From the NCBI RefSeq assembly GCF_022919135.1, contig NZ_CP095049.1:1364001-1428000 (forward strand): DNA of 64,000 nucleotides. Reading direction: 5' to 3'. A model generated the notes under the pieces. It did not search any database. It was not told the origin of the DNA and was given only the letters and a program-made list of their open reading frames with translations. How positions within the stretch are numbered: position 1 is the stretch's first letter; every line of letters starts with the position of its first letter. This document shows, in pieces, positions 1-64,000 of the stretch. This DNA comes from Hymenobacter cellulosivorans (GTDB taxonomy: Bacteria > Bacteroidota > Bacteroidia > Cytophagales > Hymenobacteraceae). A program made the position numbers and the translations under genes.

Positions 1-1635
1 CGAAGGAAACTGCTTGAGCAGAGGCTTTTCCACGAGCGGGCTGCTCAGCAGCTGCACGTGGCGCAGCATGTGCTCCACGGAAGGCCGCGAAACATACGTC
101 GACAACTCCGGCAGTCCTGTGGCAATGGCTAGCCGGTGCGCTTCGTAGATGGAGGCTCCCGAACCGCTCAGGTCGATTTTGTCGCTGCCCTTGTTCATGT
201 ACGGTAGCGGCAGAATGGCCTGAAAGTCTTTGGGCGTGCGGCTCGACCAGCTTAGTTGCTGTACCAGGTTGTTTTTCGGGCTCAAAAAAGCGGCAGCCCC
301 GAAGCCTTGCTCGGCTGCTTTGGCTTTCGATGAAATATTAATCCAGGCTTCACCCGCCCACACCAGCAACAGCAACGGCACCCAGGGCGCGGCCAAGATG
401 GGTAGGCGCCGCAGCTGTTGGTAGCGCAGCAGCCGGTACAGATGGTACGCGGCATAGGTACTCATTACGTAGTAGAAGGGCCAGGCAAAGCGGCCCAGCG
501 CCCGAAACTGCTTCAGCGGCCCCAGGTAGTCAACCAAGTGCTCGAAGCCAGGAAAGATGAAGGGAACAGCAAAGGAAAACAGCAGCAGCAAGGTGGCGGC
601 GCCCAGCCCCGCCGACAGGTGCGCGGGCATGAGCTGACGCGTGAGCAGGCGCTTCGGATGCTTGCGCAGCTGCCAGGCCCGCCACAGCAGCAGCAAGCCC
701 GTCGCTACCAATACGCCCGTTGCCACCAGGCCCACGTACGACATCGACTCGTAGCTAATTTCCTCGGTGTGAAATGCTGATTCCCACAAACCCCGCAGAG
801 GGGCCAGGCTCGGCGTAAACACGCCCCGGGGCGTGGCCATATACACCAGAAAGCCATAGGGGTTTGGGGGCCGGTCAGTGGTGGGGTCAATAGCCAGCAT
901 CCAGACCCGAAACACCAGCAGCGGGAGAATGGCCGTCAGGGCCATCCGCCAGATCAAATCCCAGGGGCGGGAACGGCGCAGACTCAGAATGACCACGTGG
1001 CCTAGCAGGAAAAAGCAACCGCAGGTCAGAAAATACAGCATCACGCCTCCCATCAGCAGGCTGCTGACCCCAAACAGGATATACCAGCGCCACTGCCGGG
1101 GAGCCTCCTGCATGCGGATAATAAAATACCACAGCAGCGGCACAAAGCACGTGTAGCTGAGCGACATATGGTCGCCGAGACGTTGAATCTGGGGCGAAAG
1201 AAAGCCAATAATCAGCGCCAGCACGGCCGCGTACCACACCGCCATGCGGGTGCGCCGCAGAATGGCGTACAGAATCATAGGAGTGACCAGCACACTGGCC
1301 AGGGCAATCAGATTGGTAATGGCAATAGTGTGCTGCCCGGCCGGCAGGCCGAGGCCTTGCAACAGGTTCATCACCCAAGCAATCAACGGCTGCAAGTTGG
1401 GGTAGTTGAAGTCTTCCCCAAAGGGGTAGTTCATCCCCGAAAAATGACTGCCCGAGTCGTACAGGGCATAATACGCCGTGGCAAAATAACTTTGGATACC
1501 ATCACCACCCGCCTGAAAAAAGTAGTTATTGGGCTGGGCTATTGCGAAGGAGAATAGAAAAACCAGAACAGCGGCCGTAACCAGACCTACTCCCACCAGG
1601 CCAAGCCAGTGGTAATTGCGACGAGATAAAATCAT
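1..1635 (-). CDS. Large polytopic membrane protein, GT-C-like (partial, 3' end outside window)
   Basis: Reading leftward from the ATG at 1635, the frame stays open for 545 codons to the window edge, so the C-terminus is missing. One N-terminal membrane segment is followed by an extracytoplasmic loop containing 'NYPFGEDFNYPNLQPL', then many hydrophobic segments separated by short Arg-rich loops. This is the layout of GT-C type lipid-linked sugar transferases and YfhO-like proteins, in which an acidic/aromatic first loop carries the active site. The family assignment is inference; I recognise the architecture, not a named family. A divergent lipoprotein gene starts at 1817. Confidence 0.7.
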   Translation of the reverse strand, partial: MILSRRNYHWLGLVGVGLVTAAVLVFLFSFAIAQPNNYFFQAGGDGIQSYFATAYYALYDSGSHFSGMNYPFGEDFNYPNLQPLIAWVMNLLQGLGLPAGQHTIAITNLIALASVLVTPMILYAILRRTRMAVWYAAVLALIIGFLSPQIQRLGDHMSLSYTCFVPLLWYFIIRMQEAPRQWRWYILFGVSSLLMGGVMLYFLTCGCFFLLGHVVILSLRRSRPWDLIWRMALTAILPLLVFRVWMLAIDPTTDRPPNPYGFLVYMATPRGVFTPSLAPLRGLWESAFHTEEISYESMSYVGLVATGVLVATGLLLLWRAWQLRKHPKRLLTRQLMPAHLSAGLGAATLLLLFSFAVPFIFPGFEHLVDYLGPLKQFRALGRFAWPFYYVMSTYAAYHLYRLLRYQQLRRLPILAAPWVPLLLLVWAGEAWINISSKAKAAEQGFGAAAFLSPKNNLVQQLSWSSRTPKDFQAILPLPYMNKGSDKIDLSGSGASIYEAHRLAIATGLPELSTYVSRPSVEHMLRHVQLLSSPLVEKPLLKQFPS

Positions 1636-1754
1636 GTAAAAAAAATCGAATGTGCCGCCAGCCGAAAGCACCCAAAAGCTGGACAAACTGGATGGTGGCA
1701 GCCCGGCATAGGGTTACCGCCGTCAAAACTACAGGTTTAGGCGCATAATAACTC

Positions 1755-1784
1755 TTCGTATATCGGTAAGCTGGTCTATCTTTG
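1755..1784 (+). promoter_or_regulatory. Bacteroidota-type promoter for the lipoprotein at 1817
   Basis: TATCTTTG at 1777-1784 matches the TAnnTTTG -7 box of Bacteroidota. A weak -33 element TTCG lies at 1755-1758, 18 bases upstream. The gene's ATG is 33 bases downstream. Confidence 0.5.
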
Positions 1785-1816
1785 CGGAAAATTCGCCTGC
1801 TGCAACTTGTGCTTTT

Positions 1817-2344
1817 ATGCGTCATTCTTACTTCTTGCTTTTGCTGTTGTTGACGGCAGCCTGCTCAAAGAAATCAGCGGATGATACTGGTGGTCAGGAA
1901 ACGCAGGTTTTGGTGCGCAACGGGTTTGAGGACCTGGAAGGTTGGGTGCCTAACAACCCGTCGCTAACCAAGGAAAATCCACATAGTGGGCAGTATTCGG
2001 TGAAGGTTGACCCGGCCATTGAATATAGCCTCACCTACATTAACCCGATCGGGCACCTGTCGCCTACCCGCATCAACAAGATTCGTCTGAAAGCCTGGAC
2101 TTACCAGGCCAAGCCCGGTAAGGCCGCAGTCGTAGTTCAGATCAATAGCCCGGAGCCCAACGGCCCAAGCGTGTTCTACCAAAAATTTGATCTTAGCGAA
2201 GTATCGAAGTGGACCGAACTCAGCCAAGTACTGACGATGCCTGCCGTGCTTGACCCGGCTAGCCAGATACGCATTTACTTGTGGCGTTTCGAGGCTGGTG
2301 GGCCCGCGTATATGGATGATATCGAACTGAGCGTTGAACCTTAG
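1817..2344 (+). CDS. Lipoprotein with jelly-roll-like carbohydrate-binding-type domain (paralogue 1)
   Basis: 175 residues. The N-terminus is a short hydrophobic signal ending in the lipobox TAAC (Cys16), so the mature protein is probably lipid-anchored. The body contains 'NGFEDLEGW', a 'HSGQYSVKV' segment and a C-terminal 'YMDDIEL' strand. This pattern is common in Bacteroidota CBM-like or DUF4627-like beta-sandwiches that begin with a 'NgsFE...gW' motif. It is a clear paralogue of the gene at 2629 with the same order of motifs. Substrate unknown. Confidence 0.75.
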   Translation: MRHSYFLLLLLLTAACSKKSADDTGGQETQVLVRNGFEDLEGWVPNNPSLTKENPHSGQYSVKVDPAIEYSLTYINPIGHLSPTRINKIRLKAWTYQAKPGKAAVVVQINSPEPNGPSVFYQKFDLSEVSKWTELSQVLTMPAVLDPASQIRIYLWRFEAGGPAYMDDIELSVEP

Positions 2345-2628
2345 GAGCCGTCGGCACCTGTCACGGCCATTGAGCCTACTGAACCTCTAGTCAGCCTAAC
2401 CCTCTGCCCGAGTAGTGACCCGCTACCGGCCCTTGACGACGAAAAAACACTATTCCATCGAGGCCTGGGCCACTCAAGTAACTATCGGCGGCGGGTTTCG
2501 CCGGACTAGTCCCGCTCCAAAGTGCTTTATGTGAATCGGCCTACTGGGCCCTGAAGATGCCTGGCATCGCATTGAAAGCTAGTACCTTTACTACAATTTA
2601 ACTTCAAACCTCTTTTCTCATTACCCTG
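2345..2628 (+). pseudogene. Decayed third copy of the lipoprotein family
   Basis: The 284-base spacer between the two paralogues contains pieces resembling the family's central region, in two frames and interrupted by stops. One frame gives 'KKHYSIEAWA' around 2443-2474, matching 'RKLAIEGWV' of the downstream gene. A second, after a frame change, gives 'SKVLYVNRPTGP' around 2516-2551, matching 'AQLVVEVTRPGTDEKVFW'. The two blocks have the right order and spacing. No signal peptide or intact frame remains. The reading is by eye; a pairwise alignment would decide. Confidence 0.45.
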
Positions 2629-3168
2629 ATGCGCACTCTTACCGCCTCATTCGCCCTGCTGCTAACCGGCCTGCTGTTGACAAACTGCGGCGGCGATAAA
2701 AAGACAGACGATGGCAAGACCCTAGTGAATAACTCGTTCGATGAGTTTCAGGGCTGGATCGACAACTCCGGTGGTTCACTCAGCAACAAAGCTGCTCATA
2801 GCGGGCGCTATTCTCTTACCATTGGCGGTGGCCGCGAGTATGGCCTGACGTTCAAGTCGCCACTCGGCCAGCTGATTGCGGCTAAGCCTCGCAAGTTGGC
2901 CATCGAAGGCTGGGTGAGAACCGAGGAGCCCAACTCGCCCGCTCAGCTAGTGGTAGAAGTTACCCGGCCCGGTACCGACGAGAAAGTTTTCTGGAAAGGC
3001 GTTAGCCTGGGCGAAGGCAGCAAGCCCGGCCAGTGGACGGAGATAAAAAAGGAACTGGCTCTGCCGGATAACGTTGCTTCCGACCAGGTTCTGGGCGTGT
3101 ACCTGTGGGGTAACTCTGCTGCCAAGCCCGTATATCTCGACGACCTGCGTATCACTAACGCCGACTAA
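2629..3168 (+). CDS. Lipoprotein with jelly-roll-like carbohydrate-binding-type domain (paralogue 2)
   Basis: 179 residues with a hydrophobic signal and lipobox ending at Cys20 (LTNC), followed by a charged tether. Motifs in order are 'NNSFDEFQGW', 'HSGRYSLTI', 'REYGLTFKSPLGQL', 'KLAIEGWVRT' and a C-terminal 'PVYLDDLRI'. These line up with the gene at 1817 throughout, so the two arose by duplication. Probably an outer-membrane or periplasmic lipoprotein. Biological role unknown. Confidence 0.75.
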   Translation: MRTLTASFALLLTGLLLTNCGGDKKTDDGKTLVNNSFDEFQGWIDNSGGSLSNKAAHSGRYSLTIGGGREYGLTFKSPLGQLIAAKPRKLAIEGWVRTEEPNSPAQLVVEVTRPGTDEKVFWKGVSLGEGSKPGQWTEIKKELALPDNVASDQVLGVYLWGNSAAKPVYLDDLRITNAD

Positions 3169-3212
3169 CGTATTGGGGCTTAGCTCCAAGCATGCCGGTG
3201 CCATTACTGGTC

Positions 3213-3269
3213 CTGATAAAGAGAAGGCCCCGACAATCACGCTGATTGTCGGGGCCTTCTCTTTATCAG
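3213..3269. terminator. Bidirectional terminator, 27-bp perfect stem
   Basis: Arms at 3213-3239 and 3243-3269 are perfectly complementary with a 3-base loop (cgc). The hairpin sits between the convergent lipoprotein (ends 3168) and the glycosyltransferase (ends 3288), so it can stop transcription from both sides. Confidence 0.85.
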
Positions 3270-3287
3270 GGGGCCCAGGAGGAGAGT

Positions 3288-4013
3288 TTAAGCACCGAGT
3301 AGTCCGTACTTGAGAATGCAGTAAATAGCGCGGAACCCGTCGCGCCAACCGATTTTCTTGCCCTCGGCGTAGGTGCGGCCGTAGTAGCTGATGCCCACCT
3401 CGTAGATGCGCACGTCCTTGACGCGTGAGACCTTGGCCGTGACCTCGGGCTCGAAGCCGAAGCGGTTTTCCTGCAGCTGCAGGCCCTGGATGATGTCGCG
3501 GCGGAAGAGCTTGTAGCAGGTCTCCATGTCGGTCAGGTTCAAGTCAGTGCACATGTTGCTCAGGAAGGTGAGCATCTGGTTGCCCAGGCTGTGCCAGAAG
3601 AACAGGATGCGGTGCGGGTTGCCGCCCATGAAGCGTGAGCCGAAGACCACGTCGGCAAAGCCCTTGAGGATGGGCTTGATCAAGAGGTTGTACTCCTCCG
3701 GGTCGTACTCCAGGTCCGCGTCCTGAATGATGACGTAGTCGCCGGTGGCCTCGCGGATGCCCGTGTGCAGGGCTGCGCCCTTGCCCTGGTTGACGGCGTG
3801 CTGCAGCAGGCGCAGGCCCAGGTCGGGGTAGCGCGCGGCGTAGGCGGTGATGACCTCCGAGGAGTTGTCCGAGGAGCAGTCATTGACCAAAATGATTTCC
3901 TTGCGGATATTGTTGACCAGCGTCAGCTCCCGCAGCAAGTCCAGAATCTGGTGAATCGTGCGAGCTTCGTTGTAAACCGGGATGACGATGGAGAGCGTGT
4001 CAAATTTTACCAA
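3288..4013 (-). CDS. Family 2 glycosyltransferase, dolichol-phosphate mannosyltransferase-like
   Basis: About 241 residues. GT-A fold signatures are visible: '[10 protein letters not shown]' at the N-terminus, '[11 protein letters not shown]', '[12 protein letters not shown]', and the metal-binding '[14 protein letters not shown]' (DxD-type). No C-terminal transmembrane extension is present, so it is probably a cytosolic/peripheral enzyme moving sugar from an NDP-sugar to a polyprenyl phosphate. The start is uncertain: the frame opens further to a TTG at 4043, but that codon lies inside the -7 promoter box at 4041-4048. A TTG at 4013, giving '[12 protein letters not shown]', is more likely. 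Confidence 0.85.
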
Positions 4014-4040
4014 AATGCAGTAGGTGTTAGGATTAGGGTG

Positions 4041-4048
4041 CAAAAATA
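4041..4048 (-). promoter_or_regulatory. -7 box of the glycosyltransferase
   Basis: On the minus strand the sequence is TATTTTTG (4048 to 4041), matching TAnnTTTG. It lies about 28 bases before the preferred TTG start at 4013. Confidence 0.4.
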
Positions 4049-4097
4049 AGATAGAATCCCGACGCGCCCCGGTAATTCGGTAGGCTTGCTAAGAAAA

Positions 4098-4889
4098 CTA
4101 TAGGTTACCGGTACGCCCGCCGTCTACAGGCACATTTATTCCGTTGATGTAGGCCGCCGCCGGGGCTGCCAAAAACGCTACGGCCGCTGCTACCTCGGCA
4201 GCCTGCCCAAAGCGGCCGGCTGGAATGCTGCGCAGCATAGTGGCCTCAATTTCTTCTACGGTCTGCCCGGTTTGCTCCACGCGCTTCTCAATCAGGGAAG
4301 TGTGGCGCTGGGTCACAGTGGCGCCCGGCAGCACGTTGTTGACGGTGATGCCGCTGCCGCCCAGCTCATTGGCCAGGGTCTTGGCCCAGTTGGCCACGGC
4401 CGCCCGAATAGTATTTGATACGCCCAGGCCCGCCAGCGGCTGCTTTACCGAAGTACTGATGATGTTGATGATACGGCCGTAGCCACGGGCCTGCATAGCC
4501 GGTACCACGGCCTGCACCAGCAGATGGTTACAAACCAGATGCTGCTCAAACGCGGTCCGGAAGGCCTGCACCGGGGCTGCCAGAATCGGGCCGCCGGCCG
4601 GACCACCCGTGTTGTTGACTAATGTGTGAAAGCCTGCGGGGTGCGCCGCCAAATATTCGTGGAGGCGGCTGGCCAACTGGTCGGGGTCAGTGAAGTCGGC
4701 TACGAGGTAGTCATGGAGCTGGCCCTGGGGGCGGGGCAGCTCAGCCACGGCTTGCTGCAGGCTGGCTTCGTTGCGGGCCAGCAGCGTGACGGTGGCGCCG
4801 AGCTGAGCCAGTTCTTCGGCTACGGCGCGGCCGATGCCCTGGGTACTGCCGCCCACAAGGGCGCGATGGGAGGTAAGGTCGAGTTGCAC
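4098..4889 (-). CDS. Atypical short-chain dehydrogenase/reductase (BKR-like, active-site residues replaced)
   Basis: 263 residues with a Rossmann fold: glycine motif 'GGSTQGIG' at 13-20 and 'VNNTGG' at 91-96, and C-terminal 'INVPVDGG'. The catalytic Ser region is present (STS, 145-147). The usual YxxxK is replaced: Tyr falls on Ser158 and Lys on Arg162 ('VSNTIRAAVANW'). This agrees with the known BKR-like atypical SDR group that lacks the standard tetrad. It is divergent from the 3-hydroxyanthranilate dioxygenase gene at 5089. A link to kynurenine breakdown is suggested by position only. Confidence 0.85.
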   Translation of the reverse strand: MQLDLTSHRALVGGSTQGIGRAVAEELAQLGATVTLLARNEASLQQAVAELPRPQGQLHDYLVADFTDPDQLASRLHEYLAAHPAGFHTLVNNTGGPAGGPILAAPVQAFRTAFEQHLVCNHLLVQAVVPAMQARGYGRIINIISTSVKQPLAGLGVSNTIRAAVANWAKTLANELGGSGITVNNVLPGATVTQRHTSLIEKRVEQTGQTVEEIEATMLRSIPAGRFGQAAEVAAAVAFLAAPAAAYINGINVPVDGGRTGNL

Positions 4890-5088
4890 GGGTTAAAAGT
4901 AGTTAAATACGGTGTTGATAAGCCTCTGCGACTCGGTTGAGCGGTTTTGCGTAAGTTGAGCACCAAAGAGAGATGGGGCTATAGTGAGTTTTGTCCTGGT
5001 GGTGCTGTTTGCGCGGCTCGAATGATAAACTTACTGACTCCCTATTTCACTAGTTTACCACCGTACAGCCAACCAAACCACCTCCGCC

Positions 5089-5616
5089 ATGCCCGTTACT
5101 CGCCCTTTCAACTTTCAGCGCTGGATTGATGAACACCGTCATCTGTTGAAGCCACCAGTCGGTAACCAGCAGGTTTTCAAAGACAACAAAGACTTTATTG
5201 TAATGGTCGTGGGGGGGCCTAATGCCCGCAAAGACTACCATTACGATGAAGGCGAAGAGTTGTTTTTGCAACTGGAGGGCGACATCGTGGTCAAGATCAT
5301 TGAAGACGGCAAGCCGGTGGATATCGAAATCAAGGCCGGGGAAATGTTTCTGCTGCCCGGCGGCGTGCCCCACTCGCCCCGCCGGCCCGCTGGCACCGTA
5401 GGCCTGGTACTGGAGCGCTACCGCACGGCCGGGGAGCTCGACGGCTTCCAGTGGTACTGCGAAAACTGCGGGCACAAGCTCCACGAGGAGTTTGCCGAAA
5501 TAACCGACATCGTGCAGCAGCTGCCACCCATCATGAACGCCTTCTGGCAAAACGACGACCTGCGCACCTGCAAACAGTGCGGTACCTATATGGCAGCCCC
5601 CGCGCCCGTGAGCTAG
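5089..5616 (+). CDS. nbaC: 3-hydroxyanthranilate 3,4-dioxygenase
   Basis: 175 residues, the length of bacterial HAAO. This Fe(II) cupin opens the ring of 3-hydroxyanthranilate with O2 to give 2-amino-3-carboxymuconate semialdehyde. The three iron ligands expected for the bacterial enzyme are at the family positions: His51, Glu57 and His95. A second, rubredoxin-like metal site is formed by Cys124/Cys127 ('CENC') and Cys161/Cys164 ('CKQC'). Its product is the substrate of the decarboxylase at 7180, separated from it by one membrane-protein gene. Confidence 0.95.
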   Translation: MPVTRPFNFQRWIDEHRHLLKPPVGNQQVFKDNKDFIVMVVGGPNARKDYHYDEGEELFLQLEGDIVVKIIEDGKPVDIEIKAGEMFLLPGGVPHSPRRPAGTVGLVLERYRTAGELDGFQWYCENCGHKLHEEFAEITDIVQQLPPIMNAFWQNDDLRTCKQCGTYMAAPAPVS

Positions 5617-5781
5617 CCTCCCGACATTTTATGGGGAGGGGATACCAACTAGTCGCGGCTTTATCGATTTCTTTGTAGCCTCAACGGTGCAGTGGGCCCG
5701 AACCGGAACGGGGCCACCGCGGCTGCTGACGGTCGGCTTTCCGCCCGTCGGCCCGACTATGTGTTGTAACCAAATAATTAG

Positions 5782-7128
5782 ATGGTAGATTTTCAAAAAG
5801 CAAAGCAAGGGCTACTACCGCTCTCACACACCGGCTACGTCTGGATTTGTATTGCGCTGCTGATGCTGGCCGCTATTTGCAAAACGCCACGCTGGGAACG
5901 AAACGACGTGTTCGTCAGTGACCGGGGCGGATACTATATGTATCTGCCCTCGGCCTTTTTGCTGCACGACCTGGGGGACGGCACTTGGGTAAAACAGGCC
6001 CGCATTGCCTCCCGGCCCGATATTGATCCGCAGTGGGACTTTGTCGCCCTGCCCAATGGCAAGGTGGTCTTCAAGTTTCCGATGGGCATGTCCGTAGCGT
6101 ACTCGCCCTTTTTCTTCCTGGCCAAGACCGCCTATACTATCCAGGGGCGTACTGGTACCAACGGCTACGAAAAAGCCTATCAGTACATGGTGTCGCTGGG
6201 CTGTATGGCCTACGTGCTGCTGGGCCTGGCCCTGCTGGGCCGGGAGCTGCGCCGCTCCTTCGCCGACCACGTGGTGGCCCTCACGTTGCTGGTTCTGGCT
6301 TTGGGTACCAACCTGTTTACCTACGCCACCTACGACGCACTAATGTCGCACGGTACCCTGTTCCTGATGAACACCTTGCTGCTCATCGCTACCCGGCGCT
6401 GGTACGAGCGGGGCAGCGTGGGGGCAGCCATGGCCCTGGGTGCCATCGGGGGCCTGATGGTGCTGATTCGCCCGTCGGAAGTTATGATGATGGCCGTGCC
6501 CGTGCTCTGGGGCCTGACGACCCGGCCGGCCATTGCTGAGCGGTTGCGGTTTTGGTGGCAGCACGCGGTCCAGTGCCTGCTGATTGCGGGCTTGGTGCTG
6601 CTCATCGGCGGTATGCAGTTTCTGTTCTGGAAGCTGGTCGGGGGCCAGTGGGTAATACCGTTCTACAAAGGAGAAACCTTCCACTTTGCCGACCCGCACG
6701 TGTTGCTGGGCCTGTTCAGCATTCAGAAAGGCTGGTTGATTTACTCCCCGCTGCTGATTCTGCCCTTCATCGGTATTGCCTGGGTACGGCGCTGGGCGGC
6801 CCCGGTGCTGCCCTTGCTCCTGATTCTGGTACCCATCTATATCTACGTGACTTTTTGCTGGTGGAACTGGCAGTACGGCGGTAGCTATGGCGGCCGAGCC
6901 CTAATCAGTATGTATCCTATTCTGAGCTTTGGCTTGGCGGCCTTTTGGCAACGCTGGGTGGGGCAGCCTGCCCGCCTCTGGCCCGCGCCGGCACTGCTGG
7001 GTACTCTGGTCGGTTGCCTGCTGATTATGAGCCTTATTCAGAATTACCAGTACTACATTGGCATGATTGACTGCTGCTACATGACGTGGGAGCAGTACAA
7101 GCAGGTTTTCCTCAAGACTAGCTGGTAA
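5782..7128 (+). CDS. Polytopic inner-membrane protein, GT-C-like, function unknown
   Basis: 448 residues with roughly ten to twelve hydrophobic segments. The first loop after TM1 contains 'SDRGGYYMYLPSAFLL', followed by a hydrophilic stretch and 'FKFPMGMSVAYSPFFF', and a later loop has 'YYTWWNWQYGGSYGGRA'-type aromatic residues. This is typical of Bacteroidota GT-C-like glycosyltransferases with an Asp in the first periplasmic loop. It lies between two kynurenine-pathway genes on the same strand, but nothing in the protein suggests an amino-acid-catabolic role. It may only share the transcript. Confidence 0.7.
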   Translation: MVDFQKAKQGLLPLSHTGYVWICIALLMLAAICKTPRWERNDVFVSDRGGYYMYLPSAFLLHDLGDGTWVKQARIASRPDIDPQWDFVALPNGKVVFKFPMGMSVAYSPFFFLAKTAYTIQGRTGTNGYEKAYQYMVSLGCMAYVLLGLALLGRELRRSFADHVVALTLLVLALGTNLFTYATYDALMSHGTLFLMNTLLLIATRRWYERGSVGAAMALGAIGGLMVLIRPSEVMMMAVPVLWGLTTRPAIAERLRFWWQHAVQCLLIAGLVLLIGGMQFLFWKLVGGQWVIPFYKGETFHFADPHVLLGLFSIQKGWLIYSPLLILPFIGIAWVRRWAAPVLPLLLILVPIYIYVTFCWWNWQYGGSYGGRALISMYPILSFGLAAFWQRWVGQPARLWPAPALLGTLVGCLLIMSLIQNYQYYIGMIDCCYMTWEQYKQVFLKTSW

Positions 7129-7179
7129 CCCACCCCCAGGCACTGCCCACCTCCTGTCCACCCATCCCACCCCGCTGGC

Positions 7180-8208
7180 GTGCTCAAAATCGACATTCAC
7201 ACCCACATCCTGCCCGAAACCTGGCCCGACCTGCGCGAGCGGTACGGCTACGGCGGCTTTATCCGGCTCGAGCACCACAAGCCCTGCTGTGCTCGCATGA
7301 TGCAGGATGATAAGTTCTTCCGCGAAATTCAGGACAACTGCTGGGATCCGCAGGTCCGGATGTGCGAGTACGACCAGTTTGGTGTGGATGTGCAGGTGCT
7401 CAGCACCGTGCCCGTTATGTTCAGCTACTGGGCCAAGCCGCTCGATGCCCTGGATTTGAGCCGCCTGCTCAATGACCATATTGCCGGCGTGGTGGCCCGC
7501 TACCCCACCCGGTTTGTGGGCCTGGGCACCATCCCGATGCAGGCCCCCGACTTAGCCGTGAAGGAGCTGGAGCGCTGCGTAAAGGAGCTCGGTATGGCCG
7601 GCGTGCAGATTGGCTCCCACGTCAACGACTGGAACCTGGACGCGCCTGAGCTATTCGAAGTATTTGCTGCCGCCGAGGAGCTGGGCGCCTGCGTGTTTGT
7701 CCACCCCTGGGATATGATGGCCCAGCAGAAAATGCCCAAGTACTGGCTGCCCTGGCTGGTGGGTATGCCCGCCGAAAGTACCCTGGCGCTCTGTTCCCTG
7801 ATTTTTGGCGGTGTGCTGGAGCGCCTGCCTAAGCTGCGCGTTGCCGTGGCCCACGGCGGCGGCTCGTTTGCCTCTACCATTGGGCGCATCGAGCACGGCT
7901 TTCACGTGCGCCCCGACCTGTGTGCCGTCGATAACCCAGTCAATCCGCGCGAGTACCTGGGCAAGTTCTGGGTTGATTCCTTGGTGCACGACCCGCTGAT
8001 GCTGGACTACCTGGTAAAGACGATGGGCGCCGACAAAATCGTGCTCGGCACCGACTACCCGTTTCCGCTGGGGGAACTGGAGCCCGGGCAGCTGATTGAA
8101 TCCATGCCGTATCCCGACGAAATGAAGGCGCGCATGTTGGGGGCCAACGCGCTGGAGTGGTTGGGGGTAAACCCGGCTGGCTTCACGCCTTTGGGCCGTC
8201 ATGCGTAG
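7180..8208 (+). CDS. 2-amino-3-carboxymuconate-6-semialdehyde decarboxylase (amidohydrolase family)
   Basis: 342 residues starting at GTG 7180, the only start in front of the metal motif. ACMSD removes the carboxylate from 2-amino-3-carboxymuconate semialdehyde, diverting it from quinolinate/NAD towards 2-aminomuconate. The Zn ligands His7 and His9 are in 'DIHTH'. '[10 protein letters not shown]' carries the third His. '[14 protein letters not shown]' matches the family's substrate loop, and the catalytic Asp is in '[11 protein letters not shown]'. Its substrate comes from the dioxygenase at 5089. Confidence 0.93.
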
Positions 8209-8285
8209 CTTTGTAAGCCCACTATTTTATTACGCTAAGGAAGTCAACCCTCCTGATTTACAAGTACAAGTACAAGAAAAGATAA

Positions 8286-9779
8286 ATGCAGTTAACCGCC
8301 ACGTCCGGTAAGTCCAGTAGTTGGTATCAACGCCTGAAGCAATTTTGGGCGGCCCGTCCGGGAATAATAGCCATGCTGGTGCTATGGGCCGTTTATTACT
8401 CTCCGCTACCCGAAGAAGCTCCCCGCTTTTTCCTGTATGATTCGCAGGGCTACTGGGACTATGCCATTCAATATGTTGCTAGTGGCTACTTCAATTTTTA
8501 TGGCTTCGACAGCCTGTATCGGGGGTATCTGTTTCCCCTGCTGCTCTCACCCCTGACCAAATTTGTCGCCGAGCACCAGCTTGCCACTATGGATGTGTTC
8601 TATCCCATTGGAGCCGGGCTGGCGGCCATGCTGTTTGGCATGGTGGGGCCCAATCTGTGGGAAGCGGTGCAGGCCCCCGACCAGAAGCGGGTGTCCCTAA
8701 TCAGGCGGCTCCTGTTCGGCGCTGTTGGCTTTATCTTCTGGCGGGGGTATTTCAAGTATCCTCTCACCGACCTGCCGGCCCTGCTGGCTTTGGCTGGCAG
8801 CCTGATAATCGTGCTGCGGAGCCGCTCTGTTGTTAGTGGTCTGCTGGCGGGCTTGCTGGTGGCCACGGCCGCCAACTTTCGGCCCGTGTATACGGCCTCA
8901 CTGCCCCTGGTCGCCCTTATTTGCTTCTGGCCACTGGTAGCTGAAGCAAGGGTGGCAGGAATGGCAGGAATGAAAAACTGGCGGAAGTGGGGACGGCAGT
9001 TGGCTTTTATTGTGGGCGTAGCCCTAATCATGTGGCCGCAGCTGCTCATCAACCAGCACCACTTCAATGTGAACAGCCCCCTGATCCTGACCAGTATGCC
9101 CGATGAGCCTAGTCTGTATTTGCAGCAACTAAAACTGGGCCTCTACGATCAGAAGTACGAAACCAATATCGGCCGCGACTATCCCAGCCCGATGATCGTT
9201 TTTAAAGACCCGGAGGGCATTCGCCTGTGGGAGTCTACTGGGTGGGATAAAATTGAATCGTACGATCAATACATGGAGCTTATCCGGCGCGAGCCTGGAA
9301 CGGTGCTCGGGGTATGGATGCGCCACCTGTTCAACGGACTGGATATTCAATACTCTGATCCGTACATCTGGGAAGTCTATGTTTCGACCTGGAAGACGGC
9401 CTGGCTGAACTATACCATTCTACTGGGCGGATTAGCCATACTGCTTTACCGGGTGGGTTGGCGGCCGTCCCGCTGGCGTGTGACAAATGTATTGGTGCTG
9501 CTCGCCCTAATTGGGCAATGCGCCGCTACCCTGCCAGTGGCCATGGAGTGCCGGTTTCTGCTGCCGTTGCACCTGTTGCTGGCAGCCTGCCTGGTGTTTG
9601 GCCTGCATCCGGTACGCATTTGGCGGCATAGCTCCCTGCCTACTCTCCTCATCGGCGTAGTGGTGTATGCGGTACTGGTAGCCGGCTGCTTCTACGTTTC
9701 CATGCAAACGCAGCTGCAGCTTGAGCGTGGCCCAAGGCTCCTGTTTAACTGGCAGAAACCGGCTCCCGAGCCTTGGTAG
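8286..9779 (+). CDS. Polytopic inner-membrane protein, GT-C-like, function unknown
   Basis: 497 residues with about ten membrane segments. The first loop holds 'FFLYDSQGYWDYA', an acidic/aromatic motif in the position of the GT-C catalytic loop. A large soluble loop lies around residues 255-360 ('MPDEPSLYLQQL...'), followed by a C-terminal block of helices. It resembles Bacteroidota glycosyltransferase 39-like proteins in layout, not in any motif I can name. It sits 77 bases after the decarboxylase and before kynureninase, on the same strand. Confidence 0.65.
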   Translation: MQLTATSGKSSSWYQRLKQFWAARPGIIAMLVLWAVYYSPLPEEAPRFFLYDSQGYWDYAIQYVASGYFNFYGFDSLYRGYLFPLLLSPLTKFVAEHQLATMDVFYPIGAGLAAMLFGMVGPNLWEAVQAPDQKRVSLIRRLLFGAVGFIFWRGYFKYPLTDLPALLALAGSLIIVLRSRSVVSGLLAGLLVATAANFRPVYTASLPLVALICFWPLVAEARVAGMAGMKNWRKWGRQLAFIVGVALIMWPQLLINQHHFNVNSPLILTSMPDEPSLYLQQLKLGLYDQKYETNIGRDYPSPMIVFKDPEGIRLWESTGWDKIESYDQYMELIRREPGTVLGVWMRHLFNGLDIQYSDPYIWEVYVSTWKTAWLNYTILLGGLAILLYRVGWRPSRWRVTNVLVLLALIGQCAATLPVAMECRFLLPLHLLLAACLVFGLHPVRIWRHSSLPTLLIGVVVYAVLVAGCFYVSMQTQLQLERGPRLLFNWQKPAPEPW

Positions 9780-9867
9780 GAGCTGAGTAGCCTCTAATAC
9801 CTGCCTCCCGCCGACGCAACTTCCCCTGAATCGGGTGCCCAGCTCCAGCCGCTTATCTTTACCCCCG

Positions 9868-11157
9868 ATGACTTTCTTCCAGCCCACTGCCGAATTTGCC
9901 GCCGAGCTTGATGCTCAGGATGCGCTGCGTGCCTTTCGTAACCAGTTTCACATTCCCCTGGCCCCCAACGGACAGCCCAGCATCTACCTCTGCGGCAACT
10001 CGCTGGGTCTACAGCCCAAAGCGGCCCGGGCCGCCGTGGAGCAGGAGTTTGAGAGCTGGGAGAAGCTGGGCGTGGAAGGTCACTTTCATGGCACCTCGCC
10101 CTGGATGCATTACCACGAAACCCTGACCGACAGCACGGCCCGCCTGGTGGGGGCCAAGCCGGTGGAAGTGGTGGTGATGAACAACCTGACCACCAATTTG
10201 CACTTGCTGCTGGTGTCATTTTACCAGCCCACGGCCACGCGCTATAAGGTGCTGATGGAAGGCGGCGCTTTTCCTTCCGACCAGTATGCGCTGGAGTCGC
10301 AAGCCCGGCTGCACGGCCTCGCGCCCGATGAGGCCATCGTGGAGCTGCGGCCCCGTGCCGGCGAGCATACCCTGCGCACCGAAGACATTGTGGCCACCAT
10401 TCAGGAGCTCGGCGATACGCTGGCGACGGTTATCCTGGGCGGAGTCAATTACTACACCGGCCAGGCCTTCGACATGGCGGCCATAACCCAGGCCGGCCAC
10501 GCGGTGGGGGCCAAGGTCGGCTTCGATTTGGCCCATGCCGCCGGCAACTTGCTGCTGCACCTGCACGACTGGGACGTGGATTTTGCCTGCTGGTGTTCCT
10601 ACAAGTACCTCAACTCGGGCCCCGGCGGTACCTCGGGCGTGTTCGTGCACGAGCGGTTTGCCGAGCAGCCCGATTTACTGCGCCTGGCCGGCTGGTGGGG
10701 CCACGACCCGGCCGACCGGTTTCAGATGAAAAAAGGCTTCCGGCCAATGAAAGGTGCCGCCGGCTGGCAGCTGTCCAACGCCCAGATTTTCCCGATGGCC
10801 ATTCACCGCGCGGCCCTGGCCTTGGTGGATGAGGCCGGCGGCATGCCTGCGTTGCGCCGCAAGAGCGAACAGCTCACCGCTTACCTCGAATACCTGGTGC
10901 ATCGTCTGGAGCTGCCCGCCGAGGTGCTGGAAATCATTACGCCCAGTGACCCCGCGGCCCGGGGCTGCCAGCTCTCGATGCTGGTGCACCAGAACGGCCG
11001 GCAGTTGTTCGACTATCTGGCCGCCGCCGGTATCATTGCCGACTGGCGGGAGCCCAACGTAATCCGGCTGGCCCCGGTGCCGCTCTACAATTCGTTCGGG
11101 GATGTACAGCGTGCCGGGCAGGTATTGGCTGAGTGGGCTAGTGGGAAAGCCAAATAG
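9868..11157 (+). CDS. kynU: Kynureninase
   Basis: 429 residues from the ATG at 9868; an upstream GTG at 9835 would add a poorly conserved tail. This PLP enzyme of the aminotransferase fold hydrolyses kynurenine or 3-hydroxykynurenine to (3-hydroxy)anthranilate and alanine. Family motifs are visible: 'YLCGNSLGLQPK' near the N-terminus, 'GTSPWMHYHE', 'VVVMNNLTTNLHLLL', the 'GFDLAHAAGN' segment and the PLP-lysine 'CSYKYLNSGPGG'. It makes the substrate of the dioxygenase at 5089. A TATCTTTA sequence at 9854-9861 only a few bases before the ATG may be its -7 box, implying a very short leader. Confidence 0.95.
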   Translation: MTFFQPTAEFAAELDAQDALRAFRNQFHIPLAPNGQPSIYLCGNSLGLQPKAARAAVEQEFESWEKLGVEGHFHGTSPWMHYHETLTDSTARLVGAKPVEVVVMNNLTTNLHLLLVSFYQPTATRYKVLMEGGAFPSDQYALESQARLHGLAPDEAIVELRPRAGEHTLRTEDIVATIQELGDTLATVILGGVNYYTGQAFDMAAITQAGHAVGAKVGFDLAHAAGNLLLHLHDWDVDFACWCSYKYLNSGPGGTSGVFVHERFAEQPDLLRLAGWWGHDPADRFQMKKGFRPMKGAAGWQLSNAQIFPMAIHRAALALVDEAGGMPALRRKSEQLTAYLEYLVHRLELPAEVLEIITPSDPAARGCQLSMLVHQNGRQLFDYLAAAGIIADWREPNVIRLAPVPLYNSFGDVQRAGQVLAEWASGKAK

Positions 11158-11231
11158 TTGTTCGTTTTTTGTTGCCCATCTTACGTAGAAGCAGCAGTAG
11201 TTTCTGATGACGTTCTAGTTTCTCTAAAATC

Positions 11232-11927
11232 ATGGCCGAAGAATACGCGGATAAAATGGCCCGCAAAACCGACGCCGAGCTGCGCCAATACGTGACGGGC
11301 CGAGACCAGTACCGCGACGATGCCGTGCTGGCCGCCTTCGATGAGTTGCGGCGCCGGGGCCAGCCCCACCCCGATGAGGAGCTGGTGCGGCCCGCGTTGG
11401 AAACGGCCGTGCAGGCCCAGGTGGCCCGCGAAACGGCCGCCCGGGAACAAGCTGAGCTGGAAGCTCGGGCCGCCGACCCCGCCACGGTTTCGGCCGCCAT
11501 GCCCGAGCTGTACTCACCCAGCTCCATTGCCATTTTCTCGATGCTGTCTATGACGATGCTCGGAGGCGGCGTGTTACTGGGCATCAATTTGTTCCGCCTG
11601 GGCCGCAAGCGGGCCTTACTGGGGTTGCTGCTCTTTATCGTATTATACCTGGGAGTAGCCGGGCTAGTGTTACAGTGGGCCATGTTTCAGCAGGGGCTAC
11701 ACCCGTTTTTGGGCAACCTGCTGTTCAACGTGCCAGCCATTCTGGTGTATCTGCTCTGGTTCTGGCCACGTTATGTCCAGACGGAACAGTACCGGAGCCG
11801 GAGCATCATTATTCCGATTCTGATCAGCTTCGCCATTGTGTGGGGCCTGCAGCAGGCGCTGCCCTACCTGATAAAGCAGCAGCCCAAGAAGGTGCAGGCC
11901 GAAATGGAGCAACTCCTGAGACGCTAG
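11232..11927 (+). CDS. Hypothetical membrane protein
   Basis: 231 residues. The first 95 or so are soluble, highly charged and helical ('KTDAELRQYVTGRDQYRDDAVLAAFDE' region), resembling short helical repeats seen at the N-termini of many Bacteroidota membrane proteins. Then come about four hydrophobic segments and a basic/acidic tail ending 'LLRR'. It ends 6 bases before the AlkB-like gene, suggesting co-transcription. I do not recognise the family. Confidence 0.7.
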   Translation: MAEEYADKMARKTDAELRQYVTGRDQYRDDAVLAAFDELRRRGQPHPDEELVRPALETAVQAQVARETAAREQAELEARAADPATVSAAMPELYSPSSIAIFSMLSMTMLGGGVLLGINLFRLGRKRALLGLLLFIVLYLGVAGLVLQWAMFQQGLHPFLGNLLFNVPAILVYLLWFWPRYVQTEQYRSRSIIIPILISFAIVWGLQQALPYLIKQQPKKVQAEMEQLLRR

Positions 11928-11933
11928 CCGCCC

Positions 11934-12533
11934 GTGGCCCTGACCTTGCTGCCTTTGCCCGCGGCGGAAGTTCTGCTGGATACTCATTTTCTGCCCGCTC
12001 TGCTGGCCCAGACGCTGCTCACGGAGCTTACCACCAGCATTGCCTGGCGACAGGAGCCCATCAAGCTTTTTGGCAAGGAAGTATTGCAGCCGCGCCTTAC
12101 TGCCTGGTACGGCGACGCCGGGGCCCAGTATTCCTACTCGGGCCTGACTTGGCAGCCTCTGCCCTGGACGCTGGAGCTGCAAGAGCTTCGGGAGCAAGTA
12201 GAAGCCGCCTGTGGTACCAGCTTCAACAGTGTGCTGCTCAACCTCTACCGCCACGGGCAGGACAGCATGGGCTGGCACGCCGATAATGAGCCCGAGCTGG
12301 GCCGGGAACCGGTTATTGCCTCCGTGAGCCTGGGCGCTGCCCGCAATTTCCGGCTCCGGCCCCGCGACCCGCAACGCACCCCGCATGAGCCTGTTACGCT
12401 CGAATTGCCCTCGGGTAGCCTGCTTGTGATGCGTGGCTCCACCCAGCAGCACTGGCTACACGCCGTACCCAAAACTGCCCGGCCCATCGGGCCCCGCCTC
12501 AACCTGACGTTTCGCCGCATTGTAACGGCATAA
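11934..12533 (+). CDS. AlkB-like 2-oxoglutarate/Fe(II)-dependent dioxygenase
   Basis: 199 residues from GTG 11934. The AlkB fold is shown by 'SVLLNLYRHGQDSMGWHADNEPELG', read here as the HxD iron site (His and Asp in 'WHADNE'). The distal iron His is in 'QQHWLHAVPK', and the 2-oxoglutarate-binding Arg motif is 'RPIGPRLNLTFR'. 'RQEPIKLFGKEVLQPRLTAW' matches the nucleotide-recognition lid of AlkB2/ALKBH2-like proteins. Likely role: direct reversal of alkylated bases in DNA or RNA. It follows a membrane-protein gene by 6 bases and ends at a bidirectional terminator. Confidence 0.9.
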   Translation: MALTLLPLPAAEVLLDTHFLPALLAQTLLTELTTSIAWRQEPIKLFGKEVLQPRLTAWYGDAGAQYSYSGLTWQPLPWTLELQELREQVEAACGTSFNSVLLNLYRHGQDSMGWHADNEPELGREPVIASVSLGAARNFRLRPRDPQRTPHEPVTLELPSGSLLVMRGSTQQHWLHAVPKTARPIGPRLNLTFRRIVTA

Positions 12534-12567
12534 AAAAAGCTCTTCCCCGTACGGGAAGAGCTTTTTT
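12533..12567. terminator. Bidirectional terminator
   Basis: A-run plus GCTCTTCCC at 12533-12547 pairs with GGGAAGAGC plus T-run at 12553-12567. It lies between the convergent AlkB-like and TonB-receptor genes. Confidence 0.85.
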
Positions 12568-12584
12568 GTCGAGGTAATGGCTGC

Positions 12585-15311
12585 TTATTTGATGTCAATC
12601 AGCAGGCCCGCGAAGAGCAGACGACCGATGTTCGGGCCGCCGTACACCTGGGTGTTGGTGGCGTTGAACAGGTTGGAGCCGCCCATCTGAATGGTGGTAT
12701 AGGCCTTCGGAATTACGTAGCCCACGTAGGCGTCTACAGCGCTGTAGTCCTGCAGGGTGCCCACGGCAAACGGCATTTCGTACAGGTGGCCCTGGGCCCA
12801 ACGGTAGTTTACAGAATAGTTGAAGTGCTTCGATACCAGGCCGTTGGCACCTACGTTGTACTTGTGCTTAGGCGTGTTGAAATACGTTTGGAAGCCTTCG
12901 GGCAGCTTGTCCTTGTCAATCAGGTTGAGCGAATAGTTAGCCGTGATGGTCAGGGGGCGGGTCACGTTGTAGCTCACGCCTAACGCAGCGCCCTGGGTTT
13001 GTACCTCCTGGCGGGCGTTGGTCCATACTTGCAGGATGCGGGTGTTGCCGCCGGCCGTTTGCAGCGTGGCTGCGTTGGCACCCAGCTGTTGGGCCGTGGG
13101 GCGGCTGCCGTCCCGGTTACCCACGAAGCGCTGCGCCCCAATGAAGTCGTTGTAGTAGCTACGGAAGTAGTTCACGTCTACCACCATTTTTTCATTGAAC
13201 GTGCCTTTGTAGCCTACTTCGAAAGTGCTCAGGCGCTCCAGTTTCAGGGGAGCCACGCTGTACTCGTACTGGGTCAGCACGGCGGGGTTCGACTGAGCTG
13301 CGCCGATAACCTGGGCGCTGGCGGCAGCCAGCGTGTAGCCCTGGAAGCCATTGCCCACGTTGCCCAGCAGCAATACCTGCCCGATGTCAACCCGGATGTA
13401 CTGGTCGAGCTGGGTAGGCGAGCGGAAGGCCCGGCCAAACGAAGCGCGGAAGTTGTGCTGCTTGTTGTCGCCGGCCGAATACACGGCCGAGGCGCGAGGC
13501 GAGAAGGCCGGGCTGAAGTTTTTAAAGTCATCCACGCGGCCGGCCAGGGCCAGCTTCAGTCGGTCGTCGAGCAAGGTGTGGGTCAGCTGGGCATAGCCGC
13601 CCAGCTCGTGGTTCTGGATCCGCTCGTTGTCGTCGGAGAAGAAGTTGCCATTCGAGCCCAGGCGGAATTTGCGGTAAGCCGCGCCCACAATCAGGCTGGT
13701 GTTTTCGGCCAGGGTGAAGTTATACTGCGCGTTGCCTTCGTTGAGGTAGGAGCTAGGGCTAAGCTTGGCGCCCAGGCCCGGCCGCGGGTCGTTGATGATA
13801 CGGCTGCGGAGCTCGTTGAAGCGCGCACTGCTGGGGTCCAGCTGGGTGGCGTTGGCCTGGACCTGAGCAGTAGCCTGAGCCTGCTCCATTGTCTGACCCT
13901 GGGCCCGGGCATCCTTGTAAGCTGAGTTGTATTTGCTGAAGTACTGGAGCCCATAGTTTATTGGGCTGCCCTCAGCTACCGGCGAGGCCTGAATGAAGGA
14001 ACCCAGAAAAGTCAAATCGTAGGAGTTGCCACCAAAGTCCTGCACCGACTGCCCGCGCAAAAACCACTTGTTGCCCTTGATTTCACCGTGCAGCTGGTTG
14101 ATACCGAAGTCGCGCAGGCGGTAGCGGCTGGCGCTCTGGTAGCTGGCTGTACCGCGGGAGTAGGAGTAGCCCACAGTCATTTTCACGTTGTCGGTTACCA
14201 GGTACGAAATACTGGGGTGCACCTTAACGGCCTTGGCTTTGTTGTCATCGGCAATGAGCGTTGCCTCTGTGAAGCCGGGCATAAAGATCGTCTTGCCCAC
14301 TAGCTCGGTCGATACGCCGCCGGGGAAAGGCTGGCCGCTGTTGTAGGTGTTGCTTATGTCGCCGTAGCGGTTTACGGCATTGTAGCCCAGCGTCGAACCC
14401 TCGGCGTTGTTGCGCTGCTCAATCAGGGGGCTGGTAGCCGAGTAGTTGCTGGCCAGCCAGTCGTTGGCCGTCGTGTAGGAACCGACCACTTTGAAAGCAA
14501 ACTTCTCGCCCAGCTTCTGGGCGTAGCGCAGCTGCCCGTCGAAGTAGCTCCGCTCGCCGCCGCGCACCCGCACGCTCAGGCCTTCACTTACGAAGGGGTC
14601 CTTGGAGTTGAGCAGCAGCACGCCGTTGAAGGCGTTGGCCCCGTACAGGGCCGAGGCCGGGCCGTGAATAATTTCCACGCTTTCCACATCGAGTTCGGGC
14701 AGACCGGTCAGGTTGCCCGCGTTGAGGTTCAGGCTGGGGCTCTGGGTATCGAAGTAGTCGGTGAGCTGAATCAGGCGCTCCGATTTGGCCGAGTTAAAGC
14801 CGCGGGTACTAATCGAGTTCATCAGCAGGCTGCTGCTGTTTACGTCGATGCCCTTGTACTGGCTCAGGCCACCCTGCAGGTCGGCGGTGGTGATACGCTC
14901 TACTTGCTGGGCGTTGAGCTTCTCCACCGTTACGGGAGCTTGCAGAATGCCTTCTTCCACGCGGGAAGCCGAGGCAATAACTTCGCTCGTCAGTACGGAA
15001 TTCACCTTGAGTTGCACCTTCAGCGCCCGGTCGGGCTGCTGTAGCAGCACCTCGCGGCTCTCGTAGCCCACGAAGGATACCGACAATACGACGGGTGGGG
15101 TACTGAAGTCGGCGCGCAGCTGGAACTTGCCGTCCCGGTCGGTGCTGCTGCCAATAAAGGTGCCTTTGACAAATACAGTGGCGCCTGGCAGGCCTTCCCC
15201 GGCTTCAGTTTGTACTACTCCGCTGACGGTAATGTCATCCTGGGCCCAGGCCTTAGGTGACGCCAATACTAAAGAAAATAGAAGTAAGAGGAAATGGTAA
15301 GGTTGTCTCAT
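12585..15311 (-). CDS. TonB-dependent outer-membrane receptor with carboxypeptidase-like N-terminal domain
   Basis: 908 residues from the ATG at 15311, which begins a standard signal peptide ending 'PKAWAQ'. Residues about 25-110 form a CarboxypepD_reg-like beta-sandwich ('VSGVVQTEAGEGLPGATVFV'). Next is the plug domain ('VEIIHGPASALYGANAFNGV', 'NSISTRGFNSAKSERL') and a C-terminal 22-strand-type barrel ending in an aromatic/charged strand. No SusD partner is adjacent, so it is more like a siderophore/cobalamin-type or other small-ligand receptor than a glycan importer. The ligand cannot be told from sequence. It has a very good promoter at 15365-15396. Confidence 0.92.
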   Translation of the reverse strand: MRQPYHFLLLLFSLVLASPKAWAQDDITVSGVVQTEAGEGLPGATVFVKGTFIGSSTDRDGKFQLRADFSTPPVVLSVSFVGYESREVLLQQPDRALKVQLKVNSVLTSEVIASASRVEEGILQAPVTVEKLNAQQVERITTADLQGGLSQYKGIDVNSSSLLMNSISTRGFNSAKSERLIQLTDYFDTQSPSLNLNAGNLTGLPELDVESVEIIHGPASALYGANAFNGVLLLNSKDPFVSEGLSVRVRGGERSYFDGQLRYAQKLGEKFAFKVVGSYTTANDWLASNYSATSPLIEQRNNAEGSTLGYNAVNRYGDISNTYNSGQPFPGGVSTELVGKTIFMPGFTEATLIADDNKAKAVKVHPSISYLVTDNVKMTVGYSYSRGTASYQSASRYRLRDFGINQLHGEIKGNKWFLRGQSVQDFGGNSYDLTFLGSFIQASPVAEGSPINYGLQYFSKYNSAYKDARAQGQTMEQAQATAQVQANATQLDPSSARFNELRSRIINDPRPGLGAKLSPSSYLNEGNAQYNFTLAENTSLIVGAAYRKFRLGSNGNFFSDDNERIQNHELGGYAQLTHTLLDDRLKLALAGRVDDFKNFSPAFSPRASAVYSAGDNKQHNFRASFGRAFRSPTQLDQYIRVDIGQVLLLGNVGNGFQGYTLAAASAQVIGAAQSNPAVLTQYEYSVAPLKLERLSTFEVGYKGTFNEKMVVDVNYFRSYYNDFIGAQRFVGNRDGSRPTAQQLGANAATLQTAGGNTRILQVWTNARQEVQTQGAALGVSYNVTRPLTITANYSLNLIDKDKLPEGFQTYFNTPKHKYNVGANGLVSKHFNYSVNYRWAQGHLYEMPFAVGTLQDYSAVDAYVGYVIPKAYTTIQMGGSNLFNATNTQVYGGPNIGRLLFAGLLIDIK

Positions 15312-15364
15312 AGAAAAACGTGCAAAAGGTGGGAGAGTATGAAAAAAAAGCGCAACAAATCCAG

Positions 15365-15396
15365 CAAAATTAAAGTAGGCCAGTCGAAAATACAAA
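15365..15396 (-). promoter_or_regulatory. Promoter of the TonB-dependent receptor
   Basis: On the minus strand, -33 TTTG (15396-15393) and -7 TAATTTTG (15372-15365) are separated by 20 bases. This is a near-consensus Bacteroidota promoter, 53 bases before the ATG. Confidence 0.7.
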
Positions 15397-15838
15397 TTGT
15401 AAAATGCTGATGACTATATGCCTTTCAGTAACTGCTAATTGAATATTAGCAATATGTAAGTTCGGTTGTATTTGCGAAGCTGAATGGTCGAGTAGAAGAA
15501 ATGTTTAATTACGCTCTGGCAGGTCGCCGTTGTCGGATCAGATTGTACTCAAACCCATAAGTGGCCCCGCACCGACGAGCTTGTTGACTAAGCTCTGGCT
15601 TATCAGGCAGCCATGAGCACGTAATGAGAGAGAAGCAAGTCAGCACACGTCCCTTTCCCTGCCTTACCGTCGACTTAACGCTGCAAGGTACTGGCCCGCT
15701 GAGCTGAAATTTTCGTATTTCCGTTCAACCTTGCTTCCTTACCCGTCGAAGGCGGATAATTTCCGGCCCAATCAACCCACGGGAAAAGGCTTACTTGCGC
15801 CAGTATTTGTTCAGCTTCCCGTTCCTGTCTTTCTCCCC
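15397..15838. other. Intergenic region between divergent TonB receptor and kmo
   Basis: About 440 bases without a credible reading frame. The part next to the receptor is AT-rich. No terminator, RNA gene or repeat is evident. It must contain the kmo promoter, but no clean TAnnTTTG box is visible close to 15839. Confidence 0.5.
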
Positions 15839-17224
15839 ATGTCCACCCAACCTATTTTATCTCCTAATTCCACTGCTGCCGAGGCGCTTACCGTGATGGG
15901 CGCCGGCTTGGTCGGCTCGTTGCTCTCCCTGTTTCTGGCCCGGCGCGGCCATCACGTCGACGTGTATGAGCGGCGGGCCGATATGCGCCAAAGCGGCGCA
16001 GTAGAGGGCCGCTCCATCAACCTGGCGCTGTCGGACCGGGGCTGGCGGGCGTTGGAAGGAGTCGGTATCGGAAGCCAGATTCGGGAGGTGGCCATTCCCA
16101 TGTACCGCCGGGTAATGCACGACGTACACGGCAACCTGAGCTTTCAGCCCTATGGCAAAGACAACCAGGCTATTTATTCCGTGTCGCGGGCCGGCCTCAA
16201 CCGGACGCTGCTGACGCTGGCCGAAGCCGAGCCCCGCATCCATCTGCACTTCAACCAGCAGCTGGTCGGGCTCGACGTGCGCAAGCGCCAGCTCGAATTG
16301 CGCGACACCGTTACGGGGCAGGAGCAGGAGCATTCGTTTCGCCGCCTCTTCGGTACCGACGGGGCCTTTTCGGCCGTGCGTAGCGCTTTGCAGAAAACCG
16401 AGCGGTACAGCTACTCCCAGAGCTACCTCGACTACGGTTATAAGGAGCTCAACATTGAGCCCGGCCCTGACGGCCAGTGGCTGCTGGAAAAGAATGCCCT
16501 GCATATCTGGCCCCGCGGCCAATACATGATGATTGCGCTGCCCAACCTGGACGGCTCGTTCAACTGCACCCTGTTTTTCCCTTACGAAGGCGAGTCTTCC
16601 TTTGCCTCCTTACAAACGCCGGAGCAGGTGCAGACTTTCTTCGAGAAGGTTTTTCCCGACGTGGTGCCGCTCATGCCCGAGCTCACCGACGAGTTTTTCC
16701 GCAACCCCACCGGTTCTTTGGTTACTATCCGGTGCTTTCCCTGGGCCTTCGACGATGATGTGCTGCTGCTCGGCGACGCTTCCCACGCCATTGTGCCGTT
16801 CTACGGGCAGGGGATGAATGCGGGCTTCGAAGACTGCACCGTGCTCAACCAGCTCATGGAGCAGCTCGGCGACGATTGGCACGCCATTTTCGACCAGTTT
16901 CAGCAGCAGCGCAAGCCCAACGCCGATGCCATGGCGGAGCTGGCCGTGTATAACTTCGAGGAAATGCGCGACCGGGTCGGCGACCCACGCTTTTTGTTGC
17001 AGAAGAAGATTGAAAGCAAAATCTCGGCCCAGTACCCCGACCAGTGGACGCCGCTGTACTCGCAGGTTACCTTCTCGCACACACCCTACGCCGAGGCCTG
17101 GCAAAGCGGCCGGGAGCAGGAGCAGATCATGACCCGCCTGATGCCCCACATCCAGGCCGAAAGTGACTACGACCGGCCCGAAGTGCAGGCCCTGGTGCAA
17201 CAGGAAATGGCCCGGCGCGGCTAG
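15839..17224 (+). CDS. kmo: Kynurenine 3-monooxygenase
   Basis: 461 residues from the ATG at 15839; the open frame extends to 15731 but without family similarity. This FAD-dependent hydroxylase converts kynurenine to 3-hydroxykynurenine using NADPH and O2. Visible motifs: the dinucleotide fold 'VMGAGLVGSLLSLFLARRG', 'RSINLALSDRGWRAL' typical of KMO, and the FAD 'LLGDASHAIVPFYGQGMNAGFED' motif. The usual C-terminal membrane helix of eukaryotic KMO is absent, as in bacterial forms. With kynU, HAAO and ACMSD it gives four consecutive steps; tryptophan dioxygenase and formamidase are not in this window. Confidence 0.95.
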   Translation: MSTQPILSPNSTAAEALTVMGAGLVGSLLSLFLARRGHHVDVYERRADMRQSGAVEGRSINLALSDRGWRALEGVGIGSQIREVAIPMYRRVMHDVHGNLSFQPYGKDNQAIYSVSRAGLNRTLLTLAEAEPRIHLHFNQQLVGLDVRKRQLELRDTVTGQEQEHSFRRLFGTDGAFSAVRSALQKTERYSYSQSYLDYGYKELNIEPGPDGQWLLEKNALHIWPRGQYMMIALPNLDGSFNCTLFFPYEGESSFASLQTPEQVQTFFEKVFPDVVPLMPELTDEFFRNPTGSLVTIRCFPWAFDDDVLLLGDASHAIVPFYGQGMNAGFEDCTVLNQLMEQLGDDWHAIFDQFQQQRKPNADAMAELAVYNFEEMRDRVGDPRFLLQKKIESKISAQYPDQWTPLYSQVTFSHTPYAEAWQSGREQEQIMTRLMPHIQAESDYDRPEVQALVQQEMARRG

Positions 17225-17247
17225 GTCGTGCTACCGGCGTGGCTTCC

Positions 17248-17877
17248 TCAGAGGCGGAGCCAGAGTCCCAGGCTCATGCCCGCCACGATGCCCAGTCCCA
17301 GGCTTAGCCCCGCCCAGGCCTGGGCGGGCGTATGAGCGTTCAGGGCCAGGCGGGCACTAAGTACGCCGCCGGCCAATAGTACCATGCTCAGCAGAGCCCA
17401 CAGGGAAGCCGCTGACGGGACCATCAGGTGAAAGAGCAGTAATAGGCCCAGGGCCCCGCCTACTCCTACGGCATGGGCACTGATTTTCCAGCGCAGCGAA
17501 ATCAGAAAAGTTAGGAAAACGGCCAGGGTCATACCCGTCATCAGGCGATAAAGCAGCGGGTCGAAAACAGAAGGCTGGTAAAGCACGGCCGCGGCGGTGC
17601 CAAAGCTAAAGGTGGCCAGTAGCAGGGGCAGGGGGCGCTGGGCTCGTTCGCGCAGCAGCAGCGAGTCGACGTGCCCAAACCAATAAAGCGCGCCGGTTCC
17701 GAGTGAAGGCAGCAGAAACGTAAAACCAAACACAATAGCCAATACAACCCACCGGTCGGCCAGGACAGGCAGCCATAATACCCCCGGCAACTGATAACAT
17801 ATCATATAAAATAGATACGAAGGCAGTAATAATGGGTGGAATATTCCGGATAATATATTGGCAATCAGCTTGTTCAA
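17248..17877 (-). CDS. PAP2-like membrane protein
   Basis: 209 residues, almost entirely hydrophobic with six to seven predicted helices. 'KISAHAVGVGG' resembles the SGH motif and 'SARLALNAHTPAQAWAG' the third (SRxxxxxH) motif of PAP2 phosphatases, with the correct order and spacing. The first KxxxxxxRP-type motif could correspond to 'LRERAQRPLPL'. Probable lipid phosphatase, possibly for undecaprenyl-PP or lipid A; activity is inferred only. It converges on kmo, whose stop lies 24 bases away. Confidence 0.6.
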   Translation of the reverse strand: MNKLIANILSGIFHPLLLPSYLFYMICYQLPGVLWLPVLADRWVVLAIVFGFTFLLPSLGTGALYWFGHVDSLLLRERAQRPLPLLLATFSFGTAAAVLYQPSVFDPLLYRLMTGMTLAVFLTFLISLRWKISAHAVGVGGALGLLLLFHLMVPSAASLWALLSMVLLAGGVLSARLALNAHTPAQAWAGLSLGLGIVAGMSLGLWLRL

Positions 17878-18020
17878 GTATTAAAGCAAAATTAATGTAC
17901 TGGGAACCCTAACGTCAAAACTACCAAAAGCATTATATTTATTCCTCGCTGAGGCTTAATCTGGCCGGCTAATCATTCTTAAACGCACCTTCCTTTTGTT
18001 CTATTTTACTCTCTGAACCT

Positions 18021-20684
18021 GTGAAATCATCTACTTCACGTACCCGGCAGTGGTGGGCCATGCTCTTGTTGGGCGCCACTACCGTCTCTGGCGGCAGCTT
18101 GTACCTGTGGCAGCACGGCAACGCTAAAGCAGCAGCTCAATCTCTGGAACAACGCCTAGAAGGCGAAGAAGAGGAGGAAGAGGAAAACGAAGACCGCCCC
18201 GATCTGGCCTTGGCCCAGGACGTTGAGCGCACCCTCGATCCGGCCCTGGGCAGAGTACCCCTGGAGCGGCTGCTGGTGGCGCAAGAGTACGCCCAGAAGT
18301 TGGTAGCGCAGCGGGCCTCGCGTCGCCCGCCGGTAGGTAGCCTTACCCAGACTACTTGGGTAGAGCGGGGCCCAAACAACGTAGGTGGCCGGATTCGTGA
18401 CCTGGTGGTAGACCCCAGTGACGCTACGGGCAACACCGTGTGGGCTGGTGCCGCTGGCGGAGGTTTGTGGAAGACGACGAACGGTGCTGCCGCTACGCCT
18501 ACCTGGCAAAGCGTAGACAACTTCTTCGCCAACCTGGCCGTGACGGCCATTGCCTTCCAGCCCAGCAACACGAACATCATGTACTTCGGTACGGGCGAAG
18601 GCTATTACAACGCCGATGCCGTACGCGGCCTGGGTATCTGGAAATCAACTGACCACGGCGTGACCTGGACCCAGCTGCCCAGCACCATGCGGGGCACAAC
18701 CTTCCAGTACATCCTCAAACTGGCCGTGCACCCGGTTACGGGCGACGTATACGCCGCAACCCGTGCGGGCTTGATGCGCAGCACCGACGGCGGCACGAGC
18801 TGGACGAAAGTTCTCGGAGCCGGCACGGGTGCCGTTGCCGACCGGGTTGCTGACATCGAAATCGGTGCCGACAACAAAATCTACGTGGGCATGGGTATCC
18901 AAGCCACCGACGCTATTTACCGCTCTACCTCGGGTGACGCCGGTAGCTGGGTCAACCTGAATGCCCAGACTAACTCCGGCCTGCCTACCACGGGGTATGA
19001 GCGCATCGAACTGGCCTGCGCACCCAGCAACGCCAACCGCGTGTACGCCATGTTCCAGAGCACCTCGGATGCCCTGCTGAACATCTACCGCTCCGATGAC
19101 GGGGGCGCTACCTGGGTAACCCTGAACAAGCCGCGCTGGGAAAACTCCGACGACTTTACCCGCGGCCAGGCCTGGTACGATCTGTCGATTGGCGTAGCTC
19201 CTAACGATGCCAACAAGATTTACATTGGTGGGGTAGATTTGTTCCGTACCCAGGATGCCAGCGCTACGCCCGTGGTGTGGGAGCAGGCTTCGTTTTGGAG
19301 CCGGCCTAAAACCAACCCCAGCTACGTACACGCTGACCAGCACGTCGTTGCCTTTGCCTCCAACGATGGCAACATGGCGTATTTCGGCTGCGACGGTGGT
19401 GTTTCCCTTTCTATGAATGCGTTTGACGCGGCTAAAGTCCCTGTCTTCAAGGAGCGCAACAACGGCTTGAACGTAACTCAGTTCTACGCCGCTGCTATTC
19501 ACCCCACGCTGCCAAACTACTTCCTGGCCGGCGCGCAGGACAATGGCAGCCAGAAGTTTACCCAGGCCGGCGTAGGCTCCACAACGGAGGCTTCGGGCGG
19601 CGACGGAGCTTTCTGCTTCATCGACGAAGACGAACCCTCGTTCCAGTTCACCTCCTACGTCTACAGCAACTACTTCCGTTCCTTTAACGGCGGCTCGAAT
19701 TTTACGCGGGTTATTAACAACAACAACGGTTCGTTTATCAACCCTACGGACTACGACAGCAAGAGCAACACGATGTACGCCGCTTACACGGCCGGAACGC
19801 TGTTTGTGTGGCCAGAAGCTACTACGAAGAACGTTACGCGTAGCCTGACGCTACCTTCCGGTTCGGGCACTGTGACGCACGTTACGGTTTCGAAGACTGT
19901 AGATAACCGGGTGTACGTAGGTACCAACACAGGCAAAGTATTGCGCATCGACAATGCCCTGTCTGTGGACCCCGCTAACCCGACTGTTGGTACGCCGACT
20001 ATCACCGAAATCCGGACTGGTACGGGCTCGGTTTCCTGCGTAGCCGTAGACCCCGCCAATGAGGCACACCTGCTAGTAACGTATTCTAACTACGGCGTCG
20101 TTAGCGTGTGGGAAACCACTACCGGCACTGCTCCTTGGCGCAACGTAGAAGGCAACCTGCCCGATATGCCGATTCGCTGGGCCATGTTTGACCCAGCCGA
20201 CAACAAGCGTGCCCTGCTGGCTACCGAACTGGGCGTGTGGGCTACCGATAACCTGAATGCTACCGACATGACCTGGGAACCCGCTAACACCGGCATGGCC
20301 AACGTGCGGGTAGATATGCTGCGCATGCGCAAGTCGGACAAGCAGATTGTGGCTGCTACTCACGGCCGGGGCTTGTATACCACCGACGTATTCCTAGTAC
20401 TGGCTAATAAAGGAGCCGTAGCCGTCAACAACAAGTTTATTGGCAGCGTGTATCCCAACCCGTTCGTACAAACGCTGAACGTGGACCTGAGCCAGGCTGC
20501 CGCCGCCGGCACCACGGCTACCCTCACCGACCTGCAGGGCCGGGTGGTATTCAAAGCCGATGTGAAGACGGCTGAGCGCCAGCTGCGCCTGAACGTACCA
20601 GCCAGCGTAAGCGCCGGCGTATACACGCTAACCGTGCGCGACGCCAAGCAGACGGCCACACGCCAAGTAATGCTGCGCCGCTAA
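18021..20684 (+). CDS. Secreted beta-propeller (sortilin/BNR-repeat) protein with type IX secretion C-terminal domain
   Basis: 887 residues from GTG 18021. An N-terminal signal/anchor is followed by a very acidic stretch (around residues 47-60). Then come repeated BNR/VPS10-type modules with Asp-box patterns such as 'STDGGTSWTKV', 'SDDGGATWVTL', 'STDHGVTWTQL' over about residues 110-790. The last ~75 residues start 'GSVYPNPFVQTLNVDLSQ' and end 'YTLTVRDAKQTATRQVMLRR', a T9SS type A sorting domain. The protein is therefore exported across the outer membrane and anchored or released. The propeller suggests a glycan- or protein-binding role; no sialidase Arg triad was verified. Confidence 0.9.
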   Translation: MKSSTSRTRQWWAMLLLGATTVSGGSLYLWQHGNAKAAAQSLEQRLEGEEEEEEENEDRPDLALAQDVERTLDPALGRVPLERLLVAQEYAQKLVAQRASRRPPVGSLTQTTWVERGPNNVGGRIRDLVVDPSDATGNTVWAGAAGGGLWKTTNGAAATPTWQSVDNFFANLAVTAIAFQPSNTNIMYFGTGEGYYNADAVRGLGIWKSTDHGVTWTQLPSTMRGTTFQYILKLAVHPVTGDVYAATRAGLMRSTDGGTSWTKVLGAGTGAVADRVADIEIGADNKIYVGMGIQATDAIYRSTSGDAGSWVNLNAQTNSGLPTTGYERIELACAPSNANRVYAMFQSTSDALLNIYRSDDGGATWVTLNKPRWENSDDFTRGQAWYDLSIGVAPNDANKIYIGGVDLFRTQDASATPVVWEQASFWSRPKTNPSYVHADQHVVAFASNDGNMAYFGCDGGVSLSMNAFDAAKVPVFKERNNGLNVTQFYAAAIHPTLPNYFLAGAQDNGSQKFTQAGVGSTTEASGGDGAFCFIDEDEPSFQFTSYVYSNYFRSFNGGSNFTRVINNNNGSFINPTDYDSKSNTMYAAYTAGTLFVWPEATTKNVTRSLTLPSGSGTVTHVTVSKTVDNRVYVGTNTGKVLRIDNALSVDPANPTVGTPTITEIRTGTGSVSCVAVDPANEAHLLVTYSNYGVVSVWETTTGTAPWRNVEGNLPDMPIRWAMFDPADNKRALLATELGVWATDNLNATDMTWEPANTGMANVRVDMLRMRKSDKQIVAATHGRGLYTTDVFLVLANKGAVAVNNKFIGSVYPNPFVQTLNVDLSQAAAAGTTATLTDLQGRVVFKADVKTAERQLRLNVPASVSAGVYTLTVRDAKQTATRQVMLRR

Positions 20685-20704
20685 GCAAATGCACCAACTG
20701 TAAT

Positions 20705-20736
20705 AAAAAAGGGAGCCTCCACGGGCTCCCTTTTTT
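20705..20736 (+). terminator. Terminator of the T9SS beta-propeller gene
   Basis: AAAAAAGGGAGCC (20705-20717) and GGCTCCCTTTTTT (20724-20736) with a 6-base loop, 20 bases after the stop. Confidence 0.85.
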
Positions 20737-20990
20737 GTTGATACGCTGCTCCTGGAAAAGCTTAGCCTAAGCAACAGTAGTGCTTATTGGGAATGCAAGG
20801 AGCGTAGTTGTTTCACTCAGGTCTGTCTGAACACGCCCCGTACTTTGGCCCCAGCTAGCACCGGGCTTTGCTATTAGCGCCTGCGGGGCTTGCTCCAGCA
20901 AACCCCGCTAATGCATGCCGACAGTGCGTACCCAGGGCCAGCAAATCAACCGCAGGGCGTATTCAGCGGTAGAAAAACCTAGTGCGTTAA
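20737..20990. other. Intergenic spacer with an unexplained hairpin
   Basis: No reading frame. A hairpin at 20883-20908 pairs GCGGGG with CCCCGC and TTGCT with AGCAA, with one internal mismatch and a 2-base loop as read. It has no T-tail, so it is not an obvious terminator. It stands between the terminators of the two convergent genes. Confidence 0.5.
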
Positions 20991-21033
20991 ATAGAAGCGG
21001 GCCGCTGGAAATGCTCCAGCGGCCCGCTTCTAT
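20991..21033. terminator. rpoN terminator, 19-bp perfect stem
   Basis: Arms 20991-21009 and 21015-21033 with loop aatgc. It lies 20 bases beyond the rpoN stop codon. Confidence 0.8.
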
Positions 21034-21053
21034 TCACAGTTTACTCCGCAAGC

Positions 21054-22640
21054 CTACAGCTCCTTGCGCAGGCGGGCCACCGGAATATTGAGCTGCTCCC
21101 GGTACTTAGCCACGGTGCGGCGAGCAATGTTGTAGCCGCGGGCGTTGAGCATTTTTTCCAGCTTGTCGTCGCTCAAGGGTTTGTTTTTCTGTTCACCCTC
21201 AATGATTTCCTTCAGAATGTGCTTCACTTCCCGCGAGCTGGCGTCCTCGCCCGAGTCGGTGGCAATGCCCTCGGAGAAAAAGTACTTGAGCGGGTAAATA
21301 CCGAATTCCGTCTGGACCGACTTGGAGTTGGCTACCCGGCTCACAGTACTGATGTCCATACCGATTTCGGTAGCAATATCCTTCAGAATCATGGGTCGTA
21401 GCTTGCTCTCGTCGCCCTCGAGGAAGAAGTCGTGCTGATAGCGTACGATGGAATCCATGGTGCGGAGCAAGGTTTGCTGGCGCTGCTTGATGGCATCAAT
21501 AAACCAGCGGGCCGAGTCGAGCTTCTGCTTGACGAACGTCACGGCCTCCTTCATCTTCTTGTCCTTCTTGGCCGCCTTGTCGTAGGTCTGGAACATCTCG
21601 GTGTAGGCCGGGGCCACCCGCAAGTCCGGAGCGTTGCGCGCGTTCAGCGTGAGGTTGAACACACCATTGTCGTTGGTCAGGATAAAATCGGGAATGATGT
21701 ACTGCACCTTGCCCATGCCCACTGGGCCTGTGCCACCGGGCTTGGGGTTGAGCTTCAGAATCAGGGCAATGGCTTCCTTGAGCTCATCGTCTTCCAAATC
21801 CAGCTTCTGCTGAATTCGCTGGTAGTGCTTCTTGGTAAACTCATCGAACGTTTCACTCAGAATCCGCTCGGCGTGCTCGGTTACTTCGTCCTGGTGGCGG
21901 CGCTCCAGCTGCAGCAAGAGGCACTCCTGCAGGTCGCGGGCGGCAATACCGGCCGGGTCGAAGCTCTGAATAACGTGCAGTACGCCCTCAATTTCGGCTT
22001 CGTCGGCCTCAATGTTCTGGGAAAAGGCCAAGTCGTTGGCAATGGCCGACAAGTCGCGGCGGATGTAGCCGTCGTTGTCGATGGAGCCAATCAGCTGGCG
22101 GCCGATGGATTCCTGCTTTTCGTCGAGGTCAGCAAAGCCTAGCTGGTCGAGTAGGGCGTCGGTGAGAGAGGCACCGGTATCGGCCAGGGGCATTTCCCGG
22201 TCGTCTTCGGGCTCGCCGGGCCCGTCGCCCTGCATCTTGTAGCCCGCTATTTCGTCGTCGTTGAGGTAGTCGCCCAGGTCTAGCTCTTCGTTGTCCTTGG
22301 GTGCCTCAACCGGGTCCTCCTCCTTGGTCGGGACTTCTATTTCGGGCTGTTCCTCACTGCCCGCGTCGAAGTCCTCGTCCAGGGTGTTGTCGTCGTTGTC
22401 AAACTCGGAGTCGGGGTCATCGTAGTCGTCGGCGTCATCCGAATCATCGTCGTCGCGCTCCTGGTCTTCCAGCTCGTCGTCGGTGTTTTCGTCGCCTTCC
22501 TCCAGGGCCGGGTTTACTTCCAGCTCTTCCTTGATGCGCGCCTCCAGCTCTGCTGTCGGGATTTGCAGCAGCTTAATGAACTGTATCTGTTGGGGAGACA
22601 GCTTCTGGGAGAGAAGCTGCTTCATGTCAAGTCTTTGCAT
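21054..22640 (-). CDS. rpoN: RNA polymerase sigma-54 factor
   Basis: 528 residues from the ATG at 22640 ('MQRLDMKQLLSQKLSPQQIQ'), the usual Bacteroidota start. Region I is the Gln-rich activator-responsive segment with 'LQIPTAELEARIKEELEVNPALEEG'. Region II is an unusually long, strongly acidic linker (about residues 50-120, mostly Asp/Glu). Then come the core-binding domain and the DNA-binding domain with a helix-turn-helix ('IGMDISTVSRVANSKSVQT'). The RpoN box 'ARRTVAKYRE' lies at about 506-515. It directs transcription at -24/-12 promoters with enhancer-binding proteins. Its own promoter looks like the ordinary TAnnTTTG type. Confidence 0.95.
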   Translation of the reverse strand: MQRLDMKQLLSQKLSPQQIQFIKLLQIPTAELEARIKEELEVNPALEEGDENTDDELEDQERDDDDSDDADDYDDPDSEFDNDDNTLDEDFDAGSEEQPEIEVPTKEEDPVEAPKDNEELDLGDYLNDDEIAGYKMQGDGPGEPEDDREMPLADTGASLTDALLDQLGFADLDEKQESIGRQLIGSIDNDGYIRRDLSAIANDLAFSQNIEADEAEIEGVLHVIQSFDPAGIAARDLQECLLLQLERRHQDEVTEHAERILSETFDEFTKKHYQRIQQKLDLEDDELKEAIALILKLNPKPGGTGPVGMGKVQYIIPDFILTNDNGVFNLTLNARNAPDLRVAPAYTEMFQTYDKAAKKDKKMKEAVTFVKQKLDSARWFIDAIKQRQQTLLRTMDSIVRYQHDFFLEGDESKLRPMILKDIATEIGMDISTVSRVANSKSVQTEFGIYPLKYFFSEGIATDSGEDASSREVKHILKEIIEGEQKNKPLSDDKLEKMLNARGYNIARRTVAKYREQLNIPVARLRKEL

Positions 22641-22688
22641 ACTCTGGAAAGCGTGTTGCTCCACAAAAAAACAAGGTGGAGCTCTTGT

Positions 22689-22696
22689 CAAAGATA
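22689..22696 (-). promoter_or_regulatory. -7 box of rpoN
   Basis: TATCTTTG on the minus strand, 48 bases before the ATG at 22640. A possible -33 TTTG lies at 22724-22721, at a rather long spacing of 24. Confidence 0.5.
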
Positions 22697-22836
22697 GACC
22701 TTTCTGTACTTGAGTTAGGTCAAAAAAGTTGAGCCCGGAGCCCCACATCATTTTGGCAAAACAACGCTGTCGGGCCCGATTCACAAAACAAACGACGCGA
22801 ATCAGCCAAACTGATTTCTACGGCCCGTAAAACTCC

Positions 22837-22844
22837 TACCTTTG
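22837..22844 (+). promoter_or_regulatory. -7 box of asnS
   Basis: TACCTTTG matches TAnnTTTG and lies 38 bases before the asnS ATG. Confidence 0.55.
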
Positions 22845-22882
22845 CCGACTTAACAATTAATAATTTCCGAAAGCTGAGTCCG

Positions 22883-24301
22883 ATGTCTGTCAGAAGGTCG
22901 AGTGTGCAGGAGCTGCTCAACAGCCAGGAGCTGGAGCGCGAAGTAGTGGTGAAAGGCTGGGTGCGTACGCGCCGCGGCAATAAATACGTGCAGTTCATTG
23001 CCATCAATGATGGTTCTGGCTTCAATTCCATTCAGGTTGTCGCCGACGCCGAAAACTTTCCCGAAGAAAAGCTCCAGGCCGACGGCGTAGGCATGGGCGC
23101 GGCCGTGATGGTACGCGGTAAGCTCGTCGCCAGCCAGGGCAAGGGACAGAGCGTGGAAATTCAGGCTTCGGAAATCACCGTCTACGGCAAGGTTGACCTC
23201 GACGAGTATCCGTTGCAGAAGCGTGGCAAAGACCAGAAAGGTATTTCCTTGGATGAGCTGCGCAAAATTGCCCACCTGCGCCCCCGCACCAACACGTTTG
23301 GAGCCATCCTGCGCATCCGGCACGCCATGGCCTTTGCCGTGCACCAGTTCTTCAACGACCGGGGCTTCTACTACGTGCATACGCCCATCATCACGGGCTC
23401 CGATGCCGAAGGCGCCGGCCAGATGTTCCGGGTAACCACGCTGCCCGAGCAGAACCCGCCGCTGACCGAAGATAAGTCGGCAGTAGACTATGAGCAGGAC
23501 TTCTTCGGCAAGCAAACTAACCTGACCGTATCGGGGCAGCTGGAAGGCGAAATTGCCGCCATGGCGCTGGGCAAGGTCTACACCTTCGGTCCCACGTTCC
23601 GGGCCGAAAACTCCAACACGACCCGCCACCTGGCCGAGTTCTGGATGATTGAGCCCGAGGTGGCCTTCAACGACCTGCAGGACAACATGGACCTGGCCGA
23701 GGATTTCCTCCGCTACCTGGTGCGCTATGCCCTCGACAACTGCCAAGACGACCTCAAGTTCCTCAACGAGCAGTACGACAAGGAGCTGCTGGGCCGCCTG
23801 CAGTTCGTGGTCGACAACGACTTCCAGCGCCTGAACTACACCGAGGCGGTGGAAATCCTGAAAACGGCCAAGCAGAAGTTCGAATTCCCCGTGGACTGGG
23901 GCACCGACCTGCAGAGCGAGCATGAGCGGTACTTGGTGGAAAAGCACTTCAAGAAGCCCGTTATCCTGACCAACTACCCCAAGGATATCAAGGCCTTCTA
24001 CATGAAGCTCAACGACGACGACAAAACCGTGCGGGCCATGGACGTGCTCTTCCCCGGCATCGGCGAAATCATCGGCGGCTCGGAGCGGGAGGAAAGCCTG
24101 GAGAAGCTCACCAAGCGCATGGCCGAGATGAACGTGCCCGAGCATGACCTATGGTGGTACCTGGAGCTGCGCAAGTACGGCACGGCGCCCCACTCGGGCT
24201 TCGGTCTGGGCTTCGAGCGCCTCATTCTGTTCGTAACCGGCATGGGCAACATCCGCGATGTCATTCCCTTCCCGCGCTTCCCCAAGAGCGCCGAGTTTTA
24301 A
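22883..24301 (+). CDS. asnS: Asparaginyl-tRNA synthetase
   Basis: 472 residues, the normal bacterial length. This class IIb synthetase charges tRNA-Asn with asparagine. The N-terminal OB-fold anticodon domain spans about 10-130 ('[24 protein letters not shown]'). The catalytic domain follows with motif 2 ('[25 protein letters not shown]') and motif 3 ('[21 protein letters not shown]'). The AsnRS-type insertion between motifs is present. It is the last gene before a terminator at 24355. Confidence 0.97.
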
Positions 24302-24354
24302 TCAGAACCACGAATTCCGGCGGATTCTTCGAGTTTTGTGGACGATTGATATAG

Positions 24355-24386
24355 GCAACGGCCGCCTCGTATGAGGCGGCCGTTGC
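24355..24386. terminator. Terminator between asnS and the convergent hypothetical gene
   Basis: 14-bp perfect stem (24355-24368 with 24373-24386) and loop gtat, followed by TGTTTT. Confidence 0.8.
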
Positions 24387-24398
24387 TGTTTTGGCGCT

Positions 24399-24941
24399 TT
24401 ACTTATGAAAATTGTGAGACTGTCTGAGTAGAAAAAGTACTGGCTCATAAGCTTTATAGCCTTGAGTCGTGATGCTTAATGTGGTGACGATTGTACTCAC
24501 CTCAAGCTTAGTATCTGTAAAGTCAGCTACACGTTGTAAACCAGATAGTTGTTGATCCGCATCAGTAGGAACGTTGTAGAAGGCGTGTTGGACCAAATTG
24601 TACAGACTGTCAGAAACTTGCGCGGCTAATGTATCAGTAGGTTGTTGGATTAACTGTCCGAATCTTTCTCTGCCGTACGGTGCCCAAACATATCGAGTTG
24701 GCTTACCCCTTTGAGCGTACACATTGGCTACTACTACAAAGGAGTCAGGAATAGGAGCGAGGTTGTCTACATGCCATCTGACTTGCTCTGAAATCTTCAG
24801 CTCGTACAAATGAGCTCGGCCTTGGTGCTGTTTGGGTTTGCTACCCAGCAGTAAGCCGGTTACTAACAGCGTATTGTAAGCTGCCAGCAGCAGACCGGTT
24901 ATTAAGAGCGGGTAAAGCCATTTCTTCATGCGCATCCGCAT
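24399..24941 (-). CDS. Hypothetical membrane-anchored protein
   Basis: 180 residues. One N-terminal hydrophobic helix ('WLYPLLITGLLLAAYNTLLV') follows a basic start, then a soluble extracytoplasmic domain. Three Met codons near the start (24941, 24935, 24929) cannot be separated. Base composition is visibly more AT-rich than the flanking genes, which suggests later acquisition. I recognise no domain. Confidence 0.6.
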   Translation of the reverse strand: MRMRMKKWLYPLLITGLLLAAYNTLLVTGLLLGSKPKQHQGRAHLYELKISEQVRWHVDNLAPIPDSFVVVANVYAQRGKPTRYVWAPYGRERFGQLIQQPTDTLAAQVSDSLYNLVQHAFYNVPTDADQQLSGLQRVADFTDTKLEVSTIVTTLSITTQGYKAYEPVLFLLRQSHNFHK

Positions 24942-25020
24942 AACCTCTAGTGGGGCCTGAACAGGGAGCCAGATAACGAAGGAGCTCCGCAGTACTTGCG
25001 GAGCTCCTCATCGTCGGCGG

Positions 25021-26298
25021 CTACTTCGTCTGTTCCTTTTCGAAAATGGCCATGGCTTCCTGCTCCACGCGGCTGATGAAGGCCGGATCATTTTCTTCGC
25101 CCCAGGCCGCCTTGCTGCTCAGCTCGGCTTTGATCTGGTTGATGCGGGCCTTATCGGCTTCGGAGAGGGGATGGTACAGGTCGTAGAGCTGGTTGATGAA
25201 CTTCTCGTAGGGCAGATTATGCTCTGTAATCAGAAGCATAATAAACTGCCGGGACTCAACCTCCTTGCGAAAATCCAGCTGGGCCAGCTTCTCACCTGTT
25301 TCAGACGACTCGGCAGCAAACCGGAAGACGGTTCCTTCCACGCCCCAGTAGCGGGACTCGGGCGCGAACAAGGTCTGGAAATAGGGGTTGAACTGCATGA
25401 GCGCCGCCCCGAAGCTGTCGCCCGAAACCAGCATGTTGGGACGCTGCTGGGAGGCCTTCAGCGAGTCGAAGACGATGTTCGGGTAGGCCATGGGGTAGTG
25501 CTTATAGCCAAAAAGCAGGTTGAGCGGGCCGCTCAGGTCGCCGTCGGTGCCGCGCACATCATCCGGGCTTGCCGCCAGGGGGCCGACGCGGCGAAAATCA
25601 ACCAAGTCGAAAGAGCCCAGCTTTTCGATGCGCTTGAACAGCGTATCGGCGGCCAGGGTAGAGCCATACGCGCTCCAGTGGGTGCCGCCGCTCGGGAACA
25701 GGGCATACGCCGTCGTGTCTTTCCAGCGCGCAAACAGCTGGCAGAAATCCAGCAGATTAACCTGGTTGGCTTTCATTTCCCGAACGAACACCTCATAGTT
25801 GGTCAGGGGCTGTTTCTGCTTGAGCGTCCAGTAGGGTAGGTCTTCCGGTTGGTAGCGGCCTTTGTTGGGGGCCATCATGAACAGGAAAGGAATGCCGCGC
25901 TTGGCCAGGTCATCCTGCACGATACGCATACGGCGCACCCGCCGCTGAATTTCGGCTTCGCCCATAAAGTCTTTCCCCAGGTACGCATTTACCGGGCCTT
26001 GCTGAAACAAGACGTTGTTGCCAAGTATCAGGTCGGTGGAGCGCGCTACGCCCAGAAGGGAAAAGGACAGCTGATTGCGGAGTTGAATAAGCCAGGTCCG
26101 GAAGCCAATCCGGTCTTCCAGATACTTCTCCAAATCGGCCTGGTACTTCCCGGAGGTAAGGTTTTCGGCGGAGAAGGTAGGATGTTCGGATACGTGGTAG
26201 GCCCCAGCCAAGGTGGGTTCCCCAACCCATTGAAACTTTGCCTGAAGCGCCGGCCCGAGCAACAACAGGAATAAGAGGACAAAGAGAATATGCTTCAT
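25021..26298 (-). CDS. AlgJ/AlgX-like SGNH O-acetyltransferase partner protein
   Basis: 425 residues from the ATG at 26298, which opens a signal peptide ('MKHILFVLLFLLLLGPALQA'). The body has family features of alginate O-acetyltransferase-type proteins: 'FLFMMAPNKGRYQPEDLPYW', the His motif 'GGTHWSAYGSTLAAD' (the Asp of the classical DxH is replaced by Gly-Thr-His), and the Ser nucleophile 'VSGDSFGAALMQF'. It probably moves acetyl groups on the periplasmic side onto an exopolysaccharide. It follows the MBOAT gene by 23 bases, the standard two-gene arrangement. Confidence 0.8.
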   Translation of the reverse strand: MKHILFVLLFLLLLGPALQAKFQWVGEPTLAGAYHVSEHPTFSAENLTSGKYQADLEKYLEDRIGFRTWLIQLRNQLSFSLLGVARSTDLILGNNVLFQQGPVNAYLGKDFMGEAEIQRRVRRMRIVQDDLAKRGIPFLFMMAPNKGRYQPEDLPYWTLKQKQPLTNYEVFVREMKANQVNLLDFCQLFARWKDTTAYALFPSGGTHWSAYGSTLAADTLFKRIEKLGSFDLVDFRRVGPLAASPDDVRGTDGDLSGPLNLLFGYKHYPMAYPNIVFDSLKASQQRPNMLVSGDSFGAALMQFNPYFQTLFAPESRYWGVEGTVFRFAAESSETGEKLAQLDFRKEVESRQFIMLLITEHNLPYEKFINQLYDLYHPLSEADKARINQIKAELSSKAAWGEENDPAFISRVEQEAMAIFEKEQTK

Positions 26299-26321
26299 TG
26301 GATAAAACCGTAGCGAAATGA

Positions 26322-27740
26322 CTAAAACCGGAAGTAAATGAAGGGGTTGAAGTTGCTGCCGATAATGTAGCTCGTGCTCAGGATCAGGAGCACGGCCGTC
26401 GTCACGCTCAGAGCCAGCATGCTGGCCTTCGACCAGCGATGCGCGGCCAAAACACCCAGCTCCCACCGCTCAACCAGGGGAAAGGCGGCGGCAAACGAGA
26501 AGAGGAATGCCAGCAGCAAGGTGTACCAGAACTCCAGGGTAAAATAGGGCAGAGCCACCCAGCTTCCCCCGAACATCTGGTGGATGTAGGCCTGCGCCGC
26601 GCCCAGACTTTCGGCCCGGAACAGCACCCAGCCTACTACCGTAACCAGGAAGGTGGGAATAATGCTGAGCGCCCCCAGGCGCTTGGACACGCGCAGCAGA
26701 AACAGGCGGTCCAGAACCAGAAACAGGCCGTGAAAGGCGCCCCAGGCAATGAAGTTCCAGGCGGCCCCGTGCCAGAAGCCCGACAGGATGAAAACCGTCC
26801 ACAGGTTGGCATACAGCCGGCCGGTGCTTACCCGGTTGCCGCCCAGCGGAATGTAGAGATAGTCGCGCATCCAGCGGCCCAGCGTGATGTGCCAGCGCTG
26901 CCAGAACTCGGTGATGGAGCGCGAAACGTAGGGGTTGTTGAAGTTTTCGGGAAACTGAAAGCCAATCATGCGGCCCAGGCCAATGGCCATGTCGGAGTAG
27001 CCCGAGAAGTCGAAGTAGATCTGGAAGGTATAGCACACGGCCCCCATCCAGGCCAGCGGGGCCGACAGCTCGGCCGGCGCAAGGCCGAAAATACGGTCAG
27101 CTTCCTGGCCCAGGGTATTGGCAATCAGGACTTTTTTGGCCAAGCCTAGCACAAAGCGAAACAGACCGGCCAGCTTGTGGTCGATGGTCTCGAAGGCGGC
27201 GCGGTCGGTGAGCTGATCGGCAATTTCGTGGAAGCGCACGATGGGCCCGGCAATCATCTTGGGAAACAGCATGATGTAAAGCATGAAGTCCCAGAAGCTG
27301 CGCAGAGGCTTGTTGACGCCGCGGTACACGTCGATAGAGTAGGTGAGCTTCTCGAAGGTGAAAAACGAAATGCCGATGGGCAGCACCACCTTTTCCCAGG
27401 TTAGTCCTTCGCCGCCAAGGGCGGTATTGAGCACACTCACGTTCTCCAGAAAGAAGTTGGCGTACTTGAAATAGAAGAGCATACCCACATTGAGCAGGAT
27501 GCTAAGAATTAAATAGATGCGCTTCTGCCAGCCGACAGCCGCATCCATGAGGCGGATGATGTAGAAGTTGAGCACGACCGAGCCCAGAAACAGGGCCAGG
27601 AAGTTGATGCCTCCCCAGGCATAAAAAAGCAGGCTGGCAGTAAGCGCTACGGCATTCTTGAGGAAGCGCGGGACTAGGTAGTAAACCAGTAAAAAGGCAG
27701 GGAGGAAATAAAATAGAAAGAGCGTACTGCTAAATACCAT
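26322..27740 (-). CDS. MBOAT family O-acyltransferase (AlgI-like)
   Basis: 472 residues with about ten to eleven membrane helices. The MBOAT signature includes 'WQRWHITLGRWMRDYLYIPLGGNR' and the essential His in 'LSGFWHGAAWNFIAWG'. The N-terminus 'MVFSSTLFLFYFLPAFLLVYYL' is typical of the AlgI/PatA/DltB branch. It carries acyl groups from cytosolic acyl-CoA across the inner membrane to the periplasmic SGNH partner encoded next (25021-26298). The target glycan is unknown. Confidence 0.92.
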   Translation of the reverse strand: MVFSSTLFLFYFLPAFLLVYYLVPRFLKNAVALTASLLFYAWGGINFLALFLGSVVLNFYIIRLMDAAVGWQKRIYLILSILLNVGMLFYFKYANFFLENVSVLNTALGGEGLTWEKVVLPIGISFFTFEKLTYSIDVYRGVNKPLRSFWDFMLYIMLFPKMIAGPIVRFHEIADQLTDRAAFETIDHKLAGLFRFVLGLAKKVLIANTLGQEADRIFGLAPAELSAPLAWMGAVCYTFQIYFDFSGYSDMAIGLGRMIGFQFPENFNNPYVSRSITEFWQRWHITLGRWMRDYLYIPLGGNRVSTGRLYANLWTVFILSGFWHGAAWNFIAWGAFHGLFLVLDRLFLLRVSKRLGALSIIPTFLVTVVGWVLFRAESLGAAQAYIHQMFGGSWVALPYFTLEFWYTLLLAFLFSFAAAFPLVERWELGVLAAHRWSKASMLALSVTTAVLLILSTSYIIGSNFNPFIYFRF

Positions 27741-27856
27741 GGGCCGCTAGAAAAAATACGGCACCAAGCTACTCACAAAATGGCGAACCTTGGCTAAAAG
27801 CCGGGCAAGAACCTATGCCGGTCTGAGGCTGCCACTAGCCCAAACCAGGGGGGTAT

Positions 27857-28111
27857 CTAGCAGTAATTTCGCAGCTCTTTGTCATCAACGGCTACCAAAG
27901 CATCCAGGCGCAACTCGAAGCCGTCTTCCAGGCGCAGGTACTCCACTTTGTCTCGGATGAACAGGTCGGTGATGATGCCGGTGTAGGTGCTCGGTGGCGT
28001 GTCGGGCTCAGTGCGGTAGAGCAGGGTGCAGACTTGGCGGTTGGTGGCGCGGGCTTCCAGCTCGTCGTAAAATGAGCAGCTGATGGGTTGATAGTTTGCT
28101 TGGGCGGCCAT
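27857..28111 (-). CDS. Rof/YaeO-like (Rho-binding antiterminator family) protein
   Basis: 84 residues from the ATG at 28111; an upstream start at 28165 would add 18 residues. The pattern 'YQPISCSFYDELEARATNRQ', a middle beta-strand block and 'KVEYLRLEDGFELRLDALV' follows the E. coli Rof layout (YQPINCDDYDNLE ... VEYL ... LRLDKI). Rof binds the primary RNA site of Rho and blocks termination. In Bacteroidota such proteins are barely characterised, so the activity is inference. The membrane-protein gene upstream ends 59 bases away on the same strand. Confidence 0.65.
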   Translation of the reverse strand: MAAQANYQPISCSFYDELEARATNRQVCTLLYRTEPDTPPSTYTGIITDLFIRDKVEYLRLEDGFELRLDALVAVDDKELRNYC

Positions 28112-28169
28112 AAGGCAGGAATAGCTAGAGTGGGTGGGTTGATATCTACGGATTTCAACCCGCACCAGA

Positions 28170-29216
28170 CTATTCTGTTTCAGGTTTTGCAGCCGAACTC
28201 ACTGACTGGCGCAGCGGCCCGAACAGCGGGTGCCGGTCCAGAACAAGGGCTACGGCCACCACAACGGCCGGGCCAGCCAACACTAGTCGGTTTGTTTCGC
28301 CCGAAAGGAGCAGCAGAGCCAGCACGGCCAAGAGCAGCAGCAAGGTAGGGCCGGGCCGCAGCGGCCGCAGCCACTGCCCGATGCTGGCCGTGCCACCCCA
28401 AAAGCCGGTCAGCAGAATCAGGTTGAATAAACCGTACACTCCGGCCCAGGCCCCCAGCCCGCGGAGCAAGAGCCGCCAGTTCAAGTTGCTGACGAGGCTA
28501 CGGCTATAATCCAGGGTCGGGCTGATAGAGTTGCCCAATGTGGTTGGGGCCTCATTCGCCTCCACGGCCCAGTGTACAGCTACGAGGAGTAGCAGCCCGC
28601 CGGCCAGGGCCAGCAGTCGGGGCCGCCACCGCACAAAGCCGCCGTAGAGTACTGCCAAGGGCAGAAAGAGCAGGAAGAATTCATCGAGCACCGGGCCCAG
28701 CACCAGGACCGTAAGCAAGGCCGGTGCCGAGCGGGCGTGAATGGCATAATACAGGAGTGCTACCGCCAGCACCACCGCACTGTCTGCCAGTAGCAGGCCC
28801 GTCACGGAGGTGGCGGCTCCGCAGGTAAGCAAAGCCGCCATGCCCAGCAGGGCCGGACCAGCAGCGGCCCCGGCGGCGCGGGCAGTCCGGAAAGCTACTA
28901 GCCCGGCTCCGGCCAGCAGCAGCGTGTTGACCAGAAAAAAGCTGAAGCCGAACGGGGGCTTGTCGGCCGGCGAAATAAGATTGGCCACGCCCCGAGCCCC
29001 GTGGGCCAGGCCACCAGCCAGCAACGGCACCACGACTCGGTAGCGGTGGGGCACAGGCACCTTGAAGTCGCCTTGGGCCATGCGCTGGTAGTGTTGCTCA
29101 TCAACGGTATAGGCCGCCGGATGATTGACCAGCAGAAAATACGCATTGCCCCACAGCAAAGCCAGCGCCAGCAAATACACAAGCAGAAGCGACTGACGGG
29201 AAAGTGCGCGGGGCAT
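28170..29216 (-). CDS. Polytopic membrane protein, function unknown
   Basis: 348 residues with about ten hydrophobic segments, rich in Leu and Ala. The first loop reads 'YTVDEQHYQRMAQGDF', an acidic/aromatic loop resembling that of GT-C-type proteins, followed by 'HRYRVVVPLLAGGL'. The C-terminal part is a dense run of helices ending in a short basic tail. Function is not recognisable. Confidence 0.65.
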   Translation of the reverse strand: MPRALSRQSLLLVYLLALALLWGNAYFLLVNHPAAYTVDEQHYQRMAQGDFKVPVPHRYRVVVPLLAGGLAHGARGVANLISPADKPPFGFSFFLVNTLLLAGAGLVAFRTARAAGAAAGPALLGMAALLTCGAATSVTGLLLADSAVVLAVALLYYAIHARSAPALLTVLVLGPVLDEFFLLFLPLAVLYGGFVRWRPRLLALAGGLLLLVAVHWAVEANEAPTTLGNSISPTLDYSRSLVSNLNWRLLLRGLGAWAGVYGLFNLILLTGFWGGTASIGQWLRPLRPGPTLLLLLAVLALLLLSGETNRLVLAGPAVVVAVALVLDRHPLFGPLRQSVSSAAKPETE

Positions 29217-29280
29217 AGGGTGAGGTGAGAAGCAGAGAAGGGCCGGCCGGCAATGTTACGGGACTCCGGGCAGATTCATC

Positions 29281-29316
29281 GAAAAAGGCTCTTCCTTGGG
29301 GGAAGAGCCTTCTTTG
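29281..29316. terminator. Terminator of the GN-repeat protein gene
   Basis: AAGGCTCTTCC (29285-29295) pairs with GGAAGAGCCTT (29301-29311), with flanking A- and T-rich tails. Confidence 0.75.
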
Positions 29317-29333
29317 ATGATGAGTATGTAAGC

Positions 29334-29819
29334 TTAGTGCTTGCCTTTGCCGTGGCCGTTACCATTCCCTTTTCCGTTGCCATTACCATTACCACGGCCA
29401 TTACCATTCCCATTGCCCTGATAGCCGCCCCCGTTGACAATAACGGTCTGGTTGCCGCGCAATTTCTTGGCTTGGCCGGGGGGCATGCCGTGCGGGTGGC
29501 CTTTGTACTTGGTGCGGTATTCCTCAATGCGCACCCAGGGCTGGGCACCTACATAGTCGACTACCACGGGGTGAAACGTGCGCGGGTCGTAGCCGGCATT
29601 GGTGACCCGGCTCCACCGGCCCTGGCGCTGCACTACGTACTGCCGGTCGCGCACATCGTAGTAGCCATCAACCTCGGGAATGTAGTAATACTGGGTATTG
29701 GGCCCCACAGCCGGGCCCCAGGATGGTGGCGTAATGTTGATATTGACCTGAGCTTGGGCCGAAGTAGTGTGCAGAGCAAGGGCAAACAGGCCCGCGGCGG
29801 CGATTTTGAGCAGTTTCAT
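29334..29819 (-). CDS. Secreted protein with C-terminal Gly-Asn/Gly-Lys repeat tail
   Basis: 161 residues with a signal peptide ending 'SAQAQ'. The central domain has 'WGPAVGPNTQYYYIPEV', 'YYDVRDRQYVVQRQGRW' and 'HPVVVDYVGAQPW', a pattern frequent in short Bacteroidota periplasmic proteins. The last ~35 residues are low complexity: repeats of GNGNG, GNGKG and GHGKGKH. The tail is basic and glycine-rich and could bind nucleic acid, anionic surface polymers or metal (His at the end); no experiment is implied. Function unknown. Confidence 0.75.
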   Translation of the reverse strand: MKLLKIAAAGLFALALHTTSAQAQVNINITPPSWGPAVGPNTQYYYIPEVDGYYDVRDRQYVVQRQGRWSRVTNAGYDPRTFHPVVVDYVGAQPWVRIEEYRTKYKGHPHGMPPGQAKKLRGNQTVIVNGGGYQGNGNGNGRGNGNGNGKGNGNGHGKGKH

Positions 29820-30072
29820 GGGTCGGTGGGTTGAGATGAATGGAATGCAAAGCGGAACCCTGGCAAATACGACGCCAACCCGCTACAGTTCTGCTTCCGG
29901 CCTCAGGGCTCCAGACAAGACGATTAATTTATTTCCGGTGGGACAATCCGGGGTGCTGCGCTGTTGTAACTCCTCTGCTCGGTGCCTCTGCACTGGTGGC
30001 TCCCCGCAGTGCTAGGCGCTAAAACCACTGGCAAATAAGCTATTCGGGGTAGCCAAAGGGCCGCGTTTTGCG

Positions 30073-30080
30073 TACCTTTG
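30073..30080 (+). promoter_or_regulatory. -7 box of uvrA
   Basis: TACCTTTG matches TAnnTTTG, 23 bases before the ATG at 30104. No LexA-like palindrome was noticed. Confidence 0.5.
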
Positions 30081-30103
30081 CGGACTTATTCGACTCGCTT
30101 TGC

Positions 30104-33028
30104 ATGGCTAAGAAAACGACTGCCTCCCGTACTACTGCTAAATCACCTGCTCCCGTAGTAGCGCCGCCGGCTCCCCAGCCCCAGCGCGCCGCCGACGTGG
30201 AAGCACCCTTCATTGAGGTGTACGGTGCCCGGGAGCACAACCTGAAAAACGTGTCGGTCCAGATTCCTCGGGGCCAGCTGGTGGTATTCACCGGCATTTC
30301 GGGCTCGGGCAAGTCCAGCTTGGCCTTCGACACGATTTACGCCGAAGGCCAGCGCCGCTACATGGAGACGTTTTCGGCCTACGCCCGCTCTTTTATGGGC
30401 GGCTTGGAGCGTCCCGACGTCGACAAGATCGAAGGCTTGTCGCCGGTTATCAGCATCGAGCAGAAGACGACCTCGCGCAACCCCCGCTCCACGGTGGGCA
30501 CCATCACCGAGATTTACGATTTTCTGCGCCTACTCTACGCCCGCACGGCCGAGGCCTTCAGCTACGCCACGGGCCAGAAGATGATCCGGCAGAGCGACGA
30601 GCAGATCATCAACTACATCCTCAAGCACTTTGCCGACAAAAAGCTGGTGGTGCTGGCTCCCGTAGTGAAAGGTCGTAAAGGCCACTACCGGGAGCTGTTC
30701 CAGCAGATTGCCAAGCTGGGCTTCACCAAAGTGCGCGTCGATGGCGAACTGCTCGACATCACGCCCAAAATGCAGGTGGACCGCTACAAGATCCACGACA
30801 TCGAAATCGTCATCGACCGGCTCAAGGCCACCAAGGAAGACCGGTTCCGCCTCTCGGGCTCGGTGCAGAACTCGTTGACCCACGGCAAGGGCACGATGCT
30901 GGTGCTGGATTCGGACTCGGGCAAGACGCAGTTTTTCTCGCGCTTCCTGATGGACCCCACCACCGGCATTGCCTACGACGACCCGGCCCCCAACACCTTC
31001 TCGTTCAACTCGCCCTATGGTGCCTGCCCTACCTGCAACGGCCTGGGCGAGGTGCAGGAGATTACCGAGGACAGCGTGATGCCCGATAAGAAGCTGAGCA
31101 TCAGCCGCGGTGGCATTGCGCCCCTGGGGGAGTACCGCGACATCTGGATTTTCCAGCAGCTCAGCACTATTCTCAAGCGCCACAAGGCCAGTCTCTCCAC
31201 CGCCCTCGACAAGCTGCCCGCCGACCTGCTCGACAAGCTGCTCTACGGTGTGGAGGAAGAGGAGGGAAGTGACCCCAAAAAGGCCGGTTACGTGGAGCCC
31301 TTCGAAGGCATCATTCCCTTCCTGCGCCGCCAGATGGATTCCGACTCGGAGAACATCCGGACCTGGATTCAGGAATATACCCAGGCCAAAGAGTGCCCTG
31401 AGTGCCGCGGCTACCGCCTCAAGAAAGAGTCGTTGCACTTCAAGATTGCCGACAAGAACATCGGGGAGCTCTCGGTGATGGACATTGCCCAGCTGGCCCA
31501 GTGGTTTGAGGGTCTGGAAGACCGGATTTCTGACCGCCAGAACCTGATTGCCCGCGAATTGCTCAAGGAAATCCGTAAGCGGATCGGCTTCTTACTGGAA
31601 GTGGGTCTGGAGTACCTGAACCTGCACCGCTCGGTCCGGACCTTGTCGGGTGGGGAGTCGCAGCGGATTCGCCTGGCTACCCAGATTGGTACCCAGCTCG
31701 TGGGTGTGCTCTACATCATGGACGAGCCCAGCATTGGCCTGCACCAGCGTGACAACGAGCGCCTCATCAAGGCTCTGCAGCACCTGCGCGACATCGGCAA
31801 CTCGGTCATTGTGGTGGAGCACGACAAGGACATGATTATGAATGCCGACTACGTGCTCGATATTGGCCCCGGGGCCGGTATTCACGGTGGCAGCATCGTG
31901 GCCCACGGCTCCCCAACAGAGATTTTCCAGTCGGGCAGCCTGACCTCGCAGTATTTGAGCGGGCAAAAGCACATCGAGCTCCGCCGCCAGAAGCGCAAGG
32001 GCGACGGAGGCCAGCTGGTGCTGAAAGGCGCCACCGGCCACAACCTGAAAAACGTGACGGCCAAGTTCCCGCTGGGCAAGCTGGTCGCTGTAACGGGCGT
32101 GTCGGGCTCGGGCAAGTCGTCGTTGATTCACGACACGCTCTACCCAATTCTCAACCAGCACTTCTTCAACGCCAAGCGCGACCCGCTGCCTTACCAGAGC
32201 ATCGAAGGGCTGGAGCTGATTGACAAGGTAATCGAAGTCGACCAGTCGCCGATTGGGCGCACCCCGCGCTCTAACCCGGCTACCTATACCGGCGTGTTCA
32301 CCGAAATCCGCAGCCTGTTTGCGTCGTTGCCGGAAGCTAAAATCCGGGGCTACGGGCCAGGCCGCTTCTCGTTCAACGTGAAAGGTGGGCGCTGCGAAAC
32401 CTGCGAAGGCGCTGGCATGCGCACCATCGAAATGAACTTCCTGCCCGACGTGCACGTGCCCTGTGAATCCTGCAAAGGCCGGCGCTACAACCGCGAAACG
32501 CTGGAAGTGCGCTTCAAGGGCAAGAGCATCACCGATGTGCTCGACATGACGGTGGAAAAAGCTGTGGAGTACTTCGAAAACCAGCCTCGGATACTGCGCA
32601 AGATTCAGGTGCTGAACGAAGTAGGTCTGGGTTACTTGACATTGGGCCAGCAGGCCACTACGCTGTCGGGCGGCGAGGCCCAGCGGGTAAAGCTGGCTAC
32701 CGAGCTCGGCAAAAAGGACACGGGTAAGACCTTCTACATCCTCGATGAGCCGACCACCGGTTTGCACTTCGAAGATATCAACCACCTCTCTGACGTGCTC
32801 CAGAAACTGGTCGACAAGGGCAACACGGTGCTCATCATCGAGCACAACCTGGACCTGATTAAGGTGGCCGACCACATCATCGACCTCGGGCCCGAGGGCG
32901 GTGGGGGCGGCGGTACCATCGTGGCCCAGGGTACGCCTGAGCAGGTGGCCAAAGTCAAGAAAGGCCACACGGCCCGCTTCCTGGCTGAGGAGCTCAAAGT
33001 CAGTAAGTACGCCGAAGAAAAGGCGTAG
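30104..33028 (+). CDS. uvrA: Excinuclease ABC subunit A
   Basis: 974 residues from the ATG at 30104; the open frame extends to 30068 but that start would overlap the promoter box. UvrA is the damage sensor of nucleotide excision repair. Two ABC ATPase modules are visible: Walker A '[20 protein letters not shown]' and '[17 protein letters not shown]', with signatures '[16 protein letters not shown]' and '[16 protein letters not shown]'. Zinc-binding Cys pairs occur in 'CPTCNGLG', 'CPECRGYR' and the C-terminal 'CETCEGAG...CESCKGRRY' module. An N-terminal Ala/Pro/Lys-rich extension of about 35 residues precedes the conserved '[14 protein letters not shown]'. Confidence 0.97.
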
Positions 33029-33035
33029 TAAGCAT

Positions 33036-33096
33036 CTGAGCAGAAAGGAAAGAGGCCGTACCAAATGCTGGTACGGCCTCTTTCCTTTCTGCTCAG
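33036..33096. terminator. Bidirectional terminator, 28-bp perfect stem
   Basis: Arms 33036-33063 and 33069-33096 are fully complementary with loop aatgc. It separates the convergent uvrA and TMEM175-like genes. Confidence 0.85.
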
Positions 33097-33100
33097 GTAC

Positions 33101-33781
33101 CTAAGCCAGCGCCCGGGTGCCGTGCTTCTGCCGATATGTGGCTTCCAGGCGGCGGTAGCGGCGGCGGTTTAGGAAGGCTAGCAGCGGGAAGGCTACGGCA
33201 GGTATCATGCGCAGAGCAATCGGCGGCAGCACAAAAGCCAGGGCAATGCTGCTGATAAATACCACCGGCGACATCAGCGGGCGGGCAATATCAAGGTCGG
33301 GGTGCTCGTGCTCGGGGGCTGCTACCAGTTCGTGGCGGGCATTGCTCAAGTGGCGTTGCAGGACGATCTGCATGATGCCGGTAAACGCAATATTGATGCT
33401 GTACAGAATCCAGGGGGTGCGCAGCAGACTGTATTCACTCTGGTAGGCCGTCGTAAAGGGCATCAGGATAATGCTGAGCAGAAACAGCAAGTTTAGCCAT
33501 AGCAGCCGGTTGTCGAGACGGCGCACGAAGCGGAAAATCCGGTGGTGGGCCGTCCAATAGATGGCGATGATGAAGAAGCTCAGAAAAAAGCCGACAAACT
33601 TCGGAATCAGGTGAGCTAGGATGGACTGCACGCCCTGCTCAGTCGGGTGCTCCAGCTCGGGTACTTTAATCTCGATGACCAGCAGCGTAATGGCAATGGC
33701 AAAAACGGCATCGGTGAAGAGAATTACTCGCTCAATTTGGAAAGCGTCGCGGTTGTGCTGGGCTTTTTCGTTGCCATCCAT
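33101..33781 (-). CDS. TMEM175-family (DUF1211) potassium channel-like protein
   Basis: 226 residues with six hydrophobic segments. The family signature in helix 1 is present: 'ERVILFTDAVFAIAITLLVIEIKVPEL' (canonical RxxxFSDxVFAIAxTLL, with Thr for Ser). Bacterial TMEM175 proteins form tetrameric K+ channels of one six-helix repeat. The C-terminal tail is basic. The stop is about 5 bases from the terminator shared with uvrA. Confidence 0.88.
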   Translation of the reverse strand: MDGNEKAQHNRDAFQIERVILFTDAVFAIAITLLVIEIKVPELEHPTEQGVQSILAHLIPKFVGFFLSFFIIAIYWTAHHRIFRFVRRLDNRLLWLNLLFLLSIILMPFTTAYQSEYSLLRTPWILYSINIAFTGIMQIVLQRHLSNARHELVAAPEHEHPDLDIARPLMSPVVFISSIALAFVLPPIALRMIPAVAFPLLAFLNRRRYRRLEATYRQKHGTRALA

Positions 33782-33815
33782 AAGGTGTTGGGCCGGAAAT
33801 AGTGAGTCGGCTGGT

Positions 33816-33846
33816 CAAATATAGAGTTTGCTCTATCAGGCACCAA
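33816..33846 (-). promoter_or_regulatory. Promoter of the TMEM175-like gene
   Basis: On the minus strand, TTGG (33846 side) and TATATTTG (33823-33816) are about 20 bases apart. This is a good match to the Bacteroidota -33/-7 pattern, 35 bases before the ATG. Confidence 0.55.
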
Positions 33847-33875
33847 CTCAATCAGTTCAGAATCCGGTAGAATGC

Positions 33876-33909
33876 AAAAGCCGCTGCGGGTGTTTCCGCA
33901 GCGGCTTTT
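33876..33909. terminator. Terminator of the DUF4142 lipoprotein gene
   Basis: AAAAGCCGCTGCGG (33876-33889) pairs with CCGCAGCGGCTTTT (33896-33909), loop gtgttt. It ends 21 bases past the stop of the gene at 33930. Confidence 0.85.
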
Positions 33910-33929
33910 TACAGGCAAGCTCAACGCAC

Positions 33930-34634
33930 TTACATTTTCATCGTGCTGTGCTGCTTCGACATATCCAGGTGGCTTTGCACTACTGGCGTCACCTTGCCAA
34001 TGAAGCCTTGCAGGTCGGCATCCTTGGTCATCTGCTGGTGGGCCTTGAGCGTGTTCAGCGTTTTCTGGTGGTCGATTACCATCTGGTCCATGAACTTGGT
34101 TTCGAAGTCCTTGCCCGACAGCTTCTGCATGGTGGCCGCAATAGCCTTGTGCTCGGCATCCATGTCGGTCGGCAGCGTCACCTTTTTCTTGGTGGCAATG
34201 GCCTTCAGGTCGGCCGTCGACTTGGTGTGGTCCTTAATCATCATGTTGGCGTGGTCTTTCGCCGCGCCGGTTACACCTTTTTCGAGGGCCAGCTTGCTGA
34301 GCTGAATCTCGTTCTGGTCGCTGTGGGCCGCCGACATCATAAACTCAGGGTCGGTGGAGTGGGGCGCCGTGTCGCCGGGGCCAGCGCTACCGTTCATATC
34401 AGCCGGAGCCGTACGGTTGGCATCGGCACTACCCGCTTGGGTAGAGTCACCGGGCATGCTGGTCGAGGAGGTGTCGCCATTGGTGGCGGCGTTCATGTAG
34501 TTGTCACCGGCGTTACCACCCGCCTCTTCCGAGTTGGTGTTCGTTTCGGTGGTAGTCGTAGCGCTGTCGTTGCTGCTGCAGGCGCCCAGGGTGAGCAAAC
34601 TTGCACAGAGCAAGCTGAGAGGAATCCGTTTCAT
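33930..34634 (-). CDS. DUF4142 lipoprotein
   Basis: 234 residues. Signal peptide with lipobox ending at Cys19 (LGAC), then about 75 residues of disordered Ser/Thr/Asn/Asp-rich tether, then the DUF4142 ferritin-like helical domain ('EFMMSAAHSDQNEIQLSKLALEKG', 'DHANMMIKDHTKS', 'DQMVIDHQKTLNTL'). The many His/Glu on these helices resemble a metal-binding four-helix bundle, but metal binding is unproven. It belongs to a run of three lipoprotein genes with the acidic one at 34707 and a second DUF4142 at 34985. Confidence 0.88.
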   Translation of the reverse strand: MKRIPLSLLCASLLTLGACSSNDSATTTTETNTNSEEAGGNAGDNYMNAATNGDTSSTSMPGDSTQAGSADANRTAPADMNGSAGPGDTAPHSTDPEFMMSAAHSDQNEIQLSKLALEKGVTGAAKDHANMMIKDHTKSTADLKAIATKKKVTLPTDMDAEHKAIAATMQKLSGKDFETKFMDQMVIDHQKTLNTLKAHQQMTKDADLQGFIGKVTPVVQSHLDMSKQHSTMKM

Positions 34635-34706
34635 AGCGGGTAATTTTGGTTGGTAGGAAAAAGGGGTAAGAGGTATCCAGGGCAGTTTGGGTACAGAGAC
34701 GGGCCG

Positions 34707-34940
34707 TTACTCGGCCGGAGGGGTAGCGGCGGCGGCCGAGTCGCCGTCAGCGTTTACCGTAGCGCCGGCGTCGTTGTCGATTACTGTGGCATCAGCTTGC
34801 ACGCCGCCTTCGTCGGCAGCTTTGTCCATGTCGCTCACGGCTTCGCCGGCCGTACCGTCGGTGCGCTTTTCGGCGTTGTTGCAGCTAGAGAAAGAAAGCA
34901 CAGCCCCAAGGGCCAGCAAGGAGAAAAAGCGGATTTTCAT
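34707..34940 (-). CDS. Small acidic lipoprotein
   Basis: 77 residues: a signal peptide with lipobox ending FSSC (Cys20), then a wholly disordered mature part made of Asp, Ala, Thr, Gly and Glu. Composition resembles the linker of the neighbouring DUF4142 lipoprotein. It lies between the two DUF4142 genes, with 72 and 44 base gaps, so it is probably co-transcribed. Function unknown; possibly an anionic surface tether. Confidence 0.65.
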   Translation of the reverse strand: MKIRFFSLLALGAVLSFSSCNNAEKRTDGTAGEAVSDMDKAADEGGVQADATVIDNDAGATVNADGDSAAAATPPAE

Positions 34941-34984
34941 TGGTGTAGGTTGAAGTGGTTGATAAAAAGGTGCAATAGGGGGTA

Positions 34985-35578
34985 TTAAGGCAATTCTTCT
35001 ATCTGGTCGTTGAGCTTCTCAGCCATGTCCAGGTGTTCTTTCAGCACGGGCGCATACTTGGCCGCGAAGCCGCGAATGTCGCCGTCGTAGGCATCCTCGC
35101 TCATGTCCTCGAACTCGTCTGCGTCGCGCTTGTGGTCCTTGACCATGCTGGCCATGTACTGCTTGTCGAACTCAGTGCCGGTTAGGGCAGCTAGCTTGCT
35201 GTAGGTTTCCTGCTGCTCCTGGCCCAGACTGGCGGGCAATACCAGGCTTTTGCGGCCGGCCAGGGCCTTTAGGGCATTATTGGCTTCGCTGTGTTGCTCC
35301 ACCATGTGCTGGCCAAAGGTCTTGACGGCGGGATTGGTTGCTTTCTGCTGGGCCAGCTTACCTAGCTCCACTTCCAGCATTCCGTCGCTGGCGGCATTTA
35401 CCACAAATTCGGCGTCACGCTCTTGCTTTTCGGTCACGTTCTCGTCGCCGATGCGCTTCTCGTTCTGAAACTGCGCCTCTGCTACCGGGTCTTTCTTACT
35501 CGAATCAGGAGAGCAGGCCGCCAGTAGCACGGGCAGCAGCAGGGGCATAATTCGACGGGAATACGGCATCAGGAACAA
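34985..35578 (-). CDS. DUF4142 lipoprotein (second copy)
   Basis: 197 residues at most; starts at 35569 or 35548 would also keep the signal and the lipobox LAAC. The mature part has the same helical DUF4142 pattern as the gene at 33930: 'DAEFVVNAASDGMLEVELGKLAQQKA', 'FGQHMVEQHSEANNALKALA', 'MVKDHKRDADEF'. The two have diverged strongly, so the duplication is old or both were recruited. Probably a periplasmic or outer-membrane stress-related protein, as DUF4142 genes often are; this is inference. Confidence 0.88.
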   Translation of the reverse strand: MFLMPYSRRIMPLLLPVLLAACSPDSSKKDPVAEAQFQNEKRIGDENVTEKQERDAEFVVNAASDGMLEVELGKLAQQKATNPAVKTFGQHMVEQHSEANNALKALAGRKSLVLPASLGQEQQETYSKLAALTGTEFDKQYMASMVKDHKRDADEFEDMSEDAYDGDIRGFAAKYAPVLKEHLDMAEKLNDQIEELP

Positions 35579-35759
35579 AGCTGGATAAGTGAAAGAAACA
35601 GCGCGGCTATTCTATACGGCCTACCTGCTGAGTGGTTCAGTTTGAAATAGTTCCGTGTCCTGAAAAAAAAGTTGCCGCCCGGTTAAACTACCCGTACGTT
35701 TCGGCTTCTAACGGCTACAAAACCAGTTCTTAACCCTCACTTCTTCAACCCTCCCACTC

Positions 35760-36617
35760 ATGGCTACTGTTCCGCTTCGTTTATTAGGCTTCGCTGTGCT
35801 TACCAGCGGCCTGCTTTGCTTCACGGCTTGCAACAAAGACAACGACGCCGCCCCGGAAAACCTGGAGTCGGCGGAAGACAGTGGCAATGCGGAGGACGAA
35901 AACGCCGCCATTGGCGACATCATCGAAGTAGGGGGGCCTGATAATGAAAAGCTTTCCAATGGGCCGGTACGGGAGCCGGCCGACGCAGCCCGGGTATGGG
36001 GCACCTGTGCCACGCGTACCTATAATGCCGAAACCCGCACCCTGACCATTGACTTTGGCTCCACGAACTGCCTGTGTCCGAACGGCAAAACCCGCCGGGG
36101 CAAGATTATCGTCGTATTTGGTGGGCCGTACCGCCTCAATGGAGTGGTGCAGGCCGGGGCGTCGGCCACGGTATCGTTGGTCAATTACTTCGTCAACGAC
36201 AAGCAGCACACCGGCACCCGCGTGTTTACCAGCCTGGGCAGCGGCTCGTTCACCCTCGACGTGCAGAACGCCAGCATCATTACCCCCGATGGTACCCACA
36301 GCTGGACCTCGCAGCGTACCTATACCCGCACGGCCGGCTTCGGCACGACCACCATCCAGGACGATAAGTACCAGGTTAGCGGGCAGGCCAGCGGCACCAA
36401 CCGGAAAGGCGTGGGCTACACCGCCCAGATTCAGCAGCCACTGGTGAAAAGCTTTGCCCTGGGCTGCGCCCGGCACTTCACGGCGGGCACCGTGAATATC
36501 AGCAACTCCAAAGGCAAAAGCCTGGTGCTGAATTACGACCCGACCGGCTCCGAGGCATGCGACAATATTGCCAGCGTGACGGTAAATGGCGTGACGCGCA
36601 CAATTCGCCTCCGGTAA
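35760..36617 (+). CDS. Hypothetical lipoprotein
   Basis: 285 residues with a signal peptide and lipobox FTAC (Cys24). An acidic linker (about 28-60) leads to a domain of repeated beta-strands with two Cys ('GSTNCLCPNGKTRRGKIIV' and 'FALGCARHF') and a late 'GSEACDN'. The pattern of short alternating Thr/Ser/Gly strands suggests a beta-sandwich or a stack of strands at the cell surface. I recognise no named family. Confidence 0.75.
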   Translation: MATVPLRLLGFAVLTSGLLCFTACNKDNDAAPENLESAEDSGNAEDENAAIGDIIEVGGPDNEKLSNGPVREPADAARVWGTCATRTYNAETRTLTIDFGSTNCLCPNGKTRRGKIIVVFGGPYRLNGVVQAGASATVSLVNYFVNDKQHTGTRVFTSLGSGSFTLDVQNASIITPDGTHSWTSQRTYTRTAGFGTTTIQDDKYQVSGQASGTNRKGVGYTAQIQQPLVKSFALGCARHFTAGTVNISNSKGKSLVLNYDPTGSEACDNIASVTVNGVTRTIRLR

Positions 36618-36664
36618 CCAGAGTTATGGTTCAGTCTTACTTGCCGCCATCGGCATGTACCAGC

Positions 36665-36693
36665 AAAAGCGGCCCGGTATCCGGGCCGCTTTT
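36665..36693. terminator. Bidirectional terminator
   Basis: AAAAGCGGCCCGG (36665-36677) with CCGGGCCGCTTTT (36681-36693), loop tat. It lies between the convergent lipoprotein and PaaG-like genes. Confidence 0.85.
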
Positions 36694-36750
36694 CTTTTAT
36701 CGGGTTATGCTTAGGCTGAACCAGCAGCCCGGCTGTAGGGGTTCTACAGT

Positions 36751-37530
36751 TTATTCGCCCCGGAACGTGGGTTTGCGCTTTTCGGTGAAAGCCGCCACGC
36801 CTTCCCGGTAGTCCGCCGATTCGCCGGCTGCTTGTTGGCAATCGGCCTCGTAGTCGAGCATTTCATCCAGCGTAGCGGTGCCAGCCTTGTTGAGCATGAG
36901 CTTGATCAGGCCAATGGATTTGGTAGGCGCCGAGGCATAGCGGGCAGCCAGGGTTGCCACCGCGGCATCCAGCTCGGCCGGCGCCACTACCTGGTTTACC
37001 AAACCCAGTCGCAGAGCTTCCTCCGCCGTGACCTTCGAGCCCAGGGTGCAGAGCTCAAAGGCCTTGAGCGTGCCTACCAGCCGGGGCAGAAAGTAGGATG
37101 AACCCGAATCTGGCACCAGTCCAATGTTGATAAATACCTCAATCAGGGAAGCTTCCGACGACGCCACCAGCACGTCGCAGGCTAGGGCCAACGAGCAGCC
37201 AGCTCCGGCCGCTACGCCGTTGAGCCGCCCGATGATGGGCTTGGGCAGGTTGCACATGGCCCGGATAATGGGGTTGTAGCGCTTGTGCAGGGTTTCGGCA
37301 AAGGAAAAATTGGCCTCGTCCTGGGTAGCCTTCAGGTCCTGCCCCGAGCAGAACGCCCGGCCGGCCCCGGTCAGCACCACCACCCGCACCGAAGCGTCTT
37401 CGGTTACGCGCTGCAAGGCATCCTGTAGCTCATAGCTCTGTGGGTTATTGAAGGCGTTGAACACCTCGGGGCGGTTCAGGGTAATGGTAGCAATGCCGTT
37501 CTGGACGTCGTAAAGCAGGCAGGTATACAT
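36751..37530 (-). CDS. Enoyl-CoA hydratase/isomerase, PaaG-like
   Basis: 259 residues from the ATG at 37530. Crotonase fold with oxyanion-hole motifs 'GAGRAFCSGQDLKATQ' and 'NGVAAGAGCSLALACDV', and the C-terminal 'SADYREGVAAFTEKRKPTF', which is almost the E. coli PaaG ending (SADYREGVSAFLAKR). PaaG isomerises ring-1,2-epoxyphenylacetyl-CoA to an oxepin in phenylacetate catabolism. No other paa genes are in the window, so a general enoyl-CoA isomerase role is also possible. It is 73 bases downstream of ispD. Confidence 0.88.
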   Translation of the reverse strand: MYTCLLYDVQNGIATITLNRPEVFNAFNNPQSYELQDALQRVTEDASVRVVVLTGAGRAFCSGQDLKATQDEANFSFAETLHKRYNPIIRAMCNLPKPIIGRLNGVAAGAGCSLALACDVLVASSEASLIEVFINIGLVPDSGSSYFLPRLVGTLKAFELCTLGSKVTAEEALRLGLVNQVVAPAELDAAVATLAARYASAPTKSIGLIKLMLNKAGTATLDEMLDYEADCQQAAGESADYREGVAAFTEKRKPTFRGE

Positions 37531-37603
37531 AGTAAGGAGTTCGGGTGGAAAAGACTGGGAAGCCGAAAAGTACGTCGAAGCCGGCAAATCTGCGGCCATA
37601 GAG

Positions 37604-38334
37604 CTACTGGCTGCTCTGCTCGGCCCGCAACAAGGCCTCGGCCACAATCAAATCTTCGGGCGTCGTGATTTTCAAATTGCGGTAGTCGCCGGGCACTAGG
37701 TAGATGGGCTGCAGGTCTTCCACCACGCTGGCGTCGTCGGTAAAGGTCGGTAGCTCGGGCAGCTGGTAGGCCCGGCGCAGCAGGTTCAGCTCGAAGCACT
37801 GCGGGGTCTGTACCAGGCGCAGGCGGCTGCGGTCCAGGGCGTAGGAGCCCTGCTGGGCCAGGCCACGCACCGAGTCTTTGGGTGCTACCGCCGCTACGGC
37901 CGCGCCGTGCTGAGCCGCCGCCCCAAACGTCTGCTCCAGCACTGCCGCCGATACCAGGGGCCGTACTCCGTCGTGCACCGCTACAATGCCGGCCGGAAAC
38001 TGCTTGAGCTCGGCCAGCCCGTTGCGCACCGATGCCCAGCGGGTTTCGCCGCCGGCCACCACCCGGTGCGGGATAGTCACCTGATGTTCGGCGCAAAGCT
38101 GTTCCCAAGTGGCAAACTGCTCGGCGGGCAGCACCACGATGCACTCGGCAATCTGCACGGCGGGGTCCATGAAGCGGCGCAGGGTGTGTAGCAGCACCGG
38201 GGCCCGAGCAGGTTGAGAAACTGCTTGGGCCGGTCGGCACCCATGCGCGAGCCGCTGCCGCCCGCCACCAAAATGGCGTAGCGCGGCACGGCCGCAGAGG
38301 AAGAAGAAACGGGAGAAGCGGAAGTCAAGGTCAT
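37604..38334 (-). pseudogene. ispD: 2-C-methyl-D-erythritol 4-phosphate cytidylyltransferase, frameshifted as read
   Basis: IspD makes CDP-methylerythritol in the MEP isoprenoid pathway. The N-terminal part from ATG 38334 contains 'YAILVAGGSGSRMGADRPKQ' and runs to 'FLNLLG'. The rest, in another frame, continues 'VLLHTLRRFMDPAVQIAEC' with the later signature 'VAVHDGVRPLVSA' and 'EDLIVAEALL'. The join near 38198-38206 reads GGGCCCCGGTG on the minus strand; one extra base would give G-R-P-V-L-L and an unbroken ~243-residue enzyme. As the pathway is normally essential, a sequencing error or recent mutation are both possible. Confidence 0.85.
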
Positions 38335-38387
38335 GAGAGGAAAAAGGCCCAAGCGTGGCCCGAAGGTACTTCTTTGCCCAAAAGAAA

Positions 38388-38418
38388 CGCCGGAGCCATT
38401 ACGAGAATGACTCCGGCG
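38388..38418. terminator. queA terminator
   Basis: A 13-bp stem with one G-U pair (38388-38400 with 38406-38418) and a 5-base loop, about 28 bases past the queA stop. Confidence 0.6.
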
Positions 38419-38445
38419 CAACCGGTTAGTGGCAACCTTTGCCGC

Positions 38446-39495
38446 CTACAGAATCAGCATGGCATCACCGTAGGTGAAGAACTTGTACTTCTCCTTAATG
38501 GCCGTCTGGTACGCCTCGATGAGGAATTCGTGGCCGGCAAAAGCGGAGGCCATCATCATCAGGGTGCTTTCGGGCATGTGGAAGTTGGTCAGCAGCGCGT
38601 TGGCAATCTTGAACTCGTGGGGCGGGAAGATGAACTTGTCGGTCCAGCCCTGATTTTCCTTCAGGCGGCTGTGCGCCGATACCGACGACTCCAGGGCGCG
38701 CATCGTGGTAGTACCCACGGCGCATACACGCTTCTTGGCGTCCAGGGCGCGGTTTACTACCACCGCCGACTCAGCCGGCACGATGAAGTTTTCCGAGTCC
38801 ATTTTGTGCTTGGTCAGATCTTCCACGTCCACGGGGCGGAAAGTGCCCAGACCCACGTGCAGGGTTACCGGTACTACATCAACGCCTTTGATTTCCAGGC
38901 GCTTCATTACCTCGCGGGTGAAGTGCAGACCAGCCGAAGGAGCGGCTACGGCTCCTTTGTGCTTGGCGTAGATAGTCTGGTAGCGCTCCTTGTCGGCGGG
39001 CTCGGCGTCGCGGGTGATTACCTCTCGGGGCAGGGGCGTTTCACCCAGGTCATTCAGGGCCTTGTAAAACTCCTCGTCGGAGCCGTCGAACAGAAACTTA
39101 ATCGTGCGGCCGCGCGAAGTGGTGTTGTCGATTACCTCGGCCACCATGTCGCTTTCGCCGAAGTAGAGCTTGTTGCCAACCCGAATCTTACGGGCGGGGT
39201 CGACGAGCACGTCCCACAGGTGGATTTCCTTATTGAGCTCACGCAGCAGGAACACCTCGATTTTAGCGCCGGTCTTTTCCTTGTTGCCGTAGAGACGCGC
39301 CGGAAACACCTGGGTGTCGTTCAGCACGAACACGTCACCATCAGAGAAATACTCAATGATTTCCTTGAACACGCGGTGCTCAATCTTGCCGCTGTCCCGG
39401 TGCAGAACCATCAGGCGAGATTCATCACGAGTTTTGGCCGGATGTTGCGCCAACAGGTTTTCAGGCAAGTCAAATTTGAACTCGGACAGTTTCAT
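38446..39495 (-). CDS. queA: S-adenosylmethionine:tRNA ribosyltransferase-isomerase
   Basis: 349 residues. It transfers and rearranges the ribosyl group of SAM onto 7-aminomethyl-7-deazaguanine in tRNA to make epoxyqueuosine. Family motifs: '[13 protein letters not shown]'-type N-terminus ('[23 protein letters not shown]'), '[14 protein letters not shown]', '[18 protein letters not shown]' and '[18 protein letters not shown]'. It has its own promoter box at 39544-39551 and a terminator before ispD. Confidence 0.97.
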
Positions 39496-39543
39496 GGGCT
39501 AACAAAGGCAATAGGAGGGGAATCTAACAAAATTTTGGGTTGG

Positions 39544-39551
39544 CAAAAGTA
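39544..39551 (-). promoter_or_regulatory. -7 box of queA
   Basis: TACTTTTG on the minus strand, 49 bases before the ATG. The surrounding 14-mer GGTTGGCAAAAGTA recurs exactly at 49379-49392, before the DUF2795 gene. Confidence 0.5.
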
Positions 39552-39696
39552 CGTACAATGGCCGGATAAATCGTTACTTTTCGCCCGAAAAGGTGAGAGG
39601 GTGAACCAGCCGAGCGTGAAGTGCTTGCTCCCTTCGCTCTAGCTCCGCGCTATCAGAACGCCACACCCGCTATTTTACTATATCCAGATTCCCTTT

Positions 39697-40956
39697 ATGA
39701 AAACGCTGCGCCTGACTCTGGAAAGCTTCCGCTTCGCGTGGCAAGCCCTCAAATCCAATCTGCTACGCACGGTTCTGTCCCTGCTCGGCGTTACGGTGGG
39801 TATCTTCGCCATTATTGCCGTGTTTGCCGTCGTCGACTCGCTCGAAGCCAACGTGCGCAAAAGCATGAGCTTCGTGGGCGACAAGGTGATTTATGTGGGC
39901 AAATGGCCCTGGTCCTTTGGGGGCGAATATCCGTGGTGGAAATACTTCAACCGGCCCGTGCCCACGGTGCGCGAGTTCCGGGAGTTACAGAAGAACCTGG
40001 GCCCTAACAACAAAGGCGTCGCTATTTTCGGAGCCGTGGGCGGCAGTGTGCTCAAGTCTGGCAGCAACAGCGTGGCCGACTGCGCCCTGCAGGGTGTCAG
40101 CTTCGACTACCGCAAAGTATCCGACGTGCCCATTGCCGAAGGTCGCTACTTCACCTCGCAGGAAGTAGATGCGTCGCGCAACGTGGCCATTATCGGGGCT
40201 ACCATCGCCGAAAACCTTTTCCCAAACGGGAATGCTCTGGGCCGGGAGTTCAGCGCCAAGGGCCGTAAGTTCGTGGTTATCGGGGTAATGCAGAAGGAAG
40301 GTAAGAAGCTGCTCGATACGCCCAGCAACGACACCAACTGCCTGATTCCCTTTGGGATGTTTACCAAAATGTTTGCCCTGAATACCGGCGGCATGACCGG
40401 CGTGACGCCCACCATTGCCATCAAGGGCTCCGACGATGACCCCGGCCTGCTCGACCTGGAGTATGAGCTGCAGGGCGTGATGCGCAACATCCGGGGCCTC
40501 AAGCCGCGGCAGGAAGACAACTTCGCCCTGAACCGTCCCGAAATGCTGGCCAACGCTATTACTCAGCTCTTTTCCATCATTGGCATTGCCGGTGCCGTCA
40601 TCGGCTCGTTTGCCATGCTGGTGGGTGGTTTCGGCATCGCCAACATCATGTTCGTGTCGGTGAAGGAGCGCACCAATATTATCGGGATTCAGAAGTCGTT
40701 GGGGGCCAAGAACTTCTTTATTCTGTTTCAGTTTCTTTTCGAAGCCGTTTTTCTGTGCTTAATTGGCGGCGCGGCTGGCATCTTTCTGGTATTCCTCATC
40801 ACGATGATACCGCAGGATTCGCTACCGTTGTTCTTATCGGCGGGCAATATTGCGCTGGGGCTTACGGTGTCGGTGGTAATTGGAATGTTGGCCGGAATTG
40901 TGCCGGCCGTAATGGCGTCTAACCTGGACCCCGTGGACGCCATCCGTTCCAAATAA
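39697..40956 (+). CDS. ABC transporter permease, MacB/FtsX type
   Basis: 419 residues. One N-terminal membrane helix ('NLLRTVLSLLGVTVGIFAIIAVFAVVDS') precedes a large periplasmic domain (about 45-285, MacB_PCD type). Three C-terminal helices of the FtsX domain follow ('VGGFGIANIMFVSVKERTNIIGIQKSLGAK', 'NLDPVDAIRSK' at the end). Such permeases work with an ATPase of the LolD/MacB class to drive mechanotransmission, not bulk transport. The cognate ATPase is not adjacent. It diverges from queA across about 200 bases. Confidence 0.92.
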   Translation: MKTLRLTLESFRFAWQALKSNLLRTVLSLLGVTVGIFAIIAVFAVVDSLEANVRKSMSFVGDKVIYVGKWPWSFGGEYPWWKYFNRPVPTVREFRELQKNLGPNNKGVAIFGAVGGSVLKSGSNSVADCALQGVSFDYRKVSDVPIAEGRYFTSQEVDASRNVAIIGATIAENLFPNGNALGREFSAKGRKFVVIGVMQKEGKKLLDTPSNDTNCLIPFGMFTKMFALNTGGMTGVTPTIAIKGSDDDPGLLDLEYELQGVMRNIRGLKPRQEDNFALNRPEMLANAITQLFSIIGIAGAVIGSFAMLVGGFGIANIMFVSVKERTNIIGIQKSLGAKNFFILFQFLFEAVFLCLIGGAAGIFLVFLITMIPQDSLPLFLSAGNIALGLTVSVVIGMLAGIVPAVMASNLDPVDAIRSK

Positions 40957-40997
40957 GTCACTAGGCAGGGTATTCTGAAGCAGCGGGTTAGGCTATT

Positions 40998-41060
40998 GTT
41001 AACAAATTGTTAACTTGCACGCCCCAATTTTTAGTCGCCCTGTTTCCGCGGGGCGGCTTT
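40998..41060 (+). promoter_or_regulatory. Palindromic promoter-like element followed by a short hairpin
   Basis: GTTAACAA-a-TTGTTAAC at 40998-41014 is a perfect 17-base dyad. It overlaps TAACTTGC, one base from a TAnnTTTG box. Right after, CGCCC and GGGCG (about 41035-41054) can pair ahead of a TTTCTTTT run. This may be a terminator for the ABC permease or an attenuator in the leader of the LOG gene at 41165. Confidence 0.4.
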
Positions 41061-41164
41061 CTTTTGCCCTCCACTCTCTTTAATTTTTTTCACTAGCGGG
41101 TCAGCTGTACCGCTACGGGCAACGTCGTTGCCTCCGGCTGACCCTGCAATTCCCATGTGTAGCC

Positions 41165-42027
<863 letters not shown>

Positions 42028-42048
42028 GCCTGCAATAATACCGCGAAG

Positions 42049-42076
42049 AAAGCCGGACTCAGGTCCGGCTTTTTTT
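42049..42076 (+). terminator. Terminator of the LOG-family gene
   Basis: AAAGCCGGAC (42049-42058) with GTCCGGCTTT (42063-42072), loop tcag, followed by more T. Confidence 0.85.
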
Positions 42077-42176
42077 ATGCTTGACTGTTCGGGCTAGCTC
42101 CCGTGGTTGCGACCCAGAAAGGAGGGAAGTACCGACCGGCGGCAACAATTTCGAACCGGGCTGCTTTCTTTACTGC

Positions 42177-43343
42177 GTGAAGCCAGACTTTGACTACTTA
42201 CTCGCCGGAGGCGGCGCCGCGGGCCTGAGCCTGGCTTACCACATCAGCCGAGAGCCCCGGCTGCGCAATCAGCGTGTAGTGTTAATAGAGCCGGCCGCTA
42301 AAGACCAAAATGACCGAACCTGGTCGTTCTGGACCGCTGCGCCCACCCTCTTCGACTCAATTGTGGCGCACGAGTGGCCGCAGCTGGCATTTCGGAGTCC
42401 CACCTTCGAGCAGATATTTAAGCTACAGCGCTACCGCTACAAGATGATTCGGGGGCTGGACTTCTACCGGTTTGTACGGGCTGAGCTGGCCCAGAATCCG
42501 CAGTTTACCTTTGTCCAAGCATCGGTTGAAACCCTAACAAACACTCCAGAGGGCGTTACGGCCACTACTACGGCCGGTACCTATACGGCCCGCTACGCCT
42601 TCGATAGTCGGCCGCCGCAGCTGGCCAAACAGCCCGAGAAACACCGGTATCTGTTGCAACACTTCGTGGGGTGGGAGGTCGAGACCGAGCACGACGTATT
42701 CGACCCCACCACGGCTGAGTTCATGGACTTTCGGGGGCCGCAGCAGCAGGAAGCCCGGTTTATTTACGTGCTGCCATTCGGTCCGCGTAAGGCGCTGGTT
42801 GAGTACACGCTATTTTCCGAAGAGCTGTTGCCCAAGGCTGAATACGAAGCAGCCCTTGATGACTACCTGCGCACCACACTAGGGCTGGCCTCTTACCGCC
42901 GGCTCAGTGAAGAAGTTGGGGCTATTCCCATGACTGACCACCGCTTGTCTGCTCAGGCCGGCCCGCACATTATCAACCTGGGCACCCGCGCCGGGCGGGC
43001 CAAACCCAGCACGGGCTATGCCTTCATGCGGATTCAGGAGCATAGTGCCCGATTGGTACAAGCCCTGGCTGCCACCGGCCAGCCGCCCCAAAACCTTACT
43101 GGCGACCAGCCCCAATTCCACCTCTTCGATACGCTGCTGCTGGACATTATGAAACGCCGCGGTGAACTGACCCGCGACATTTTCACGGAGTTGTTCCAAC
43201 GCAACCCCGTCGAGCGAATCCTGAGTTTCTTGGATGAGCAGACGGGGTGGCACGACAACTTCCGCATCATGAATTCTGTGACGCCCTGGCCATTTTTGCA
43301 ATCTATCTGGCACGTATTGCGCGGTCGGCCGGGCCAACGGTAG
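42177..43343 (+). CDS. Lycopene beta-cyclase (CrtY/CrtL family)
   Basis: 388 residues from GTG 42177, which directly precedes the flavin-binding 'DYLLAGGGAAGLSLAYHIS'. Family features: 'DRTWSFW' after the first strand, 'FMDFRGPQQQEARFIYVLPFG', 'ALVEYTLFSEELL' and the C-terminal 'GTRAGRAKPSTGYAFMRIQ'. It would convert lycopene ends to beta-rings, consistent with the pink-red pigmentation of this kind of organism. No other carotenoid genes are adjacent. Confidence 0.9.
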   Translation: MKPDFDYLLAGGGAAGLSLAYHISREPRLRNQRVVLIEPAAKDQNDRTWSFWTAAPTLFDSIVAHEWPQLAFRSPTFEQIFKLQRYRYKMIRGLDFYRFVRAELAQNPQFTFVQASVETLTNTPEGVTATTTAGTYTARYAFDSRPPQLAKQPEKHRYLLQHFVGWEVETEHDVFDPTTAEFMDFRGPQQQEARFIYVLPFGPRKALVEYTLFSEELLPKAEYEAALDDYLRTTLGLASYRRLSEEVGAIPMTDHRLSAQAGPHIINLGTRAGRAKPSTGYAFMRIQEHSARLVQALAATGQPPQNLTGDQPQFHLFDTLLLDIMKRRGELTRDIFTELFQRNPVERILSFLDEQTGWHDNFRIMNSVTPWPFLQSIWHVLRGRPGQR

Positions 43344-43842
43344 GGTAGCCCCCAGGGCAGTGTGAGCAGCGCCTGTCGATGGTAAAATCAGCACAGGTAC
43401 TTATCTTTTTTGCTATTCAGGCAAAAATAAATCAGCCTTGGATACAAAATGTGGTGGCTGGTATAGTGCTGTTTATAAGTGGTTTATTACAAGTAATTGT
43501 TGAGCTTTAACTGTTGGTAAATACTCTTTGCAAAACATTCTGTTTAAAGTTTTGTCTACTAAACTTAAACAAAACAACCCGCGTAGCGTAAGCATGCAGC
43601 CAGGATATAGCTTTTGTGATGACCTTACGGAGTAGTCACTAATTGCAAATCCATAAGCCCTGCCGCTTACGTATGATTACTTGCTTGAGGGGTATTTGCC
43701 TGAAAAGCAGGTTGCTGAAGAATAAGTAGCGTTTTACCTGCCTGGTGAACGAAATGCAGATTTTCGTCCTAGCAGTCCCTTCCGATAAAGAAGACGCGTG
43801 ATTTCACCGCGTCGGAGTTTATAAACCCTAATTACCTTTTGT
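43344..43842. other. AT-rich intergenic region with an 11-bp dyad
   Basis: About 500 bases without a credible gene, markedly more AT-rich than the flanks. At 43541-43571 TGTTTAA(A)GTTT and AAACTTAAACA form an 11-bp inverted repeat with one bulged A and an 8-base spacer. It could be an operator or hairpin. The promoter of the gene at 43843 should lie here. Confidence 0.45.
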
Positions 43843-44274
43843 ATGCTGCACGTTTCCGCGCTGGTAGGCTTTGCCTTGTTGTTTGCTGGACCAAGTGCTC
43901 TGGCCCAGACCTTGGTCAGCACCGATGCTGATAAGGATTTCGGTGCTGAAGCCTCCACCCGGCTGAATTGCCAGCCCCTGGCCGGGCAGGTAACGGATGT
44001 CAATGGTTTGCCGGTCATTGGTGCCACGTTGTTCCTGAAAGGGACCTCTAATGCCTACATCACCGATGAAAAGGGCAATTTCGAGATTACGGCACCTGTT
44101 TCTCAAAAGCAGATAGTGGCCGTAGAAGCCGCCGGATACTTGCCTTCCCTCATCACGCTGACTACCTGCAAGCTGCCTGACATCGTGTTGGAGCGCGACC
44201 CAACCGTGCGAATCAAGCGAAGCGGTAAAAAGGCGGGCCAGATAGTACGCTATGGCGATGCCTACCGGCAGTAG
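43843..44274 (+). CDS. Secreted protein with carboxypeptidase-regulatory-like domain
   Basis: 143 residues with a signal peptide ending 'SALAQ'. The central domain 'PLAGQVTDVNGLPVIGATLF' and 'YITDEKGNFEITAPVSQK' is the CarboxypepD_reg-like beta-sandwich found at the N-terminus of TonB receptors, here free-standing. The tail is basic ('IKRSGKKAGQIVRYG'). It might be a receptor fragment or a stand-alone periplasmic module; no barrel follows. Confidence 0.8.
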   Translation: MLHVSALVGFALLFAGPSALAQTLVSTDADKDFGAEASTRLNCQPLAGQVTDVNGLPVIGATLFLKGTSNAYITDEKGNFEITAPVSQKQIVAVEAAGYLPSLITLTTCKLPDIVLERDPTVRIKRSGKKAGQIVRYGDAYRQ

Positions 44275-44628
44275 CTTCTATATGCTGGATTTGGTAATAA
44301 TCCGAGGTAAGCTTAACGCCAATAAATGAGCGAGTTTACTACAAGGTTCGATTAATGCAATTAATATAGCCCTGGCTCTATTTTGATGATATATCATCAG
44401 CCAAGGCCGAAATGCAGCTCGACAGTAGCAAATTCCTTGCATTCCGCCTCAAAAAACCGGTTTTCTTCTAAAGAGGGATAAGTTCCCTTTAACGAGTGAT
44501 TCCTCACTTTCGCCGAATAGTAATAAATGAAGCAGATTATTCATTCTACATTTCGGAGTTCAAAATCATTTGTTGGTTTTGTCCTAATTATTGAGCAGCT
44601 AGGTCTGCTCTGACCTCCCTTTCGCCTA
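44275..44628. promoter_or_regulatory. Leader region with three palindromes upstream of the cytochrome/globin run
   Basis: 354 bases without a gene. Palindromes: ATTAAT-gca-ATTAAT at 44351-44365, the perfect 16-mer TGATGATATATCATCA at 44384-44399, and AAAACCGGTTTT at 44453-44464. The clustering in front of a same-strand set of redox genes suggests operators. The cognate regulator is not identifiable. Confidence 0.4.
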
Positions 44629-45018
44629 ATGGATACACGTATACCCTCGTTGCCGACCCGGGCTTTTGCCGGGGCCGTCCTACTTTTTCTTGCCTTTGCC
44701 ACTGCCTGTACCTATACCAAAGGGGAGGAGCCCAGCCCGTGTACTGACACGACGCCCGTAACCTACCAGGCCGTTATTTCTCCCATTTTCGATGCCAACT
44801 GCCGGGCTTGTCATGGCAGTGGAGTATACCAGCAGTTGGGTGGCGGTAACGACTACAGCACCTACCAGGGAATCAAGAATCAGTCGGCTTCGCTTATTCT
44901 GGGCTGCATTCAGCACCAGCCCGGGTATAATCCTATGCCCAAGGGGCTTGCTAAGATTTCCCCTTGCGACATAGCCAAGATCAAGGCTTGGATTGAAGCT
45001 GGCCAGCCCAACAACTAG
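44629..45018 (+). CDS. Lipoprotein c-type cytochrome domain
   Basis: 129 residues. Hydrophobic signal with lipobox FATAC (Cys27), then a single heme-c site C58-R-A-C61-H62 in 'FDANCRACHGSGVYQQL'. A likely axial Met is in 'YNPMPKGLAKI' (Met103), and 'IKAWIEAGQPNN' is the typical terminal helix. Two further Cys (93 and 113) may form a disulfide. Probably a membrane-anchored electron carrier in the periplasm. First of five closely spaced genes on the plus strand. Confidence 0.88.
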   Translation: MDTRIPSLPTRAFAGAVLLFLAFATACTYTKGEEPSPCTDTTPVTYQAVISPIFDANCRACHGSGVYQQLGGGNDYSTYQGIKNQSASLILGCIQHQPGYNPMPKGLAKISPCDIAKIKAWIEAGQPNN

Positions 45019-45093
45019 CGCGTGGCTACCTGCGGAGTACCGCCTACTGCCCCGCCCGACTCAATTCCTTCTCGCTGCTTATGCCCCCTTTCC

Positions 45094-45693
45094 ATGAAGA
45101 GGCTCGTGTCCTTAGTGCTTATTCCGTTGCTTTTAGCGGCCGCTCCGGCCAGCTTTGGGCAAGGCAAATTCATGACCAAGACGGGCCGGGTTACCTTTTT
45201 CTCAACCAGCATCATTGAGGATATTGAGGCTATTAACAACGCAACGGCGGCAGTCATTGACCTTAATACCAGTCAGTTAGCTTTTTCGGTGCCGATTAAA
45301 GATTTCACGTTCAAGCGCACCCTGATGCAGGAGCACTTCAACGAGAACTACATGGAATCGGGCAAATACCCGCGGGCCACCTTTACGGGCCATTTTGTCG
45401 GTCTCGATGGGACTGTTCTGGGTACGGCGGGAGCTCACCAAGTGAAAGCGGAAGGCGACTTAACCCTGCACGGCGTGACGCATCATGTCACGGTGCCCGG
45501 CACACTGGAAATGAAAAACGGTCAGCTCCAGGCCTTCGCCTTGTTTAGCGTGGCGCCGGCCGATTACGGGATTGAAATTCCGCTGCTGGTGCGCGAGAAC
45601 ATTGCCAAAATAGTAAGCATCCGGGTGATTCTGATTGGGGACCCGGTGAGCGGCTCGGCCGCTCCCGTTTCGCGCTCAGCTTCTCCTAACTAA
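45094..45693 (+). CDS. YceI-family lipocalin-like periplasmic protein
   Basis: 199 residues from the ATG at 45094, start of a signal peptide ending 'ASFGQG'; the frame opens earlier at 45022 without similarity. The YceI pattern is clear: 'TGRVTFFSTSIIEDIEAINN', 'FKRTLMQEHFNENYMESGKYPRATF', 'DLTLHGVTHHVTVPGTL'. YceI proteins are beta-barrels that bind polyprenoid or other amphiphilic ligands in the periplasm. It follows the cytochrome gene by 75 bases and precedes the DUF5777 gene by 23. Confidence 0.93.
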   Translation: MKRLVSLVLIPLLLAAAPASFGQGKFMTKTGRVTFFSTSIIEDIEAINNATAAVIDLNTSQLAFSVPIKDFTFKRTLMQEHFNENYMESGKYPRATFTGHFVGLDGTVLGTAGAHQVKAEGDLTLHGVTHHVTVPGTLEMKNGQLQAFALFSVAPADYGIEIPLLVRENIAKIVSIRVILIGDPVSGSAAPVSRSASPN

Positions 45694-45716
45694 TTTTCTA
45701 ACACGGGGTTACCCAT

Positions 45717-46628
45717 ATGACAACACTTCAACGCACGGGTTCTTTTTTCTTTGGTTTGGCAGTTCTCCTGCTATTGGCGCCGGTAGCACACGCTCAGACC
45801 GACCTGCTGGGGCAGCTTGAGAAAGAGACAGTTGATCCGCAGAAGCGCGAGGTAGTGGCGGCTACTTTCAAAGGCACGCACATCATCAATTCGCAGTCGG
45901 TAGAAAACCCTGGGAAGGGCACAATGGCCTTTTTGATTCAGCACCGCTTCGGTACGCTGAACAGCGGAGCCTACAACTTCTTTGGCCTCGACCAAGCCGT
46001 GCTGCGTTTGAGCTTCGAGTACGGACTGACCAGCCGCTTAGCAGTCGGTGTGGGCCGCAGCTCCCAGGAAAAAACGTACGACGGGTTCGTGAAGTACCGG
46101 GCCATTCAGCAGTCGACCGGGGCGCGGGCTATGCCGGTTTCGGTGACGCTTTTTGCCTCCACGGCCATTAACACGCTGAAGTTTAACGCCTCGCCTGACC
46201 AGCAACGGACGACTGCTTCGCGGATGACATACGCGTACCAGGCTCTGATTGCGCGCAAGTTCAGCCCCGAGTTGTCGATACAACTCATGCCGACCCTTAT
46301 TCACCGCAACTACGTGGCCACGGCCCCCGAGGAAAACGATGTGTATGCCCTGGGCGGGGCTCTGCGCCAGAAGATTACCAAGCGCACGGCCCTGACGGCC
46401 GACTACTACTATCTGTTTCCGGGAAATACGGCTTCCAATTTCCGCAATGCTCTGGGGTTAGGCGTCGACCTGGAAACCGGTGGACACGTCTTTCAGCTGC
46501 ACGTGACCAACTCGCTGGGCATGACCGAGAAGTTCTTTGTGCCCGAAACCACCGGCAAGTTTTTCTCCGGCGACCTGTATTTCGGCTTCACGGTGGCCCG
46601 CAACTTCACGGTTCGGCCCCAGATTTAA
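45717..46628 (+). CDS. DUF5777 family outer-membrane beta-barrel protein
   Basis: 303 residues. Signal peptide ends 'VAHAQ'. The motif 'ATFKGTHIINSQSVENPGKGTMAFLIQHRFGTLNSG' is the conserved start of DUF5777. Alternating strands with aromatic girdles follow ('GLTSRLAVGVGRSSQEKTYDGFVKYR') and end in 'LYFGFTVARNFTVRPQI'. Function unknown; likely an outer-membrane barrel that works with the preceding YceI and cytochrome. Confidence 0.88.
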   Translation: MTTLQRTGSFFFGLAVLLLLAPVAHAQTDLLGQLEKETVDPQKREVVAATFKGTHIINSQSVENPGKGTMAFLIQHRFGTLNSGAYNFFGLDQAVLRLSFEYGLTSRLAVGVGRSSQEKTYDGFVKYRAIQQSTGARAMPVSVTLFASTAINTLKFNASPDQQRTTASRMTYAYQALIARKFSPELSIQLMPTLIHRNYVATAPEENDVYALGGALRQKITKRTALTADYYYLFPGNTASNFRNALGLGVDLETGGHVFQLHVTNSLGMTEKFFVPETTGKFFSGDLYFGFTVARNFTVRPQI

Positions 46629-46648
46629 TCTATCCTTCTTTTCTGGTT

Positions 46649-47077
46649 ATGAAACTGCAGCACCTTTTGCGCCCCCGGGCGTGGAAAGTAGGTGTGTTGG
46701 CTTTGCTTGCGCTATTGGTTTGGGGTAGCTGGACCGAGCCCAGTCTGCACGAGTACGCACCGACAACCGAATTCATTACCCTAAGCGCCCCAGATCTGCG
46801 CCCCGGACCGGCCGCTGAGCGGCTTCAGGCCCGCACCCAGGCCCTGCCCGGCGTAACGGCCTGCGCTCTGCGCCCCGATAAGCAGCTGTTAACCGTGGCG
46901 TATCATCCCGATGAGCTTACGGCCGATGAACTGAGCCAGCAGCTCGGGCTGAGGCCCTTGCCTACAGTGGCCCCCGACCCCGCGGAACGGCAGTGCCCGG
47001 TGCCGCCGGGGTATGTGCTAGCCCTGGAGCGGGTCCGGTTTGCCCTGAATCTGCGCCGGCTGTTCGTGTCGTTGTAG
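46649..47077 (+). CDS. Membrane-anchored protein with an HMA-like ferredoxin fold lacking the Cys pair
   Basis: 142 residues. An N-terminal hydrophobic helix (about 14-28) is followed by 'ERLQARTQALPGVTACALRPDKQLLTVAYHPDELTADELSQQLG', a beta-alpha-beta pattern like heavy-metal-associated domains. The usual CxxC metal site is absent. Two Cys occur at 'TACAL' and 'ERQCPVPP'. It sits 20 bases after the DUF5777 gene. Function unknown. Confidence 0.7.
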   Translation: MKLQHLLRPRAWKVGVLALLALLVWGSWTEPSLHEYAPTTEFITLSAPDLRPGPAAERLQARTQALPGVTACALRPDKQLLTVAYHPDELTADELSQQLGLRPLPTVAPDPAERQCPVPPGYVLALERVRFALNLRRLFVSL

Positions 47078-47136
47078 GCTGCCGGCCTGGGCCAATTCTG
47101 CCTTTTCCAACCCTTTATACCCATTTATAACACCTG

Positions 47137-47640
47137 ATGAAAAACACCTTACTCCTGGCTAGCCTGTTGGCCGGCACGTTTGTGCTCGGCTCCTGCGGCA
47201 AAGATGAAACCGAGGCGGCGGCTCCCACGCTGTACGACCGGTTGGGTAAAACCGAAGGCATTGCCAAAATCGTCGATGGCCTGATTGCCAACGTAGGTGC
47301 CGAAACGACGACGGCGAATTCGGTTATGCTCCGCTCGCACAAGCCCATGCTCGACGCGGTGAATGGCATAAACGGCCAGTCTCCCACCGACCCGACCCGC
47401 CTGCAGCGCCTGCGCAACAACTTTATTGACCAGTTGGGAGAAGCCACCGGCGGCCCATTGACCTACAAAGGCAAAAGCATGCTCGTGGCCCACACCGGCA
47501 TGAACGTGACGGCCCTGGAGTTCAGCGTGTGGCACAAGCAGCTCGAAGCCTCCTTGGCTTCGAACGGCGTGTCGGAGTCCGATAAAGCAGCGGTGTACGC
47601 CATTGTCGACAAGATGGAAGGTGACGTGGTAGGCCACTAA
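47137..47640 (+). CDS. Lipoprotein truncated hemoglobin (group I type)
   Basis: 167 residues. N-terminal signal with lipobox LGSC (Cys20), then a globin domain: 'LYDRLGKTEGIAKIVDGLI', 'LRNNFIDQLGEATGGPLTYKG' and the F-helix 'SMLVAHTGMNVT' containing the probable proximal His119. The B-E region (about 55-90) is unusual: it lacks the typical Phe-Tyr/Gln pair of cytosolic trHbs. Most trHbs are cytosolic, so a lipid-anchored one outside the inner membrane is uncommon. Possible roles are NO or O2 chemistry near the cytochrome of the same run. Confidence 0.85.
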   Translation: MKNTLLLASLLAGTFVLGSCGKDETEAAAPTLYDRLGKTEGIAKIVDGLIANVGAETTTANSVMLRSHKPMLDAVNGINGQSPTDPTRLQRLRNNFIDQLGEATGGPLTYKGKSMLVAHTGMNVTALEFSVWHKQLEASLASNGVSESDKAAVYAIVDKMEGDVVGH

Positions 47641-47844
47641 ACCGACTTTGCCCACCTTGGCCCCGGCATGTGTCGGGCCAAGTATGGGTAAAAGTACCTG
47701 CCCACGTAGGTATGCGTAGCGTGCCCCTGGCAAGCAGTATTGAGCTACTACAGTTCTCGAATTCTATTCAACGCAAGGCTTCCACAACCTTACAGCGCCG
47801 CCGAAAGGCTATACCGCGGGTTGTGCGCCATCAGTACCGAAAGC

Positions 47845-48135
47845 ATGGAAGATTTGCGTGAGAGAAATAGCGAAATGGAGTTCTCGGCAACGGCTCAGAA
47901 GCTGGAAAACGCACTGGAACAGTTGCGGCAGGAAGAAATGCGGCGCTACGGCAAAAAGCTCAAGCCCGAAGAAACCGGCCTGCTGGAAGAAATGACCAAG
48001 TCCTTGCTGCAAAGGGTGCTCAGGCAGCCCTTGCTGCAGTTGCAGGCCGCCTGCTGCCGGGGCGAAACCGGCCCGTTAATGGACTCTCTTACGGAGCTAT
48101 TTGATCTGAAAGACCACCCGGCTGCCACTGCCTAA
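47845..48135 (+). CDS. Free-standing homologue of the glutamyl-tRNA reductase C-terminal dimerisation domain
   Basis: 96 residues from ATG 47845 (frame opens to 47740). A helical segment 'ALEQLRQEEMRRYGKKLKPE' leads to 'LLEEMTKSLLQRVLRQPLLQL' and 'GPLMDSLTELFDLKD'. This follows the C-terminal helical domain of HemA, for example the Bacillus ending 'TKSIINQMLRDPISKVKEL ... LFMKIFDIEE'. None of the N-terminal catalytic or NADPH domains is present, and only about 200 bases separate it from the globin gene. It may regulate heme synthesis or be a retained fragment. Confidence 0.6.
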   Translation: MEDLRERNSEMEFSATAQKLENALEQLRQEEMRRYGKKLKPEETGLLEEMTKSLLQRVLRQPLLQLQAACCRGETGPLMDSLTELFDLKDHPAATA

Positions 48136-48165
48136 GGGACAGCCGGCCGGGTGCAAGCTGCCGCC

Positions 48166-48318
48166 ATGGATACCGAGAAATTTGATGAGCTGATGCGGCA
48201 GGCAGCGGAGCACTATCCGGAGCAGACGGATGCCGACGCGGGCTGGCAACTGCTACTATCCAAGTTCGACCAAGCCACCTCTTCACCCACCCAGCTTTTA
48301 CCCGACTGTCGCTTGTAA
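48166..48318 (+). CDS. Small hypothetical protein
   Basis: 50 residues: ATG at 48166, TAA at 48316. It begins 'MDTEKFDELMRQAAEHYPEQ' and has 'ADAGWQLLLSKFDQ', acidic and helical, like the short N-termini of Bacteroidota anti-sigma or outer-membrane proteins. It is 30 bases downstream of the GluTR-like gene on the same strand and ends 14 bases before the convergent ABC gene. Too short to classify. Confidence 0.4.
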   Translation: MDTEKFDELMRQAAEHYPEQTDADAGWQLLLSKFDQATSSPTQLLPDCRL

Positions 48319-48331
48319 CACTCATGCGGCG

Positions 48332-49081
48332 TTATCGGATGGCATACCCAACCAAGCTTTCCTCACTTTCCAGAAACTCCCGCTCGGCCTGCACTACGGC
48401 TGGCGACAGAGCCTGAAGCTGCGGCTCGGGGCGGGAAAGGTTCAGCAGATAGCCGGGCAGCACGGCCAGGTTGTCGAGGTCGTGGGTGATACAGAGAATG
48501 GTCTTGCCGGCCTGCGTAACCCACTCGTGCAGCAAGTCGAAGATGCGGCGGCGATAGTACACGTCGAGCTGCTGGGTGGGCTCGTCGAGCAGGTAAAGGC
48601 CCGCATCCTGCAAAGCCAGCTGGGCCAGCCACACCAGCTGCTGCTCCCCACCCGAGAGTTGGGTAAAGTCGCGGTGGGAAAGGTGAGCAGCCCCCACGCG
48701 CTGCAGAGCAGCTTCGGCCAACTCATAATCCTGTTTGCTATAAGAACTCAGAAAGCTGTGGTGCCGAAAACGGCCCATCACGACCAGTTCGCGCACTTCA
48801 ATCGGGAAGCCTACTGAGCTGCGCTGGGGTAGGTGAGCCAGCAAGCCCGTAGCGGCGGGGCGGCGCACCTGGCGCAAGTCCTGGCCGGCTACCTGCACGG
48901 TGCCTTGGTAGGAAATCTGACCGGTGAGGGCCCGGAACAGCGTGGTTTTGCCGCAGCCGTTGTGCCCGATGATGGCCACGAAGGCCGGCTTGGGCAGGCA
49001 CAAAAAAAGGTTGCGGAGCAGAACGCGCTGTTCGTACCCCGCAACCAGATTTTCAATCGTTAGAGCTGAGAACTGAGACAT
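48332..49081 (-). CDS. ABC transporter ATP-binding protein, FecE/HmuV-like
   Basis: 249 residues. Walker A 'GHNGCGKTTLFRALTG', Q-loop region 'LAHLPQRSSVGFPIEVRELV', signature 'LSGGEQQLVWLAQLAL', Walker B 'AGLYLLDEP' and the H-loop 'ILCITHDLDNLA'. The arrangement matches ATPases of iron-siderophore, heme or cobalamin importers. No permease or binding protein is adjacent, so the partner is encoded elsewhere. A terminator-like sequence was not seen before the convergent small gene. Confidence 0.88.
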   Translation of the reverse strand: MSQFSALTIENLVAGYEQRVLLRNLFLCLPKPAFVAIIGHNGCGKTTLFRALTGQISYQGTVQVAGQDLRQVRRPAATGLLAHLPQRSSVGFPIEVRELVVMGRFRHHSFLSSYSKQDYELAEAALQRVGAAHLSHRDFTQLSGGEQQLVWLAQLALQDAGLYLLDEPTQQLDVYYRRRIFDLLHEWVTQAGKTILCITHDLDNLAVLPGYLLNLSRPEPQLQALSPAVVQAEREFLESEESLVGYAIR

Positions 49082-49134
49082 CAGAACGGAGAAGTAGTCT
49101 GGGTTCTAGAAGCTAAGTTCTGAGTTCTTCTTTC

Positions 49135-49356
49135 TTAGTATTCGTCCTCGTTGAACATGAAGTCTTCTTTGGTCGGGTAATCCGGCCACACTTCTTCGAT
49201 GTTCTCGTAAGGTTGGCCATCATCTTCCAAGGCCTGCAGGTTCTCTACTACTTCCATCGGGGCGCCCGAGCGGATAGAGTAGTCAATGAGTTCATCCTTG
49301 GTGGCAGGCCAGGGGGCATCTTCCAGATACGAAGCCAGTTCGAGGGTCCAATACAT
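49135..49356 (-). CDS. DUF2795 family protein
   Basis: 73 residues. 'MYWTLELASYLEDAPWPATKDELIDYSIRSGAP' followed by 'VVENLQALEDDG' and an acidic tail 'DYPTKEDFMFNEDEY'. This is the compact helical DUF2795 domain, widespread as a single small protein in Bacteroidota. Function unknown. It has a TACTTTTG promoter box at 49385-49392. Confidence 0.88.
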   Translation of the reverse strand: MYWTLELASYLEDAPWPATKDELIDYSIRSGAPMEVVENLQALEDDGQPYENIEEVWPDYPTKEDFMFNEDEY

Positions 49357-49384
49357 AGTCGTGTGTGCTACAAAAAAAGGTTGG

Positions 49385-49392
49385 CAAAAGTA
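49385..49392 (-). promoter_or_regulatory. -7 box of the DUF2795 gene
   Basis: TACTTTTG on the minus strand, 29 bases before the ATG. It sits in the same 14-mer as the queA promoter. Confidence 0.5.
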
Positions 49393-49490
49393 GTGTTAAA
49401 AAGGAATCGGTGAGCCGCCTACTTGCATGACACGGCCCGGGGTGGATGGTTGCTTCAGCAGGACAACGTAAAATACCGCCGAATGTTGGG

Positions 49491-50804
49491 CTACGCAACC
49501 AAGCGGCGCCGTAAGATTTCGATGAGCTCAGTTTTCGTCCGGATTTTGCGGTCAAAGGCGCGCACTTTGCCCTGCAGCATGGTTCGGAACGTGTCGTTGC
49601 CGGGCGAGTCGCTGAGCTTGCCCAGATTTTCCTCCAGCGTCACGCGCTCCTGCTGGTCCGACTTGATAAAGTCGCGCAGGGCCTGGATCCGGGTATTGAC
49701 CTGGTCTTCCTTGGATAGAACCTCGGGGCTGCCCGCCTGGCGCTTACGGATAAAGTGCTCCAAGGCGCTCATTTCAAACACCTTGTCGCAGGCCAGGATG
49801 AAGGCTTCCCACACCCGGTCCGATTCCTCGCCGCGCACGGGACCCACCTTTTTCCAGGCGGCCTGCAGCTCTTTGGCGCGGGCTACGGCCTCGTTCATAG
49901 GGCGGTTGAGCAGGGCATCAGCTTCGGCAACTAGGGCGCGCTTGCGGCTCAGGTTGTCGTCGGGGCCACTGCCGCCGGCCGTCACGGTGTCGACGCGCTT
50001 GGTGCTGATGTGCTCTTTTAGGCGCTCGAAGAAGTGGTTGTGGGCCGCCCGGAAGCGAGTCCAGAGCTCATTGGCCTGTTTGCGCGGCAACGAGCCCCCA
50101 ACTTCTTTCCACTCCTGCTGCAGCTGCTTCAGCTTGGCAGTGGTGCCTTCGAAGTCGTCGGAGTTTTGCAGGGCTTCCGACTTATGGATGAGCTCCTTGT
50201 ACTTGTCGAAGACGCGGTTGGTCATGGCCTTTTTCTGGGCCATGAAGTCCTTTTTCTTGACGAAGAATTCTTCTACCGCGTCGCGGAAGCGGTTTTCCAA
50301 CTCCTCGGTAATCTGCTTATCTACCGGGCCGGTCTTGATCCAGGCTTGGCGCAGGTCCTTGAGCTTGTCGCCGGCGGCCTGCCAGTCGATGGTGTCGCGC
50401 AGGGCTTCGGTTTCCTGAATCAGGCTGATTTTGGTGGCCAGGTTTTTTTCCCGGTTGCGGGCAATGGTCACCTTAATATTCTCCTCGGCCTCAGTGAGGC
50501 GGCGGTGCAGGCTTTCGAAGTCGCCAAGGCCGTCGTAGGTGGCGGTTTGCTCTTTCAGGTGCAGGGCCTTCATCAGGAAAGAGCCCTTATTCTCGGACTC
50601 CTCCATCTTGTGCAGGAGCTCGTCGACTTTGGCGCGGAAGTTCTCGAAACGTTGGGTGAAATACAGCAGCGCAGCTTCCTCCGTGTCTTTTACCAGGCCG
50701 ATTTGCCGGGCCGGCAAATCCATAACGGGTCGTAGCCACACCTGGTCGCCCTCGATGTAGCCATAACGGCGAGCTTCGGCCAGTAAGTGGTCTTGTGGTT
50801 CCAT
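49491..50804 (-). CDS. DUF349 domain-containing protein
   Basis: 437 residues, almost entirely helical and charged. Repeated DUF349 units are visible ('DKLKDLRQAWIKTGPVDKQITEELENRFRDAVEEFF', 'AKLKQLQQEWKEVGGSLPRKQANELWTRFRAAHNHFF', 'AKELQAAWKKVGPVRGEESDRVWEAFILACDKVF'), about 65-75 residues each. The N-terminus holds 'YIEGDQVWLRPVMDLPARQIG'. In some bacteria DUF349 proteins associate with RNA degradation or ribosome-related functions; here the role is unknown. Confidence 0.92.
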   Translation of the reverse strand: MEPQDHLLAEARRYGYIEGDQVWLRPVMDLPARQIGLVKDTEEAALLYFTQRFENFRAKVDELLHKMEESENKGSFLMKALHLKEQTATYDGLGDFESLHRRLTEAEENIKVTIARNREKNLATKISLIQETEALRDTIDWQAAGDKLKDLRQAWIKTGPVDKQITEELENRFRDAVEEFFVKKKDFMAQKKAMTNRVFDKYKELIHKSEALQNSDDFEGTTAKLKQLQQEWKEVGGSLPRKQANELWTRFRAAHNHFFERLKEHISTKRVDTVTAGGSGPDDNLSRKRALVAEADALLNRPMNEAVARAKELQAAWKKVGPVRGEESDRVWEAFILACDKVFEMSALEHFIRKRQAGSPEVLSKEDQVNTRIQALRDFIKSDQQERVTLEENLGKLSDSPGNDTFRTMLQGKVRAFDRKIRTKTELIEILRRRLVA

Positions 50805-51312
50805 AAACTAATAACGCAGGGCGAATAGGGTGAAGTGGGGGTTCAGAGCGGAAATATGTACAAGATTTACGGCATGCCTAACAGTTCCATCGGTTTTTTA
50901 CCGGCGGCCGGCTAATCGGCGGAATCTTACGCCGGGCTGCCTACCTTTGGCGAGCAAACCTGAACGCTTCGGCGGCCAGAGAAGCCGAACCGCAGAGCTG
51001 CTCTTGAATGGTAGGCTACGCACTGGCAGCCTGCACGGTTATGACATTCATGGTAATGCGCCGCCGGCTACTAAGGAATGCAGCCACGGCAAACAGAACA
51101 GGTTAGGGTACCTCAATGAGCCCGCAAAATATCGAGTATTACCAAATACCCAACTGTTTAACATTTCCGGCGCCATCGTTTGACATTTTTTACGCCCTAA
51201 ATTCGGCCGCCGGACCCGGCCTGCGGGTAGCGGCCGGCTGCTTGGGCAAGTGCCCCTCTCTTCGTACGTTTACCTAAGGGCCCTGAGGCCCTACTACTTC
51301 CAACTTCCTTCC
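50805..51312. other. Intergenic region upstream of ettA with an isolated -7 box
   Basis: 508 bases with no credible gene. TACCTTTG at 50942-50949 is a clear -7 box pointing right with no start codon of a real frame close behind. TTCGGC and GCCGAA at about 50969-50991 can form a hairpin just downstream. A second weak promoter (TTG at 51242-51244, TACGTTTA from 51265) is close to ettA. Confidence 0.4.
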
Positions 51313-52977
<1,665 letters not shown>

Positions 52978-53021
52978 GTAGCATTGATCTGATAATCAAA
53001 TCTGCTTTTGCTTATTAGATG

Positions 53022-53069
53022 AACAGCCATCTGGCTAGAGAAGCGCGCTTCTCTAGCCAGATGGCTGTT
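53022..53069. terminator. ettA terminator, 24-bp perfect palindrome
   Basis: Arms 53022-53045 and 53046-53069 are fully complementary without a designed loop (centre GCGC). A T-run follows on the right. It lies 45 bases past the ettA stop. Confidence 0.8.
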
Positions 53070-53444
53070 TTGCGTTTTATTATCTGGCTGCAGCTTTTCG
53101 AGAAATTGGTCTTAGAAAAGGAAGCTTCAAGCTGTCTTGTCCGTCTCAGTTTATAGGATTTATACTGCTTTTTGGAATCGGGAATTAAGGCAATGACAGA
53201 AGCTGACAAGCAGAATAGGGATTAGAAGCAACCTACCTGGATGGGAGTTGCAGGCGACCTACAAATTTCTACTTGCAGTGGGTGTGTTATACGGTGTCTT
53301 TTCGATTGTATTGTGTAGTATACCGCTGCCGTCTAACAAAACGCGTTATACTGCTTCCTATGCACTAACGAGGGTGGATAGTTCACGTAACCTGCTGCTC
53401 ATCCTTTGGAGTAGTACTACCGCCAGTACTGCGGTTACGGCGCG

Positions 53445-53494
53445 AAAAGCCCATCCCAATTCTTAGAGTACTCTAGGAATTGGGATGGGCTTTT
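53445..53494. terminator. Long hairpin with T-tail
   Basis: AAAAGCCCATCCCAATTC (53445-53462) pairs with GAATTGGGATGGGCTTTT (53477-53494), and the loop itself contains TAGAGTACTCTA. It looks like a strong terminator, but no clear gene precedes it on the plus strand. Confidence 0.7.
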
Positions 53495-53628
53495 TTGGGG
53501 TTGGACCGAACCGCTTAGGTTCTGTGATGAAGTCCTACTTCAAGCTCATCCGGTAGCACTTCGGCGGACTGCTGATATAAGTCTGAGGGCTTGTTGAGGC
53601 TCATTGAGTATGCTAAGGTTTGCACATG

Positions 53629-54594
53629 CTACTTTATTTGAAATCCAGCATTTAGGCTTATGCTTAGTCTATCCCATGCACTGCTTTCTTCGTTCTGCGA
53701 ATTCAGCAGGTCCAGAATCTGGAAATTTAGACCTGCTACAACGTTACGTGGAGCTCCTTTCTTTGCCAAATAAATACCCGCAGCCGGATTAAGCCGGACT
53801 TTATAGCTATCAAGATAATTGGCCCTGAAGTGCAAGGCCGCAAAAATGGGAGGTGTTTCGCTGCTGCTGTCGGCTGCTGCTTGCCGATTCAGGAGTAGTG
53901 CTATGTCTCCATTCAAGTTGCTGTTGAATAGATTCTTTTTATACTCAGTAATATCGAAAGCCGTTTTGGATTTGACGGCTGTATTACCATTAAGAGAAGT
54001 GGAGTTCAGAAAGATGCTTTTAGTTGATAATTCTTCAATGTTGTTACTGTACCCAAAATTCGCTCCTACTCCATAAAGTAGGTTGCCTACGTAGCCAAAC
54101 CTACCGATCTCTGCTTTCCAGCCGGTAGAGCTCTTGGCGTATACTACATCTTTAGTACGGGTCAAATCATATACCTCTGATCTGTCTAAAGAAATATTCG
54201 CAGAAAAATAGGTTTCGTATGCTTCCCCCTCTTCGTCTGTTTTGATGGGTGCTGGCAAGCTGTTTTTTAAGCCATAATACAAGCCCAGCTGGCCATCTAC
54301 TAAGAAGCCATCCTCATTCTTAAGGGCTGATACACCTTCGTTAGCTTTTAGCTTGGCTAAAATACCTAATCGTTCAAACTTGTCATAGCCAGCCTTTGAC
54401 TTAGGTGTAGTTGATCGACGCTGAAATGTGTTAAAGTCCAGCGCTATATTAGGGTCGGCAGTATTGACAGTAATGCTATTTTTAAAAGCCTTAATTGACG
54501 ATTCTCCTTTGCTGTCTTCAAAGATAGATGTCTGAGCATAACTACTGTGAGCAGCAAAACAAAGAGCGAAACATAAACAAGCAAGCTTTTTCAT
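53629..54594 (-). CDS. Hypothetical secreted protein, probable outer-membrane beta-barrel
   Basis: 321 residues with a signal peptide ending 'AAHSSYAQ'. The mature part shows alternating strands with Tyr/Phe ('GQLGLYYGLKNS', 'YFSANISLDRSEVYDL', 'FAALHFRANYLDSYKVRLNPAAGIYL') and ends 'LSISLNAGFQIK', a typical C-terminal barrel strand. Base composition is more AT-rich than neighbouring genes. It starts 12 bases after the gene at 54607, so the two are probably one unit. Family not recognised. Confidence 0.7.
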   Translation of the reverse strand: MKKLACLCFALCFAAHSSYAQTSIFEDSKGESSIKAFKNSITVNTADPNIALDFNTFQRRSTTPKSKAGYDKFERLGILAKLKANEGVSALKNEDGFLVDGQLGLYYGLKNSLPAPIKTDEEGEAYETYFSANISLDRSEVYDLTRTKDVVYAKSSTGWKAEIGRFGYVGNLLYGVGANFGYSNNIEELSTKSIFLNSTSLNGNTAVKSKTAFDITEYKKNLFNSNLNGDIALLLNRQAAADSSSETPPIFAALHFRANYLDSYKVRLNPAAGIYLAKKGAPRNVVAGLNFQILDLLNSQNEESSAWDRLSISLNAGFQIK

Positions 54595-54606
54595 ACTTCG
54601 GCTGTT

Positions 54607-54915
54607 TTATTTAAAATTCTTACTTCCTTTAATATTTGCTCTGCTTTTTATTTTGGCTCCTGTTATGCCACTTATTTCAATGCTTCTTCCATCGTCATTT
54701 CGCGTTATCGTGCATTTAAATCTTGTTCCACTGAATGCGACGACATACAGTGAATAATCAAGCGTGTCGTCAACCGGCAGAGTGACCTTTTTAGACCATT
54801 TAGTGTCAGTAGTTGGGTCAAGTTTATGTTCAATAGTTTCGCTCGGATCTTCCAGGTAAATGGAGGCGTTGTCAATGGTGCCTTCCCCTTCCAATTCAAT
54901 GGTAAGTGCTGCCAT
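54607..54915 (-). CDS. Hypothetical small beta-rich protein
   Basis: 102 residues without a signal peptide. It begins 'MAALTIELEGEGTIDNASIY' and has about eight predicted strands ('WSKKVTLPVDDTLDYSLYVV', 'FKCTITRNDDGRSIEISG') and a basic tail. It looks like a compact beta-sandwich. AT-rich compared with the region. Adjacent to the barrel protein at 53629 and downstream of the 222-residue protein at 55009. Function unknown. Confidence 0.6.
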   Translation of the reverse strand: MAALTIELEGEGTIDNASIYLEDPSETIEHKLDPTTDTKWSKKVTLPVDDTLDYSLYVVAFSGTRFKCTITRNDDGRSIEISGITGAKIKSRANIKGSKNFK

Positions 54916-55008
54916 AAGTGTGTTTCATTTGAAGATGAATGTGATGGATAGCAACCGGGAGCTACTGCGAGTAAGCTAAATAGCTAATGGTTGCAGTGTG
55001 CTGCCTCG

Positions 55009-55677
55009 TTAGCTCAGCTGATGCGTCGTGTCCTCTACTGTTACTTCCAGTGTGAGGGGAAGCCCTGCAAAGCCGCCGGCGGAAGTGGTGATAGATACTA
55101 CCCTCGTAGTGTGCAGAATATCGCTGCCCTGGACTTCCCCGGGTTGGGCCTTCAGATCATGGAGGGCGTTTTGTAGGGCTTCCTCGAAGGAAAGACGAAC
55201 GGACTTGCCCGTGCCCTGGCGCTTTGGGGGCAAACCGGTAGCCTCATCGGTTCTTGCCGGGGAGGCAAAAGCCGCGAAAAGAGACGGGTCTGGTAGGTTG
55301 GGGAAAGGGAAGGCGGTTACCTGGGTGCGGATAGGCTCGGGGATGCCACCGATTTCTACCTGGTTCGTCTTGGCCAAGATTACAACGTTCGTGGCGGCCA
55401 GCGGTAGATTTTTGAACGTGTGGGTGGCGGATAGGGACGTCAGTACGTCCGGGACAAGCTCACCAGGATCGGGTGGGGTGGCCACAAACTCGAATTCTAG
55501 GCTCGTGAGTGTATCGGCTGCATCCTCATCAAAGAGGGGCTCCAGATGGGCGTTCGTCCAGCCGGGTGTGGCGGCCTGGCCGCTAGCCCGAAGCTCCAGG
55601 CGTGGCGGCAAAATCAGGAGGGGCGACAGGGCAAATTCTGCTTTGTCGACGGAAAGAACCCGAGTACTCATGCTCAA
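55009..55677 (-). CDS. Hypothetical protein downstream of DyP peroxidase A
   Basis: 222 residues, or 220 from the second Met at 55671. No signal peptide or membrane helix. Composition is rich in Pro, Leu and Thr, with strands such as 'LTSLEFEFVATPPDPGELV' and 'VVILAKTNQVEIGG', and a C-terminal 'TTRVVSITTSAGGFAGLPLTLEVTVED'. The DyP gene ends 157 bases upstream on the same strand. I recognise no family; it may be a partner or structural protein of the peroxidase cluster. Confidence 0.6.
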   Translation of the reverse strand: MSMSTRVLSVDKAEFALSPLLILPPRLELRASGQAATPGWTNAHLEPLFDEDAADTLTSLEFEFVATPPDPGELVPDVLTSLSATHTFKNLPLAATNVVILAKTNQVEIGGIPEPIRTQVTAFPFPNLPDPSLFAAFASPARTDEATGLPPKRQGTGKSVRLSFEEALQNALHDLKAQPGEVQGSDILHTTRVVSITTSAGGFAGLPLTLEVTVEDTTHQLS

Positions 55678-55834
55678 AGAAAGTGAGAGGTAGAAAGCAA
55701 GAAAGTATACCAGTGCAAGTGGGCCAAAGGGAGTTGGCCAAACCCAGTTGCTACGCTTTTACTGCTAGCTAGTGAGACGGCTACGGAAGCGGAACAGCTG
55801 TTTGGAGTGGGGCAGTGAAAGGTTGAGCCGGCGC

Positions 55835-57295
55835 TCAAACGGCTGCCGCTTGCGCTGTTTGAGCCAACGCTTCCAAACCGCCTATAGAAGGTGCGTAGAA
55901 GTACTCGCCGCCGCGCAGGGTTACGAACTGCTCGAAGCCGGCCTGCGCTGTAGTGGCGTTGTCCCAGGAAGTGGGAAAGGTGAGCTTGGGGCGATTTCCC
56001 TGCCCGATGATGGGGTCGAGGCCAACGGTGCCGTGGCCAAAGAGAAAGTTTTCGTTGTTGGACCAGGACCGCTGCAGAAATTCGAACTGCTGACCAATGT
56101 TGCGCTGATAGCACATAAACAGCAGGCCGGCTTCCCGCCGATTCTGGGCATCGTCGCGGCTGCCGTAGGGAATGCCGCGGCGGGTGATACGGTGCTTGAG
56201 CTCCAGGGCATCCTTGGTTTCGCCCCGCGGATTCATCTTGCGGATGTGAGCGTGAAACGGGCATTTAGAGCCCGCTGTATCGGCTGTGTAATCGAAGTCG
56301 TTGGTAAAAGCAGGCTTATTGTCGATCTGGTCGGTGCGGGACATGGTCACGGGGGTGCCATTCTCGAAGCGCCCTACCAGCATGGCACCGGCCCGCTCGG
56401 GGTTATCCAAGTCCAGGGCGTCGGGGTGGTCTTCGGTTTTGGGTCCGCCCAAGGCTTTCTCGGCATCTTTGAACCCAGGTACATTCTGCTCCAGCTTACG
56501 AAATACCAAGAAGCTGCCCCAGGAATTGGGCTGCTGGCTTAGCGCATCGGGTACTAGGACTAGCTCCTCGGCACCCAACTGCGTGTCCAGGCTGTGAGGC
56601 TTGGGGCCGTTGGTGTCATCCTTCAGGTACAGGGGCTGGCTCAGGCCATCGGCATAGCCGAAATGCTCAATGTCGTGCGGCTCCTCGGCCGGACCTTCTT
56701 TCAGGCGCTTACCCTGTTCCTGCACCCGAATCCGGATACCCAGGTCGGTAGCTCGGGTTTCAATACCGGCGACAGCCTGCTCCAGTTCAAGGACTTGGTC
56801 GTCGGCTAGTAGCAGCAGAGCGTGAATGGGGCTGGCCGTAGTGGGGCCGCTGCGCCAGCCGGCATCCCAGTTGCTAAGGGCAGGATCAGACAGCTGGCTA
56901 CCGGCTAGGTCACGCATACCGGCGGCAAAGGCTCCATCCCGTCCACGTCCCGGAGCTTGATTCGTGGCTTCCTGGGGCATAGCGGGCACTTGCAGGTGCT
57001 TCAGACCGGCCGCGGTAAACAGCAGGCTGGCAAAAAGCCCTGCATCGAAGGTTGAGCCTTGTTCCTTGGCCTGGCGCAGTTTCTGCCGGTCAAGCAACTG
57101 CTGCTCTGTGGAAATAATGCGGGGGGTGCCATTGCCTCCATTCAGGAGCTGAACAATCCACTGCCGGGCTTTGGCAGTATCGACGAACTCGACAAACAAC
57201 AGGGTGACGTTTTCACGGCCATGGCCTTTCAGGATGTTTCCTTGGGCCTTGCCGTAGCGTTTGATAGCGTCTTCGGGGGAAATAAGAGCAGACAT
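55835..57295 (-). CDS. DyP-type heme peroxidase A
   Basis: 486 residues from the ATG at 57295. Dye-decolourising peroxidases are heme enzymes that use H2O2. The hallmark GxxDG is 'GYADG' at 213-217 (catalytic Asp216). The proximal heme His is likely His350 in 'CPFHAHIRKMNPRG', and the distal Arg lies in 'HRITRRGIPYGSR'. The N-terminal 'QGNILKGHGRENVTLLFVEF' is typical of the long DyP classes (former C/D). No Tat signal or encapsulin-targeting tail is obvious, so cytosolic or partner-carried location is inferred. A second, diverged DyP gene lies at 61386. Confidence 0.93.
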   Translation of the reverse strand: MSALISPEDAIKRYGKAQGNILKGHGRENVTLLFVEFVDTAKARQWIVQLLNGGNGTPRIISTEQQLLDRQKLRQAKEQGSTFDAGLFASLLFTAAGLKHLQVPAMPQEATNQAPGRGRDGAFAAGMRDLAGSQLSDPALSNWDAGWRSGPTTASPIHALLLLADDQVLELEQAVAGIETRATDLGIRIRVQEQGKRLKEGPAEEPHDIEHFGYADGLSQPLYLKDDTNGPKPHSLDTQLGAEELVLVPDALSQQPNSWGSFLVFRKLEQNVPGFKDAEKALGGPKTEDHPDALDLDNPERAGAMLVGRFENGTPVTMSRTDQIDNKPAFTNDFDYTADTAGSKCPFHAHIRKMNPRGETKDALELKHRITRRGIPYGSRDDAQNRREAGLLFMCYQRNIGQQFEFLQRSWSNNENFLFGHGTVGLDPIIGQGNRPKLTFPTSWDNATTAQAGFEQFVTLRGGEYFYAPSIGGLEALAQTAQAAAV

Positions 57296-57410
57296 TGTTG
57301 TACGGAATAAGGATGAGTTGGCTTCCAAAATTCGCCTACTCCTAAGGCTTTTACTTCCGTGCTACCACTGAAATTTGGGCCTTAGTTTTCAGGTGCTTAG
57401 GGGAAGGGGC

Positions 57411-57462
57411 TCATACCTAAAACAGCCGCCAGAAATGCTTCCAGCGGCTGTTTTAGGTATGA
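57411..57462. terminator. Hairpin between DyP A and the HMA-like gene
   Basis: 19-bp perfect arms (57411-57429 and 57444-57462) with a 14-base loop containing AAATGCTT. It lies just past the stop of the small gene at 57488. Confidence 0.8.
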
Positions 57463-57487
57463 AACTCAAGAAGCAAAACCCGTCGGT

Positions 57488-57736
57488 TTATGCGCTGCCG
57501 CCAGCAGCCGGTACTAGCTCATCGGGCAGCACCTCGGCCTGGAAGCCAGCTGTGCGGAGTAGCATAATAAGCTCGGCGGCCGAAATGAAGTCGGTAGCAG
57601 ACTCGATGCGCAGAATATTGTCGCAGTCGTCCAGGTCGAAATTGGCCCGGTACTGGGCAAAGGTCCGGTGAATCTGCTGGAGCAGTAGCCGGGCGTGGTG
57701 CCGGGTCTGAACGTTGGTTTTAAAGACTTCTACCAT
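57488..57736 (-). CDS. Small HMA-like fold protein without metal Cys
   Basis: 82 residues from the ATG at 57736 (frame opens to 57775). The pattern 'MVEVFKTNVQTRHHARLLLQQI', 'RANFDLDDCDNILRIES' and 'IMLLRTAGFQAEVLPDE' is a beta-alpha-beta-beta-alpha-beta ferredoxin-like fold, as in heavy-metal-associated domains. The CxxC site is replaced by a loop with Thr-Arg-His-His. It follows DoxX by about 40 bases on the same strand. Possible copper or heme handling is conjecture. Confidence 0.6.
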   Translation of the reverse strand: MVEVFKTNVQTRHHARLLLQQIHRTFAQYRANFDLDDCDNILRIESATDFISAAELIMLLRTAGFQAEVLPDELVPAAGGSA

Positions 57737-57777
57737 AACGCAGCGTGTAGGAGATAGTAGATAAGGCACGGGCAAGC

Positions 57778-58176
57778 TTAGGCCACGCTGAGCTGGGATT
57801 TGGGCTCAGCTAGGGCCTGGGTCCGGCGTTGGTTGGTGCGGTACGACACGGCAATGATGAGAAAACCCACCCCAATCGGCAGCCACTGGGCCACTGGGTC
57901 GCCCACCGACAGGCCCGAGTACATAGCCCCGGCCAAATCGAAGACAAAGCCGGCGTAGGCCCATTCGCGCAGGTGCGGAAAGCCGGGCACCAGCAAAGCC
58001 AGCACTCCCAGAATTTTGGCCACACCCAGAAACGGCAGCAGGTAAGCCGGATAGCCTAGGTGCTGGAGCCCTTCCACGGCCTCAGGCGTGCTAAGCACGT
58101 TGATAATGCCCGACATAAGCATCATGGCGCAGAAGAAGCCGGTCGAAACCCAGTAGAGAATGTTGGTCGTTTTCAT
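57778..58176 (-). CDS. DoxX-like membrane protein
   Basis: 132 residues from the ATG at 58176. Four hydrophobic helices with the DoxX/DoxD-like pattern: 'GIINVLSTPEAVEGLQHLGYPAYLLPFLGVAKILGVLALLVPGFPHLREWAYAGFVFDLAGA' (split here into the usual helix pairs). DoxX family proteins are small quinone- or thiol-related membrane proteins, sometimes linked to oxidative stress. It directly precedes the HMA-like gene. Confidence 0.85.
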   Translation of the reverse strand: MKTTNILYWVSTGFFCAMMLMSGIINVLSTPEAVEGLQHLGYPAYLLPFLGVAKILGVLALLVPGFPHLREWAYAGFVFDLAGAMYSGLSVGDPVAQWLPIGVGFLIIAVSYRTNQRRTQALAEPKSQLSVA

Positions 58177-58563
58177 GGCAAAAGTCAGGTATAGGGTTGG
58201 ACAGTGAAGAAAATCGGTTGGCAAAACCAGGTCGAATACTAACACTAGTAGTGACGAGCCCGGGTTTAGGAGTTGATTGCCAACAAATTTAGTAACACTG
58301 CCCCCGCCAGAGTAGGGCCGATTCCGACTTATTGCGGGTGTATTGCGACAAGTTAATATTTACTATCTCATGTCTGGGCGGCCTGACTACAAGCCCGTTG
58401 TGCGGTAAGGTGAATTAATTTGCCAAGCCTCACGCGGCGGTTTGCTGCGCAAGCGGCCAACTGTTGTAGGGCCGGTGGAAGGCCACTACAGCACGACGGC
58501 CCAACCGGGGAGTTCCGGTTGGGCCGTCGTTGGGCGGAGTGCTAGGCCAGGTACAGGCGGGGG
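58177..58563. other. Intergenic region with terminator
   Basis: 387 bases with no gene. It holds the hairpin at 58493-58530. Nothing else was found. Confidence 0.5.
58493..58530. terminator. Terminator of the solute-binding-like gene
   Basis: ACGACGGCCCAACCGG (58493-58508) pairs with CCGGTTGGGCCGTCGT (58515-58530), loop ggagtt. It lies about 34 bases past the stop at 58564. Confidence 0.75.
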
Positions 58564-59217
58564 CTACCGCTGCCGCTGTCGGCCGGTGCTAGCCAGCTGA
58601 TGCTGGTTGAGGTAAGTTTCCAGAGCCGCCAGCCAAGCCTTTTCGCCGGCCGGCACAGCTATAACCGGATTGGTTTTGGCAAGCTCACGGCCATCGGTCA
58701 AGGCTACGGGCTCCGGCTGGGCCGCAGTAGAATCCTGGGGTGCAGGGGGCGTCCTGGCTGGTTGCTGGGGCTCTGCGATCCGCCCGCGACTTTTGTAGCG
58801 CAGGTAAGCGTAGTTCGCGTTTTCTAAGTGGGGGCGGGTTGGGGCAGTATTGTCTTTGCCCGGCGTTTGCTCGGTGAGGTTGCCGATAAGTAAGTCAATT
58901 TTTCGGTTGCGGAGCGCGCGGTAAAGCTGCTGCTCGCTGCCGGGCACCCACTCTACGTTGGCCGACAGCTGGCGGGCCAGCCCGGTAATAAGCACCGCAT
59001 CCGGGCCCTGGGGCAAAATAGAAGACGGGTTCTTCTGGCCCGGGGTAGCAGGCGTGTAGCCGACCCGGAGCACCGTGCCCCGGACCCGAGCCAAAGTACC
59101 CTGCGCGGCGCCGGGTGCCCGGTCGACCATCTTCTCGTACAGTCCGTCACCCAACGACATCAGGTAAATCATACTGCTTACGGTCAGTAAGCAACCACTA
59201 ATCAGGAGTAGTTTCAT
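58564..59217 (-). CDS. Membrane-anchored, shortened solute-binding-protein-like domain
   Basis: 217 residues from the ATG at 59217. An N-terminal hydrophobic helix is followed by 'TVLRVGYTPATPGQKNPSSI', 'DAVLITGLARQLSANVEWVPGSEQQLYRALRNRKIDLLIGNL', matching lobe 1 of SBP_bac_3-type periplasmic binding proteins. The second lobe is replaced by a short Pro/Gln-rich linker. The C-terminal 'VPAGEKAWLAALETYLNQHQ' looks like the last helix of such proteins. It follows the antiporter gene on the same strand. Probably a sensor or lobe-only relic; no ABC permease is nearby. Confidence 0.6.
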   Translation of the reverse strand: MKLLLISGCLLTVSSMIYLMSLGDGLYEKMVDRAPGAAQGTLARVRGTVLRVGYTPATPGQKNPSSILPQGPDAVLITGLARQLSANVEWVPGSEQQLYRALRNRKIDLLIGNLTEQTPGKDNTAPTRPHLENANYAYLRYKSRGRIAEPQQPARTPPAPQDSTAAQPEPVALTDGRELAKTNPVIAVPAGEKAWLAALETYLNQHQLASTGRQRQR

Positions 59218-59342
59218 AGCAGACAGGGTTAGGTTAATGGTGAGTATTTGCAAGTACGGGAGAATAAGGAGAAGTAAAGTGCTTATTTTTCAAGGGATAA
59301 ATCCGGCTAAGCCGGCAAGTAATACCGCGGTGGCCGCTCAGC

Positions 59343-59388
59343 AAACAAGCAGAGACGGCTGAAGCAATTCAGTTGAATCTGCTTGTTT
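59343..59388. terminator. Antiporter terminator
   Basis: AAACAAGCAGA (59343-59353) pairs with TCTGCTTGTTT (59378-59388); an inner CTGAA-gcaa-TTCAG hairpin (59359-59372) sits inside. It lies 24 bases past the antiporter stop. Confidence 0.7.
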
Positions 59389-59411
59389 ACCTGGTGTTTC
59401 GGTCGCGCTCC

Positions 59412-61034
59412 TTAGTGAGGCATGTGGCTGATTTTGGCTTCGTCTAGGTCGAGCTGGGCTTCCTGGTGGCGCAGCATTTCTTCCTCAAATACGTCTTCCT
59501 GCCGCAGTACGAACAGCTCCTCCCGCTGCACTTGCAGCACGTCGAGCAGTACCTGATGGTAGCGCTGCAGGGCCCGGCGCTTGGTTTCGTCGTAGTCCAG
59601 GGCTTCGAGCAGGTTGCCGGTGCGCTGGGCTTCGGCCTGCATGCGGTGCTGCAGGGCGCTAATCATCTCATTGTCCCGGATATCGTCGGCGTACTCCCGG
59701 GCCAGATGGGCCAGGGCGACGTGGCGCAGGCGCAGGCGGATACCGGCTTCCTGCTCGTCGGTGGGCATACGCTCCTCGGTGTCGGCCACCCGGGTCAGGC
59801 GGATGATGGCGGGCAGGGTCAGGCCCTGAAACACGAGCGTCACCAGAATTACGACGAAGGTGATGAACAGAATTAGGTTGCGCTGCGGAAACGCCTGCCC
59901 ATTGCTCAGTAGCAGAGGTACCGAGAGAGCCGAGGCCAACGACACCACCCCCCGCATGCCGGCCCAGCCGATGATAACCGGGCCCTGCCAGCCGGGGCTG
60001 GTTTCCTGGGTCCGGATGCTGCGGAACAGCCAGCGCGGTACAAAGGCCGCCGGGAACATCCAGACCAGCCGAATGATAATGACAATAGCGCTGATAATGA
60101 GGCTGTAGGTAATGGCTTGCTGCAGGGAGTAGTTGCCCAAACCCTGCACGGCTACCGGCAGCTCCAGCCCGATGAGGATGAAGACCAAGCCATTGAGAGC
60201 AAATCCAACGCTGGTCCACACGCTGTTGGTTTGCAGGCGGGTGTCGGCGTCGAAGACCCGGTGCGAGTGATAAGACAGCATCAGCCCGCCGCTGACCACG
60301 GCCAGCACGCCCGAGAAGTGGAATTCCTCGGCCAGCAGGTACATCACGTAGGGCGCCAGGAAGGTCAGCACGGTGTTGATGCTGGGCGTGGTGGGTAAGT
60401 AGCGGTGAATCAGGTAGAAGCCGTAGCCCACGGCCAGCCCGACGACCAGGCCCAGGCCGCTGGCCAGCACGAAGCTGGTGGTGGCTTCGTGCCAGGAAAA
60501 CGTGCCCGATACCACCGCGGCCAGGGCAAAGCGGAACACGATCAGGCTGCTGGCATCGTTGATCAGACTCTCGCCCTCCAGGATGGCCGTTACCTGCCGC
60601 GGTACTTTAATGCCCTTGAGCACCGAAGTGGCCGCCACTGCATCGGGTGGGGAGATGATGCCGCCCAGCAGAAACCCCAGGGCCAGCGTGAAGCCCGGAA
60701 TGATGCTGCTCGACACGTAGGCCACGATGGTAGAAGTGAAGAACACCAGCCCGAAGGCCAGTAGGGCAATGGGCCTCTTCCAGCGCCAAAAGTCTTTCCA
60801 CGACGTGTCCCAGGCGGCCTGGTAAAGCAGAGGCGGCAGAAAAATCAGGAAAATTAGGTCGGGGTCGACGGTGATGAGGGGCAGGCCAGGCACGAAGCTC
60901 AAAGCTAGGCCAGCCAGCACCAAGAAGATAGGGTAGGAGATGCGCAGCTTCTGGCTCAGCATCACGAGCAGCAGCATGGCAAACAGCAGGCCCAGAACCA
61001 GCAAAATTGTTTCGTGTAGGGCGTTGTTGTGCAT
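59412..61034 (-). CDS. CPA1-type Na+/H+ antiporter (NhaP-like)
   Basis: 540 residues from the ATG at 61034 (frame opens to 61217 in GC-rich non-family sequence). About twelve helices with CPA1 signatures: 'PDLIFLIFLPPLLYQAAWDT', 'GIISPPDAVAATSVLKGIKVPR' (the ND/PD transport pair region) and 'ILEGESLINDASSLIVFRF'. The ~150-residue cytosolic C-terminus is helical and charged ('HRMQAEAQRTGNLLEALDYDETKRRALQRYHQVLL'). It exports Na+ (or K+) in exchange for protons. Confidence 0.93.
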   Translation of the reverse strand: MHNNALHETILLVLGLLFAMLLLVMLSQKLRISYPIFLVLAGLALSFVPGLPLITVDPDLIFLIFLPPLLYQAAWDTSWKDFWRWKRPIALLAFGLVFFTSTIVAYVSSSIIPGFTLALGFLLGGIISPPDAVAATSVLKGIKVPRQVTAILEGESLINDASSLIVFRFALAAVVSGTFSWHEATTSFVLASGLGLVVGLAVGYGFYLIHRYLPTTPSINTVLTFLAPYVMYLLAEEFHFSGVLAVVSGGLMLSYHSHRVFDADTRLQTNSVWTSVGFALNGLVFILIGLELPVAVQGLGNYSLQQAITYSLIISAIVIIIRLVWMFPAAFVPRWLFRSIRTQETSPGWQGPVIIGWAGMRGVVSLASALSVPLLLSNGQAFPQRNLILFITFVVILVTLVFQGLTLPAIIRLTRVADTEERMPTDEQEAGIRLRLRHVALAHLAREYADDIRDNEMISALQHRMQAEAQRTGNLLEALDYDETKRRALQRYHQVLLDVLQVQREELFVLRQEDVFEEEMLRHQEAQLDLDEAKISHMPH

Positions 61035-61385
61035 AAGGCGAGGAAATGGTAACGGCGGGCAAACTCCGCGGCCCGAAGCCGGAAGGTAGCCGCTCGTCGG
61101 CAAAAATGCCACGAGCCGGGCCGCTGCCTGCCTATCTTGCCCCGGCCTATGCCCGACTTGCCCGCCTGCCGCACCTATTGTCGCAAGTTCAAAACCAGCT
61201 GCCCTGGTGAGGTGCAACGGTTACGTTGGGGGCCAGACCACAAGCCAAGCCGCCCCGCAAGGTCTGAACGATTTTGGTTCTGACCTTGCGGGGCGGGGCG
61301 TACCCTGGCTAGCTGTTGTTCAAGGGCGTAAGGCCTGCTGACAGCTAGCAAAGCAGGCTATGCTTGCTGTCAGCATTCCAGTAGG
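61035..61385. other. Intergenic region with two hairpins between DyP B and the antiporter
   Basis: 351 bases, no gene. Hairpin 1 at 61251-61295 pairs CGCCCCGCAAGGTC with GACCTTGCGGGGCG and has an inner GAAC/GTTC step. Hairpin 2 at 61337-61374 pairs GCTGACAGC with GCTGTCAGC around AGCAA/TTGCT-type pairing. Hairpin 2 is right after the DyP B stop; either may act as its terminator. Confidence 0.5.
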
Positions 61386-62906
61386 TTACAAAACCTCGGT
61401 AAAGAAGCGGATGCCCGGCGTAAAAAAATACTCGCCGCCGGTGGCATGCACCCAGCCCCCGGGAATCAGGAGCGGAACCTTGGTGTCGTTCTTCCGGAGC
61501 TGGATCGTGAAGTTGCTTTTGCTACCCAAAATAGCGTCGAATCCGCTGCCGCCTTTGGGCTTGTCTTCGTCGTTTACCCAGTTGTTCATCACGAATTCAA
61601 ATTGATTGGTGATGGACGACTGAAAGGAAACAAACAGCAGGCCCCGTTCGGCAGCGTGGTCATCAAGCTCAGGACCGAAGGTAATACCGCGCCGGAGCAT
61701 CAGGCGCTGGAAGGTTCGCTCCATGTTGCCCAGGTCGGTACCGTCGTCGCGGGGCTGCACCTTGCGGATGTGGCTGGCAAACGGACAGATATTGCCTCCA
61801 AAGTCGGCTTGGTTTAACGGGTGCGGGTCGTTGGGCAGAGGCGACGCTTGGGCGGCCGTAAAGCTGAAGTAGTTTTCGCCCTCCTGGTTAGGGCCTTGGT
61901 CGGGGCCGCGCATCACTGGCCAGCCCGAGGGCCAGCGTCCCACCAGCAGGGCCCCCAGTTGCTTCGGCGTCATATCCGGGTCGAAGCCCTGTTCTCGTAA
62001 CTCGGTGGCAGCCGCCGTCAGAAACCTGTGAAAGCGGTCCACATCCTGATTCAGACGGCGGTATACCAAAAAGGAGCCGTTGCGGGCCCAGGCTGGCCCA
62101 ACTGGCTCCGAGCCGGGCCGCGCCTCGGCCGGCTTATCTTTCCATTGCCCCGGATACCCAAACAGAAAGTGGCCCGGCCACACCAACTGTCGGCCTGGAC
62201 TGGCATAGAGCTGGCGTTGCTGGTCAAACTGCGGGCCGGCCGGCCAGGAGCGGGGCTCGACAAAGTCGGTGGTCGCGGCGGAGGCCCGGCCCCGAATGGC
62301 AGGAAATGAAATTCCGTCGCGGAAGCCAAAATGCTCGTGCCCTGACAGGGCGCCAGGCCGCACCCGGCCGTGATCGATGTGGAGCAGCTCGAACCCATGC
62401 TGCACGGCTTGCTGAATGAGTTCCGCCTCCTGCTGCAGAATCCAGGCCTGGTCGTCGCTGGCTATGGTCAGTAGTACGGCCGGTTTGGCCGCCCCAGCGC
62501 CTACCAGCCACGTATCGGGAGCCCCAAGAGCCCCACTACCCGAACTAGGGTCGCCGATAATGCCGGCCCGGGCTTCCAGCCCCAGCTGAAAGGCTTCGTC
62601 CTCAAACTCAGCCACGCCCTCGATACCCAGGGTTTGGAGGCCCGCGGCCGAGAAAGCGCAGTTGAGAAAGAGAAAGTCCAGGTTGTTGGGTTCGTGGGCC
62701 AGCCGCCGACGCATGTGCTTCCACAGGGCGTGAGCCACGCTGACTTCGCTAGCCGAGGAAAGCCGGGGGGCCAAGGCCTTCAACCAGGCCCGGGCCGCGG
62801 TGGGCTCCGTGATGCGGAAGAAAAGAAAATGCTGATTGTCCTTTTTGAATCCAGGAAAGATGTTGCCCTGAATGTCGTCCAGCTCCAGAACGGGTTCTTC
62901 CATCAT
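61386..62906 (-). CDS. DyP-type heme peroxidase B
   Basis: 506 residues. N-terminal 'LELDDIQGNIFPGFKKDNQHFLFFRI' is the DIQGNI start of the long DyP class. The GxxDG motif is 'GFRDG' at 194-198 (Asp197). The proximal His is probably His379 in 'CPFASHIRKVQPRD', and 'RLMLRRGITFGPE' carries the distal Arg. It differs widely from peroxidase A at 55835. It begins 12 bases after the unrecognised gene at 62919, strongly suggesting co-transcription. No signal peptide is visible. Confidence 0.93.
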   Translation of the reverse strand: MMEEPVLELDDIQGNIFPGFKKDNQHFLFFRITEPTAARAWLKALAPRLSSASEVSVAHALWKHMRRRLAHEPNNLDFLFLNCAFSAAGLQTLGIEGVAEFEDEAFQLGLEARAGIIGDPSSGSGALGAPDTWLVGAGAAKPAVLLTIASDDQAWILQQEAELIQQAVQHGFELLHIDHGRVRPGALSGHEHFGFRDGISFPAIRGRASAATTDFVEPRSWPAGPQFDQQRQLYASPGRQLVWPGHFLFGYPGQWKDKPAEARPGSEPVGPAWARNGSFLVYRRLNQDVDRFHRFLTAAATELREQGFDPDMTPKQLGALLVGRWPSGWPVMRGPDQGPNQEGENYFSFTAAQASPLPNDPHPLNQADFGGNICPFASHIRKVQPRDDGTDLGNMERTFQRLMLRRGITFGPELDDHAAERGLLFVSFQSSITNQFEFVMNNWVNDEDKPKGGSGFDAILGSKSNFTIQLRKNDTKVPLLIPGGWVHATGGEYFFTPGIRFFTEVL

Positions 62907-62918
62907 GGCAAAACAGGG

Positions 62919-63974
62919 TTAGCCGTTGAAAGGCTTGGGTGCCGGTGAACTACGGCGGCCGTTATCGGCGGCGAGCAAATCACCGCCGTCGTCGGGAAGC
63001 GCCACGGGGGTATCGTCTACGCACCCAATGGCGCGGGGCGGCGGCAGGCTGGCCGGGGAGCTCACCAGTACGCCCACCCGGACGTTGATACGAGCGGCAA
63101 TGTGGCCCCCGAAGGCAATATTGACGCCGCCAATCTTGATGTCGGAAACACTATAGCCTTTGTCGGCCGGCACGGCAAAGCGGGCCCGCACGATATAGGC
63201 CTGATTGGGGTCGGCATGGTCGGTGCCGCGCTCCACGGTCCAGAAAGTGCTGGCCGGGGTACCGTCGGGCGTCGTCCACCCGTCCCAGTCGATGCCGCTC
63301 ATGTAAAGCCCCACCGGGTTTTCAATGGTGATGAAGCGGTTTTGACGGGCAAAGCTATTGACGGCTCCGCCGATGCGCGGGTCGCTCTGCCGATTCTCGT
63401 CGCCGTACCCCGCGCACAAAATAAGGCCCAGGTCGTCGGTGATGGGAGTGCCATCGGACTTCATACGCAGAATGCAGGCGCGAGAAACGATGTTGATCTG
63501 GGCGCCCAGCGTGTTGTTTGGCTGCTGCATGTGCACGGCGTAGGCATTGTTGAACTCGTTGTGCCAGTTGTAATTGCCGTCGGCGTCCTGTAGGTCGTTG
63601 AGGGTGATAGAAGTATCATCGCAGATGCGCTGGTAAAGATCCACGAGCAATTCGGGGGCCCGGCGGTGCAGAAACTGATAGTATTCCGGTGGTTCGCTGG
63701 TAAAAAGCACCCGAATAATTTCGCCCTGGTCATTGCGCGTTACCACCCACTCGCAATATTCGTCCTGAATACGGGTAATCAGGCTGGGGTCGGTAGGAAA
63801 GGGCTGGCGGCCATCCAGGAACGTGAGCTTTTCCCGTTGGCTGCTAAACTGCTCATCGAAGCTAGTCGGCAAAGCCGACCAGAACACGTTTTCCAGCTGC
63901 GAATTGGCAGGCATGGGCATGGAGGCCGGGTTGTACACGCGCAGGTCCCGGTCGGACCGGTTCCAGCGGCGCAC
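62919..63974 (-). CDS. Unrecognised protein directly upstream of DyP peroxidase B (5' end may lie outside window)
   Basis: At least 351 residues. The frame stays open from GTG 63974 through 'NEVRRWNRSDRDLRVYNPASM' to the window edge, so the gene may extend further; a Met at about 63918 is an alternative start. No signal peptide or membrane helix. The middle reads 'GAQINIVSRACILRMKSDG', 'DPRIGGAVNSFARQNRFITIENPVGLYMSGIDWDGW' and ends in a Pro-rich tail. It looks like a folded enzyme or lectin-type domain I cannot name. The 12-base gap ties it to the peroxidase. Confidence 0.65.
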   Translation of the reverse strand: MRRWNRSDRDLRVYNPASMPMPANSQLENVFWSALPTSFDEQFSSQREKLTFLDGRQPFPTDPSLITRIQDEYCEWVVTRNDQGEIIRVLFTSEPPEYYQFLHRRAPELLVDLYQRICDDTSITLNDLQDADGNYNWHNEFNNAYAVHMQQPNNTLGAQINIVSRACILRMKSDGTPITDDLGLILCAGYGDENRQSDPRIGGAVNSFARQNRFITIENPVGLYMSGIDWDGWTTPDGTPASTFWTVERGTDHADPNQAYIVRARFAVPADKGYSVSDIKIGGVNIAFGGHIAARINVRVGVLVSSPASLPPPRAIGCVDDTPVALPDDGGDLLAADNGRRSSPAPKPFNG

Positions 63975-64000
63975 TTCGTTCAGAGCTGAGCTCGGTCCTG

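Follow-up and report, generated by a model that had tools for sequence, protein, structure and literature searches.

The window, the 64,000-nucleotide stretch of Hymenobacter cellulosivorans DNA analysed here, contains near its right end two genes for DyP-type peroxidases, referred to as DyP A and DyP B. The features of this region are as follows.

53448..53491, plus strand: 20-pair hairpin followed by a T run, scored as a plus-strand terminator (L001 4448-4491).
53629..54594, minus strand: 321-aa ORF, apparently led by a signal peptide (by eye); no homologue in the order sample; GC 0.42.
54607..54915, minus strand: 102-aa ORF; no homologue in the order sample; GC 0.40.
55009..55677, minus strand: 222-aa ORF (220 aa from an internal ATG); near-orphan.
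55835..57328, minus strand: DyP A, class V; 497-aa ORF from a TTG (about 485 aa from an internal ATG).
57488..61217, minus strand: 95-aa ORF, DoxX_2 protein, SBP_bac_3-like protein and CPA1 Na+/H+ antiporter, assigned from profile matches.
61386..62906, minus strand: DyP B, class V (C/D); 506 aa, catalytic motifs intact.
62919..64000, minus strand: 3' part of a PF26676-type partner gene; the CDS runs 112 bases past the window and encodes 397 aa in all.

Both peroxidases matched the DyP_N and Dyp_perox_C domains and TIGR01413 above cut-off in profile searches. The GxxDG motif (HFGFRDG / HFGYADG), the heme-histidine motif (CPFASHIR / CPFHAHIR) and the distal arginine (GRW / GRF) are intact in the two proteins. 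The sequence-only reading, which had described two DyPs of about 490-506 residues with GxxDG and heme His intact, within 6 kb on one strand, was borne out by the lengths of 506 and 497 aa, by the domain matches and by a separation of 4.06 kb with both genes on the minus strand. DyP A finds its nearest solved relatives in the Alr1585 protein (5c2i) and DyP2 (4g2c). Judged by its domains and motifs, DyP B is a DyP-type peroxidase of class V, with heme binding and activity predicted; it is like the class V (C/D) proteins 7anv, 6fsk, 5c2i (Alr1585) and 4g2c (DyP2) in sequence, domains and catalytic motifs. Identification of either protein with EfeB, the Tat-dependent deferrochelatase/peroxidase of iron uptake, was rejected on TIGR01412 scores of 35.9 and 42.8 bits against a cut-off of 428 bits. 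A role as encapsulin cargo was likewise discarded, a PF04454 search of the host genome giving no match when three of 14 control genomes were positive. No signal peptide was seen by eye at the N-terminus of DyP A or DyP B, and the earlier observation that neither encapsulins nor Tat export are in evidence holds for both.

The stop codon of the partner gene lies 12 bases before the DyP B start, as previously noted. The partner had been taken for a 351-residue protein of no recognised family; that length is an artefact of the window edge, the CDS reaching contig position 1428112, and PF26676 is the precomputed domain of all 120 relatives among the matches listed. Identity to PF26676 members reaches 71% over about 92% of the part of the protein that lies in the window. 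Since homologues 60-71% identical to it are found in Nitrospira, in cyanobacteria and elsewhere, but 193 further genomes sampled from the host's order yielded none, the gene was probably acquired horizontally. Its presence in one of 194 genomes also makes a count of co-occurrence within the order uninformative. The family conserves W, Y, C and H residues and is dense in invariant polar residues; conservation of EYxxW is in part a product of the retrieval at the 80 loci surveyed below, which were collected with the patterns QDEY[CNL]EW and T[LI]x[ND]PVGLY[MI]. Sequence searches found no solved relative of the partner, and a scan of viral contigs found no partner relative. Two candidate identities were dismissed: a Lactococcus phage repressor (20.4 bits, below cut-off, 20 residues) and a LodA/GoxA-type CTQ oxidase (no LodA_N or LodA_C match; hhalign probability 0.03%). 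Neither PF26676 by name nor its link to heme proteins was found in the literature searched, and the titles and abstract openings covered there do not describe the pairing with a DyP.

The surroundings of PF26676 genes were surveyed at 80 loci, the best of 225 that were confirmed. A DyP gene adjoins the PF26676 gene at 27 of these 80, as a same-strand frame directly downstream in 25 cases, a 140-aa remnant in one and a divergent gene in one. A family of about 550 residues, called A3, takes that place at 46 loci, five have a CxxCH protein only, and two stop at contig ends; wherever context was readable, a heme-type neighbour was present (78 of 78). Five second copies of PF26676 genes conform to this pattern, three lying beside a CxxCH protein and two preceding a DyP from a different class. 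So do plasmids: 22 of 25 records were resolved, and all 22 adjoin a DyP (7), A3 (13) or a CxxCH protein (2), with H13 and the A3 plasmids judged from match coordinates and matches H19-H21, by score the same Paracoccus locus as H18, set aside. At locus L047 a single frame fuses A3, PF26676 and PLD domains. Because a full CxxCH is kept at four of the 46 A3 loci only, heme in this family, which looks cytochrome-derived, is presumed. Homology of A3 to the CxxCH family was rejected, since the alignment is confined to the CxxCH-like spot, as was homology of A3 to the partner on direct comparison; sequence searches for solved relatives of A3 and of the CxxCH family returned weak, unrelated-looking matches only. 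As far as gene neighbourhoods go, these surveys show the PF26676 protein to be the constant component, beside which the neighbour varies among a B-clade DyP, a DyP of another class, A3 and a CxxCH protein.

The counts of 78 of 78, five of five and 22 of 22 refute the idea that DyP B is an ordinary stand-alone peroxidase with accidental neighbours, an explanation that for the two DyPs taken together is scarcely credible. What ground it has is at DyP A, whose neighbours have almost no relatives. The proteins of 222, 102 and 321 residues had been reported as unrecognised, and so they proved: searches of curated families at E 1 drew a blank for the 222- and 321-aa proteins, and the 102-aa protein gives weak, sub-cut-off matches only. 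Among 5.8 billion proteins searched, a single relative of the 222-aa protein came up apart from the protein itself; 193 further genomes of the order gave no relative of the other two, and no copy of any of these three proteins was found in PF26676 loci. The hairpin lies downstream of this minus-strand run (DyP A, 222, 102, 321). DyP A-type genes of other genomes have no PF26676 gene in the short flanks available, except at L072. The proposal that the DyPs have dedicated partners thus stands for DyP B, on neighbours conserved across phyla, matched distances (below) and the plasmid set, but is not supported for DyP A. As for the genes in between, the earlier assignment of DoxX and a Na+/H+ antiporter was correct but that of an HMA-like small protein was not, the 95-aa protein having no HMA match, and an SBP_bac_3-like gene (58564-59253) had gone unmentioned. 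The antiporter, the SBP_bac_3-like gene and the 95-aa gene have no homologue in PF26676 loci, and DoxX has one weak match there (E 0.04); with practically no homologues in these loci, all four genes look like bystanders.

Distances among DyPs correlate with those among their partners (n=29, r=0.785; none of 2000 permutations as high), a sign of co-inheritance that adjacency alone could produce. Residues D197, H379 and R324 (DyP B numbering) are kept in 29 of 29 linked DyPs. Against DyP B, linked intact DyP frames reach 222 bits or more, and unlinked DyPs at most 134 bits, save L114 and L115. Three linked plasmid DyPs (L157-L159), compared through profile scores instead, reach 355-432, near the value of DyP A (382), so linkage to PF26676 is not confined to a sharply bounded clade. 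Nor is it obligatory: for two cyanobacterial B-clade DyPs, the nearest 7 kb or so contain no PF26676 gene, from which it appears that such a peroxidase can stand alone. The DyP B clade is usually linked to PF26676, and this linkage distinguishes it from the class V proteins of solved structure. In the analysis as a whole, the order, cyanobacterial-phylum and 50-genome searches cover samples, flanks are shorter than 1.5 kb at many loci in two of the locus sets, and the tree was built quickly and carries long-branch warnings.

The partner could also serve the heme protein as assembly factor, as chaperone for heme loading or as inhibitor, rendering a reactive peroxidase harmless to the cytoplasm. 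That it is constantly paired with a heme-type protein, whichever the family, would fit this, as would tight spacing where measured (a one-base overlap of PF26676 gene and neighbour on two plasmids; the 12 bases in the window) and the lack of a signal peptide, by eye, in most partners, that of L071 resembling a lipoprotein. However, the two B-clade DyPs that do without a PF26676 gene argue against such a service, and conservation of 50-70% across phyla is in our judgement above what a chaperone would show; we regard this explanation as decidedly doubtful.

A recurrent element of the wider context is a gene for a LodA-like oxidase, found, however, at only six of the best 80 of 225 loci (L005, L011, L019, L024, L025 and L063); in Mycetohabitans the arrangement is PF26676-DyP-LodA. 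In 50 genomes, six of 19 LodA_N genes have a PF26676 gene no more than about 12 kb away, against 0.08 expected within 15 kb, an enrichment somewhat flattered as the genomes were hand-picked out of 80 with all six LodA-like loci included, and as the Poisson expectation assumes random placement over a span chosen after the loci were known. One LodA_N gene of the L025 genome was left out of the count, since the contig is 30,599 bases long rather than 46,481. QhpD-, QhpG- and LodB-like proteins, all below curated cut-offs, occur near some units. The suggestion of polyphenol processing gained no support: no sign of polyphenols as such was seen, the recurrent context being LodA/GoxA-type quinone oxidases, with tyrosinases at few loci. 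This context raises the possibility that the partner is itself an enzyme and the heme protein performs an adjacent step on a small molecule, the pair being the minimal piece of an amino-acid-derived pathway whose larger clusters hold LodA-like oxidases, VioB-related ferritin-like proteins, FAD enzymes and tyrosinases. PF12902 ferritin-like (VioB-related) proteins at L018, L107, L005, L024 and L063, a tyrosinase near L068 and in Paracoccus, the LodA-like and FAD enzymes and the dense invariant polar residues of the partner all speak for it. Yet fewer than half of the best 80 of 225 loci showed a larger cluster, the heme families change while the PF26676 protein stays, and curated-profile and solved-structure sequence searches recognised no enzyme family for the window partner; this makes the pathway possible but unlikely.

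Other neighbours and fusions would suit an oxidative effector of biological conflict, akin to secreted or released toxin-like enzymes. PF26676 is fused to PLD domains (L047, L057) and at L063 to trypsin, Exo_endo_phos and Endonuclease_NS domains; neighbours include Endonuclease_NS, subtilases, M4 peptidases, EAD1 and NB-ARC, and a Sinorhizobium plasmid encodes a DyP-LRR protein. Amino acid oxidases, moreover, release H2O2, according to the excerpted text of PMC4417212. But the tallies draw on 97 out of 133 open frames at 26 loci and on 83 out of 126 at 25 loci, and in each set such a family is represented by 2-4 proteins; these low counts come without a random-locus control, and no secretion signal was seen on the host pair; an effector role is accordingly quite improbable.

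Because at the loci examined, across many phyla, the partner family constantly adjoins a heme-type protein, DyP B and its partner probably form one oxidising unit. The pairing itself is well supported by the genomic comparisons. We tentatively favour, at a little short of even chances, a horizontally spread two-gene heme peroxidase/oxidising unit in which the partner takes up oxidising equivalents, its chemistry being conjectured from analogy. The two proteins would bind each other, and H2O2, supplied at some loci by a nearby LodA/GoxA-type oxidase, would drive the heme to a high-valent state. As a profile search found no LodA_N gene in the host genome, the host pair would have to use H2O2 from another source. 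The oxidising equivalents would then pass to conserved Tyr, Trp or Cys residues of the partner, which might either carry the substrate or be itself oxidatively matured, as are preMADH by MauG and GlxA with the help of DtpA.

DtpA is an A-type DyP. In the excerpted account of Streptomyces lividans, it is needed to mature GlxA, a Tyr-Cys cofactor protein, and the oxidase makes the H2O2 that the DyP uses (PMC4736821). The likeness proposed here is that of a DyP serving a second protein. The differences are that DtpA is Tat-exported and belongs to a copper pathway (same excerpts), whereas the partner described here is encoded by an adjacent gene and gave no copper-oxidase domain match in profile searches, and PF26676 pairs mostly with B-clade DyPs that have no evident signal peptide. 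In MauG-preMADH, LodB-LodA and QhpD/QhpG-QhpC, a dedicated redox enzyme oxidises residues of its partner to a quinone cofactor, as outlined in the consulted portion of PMC7876137. The QhpD-, QhpG- and LodB-like proteins near some PF26676 units recall these systems; DyP B, however, has no CxxCH motif where the MauG type has two, the partner is not related to LodA, and its modification would be a matter of analogy. DyPs carry b-type heme, according to excerpts of PMC10646903.

Carried further, the analogy would make PF26676 proteins protein substrates of a new kind, in which the heme protein encoded next door introduces cross-links, quinones or radicals by oxidative maturation. Two DyP classes, c-type cytochromes and cytochrome-derived proteins could then stand in for one another in this task, in which one DyP clade would have its native role. 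We consider this proposal doubtful. The consulted parts of PMC11107159 and of the review PMC8197335 describe what DyP peroxidases do physiologically as still largely unknown, and a dedicated partner, shared between phyla with up to 71% identity and encoded beside several kinds of heme-type protein, offers a direct handle on it. If the partner is matured, protein-derived redox centres would gain PF26676 as a new family, and DyPs would have a cofactor-making role.

The complete 6.1-Mb host genome (G000; window at G000:C1:1364001-1428000) contains no DyP_N match besides the two peroxidases of the window:

61386-62906, minus strand: DyP B, class V DyP peroxidase
55835-57328, minus strand: DyP A, class V DyP peroxidase

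Both score above the DyP_N, Dyp_perox_C and TIGR01413 cut-offs, and their GxxDG, proximal His and distal Arg are intact. By sequence, DyP B is nearest to 7anv (an ancestral D-type construct) and 6fsk, and DyP A to Alr1585 (5c2i) and DyP2 (4g2c). An SBP_bac_3-like protein (58564-59253), absent from the sequence-only reading, lies between them. Twelve bases separate the stop codon of the partner gene from the start codon of DyP B. The partner had been described as a 351-residue protein of no recognised family. Its pairing with DyP B stood and proved general in the sample, but the absence of a family was an error: querying 5.8 billion proteins with the part of the partner inside the window gave 128 relatives, and PF26676 is present in all 120 listed. 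The length of 351 reflects a cut at the window edge, the full CDS (G000:C1:1426919-1428112) encoding 397 residues and starting MWQFEPTAKL. The top 50 or so relatives are 60-71% identical, mostly across about 90% of the query, and come from Nitrospira, Synechococcus, Nostoc, Microcoleus, Oxalobacteraceae and others. The gene was found in none of 193 other sampled genomes of the host's order, and its nearest copies on a quick tree are from Nitrospira and cyanobacteria; horizontal acquisition is the simplest reading. Among 187 aligned partners, E121, Y122, W125, E143, Y166, N191, N194, D250 and G302 never vary (numbering of partner protein P0001), while W23, W81, Y187, H200, C239 and C370 are retained in at least 95%. 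The 80 loci discussed next were found with patterns including QDEY[CNL]EW, so that conservation of this stretch is biased for them; it is also present in a 24-row alignment of the window protein and 23 relatives. The N-terminal extensions of three PF26676 proteins (L013:9005-11125, plus strand; P0093; P0101) bear a repeated 'PPxWLKV'-like stretch, a possible leader or docking peptide.

Scanning the collection of species genomes yielded 225 confirmed partner loci, the best 80 of which were used for neighbour counts. A same-strand DyP frame directly follows the partner in 25 of the 80 (that of L014 reaching the contig end); a 140-residue DyP remnant (L069) and a divergent DyP (L060) account for one locus each. 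The partner is adjoined in 46 of the 80 by A3, a family of about 550 residues, which lies upstream except in L023 and is fused in frame in L047. The sole such neighbour in 5 of the 80 is a protein of the CxxCH family (about 500 residues, C-terminal CxxCH, N-terminus signal-like by eye), and the partner meets a contig end in 2 (L009 and L015). Second PF26676 copies occur in five loci, adjoining a CxxCH protein in L065, L068 and L079. Those of L041 and L046 are followed by a protein of about 420 residues that, among solved structures, best matches deferrochelatase/EfeB- and DypB-type DyPs (E 5e-9 and 9e-9, the matches spanning about 110-125 residues). DyPs of two different classes have thus become neighbours of a PF26676 gene.

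The A3 family gave nothing above cut-off against Pfam (five members) and no match in NCBIfam (three members). Its invariant His, seen in 20 aligned rows, sits in CFDCH (4 loci), CFDSH (25), or PFDSH and variants; a full CxxCH is confined to the four CFDCH proteins, whose start is signal-like by eye. From these motifs, A3 appears to be of cytochrome-c ancestry with its thioether cysteines lost, heme being putative in the other 42 loci. A single open frame in Azospirillum (L047:8165-12523, plus strand) joins A3, PF26676 and PLD-like domains and, judged by its domains, is a natural fusion of the partner with its heme-type neighbour. Other open frames combine PF26676 with PLD (Microvirga, L057:9935-12481, plus strand) or with Trypsin_2, Exo_endo_phos and DNA/RNA non-specific endonuclease domains (Planctomycetota, L063:9902-14125, plus strand).

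The partner is present in 25 of 72,556 plasmid records: A3 abuts it in 13 (judged from coordinates), a DyP adjoins it in 7 (H1, H12, H13, H17, H22, H23, H25) and the CxxCH family lies by it in H18 and H24, the count covering 22 of the 25 records; H19-H21 by score carry the same Paracoccus locus as H18. PF26676 almost certainly pairs with heme-type proteins. On Sinorhizobium meliloti plasmid pSmeSM11b, a 1174-residue frame of DyP followed by leucine-rich repeats (L159:7145-10666, plus strand) lies directly 3' of the PF26676 gene, with a radical SAM gene nearby. An NB-ARC protein is encoded upstream of a PF26676-DyP pair on an Acaryochloris plasmid (L108:3294-7100), and of 83 proteins neighbouring the partner at loci with A3 or a CxxCH protein, 2 have EAD1; a biological-conflict context is possible.

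The rule was also examined in reverse: a B-clade DyP query was run against 292 genomes from the phylum to which the Synechococcus genome belongs. Four DyPs scored above 200 bits; the partner is next door in two (G195, G196) and absent within about 7 kb in the others (G331, G373). The other DyPs scored, among them those of the host's order, do not exceed 134 bits against DyP B and have no partner within the flanks examined, often shorter than 1.5 kb. The profile scores of three partner-linked plasmid DyPs (L157-L159), 355-432, are close to the 382 of DyP A, which counts against a sharply bounded linked clade. In the loci examined a heme-type neighbour is retained beside the partner gene; the DyP can stand alone. 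Across 29 pairs, partner and DyP distances correlate with r = 0.785; the highest value among 2000 permutations was 0.31. On a quick tree of 84 partner copies, neighbour type (DyP, A3, CxxCH) changes 3 times with contig-end rows omitted, and 5 times with these as a fourth group, against a shuffled mean of 31.

DyP A is followed by 222-, 102- and 321-residue ORFs, with gaps of 157, 93 and 12 bases. Beyond them lies:

53448-53491: hairpin of 20 pairs, scored as a plus-strand terminator and not an established end of the minus-strand run

The suggestion that peroxidase A forms a system with partners of its own found no support. Among 5.8 billion proteins the 222-residue protein has a single relative (61%) other than itself. 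In the order sample it gave two weak matches, of which one is within the host genome, and the 102- and 321-residue proteins gave none. The 102- and 321-residue genes (53629-54915) are probably foreign, since their GC is 0.40-0.42 in a window of 0.58 (0.59-0.62 in six other genes measured). Part of the 222-residue protein has a distant relative (36% identity) at G000:C1:3240501-3240836, the match crossing a TAG. Both DyP types occur together, as in the window, in a Chamaesiphon MAG (L072:686-9395), where the PF26676-DyP B pair has, about 4.5 kb upstream, a DyP A-type gene that is followed by an 811-residue protein without Pfam match. In a genome of the same genus (G087), a DyP A relative is broken into two frames (L151:5303-7014, minus strand); the 488-residue frame before it resembles by eye a 454-residue protein at L002:9887-11251.

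Some pairs belong to larger clusters. On a Nostoc plasmid the PF26676-DyP pair is preceded by a VioB-related ferritin-like protein, a radical SAM enzyme (best model QhpD, TIGR03906; all NCBIfam matches of the cluster are under cut-off), a LodA_C plus ferritin-like protein and a QhpG-like FAD protein. The same gene set occurs in Arthrobacter (L024) with A3 in place of the DyP, and the order in Mycetohabitans is partner, DyP, two unknowns, LodA/GoxA oxidase and FAD enzyme. LodA-like genes occur at 6 of the best 80 loci. In 50 genomes selected by the author from the 80, all six such loci included, 14 genomes hold 19 LodA_N genes, of which 6 (in the 4 genomes of L005, L011, L019 and L063) lie at most about 12 kb from the partner; 0.08 would be expected within 15 kb. 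The host genome has no LodA_N. LodA-like operons with tyrosinases and multicopper oxidases are described in PMC4417212, whose main text does not contain the word "peroxidase".

Compound I of DyPs is reported to pass oxidising equivalents to Tyr/Trp radicals (PMC10646903). Maturation of GlxA under low copper is reported to need DtpA, which consumes GlxA's H2O2 (PMC4736821; PMC8197335), and PMC7876137 describes the long-range action of MauG on preMADH and a final oxidation in QhpC that may be by hemes. By analogy with DtpA-GlxA, MauG-preMADH and QhpC, the heme protein would oxidise the PF26676 protein itself, or a substrate which that protein holds. The two-gene unit is established by genomics; binding of partner and heme protein, electron transfer and any modification are inferred. 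Oxidative maturation of the partner seems unlikely, while a two-component oxidising mechanism, to which we assign a little less than an even chance, may be what PF26676 proteins and their heme-type neighbours form.
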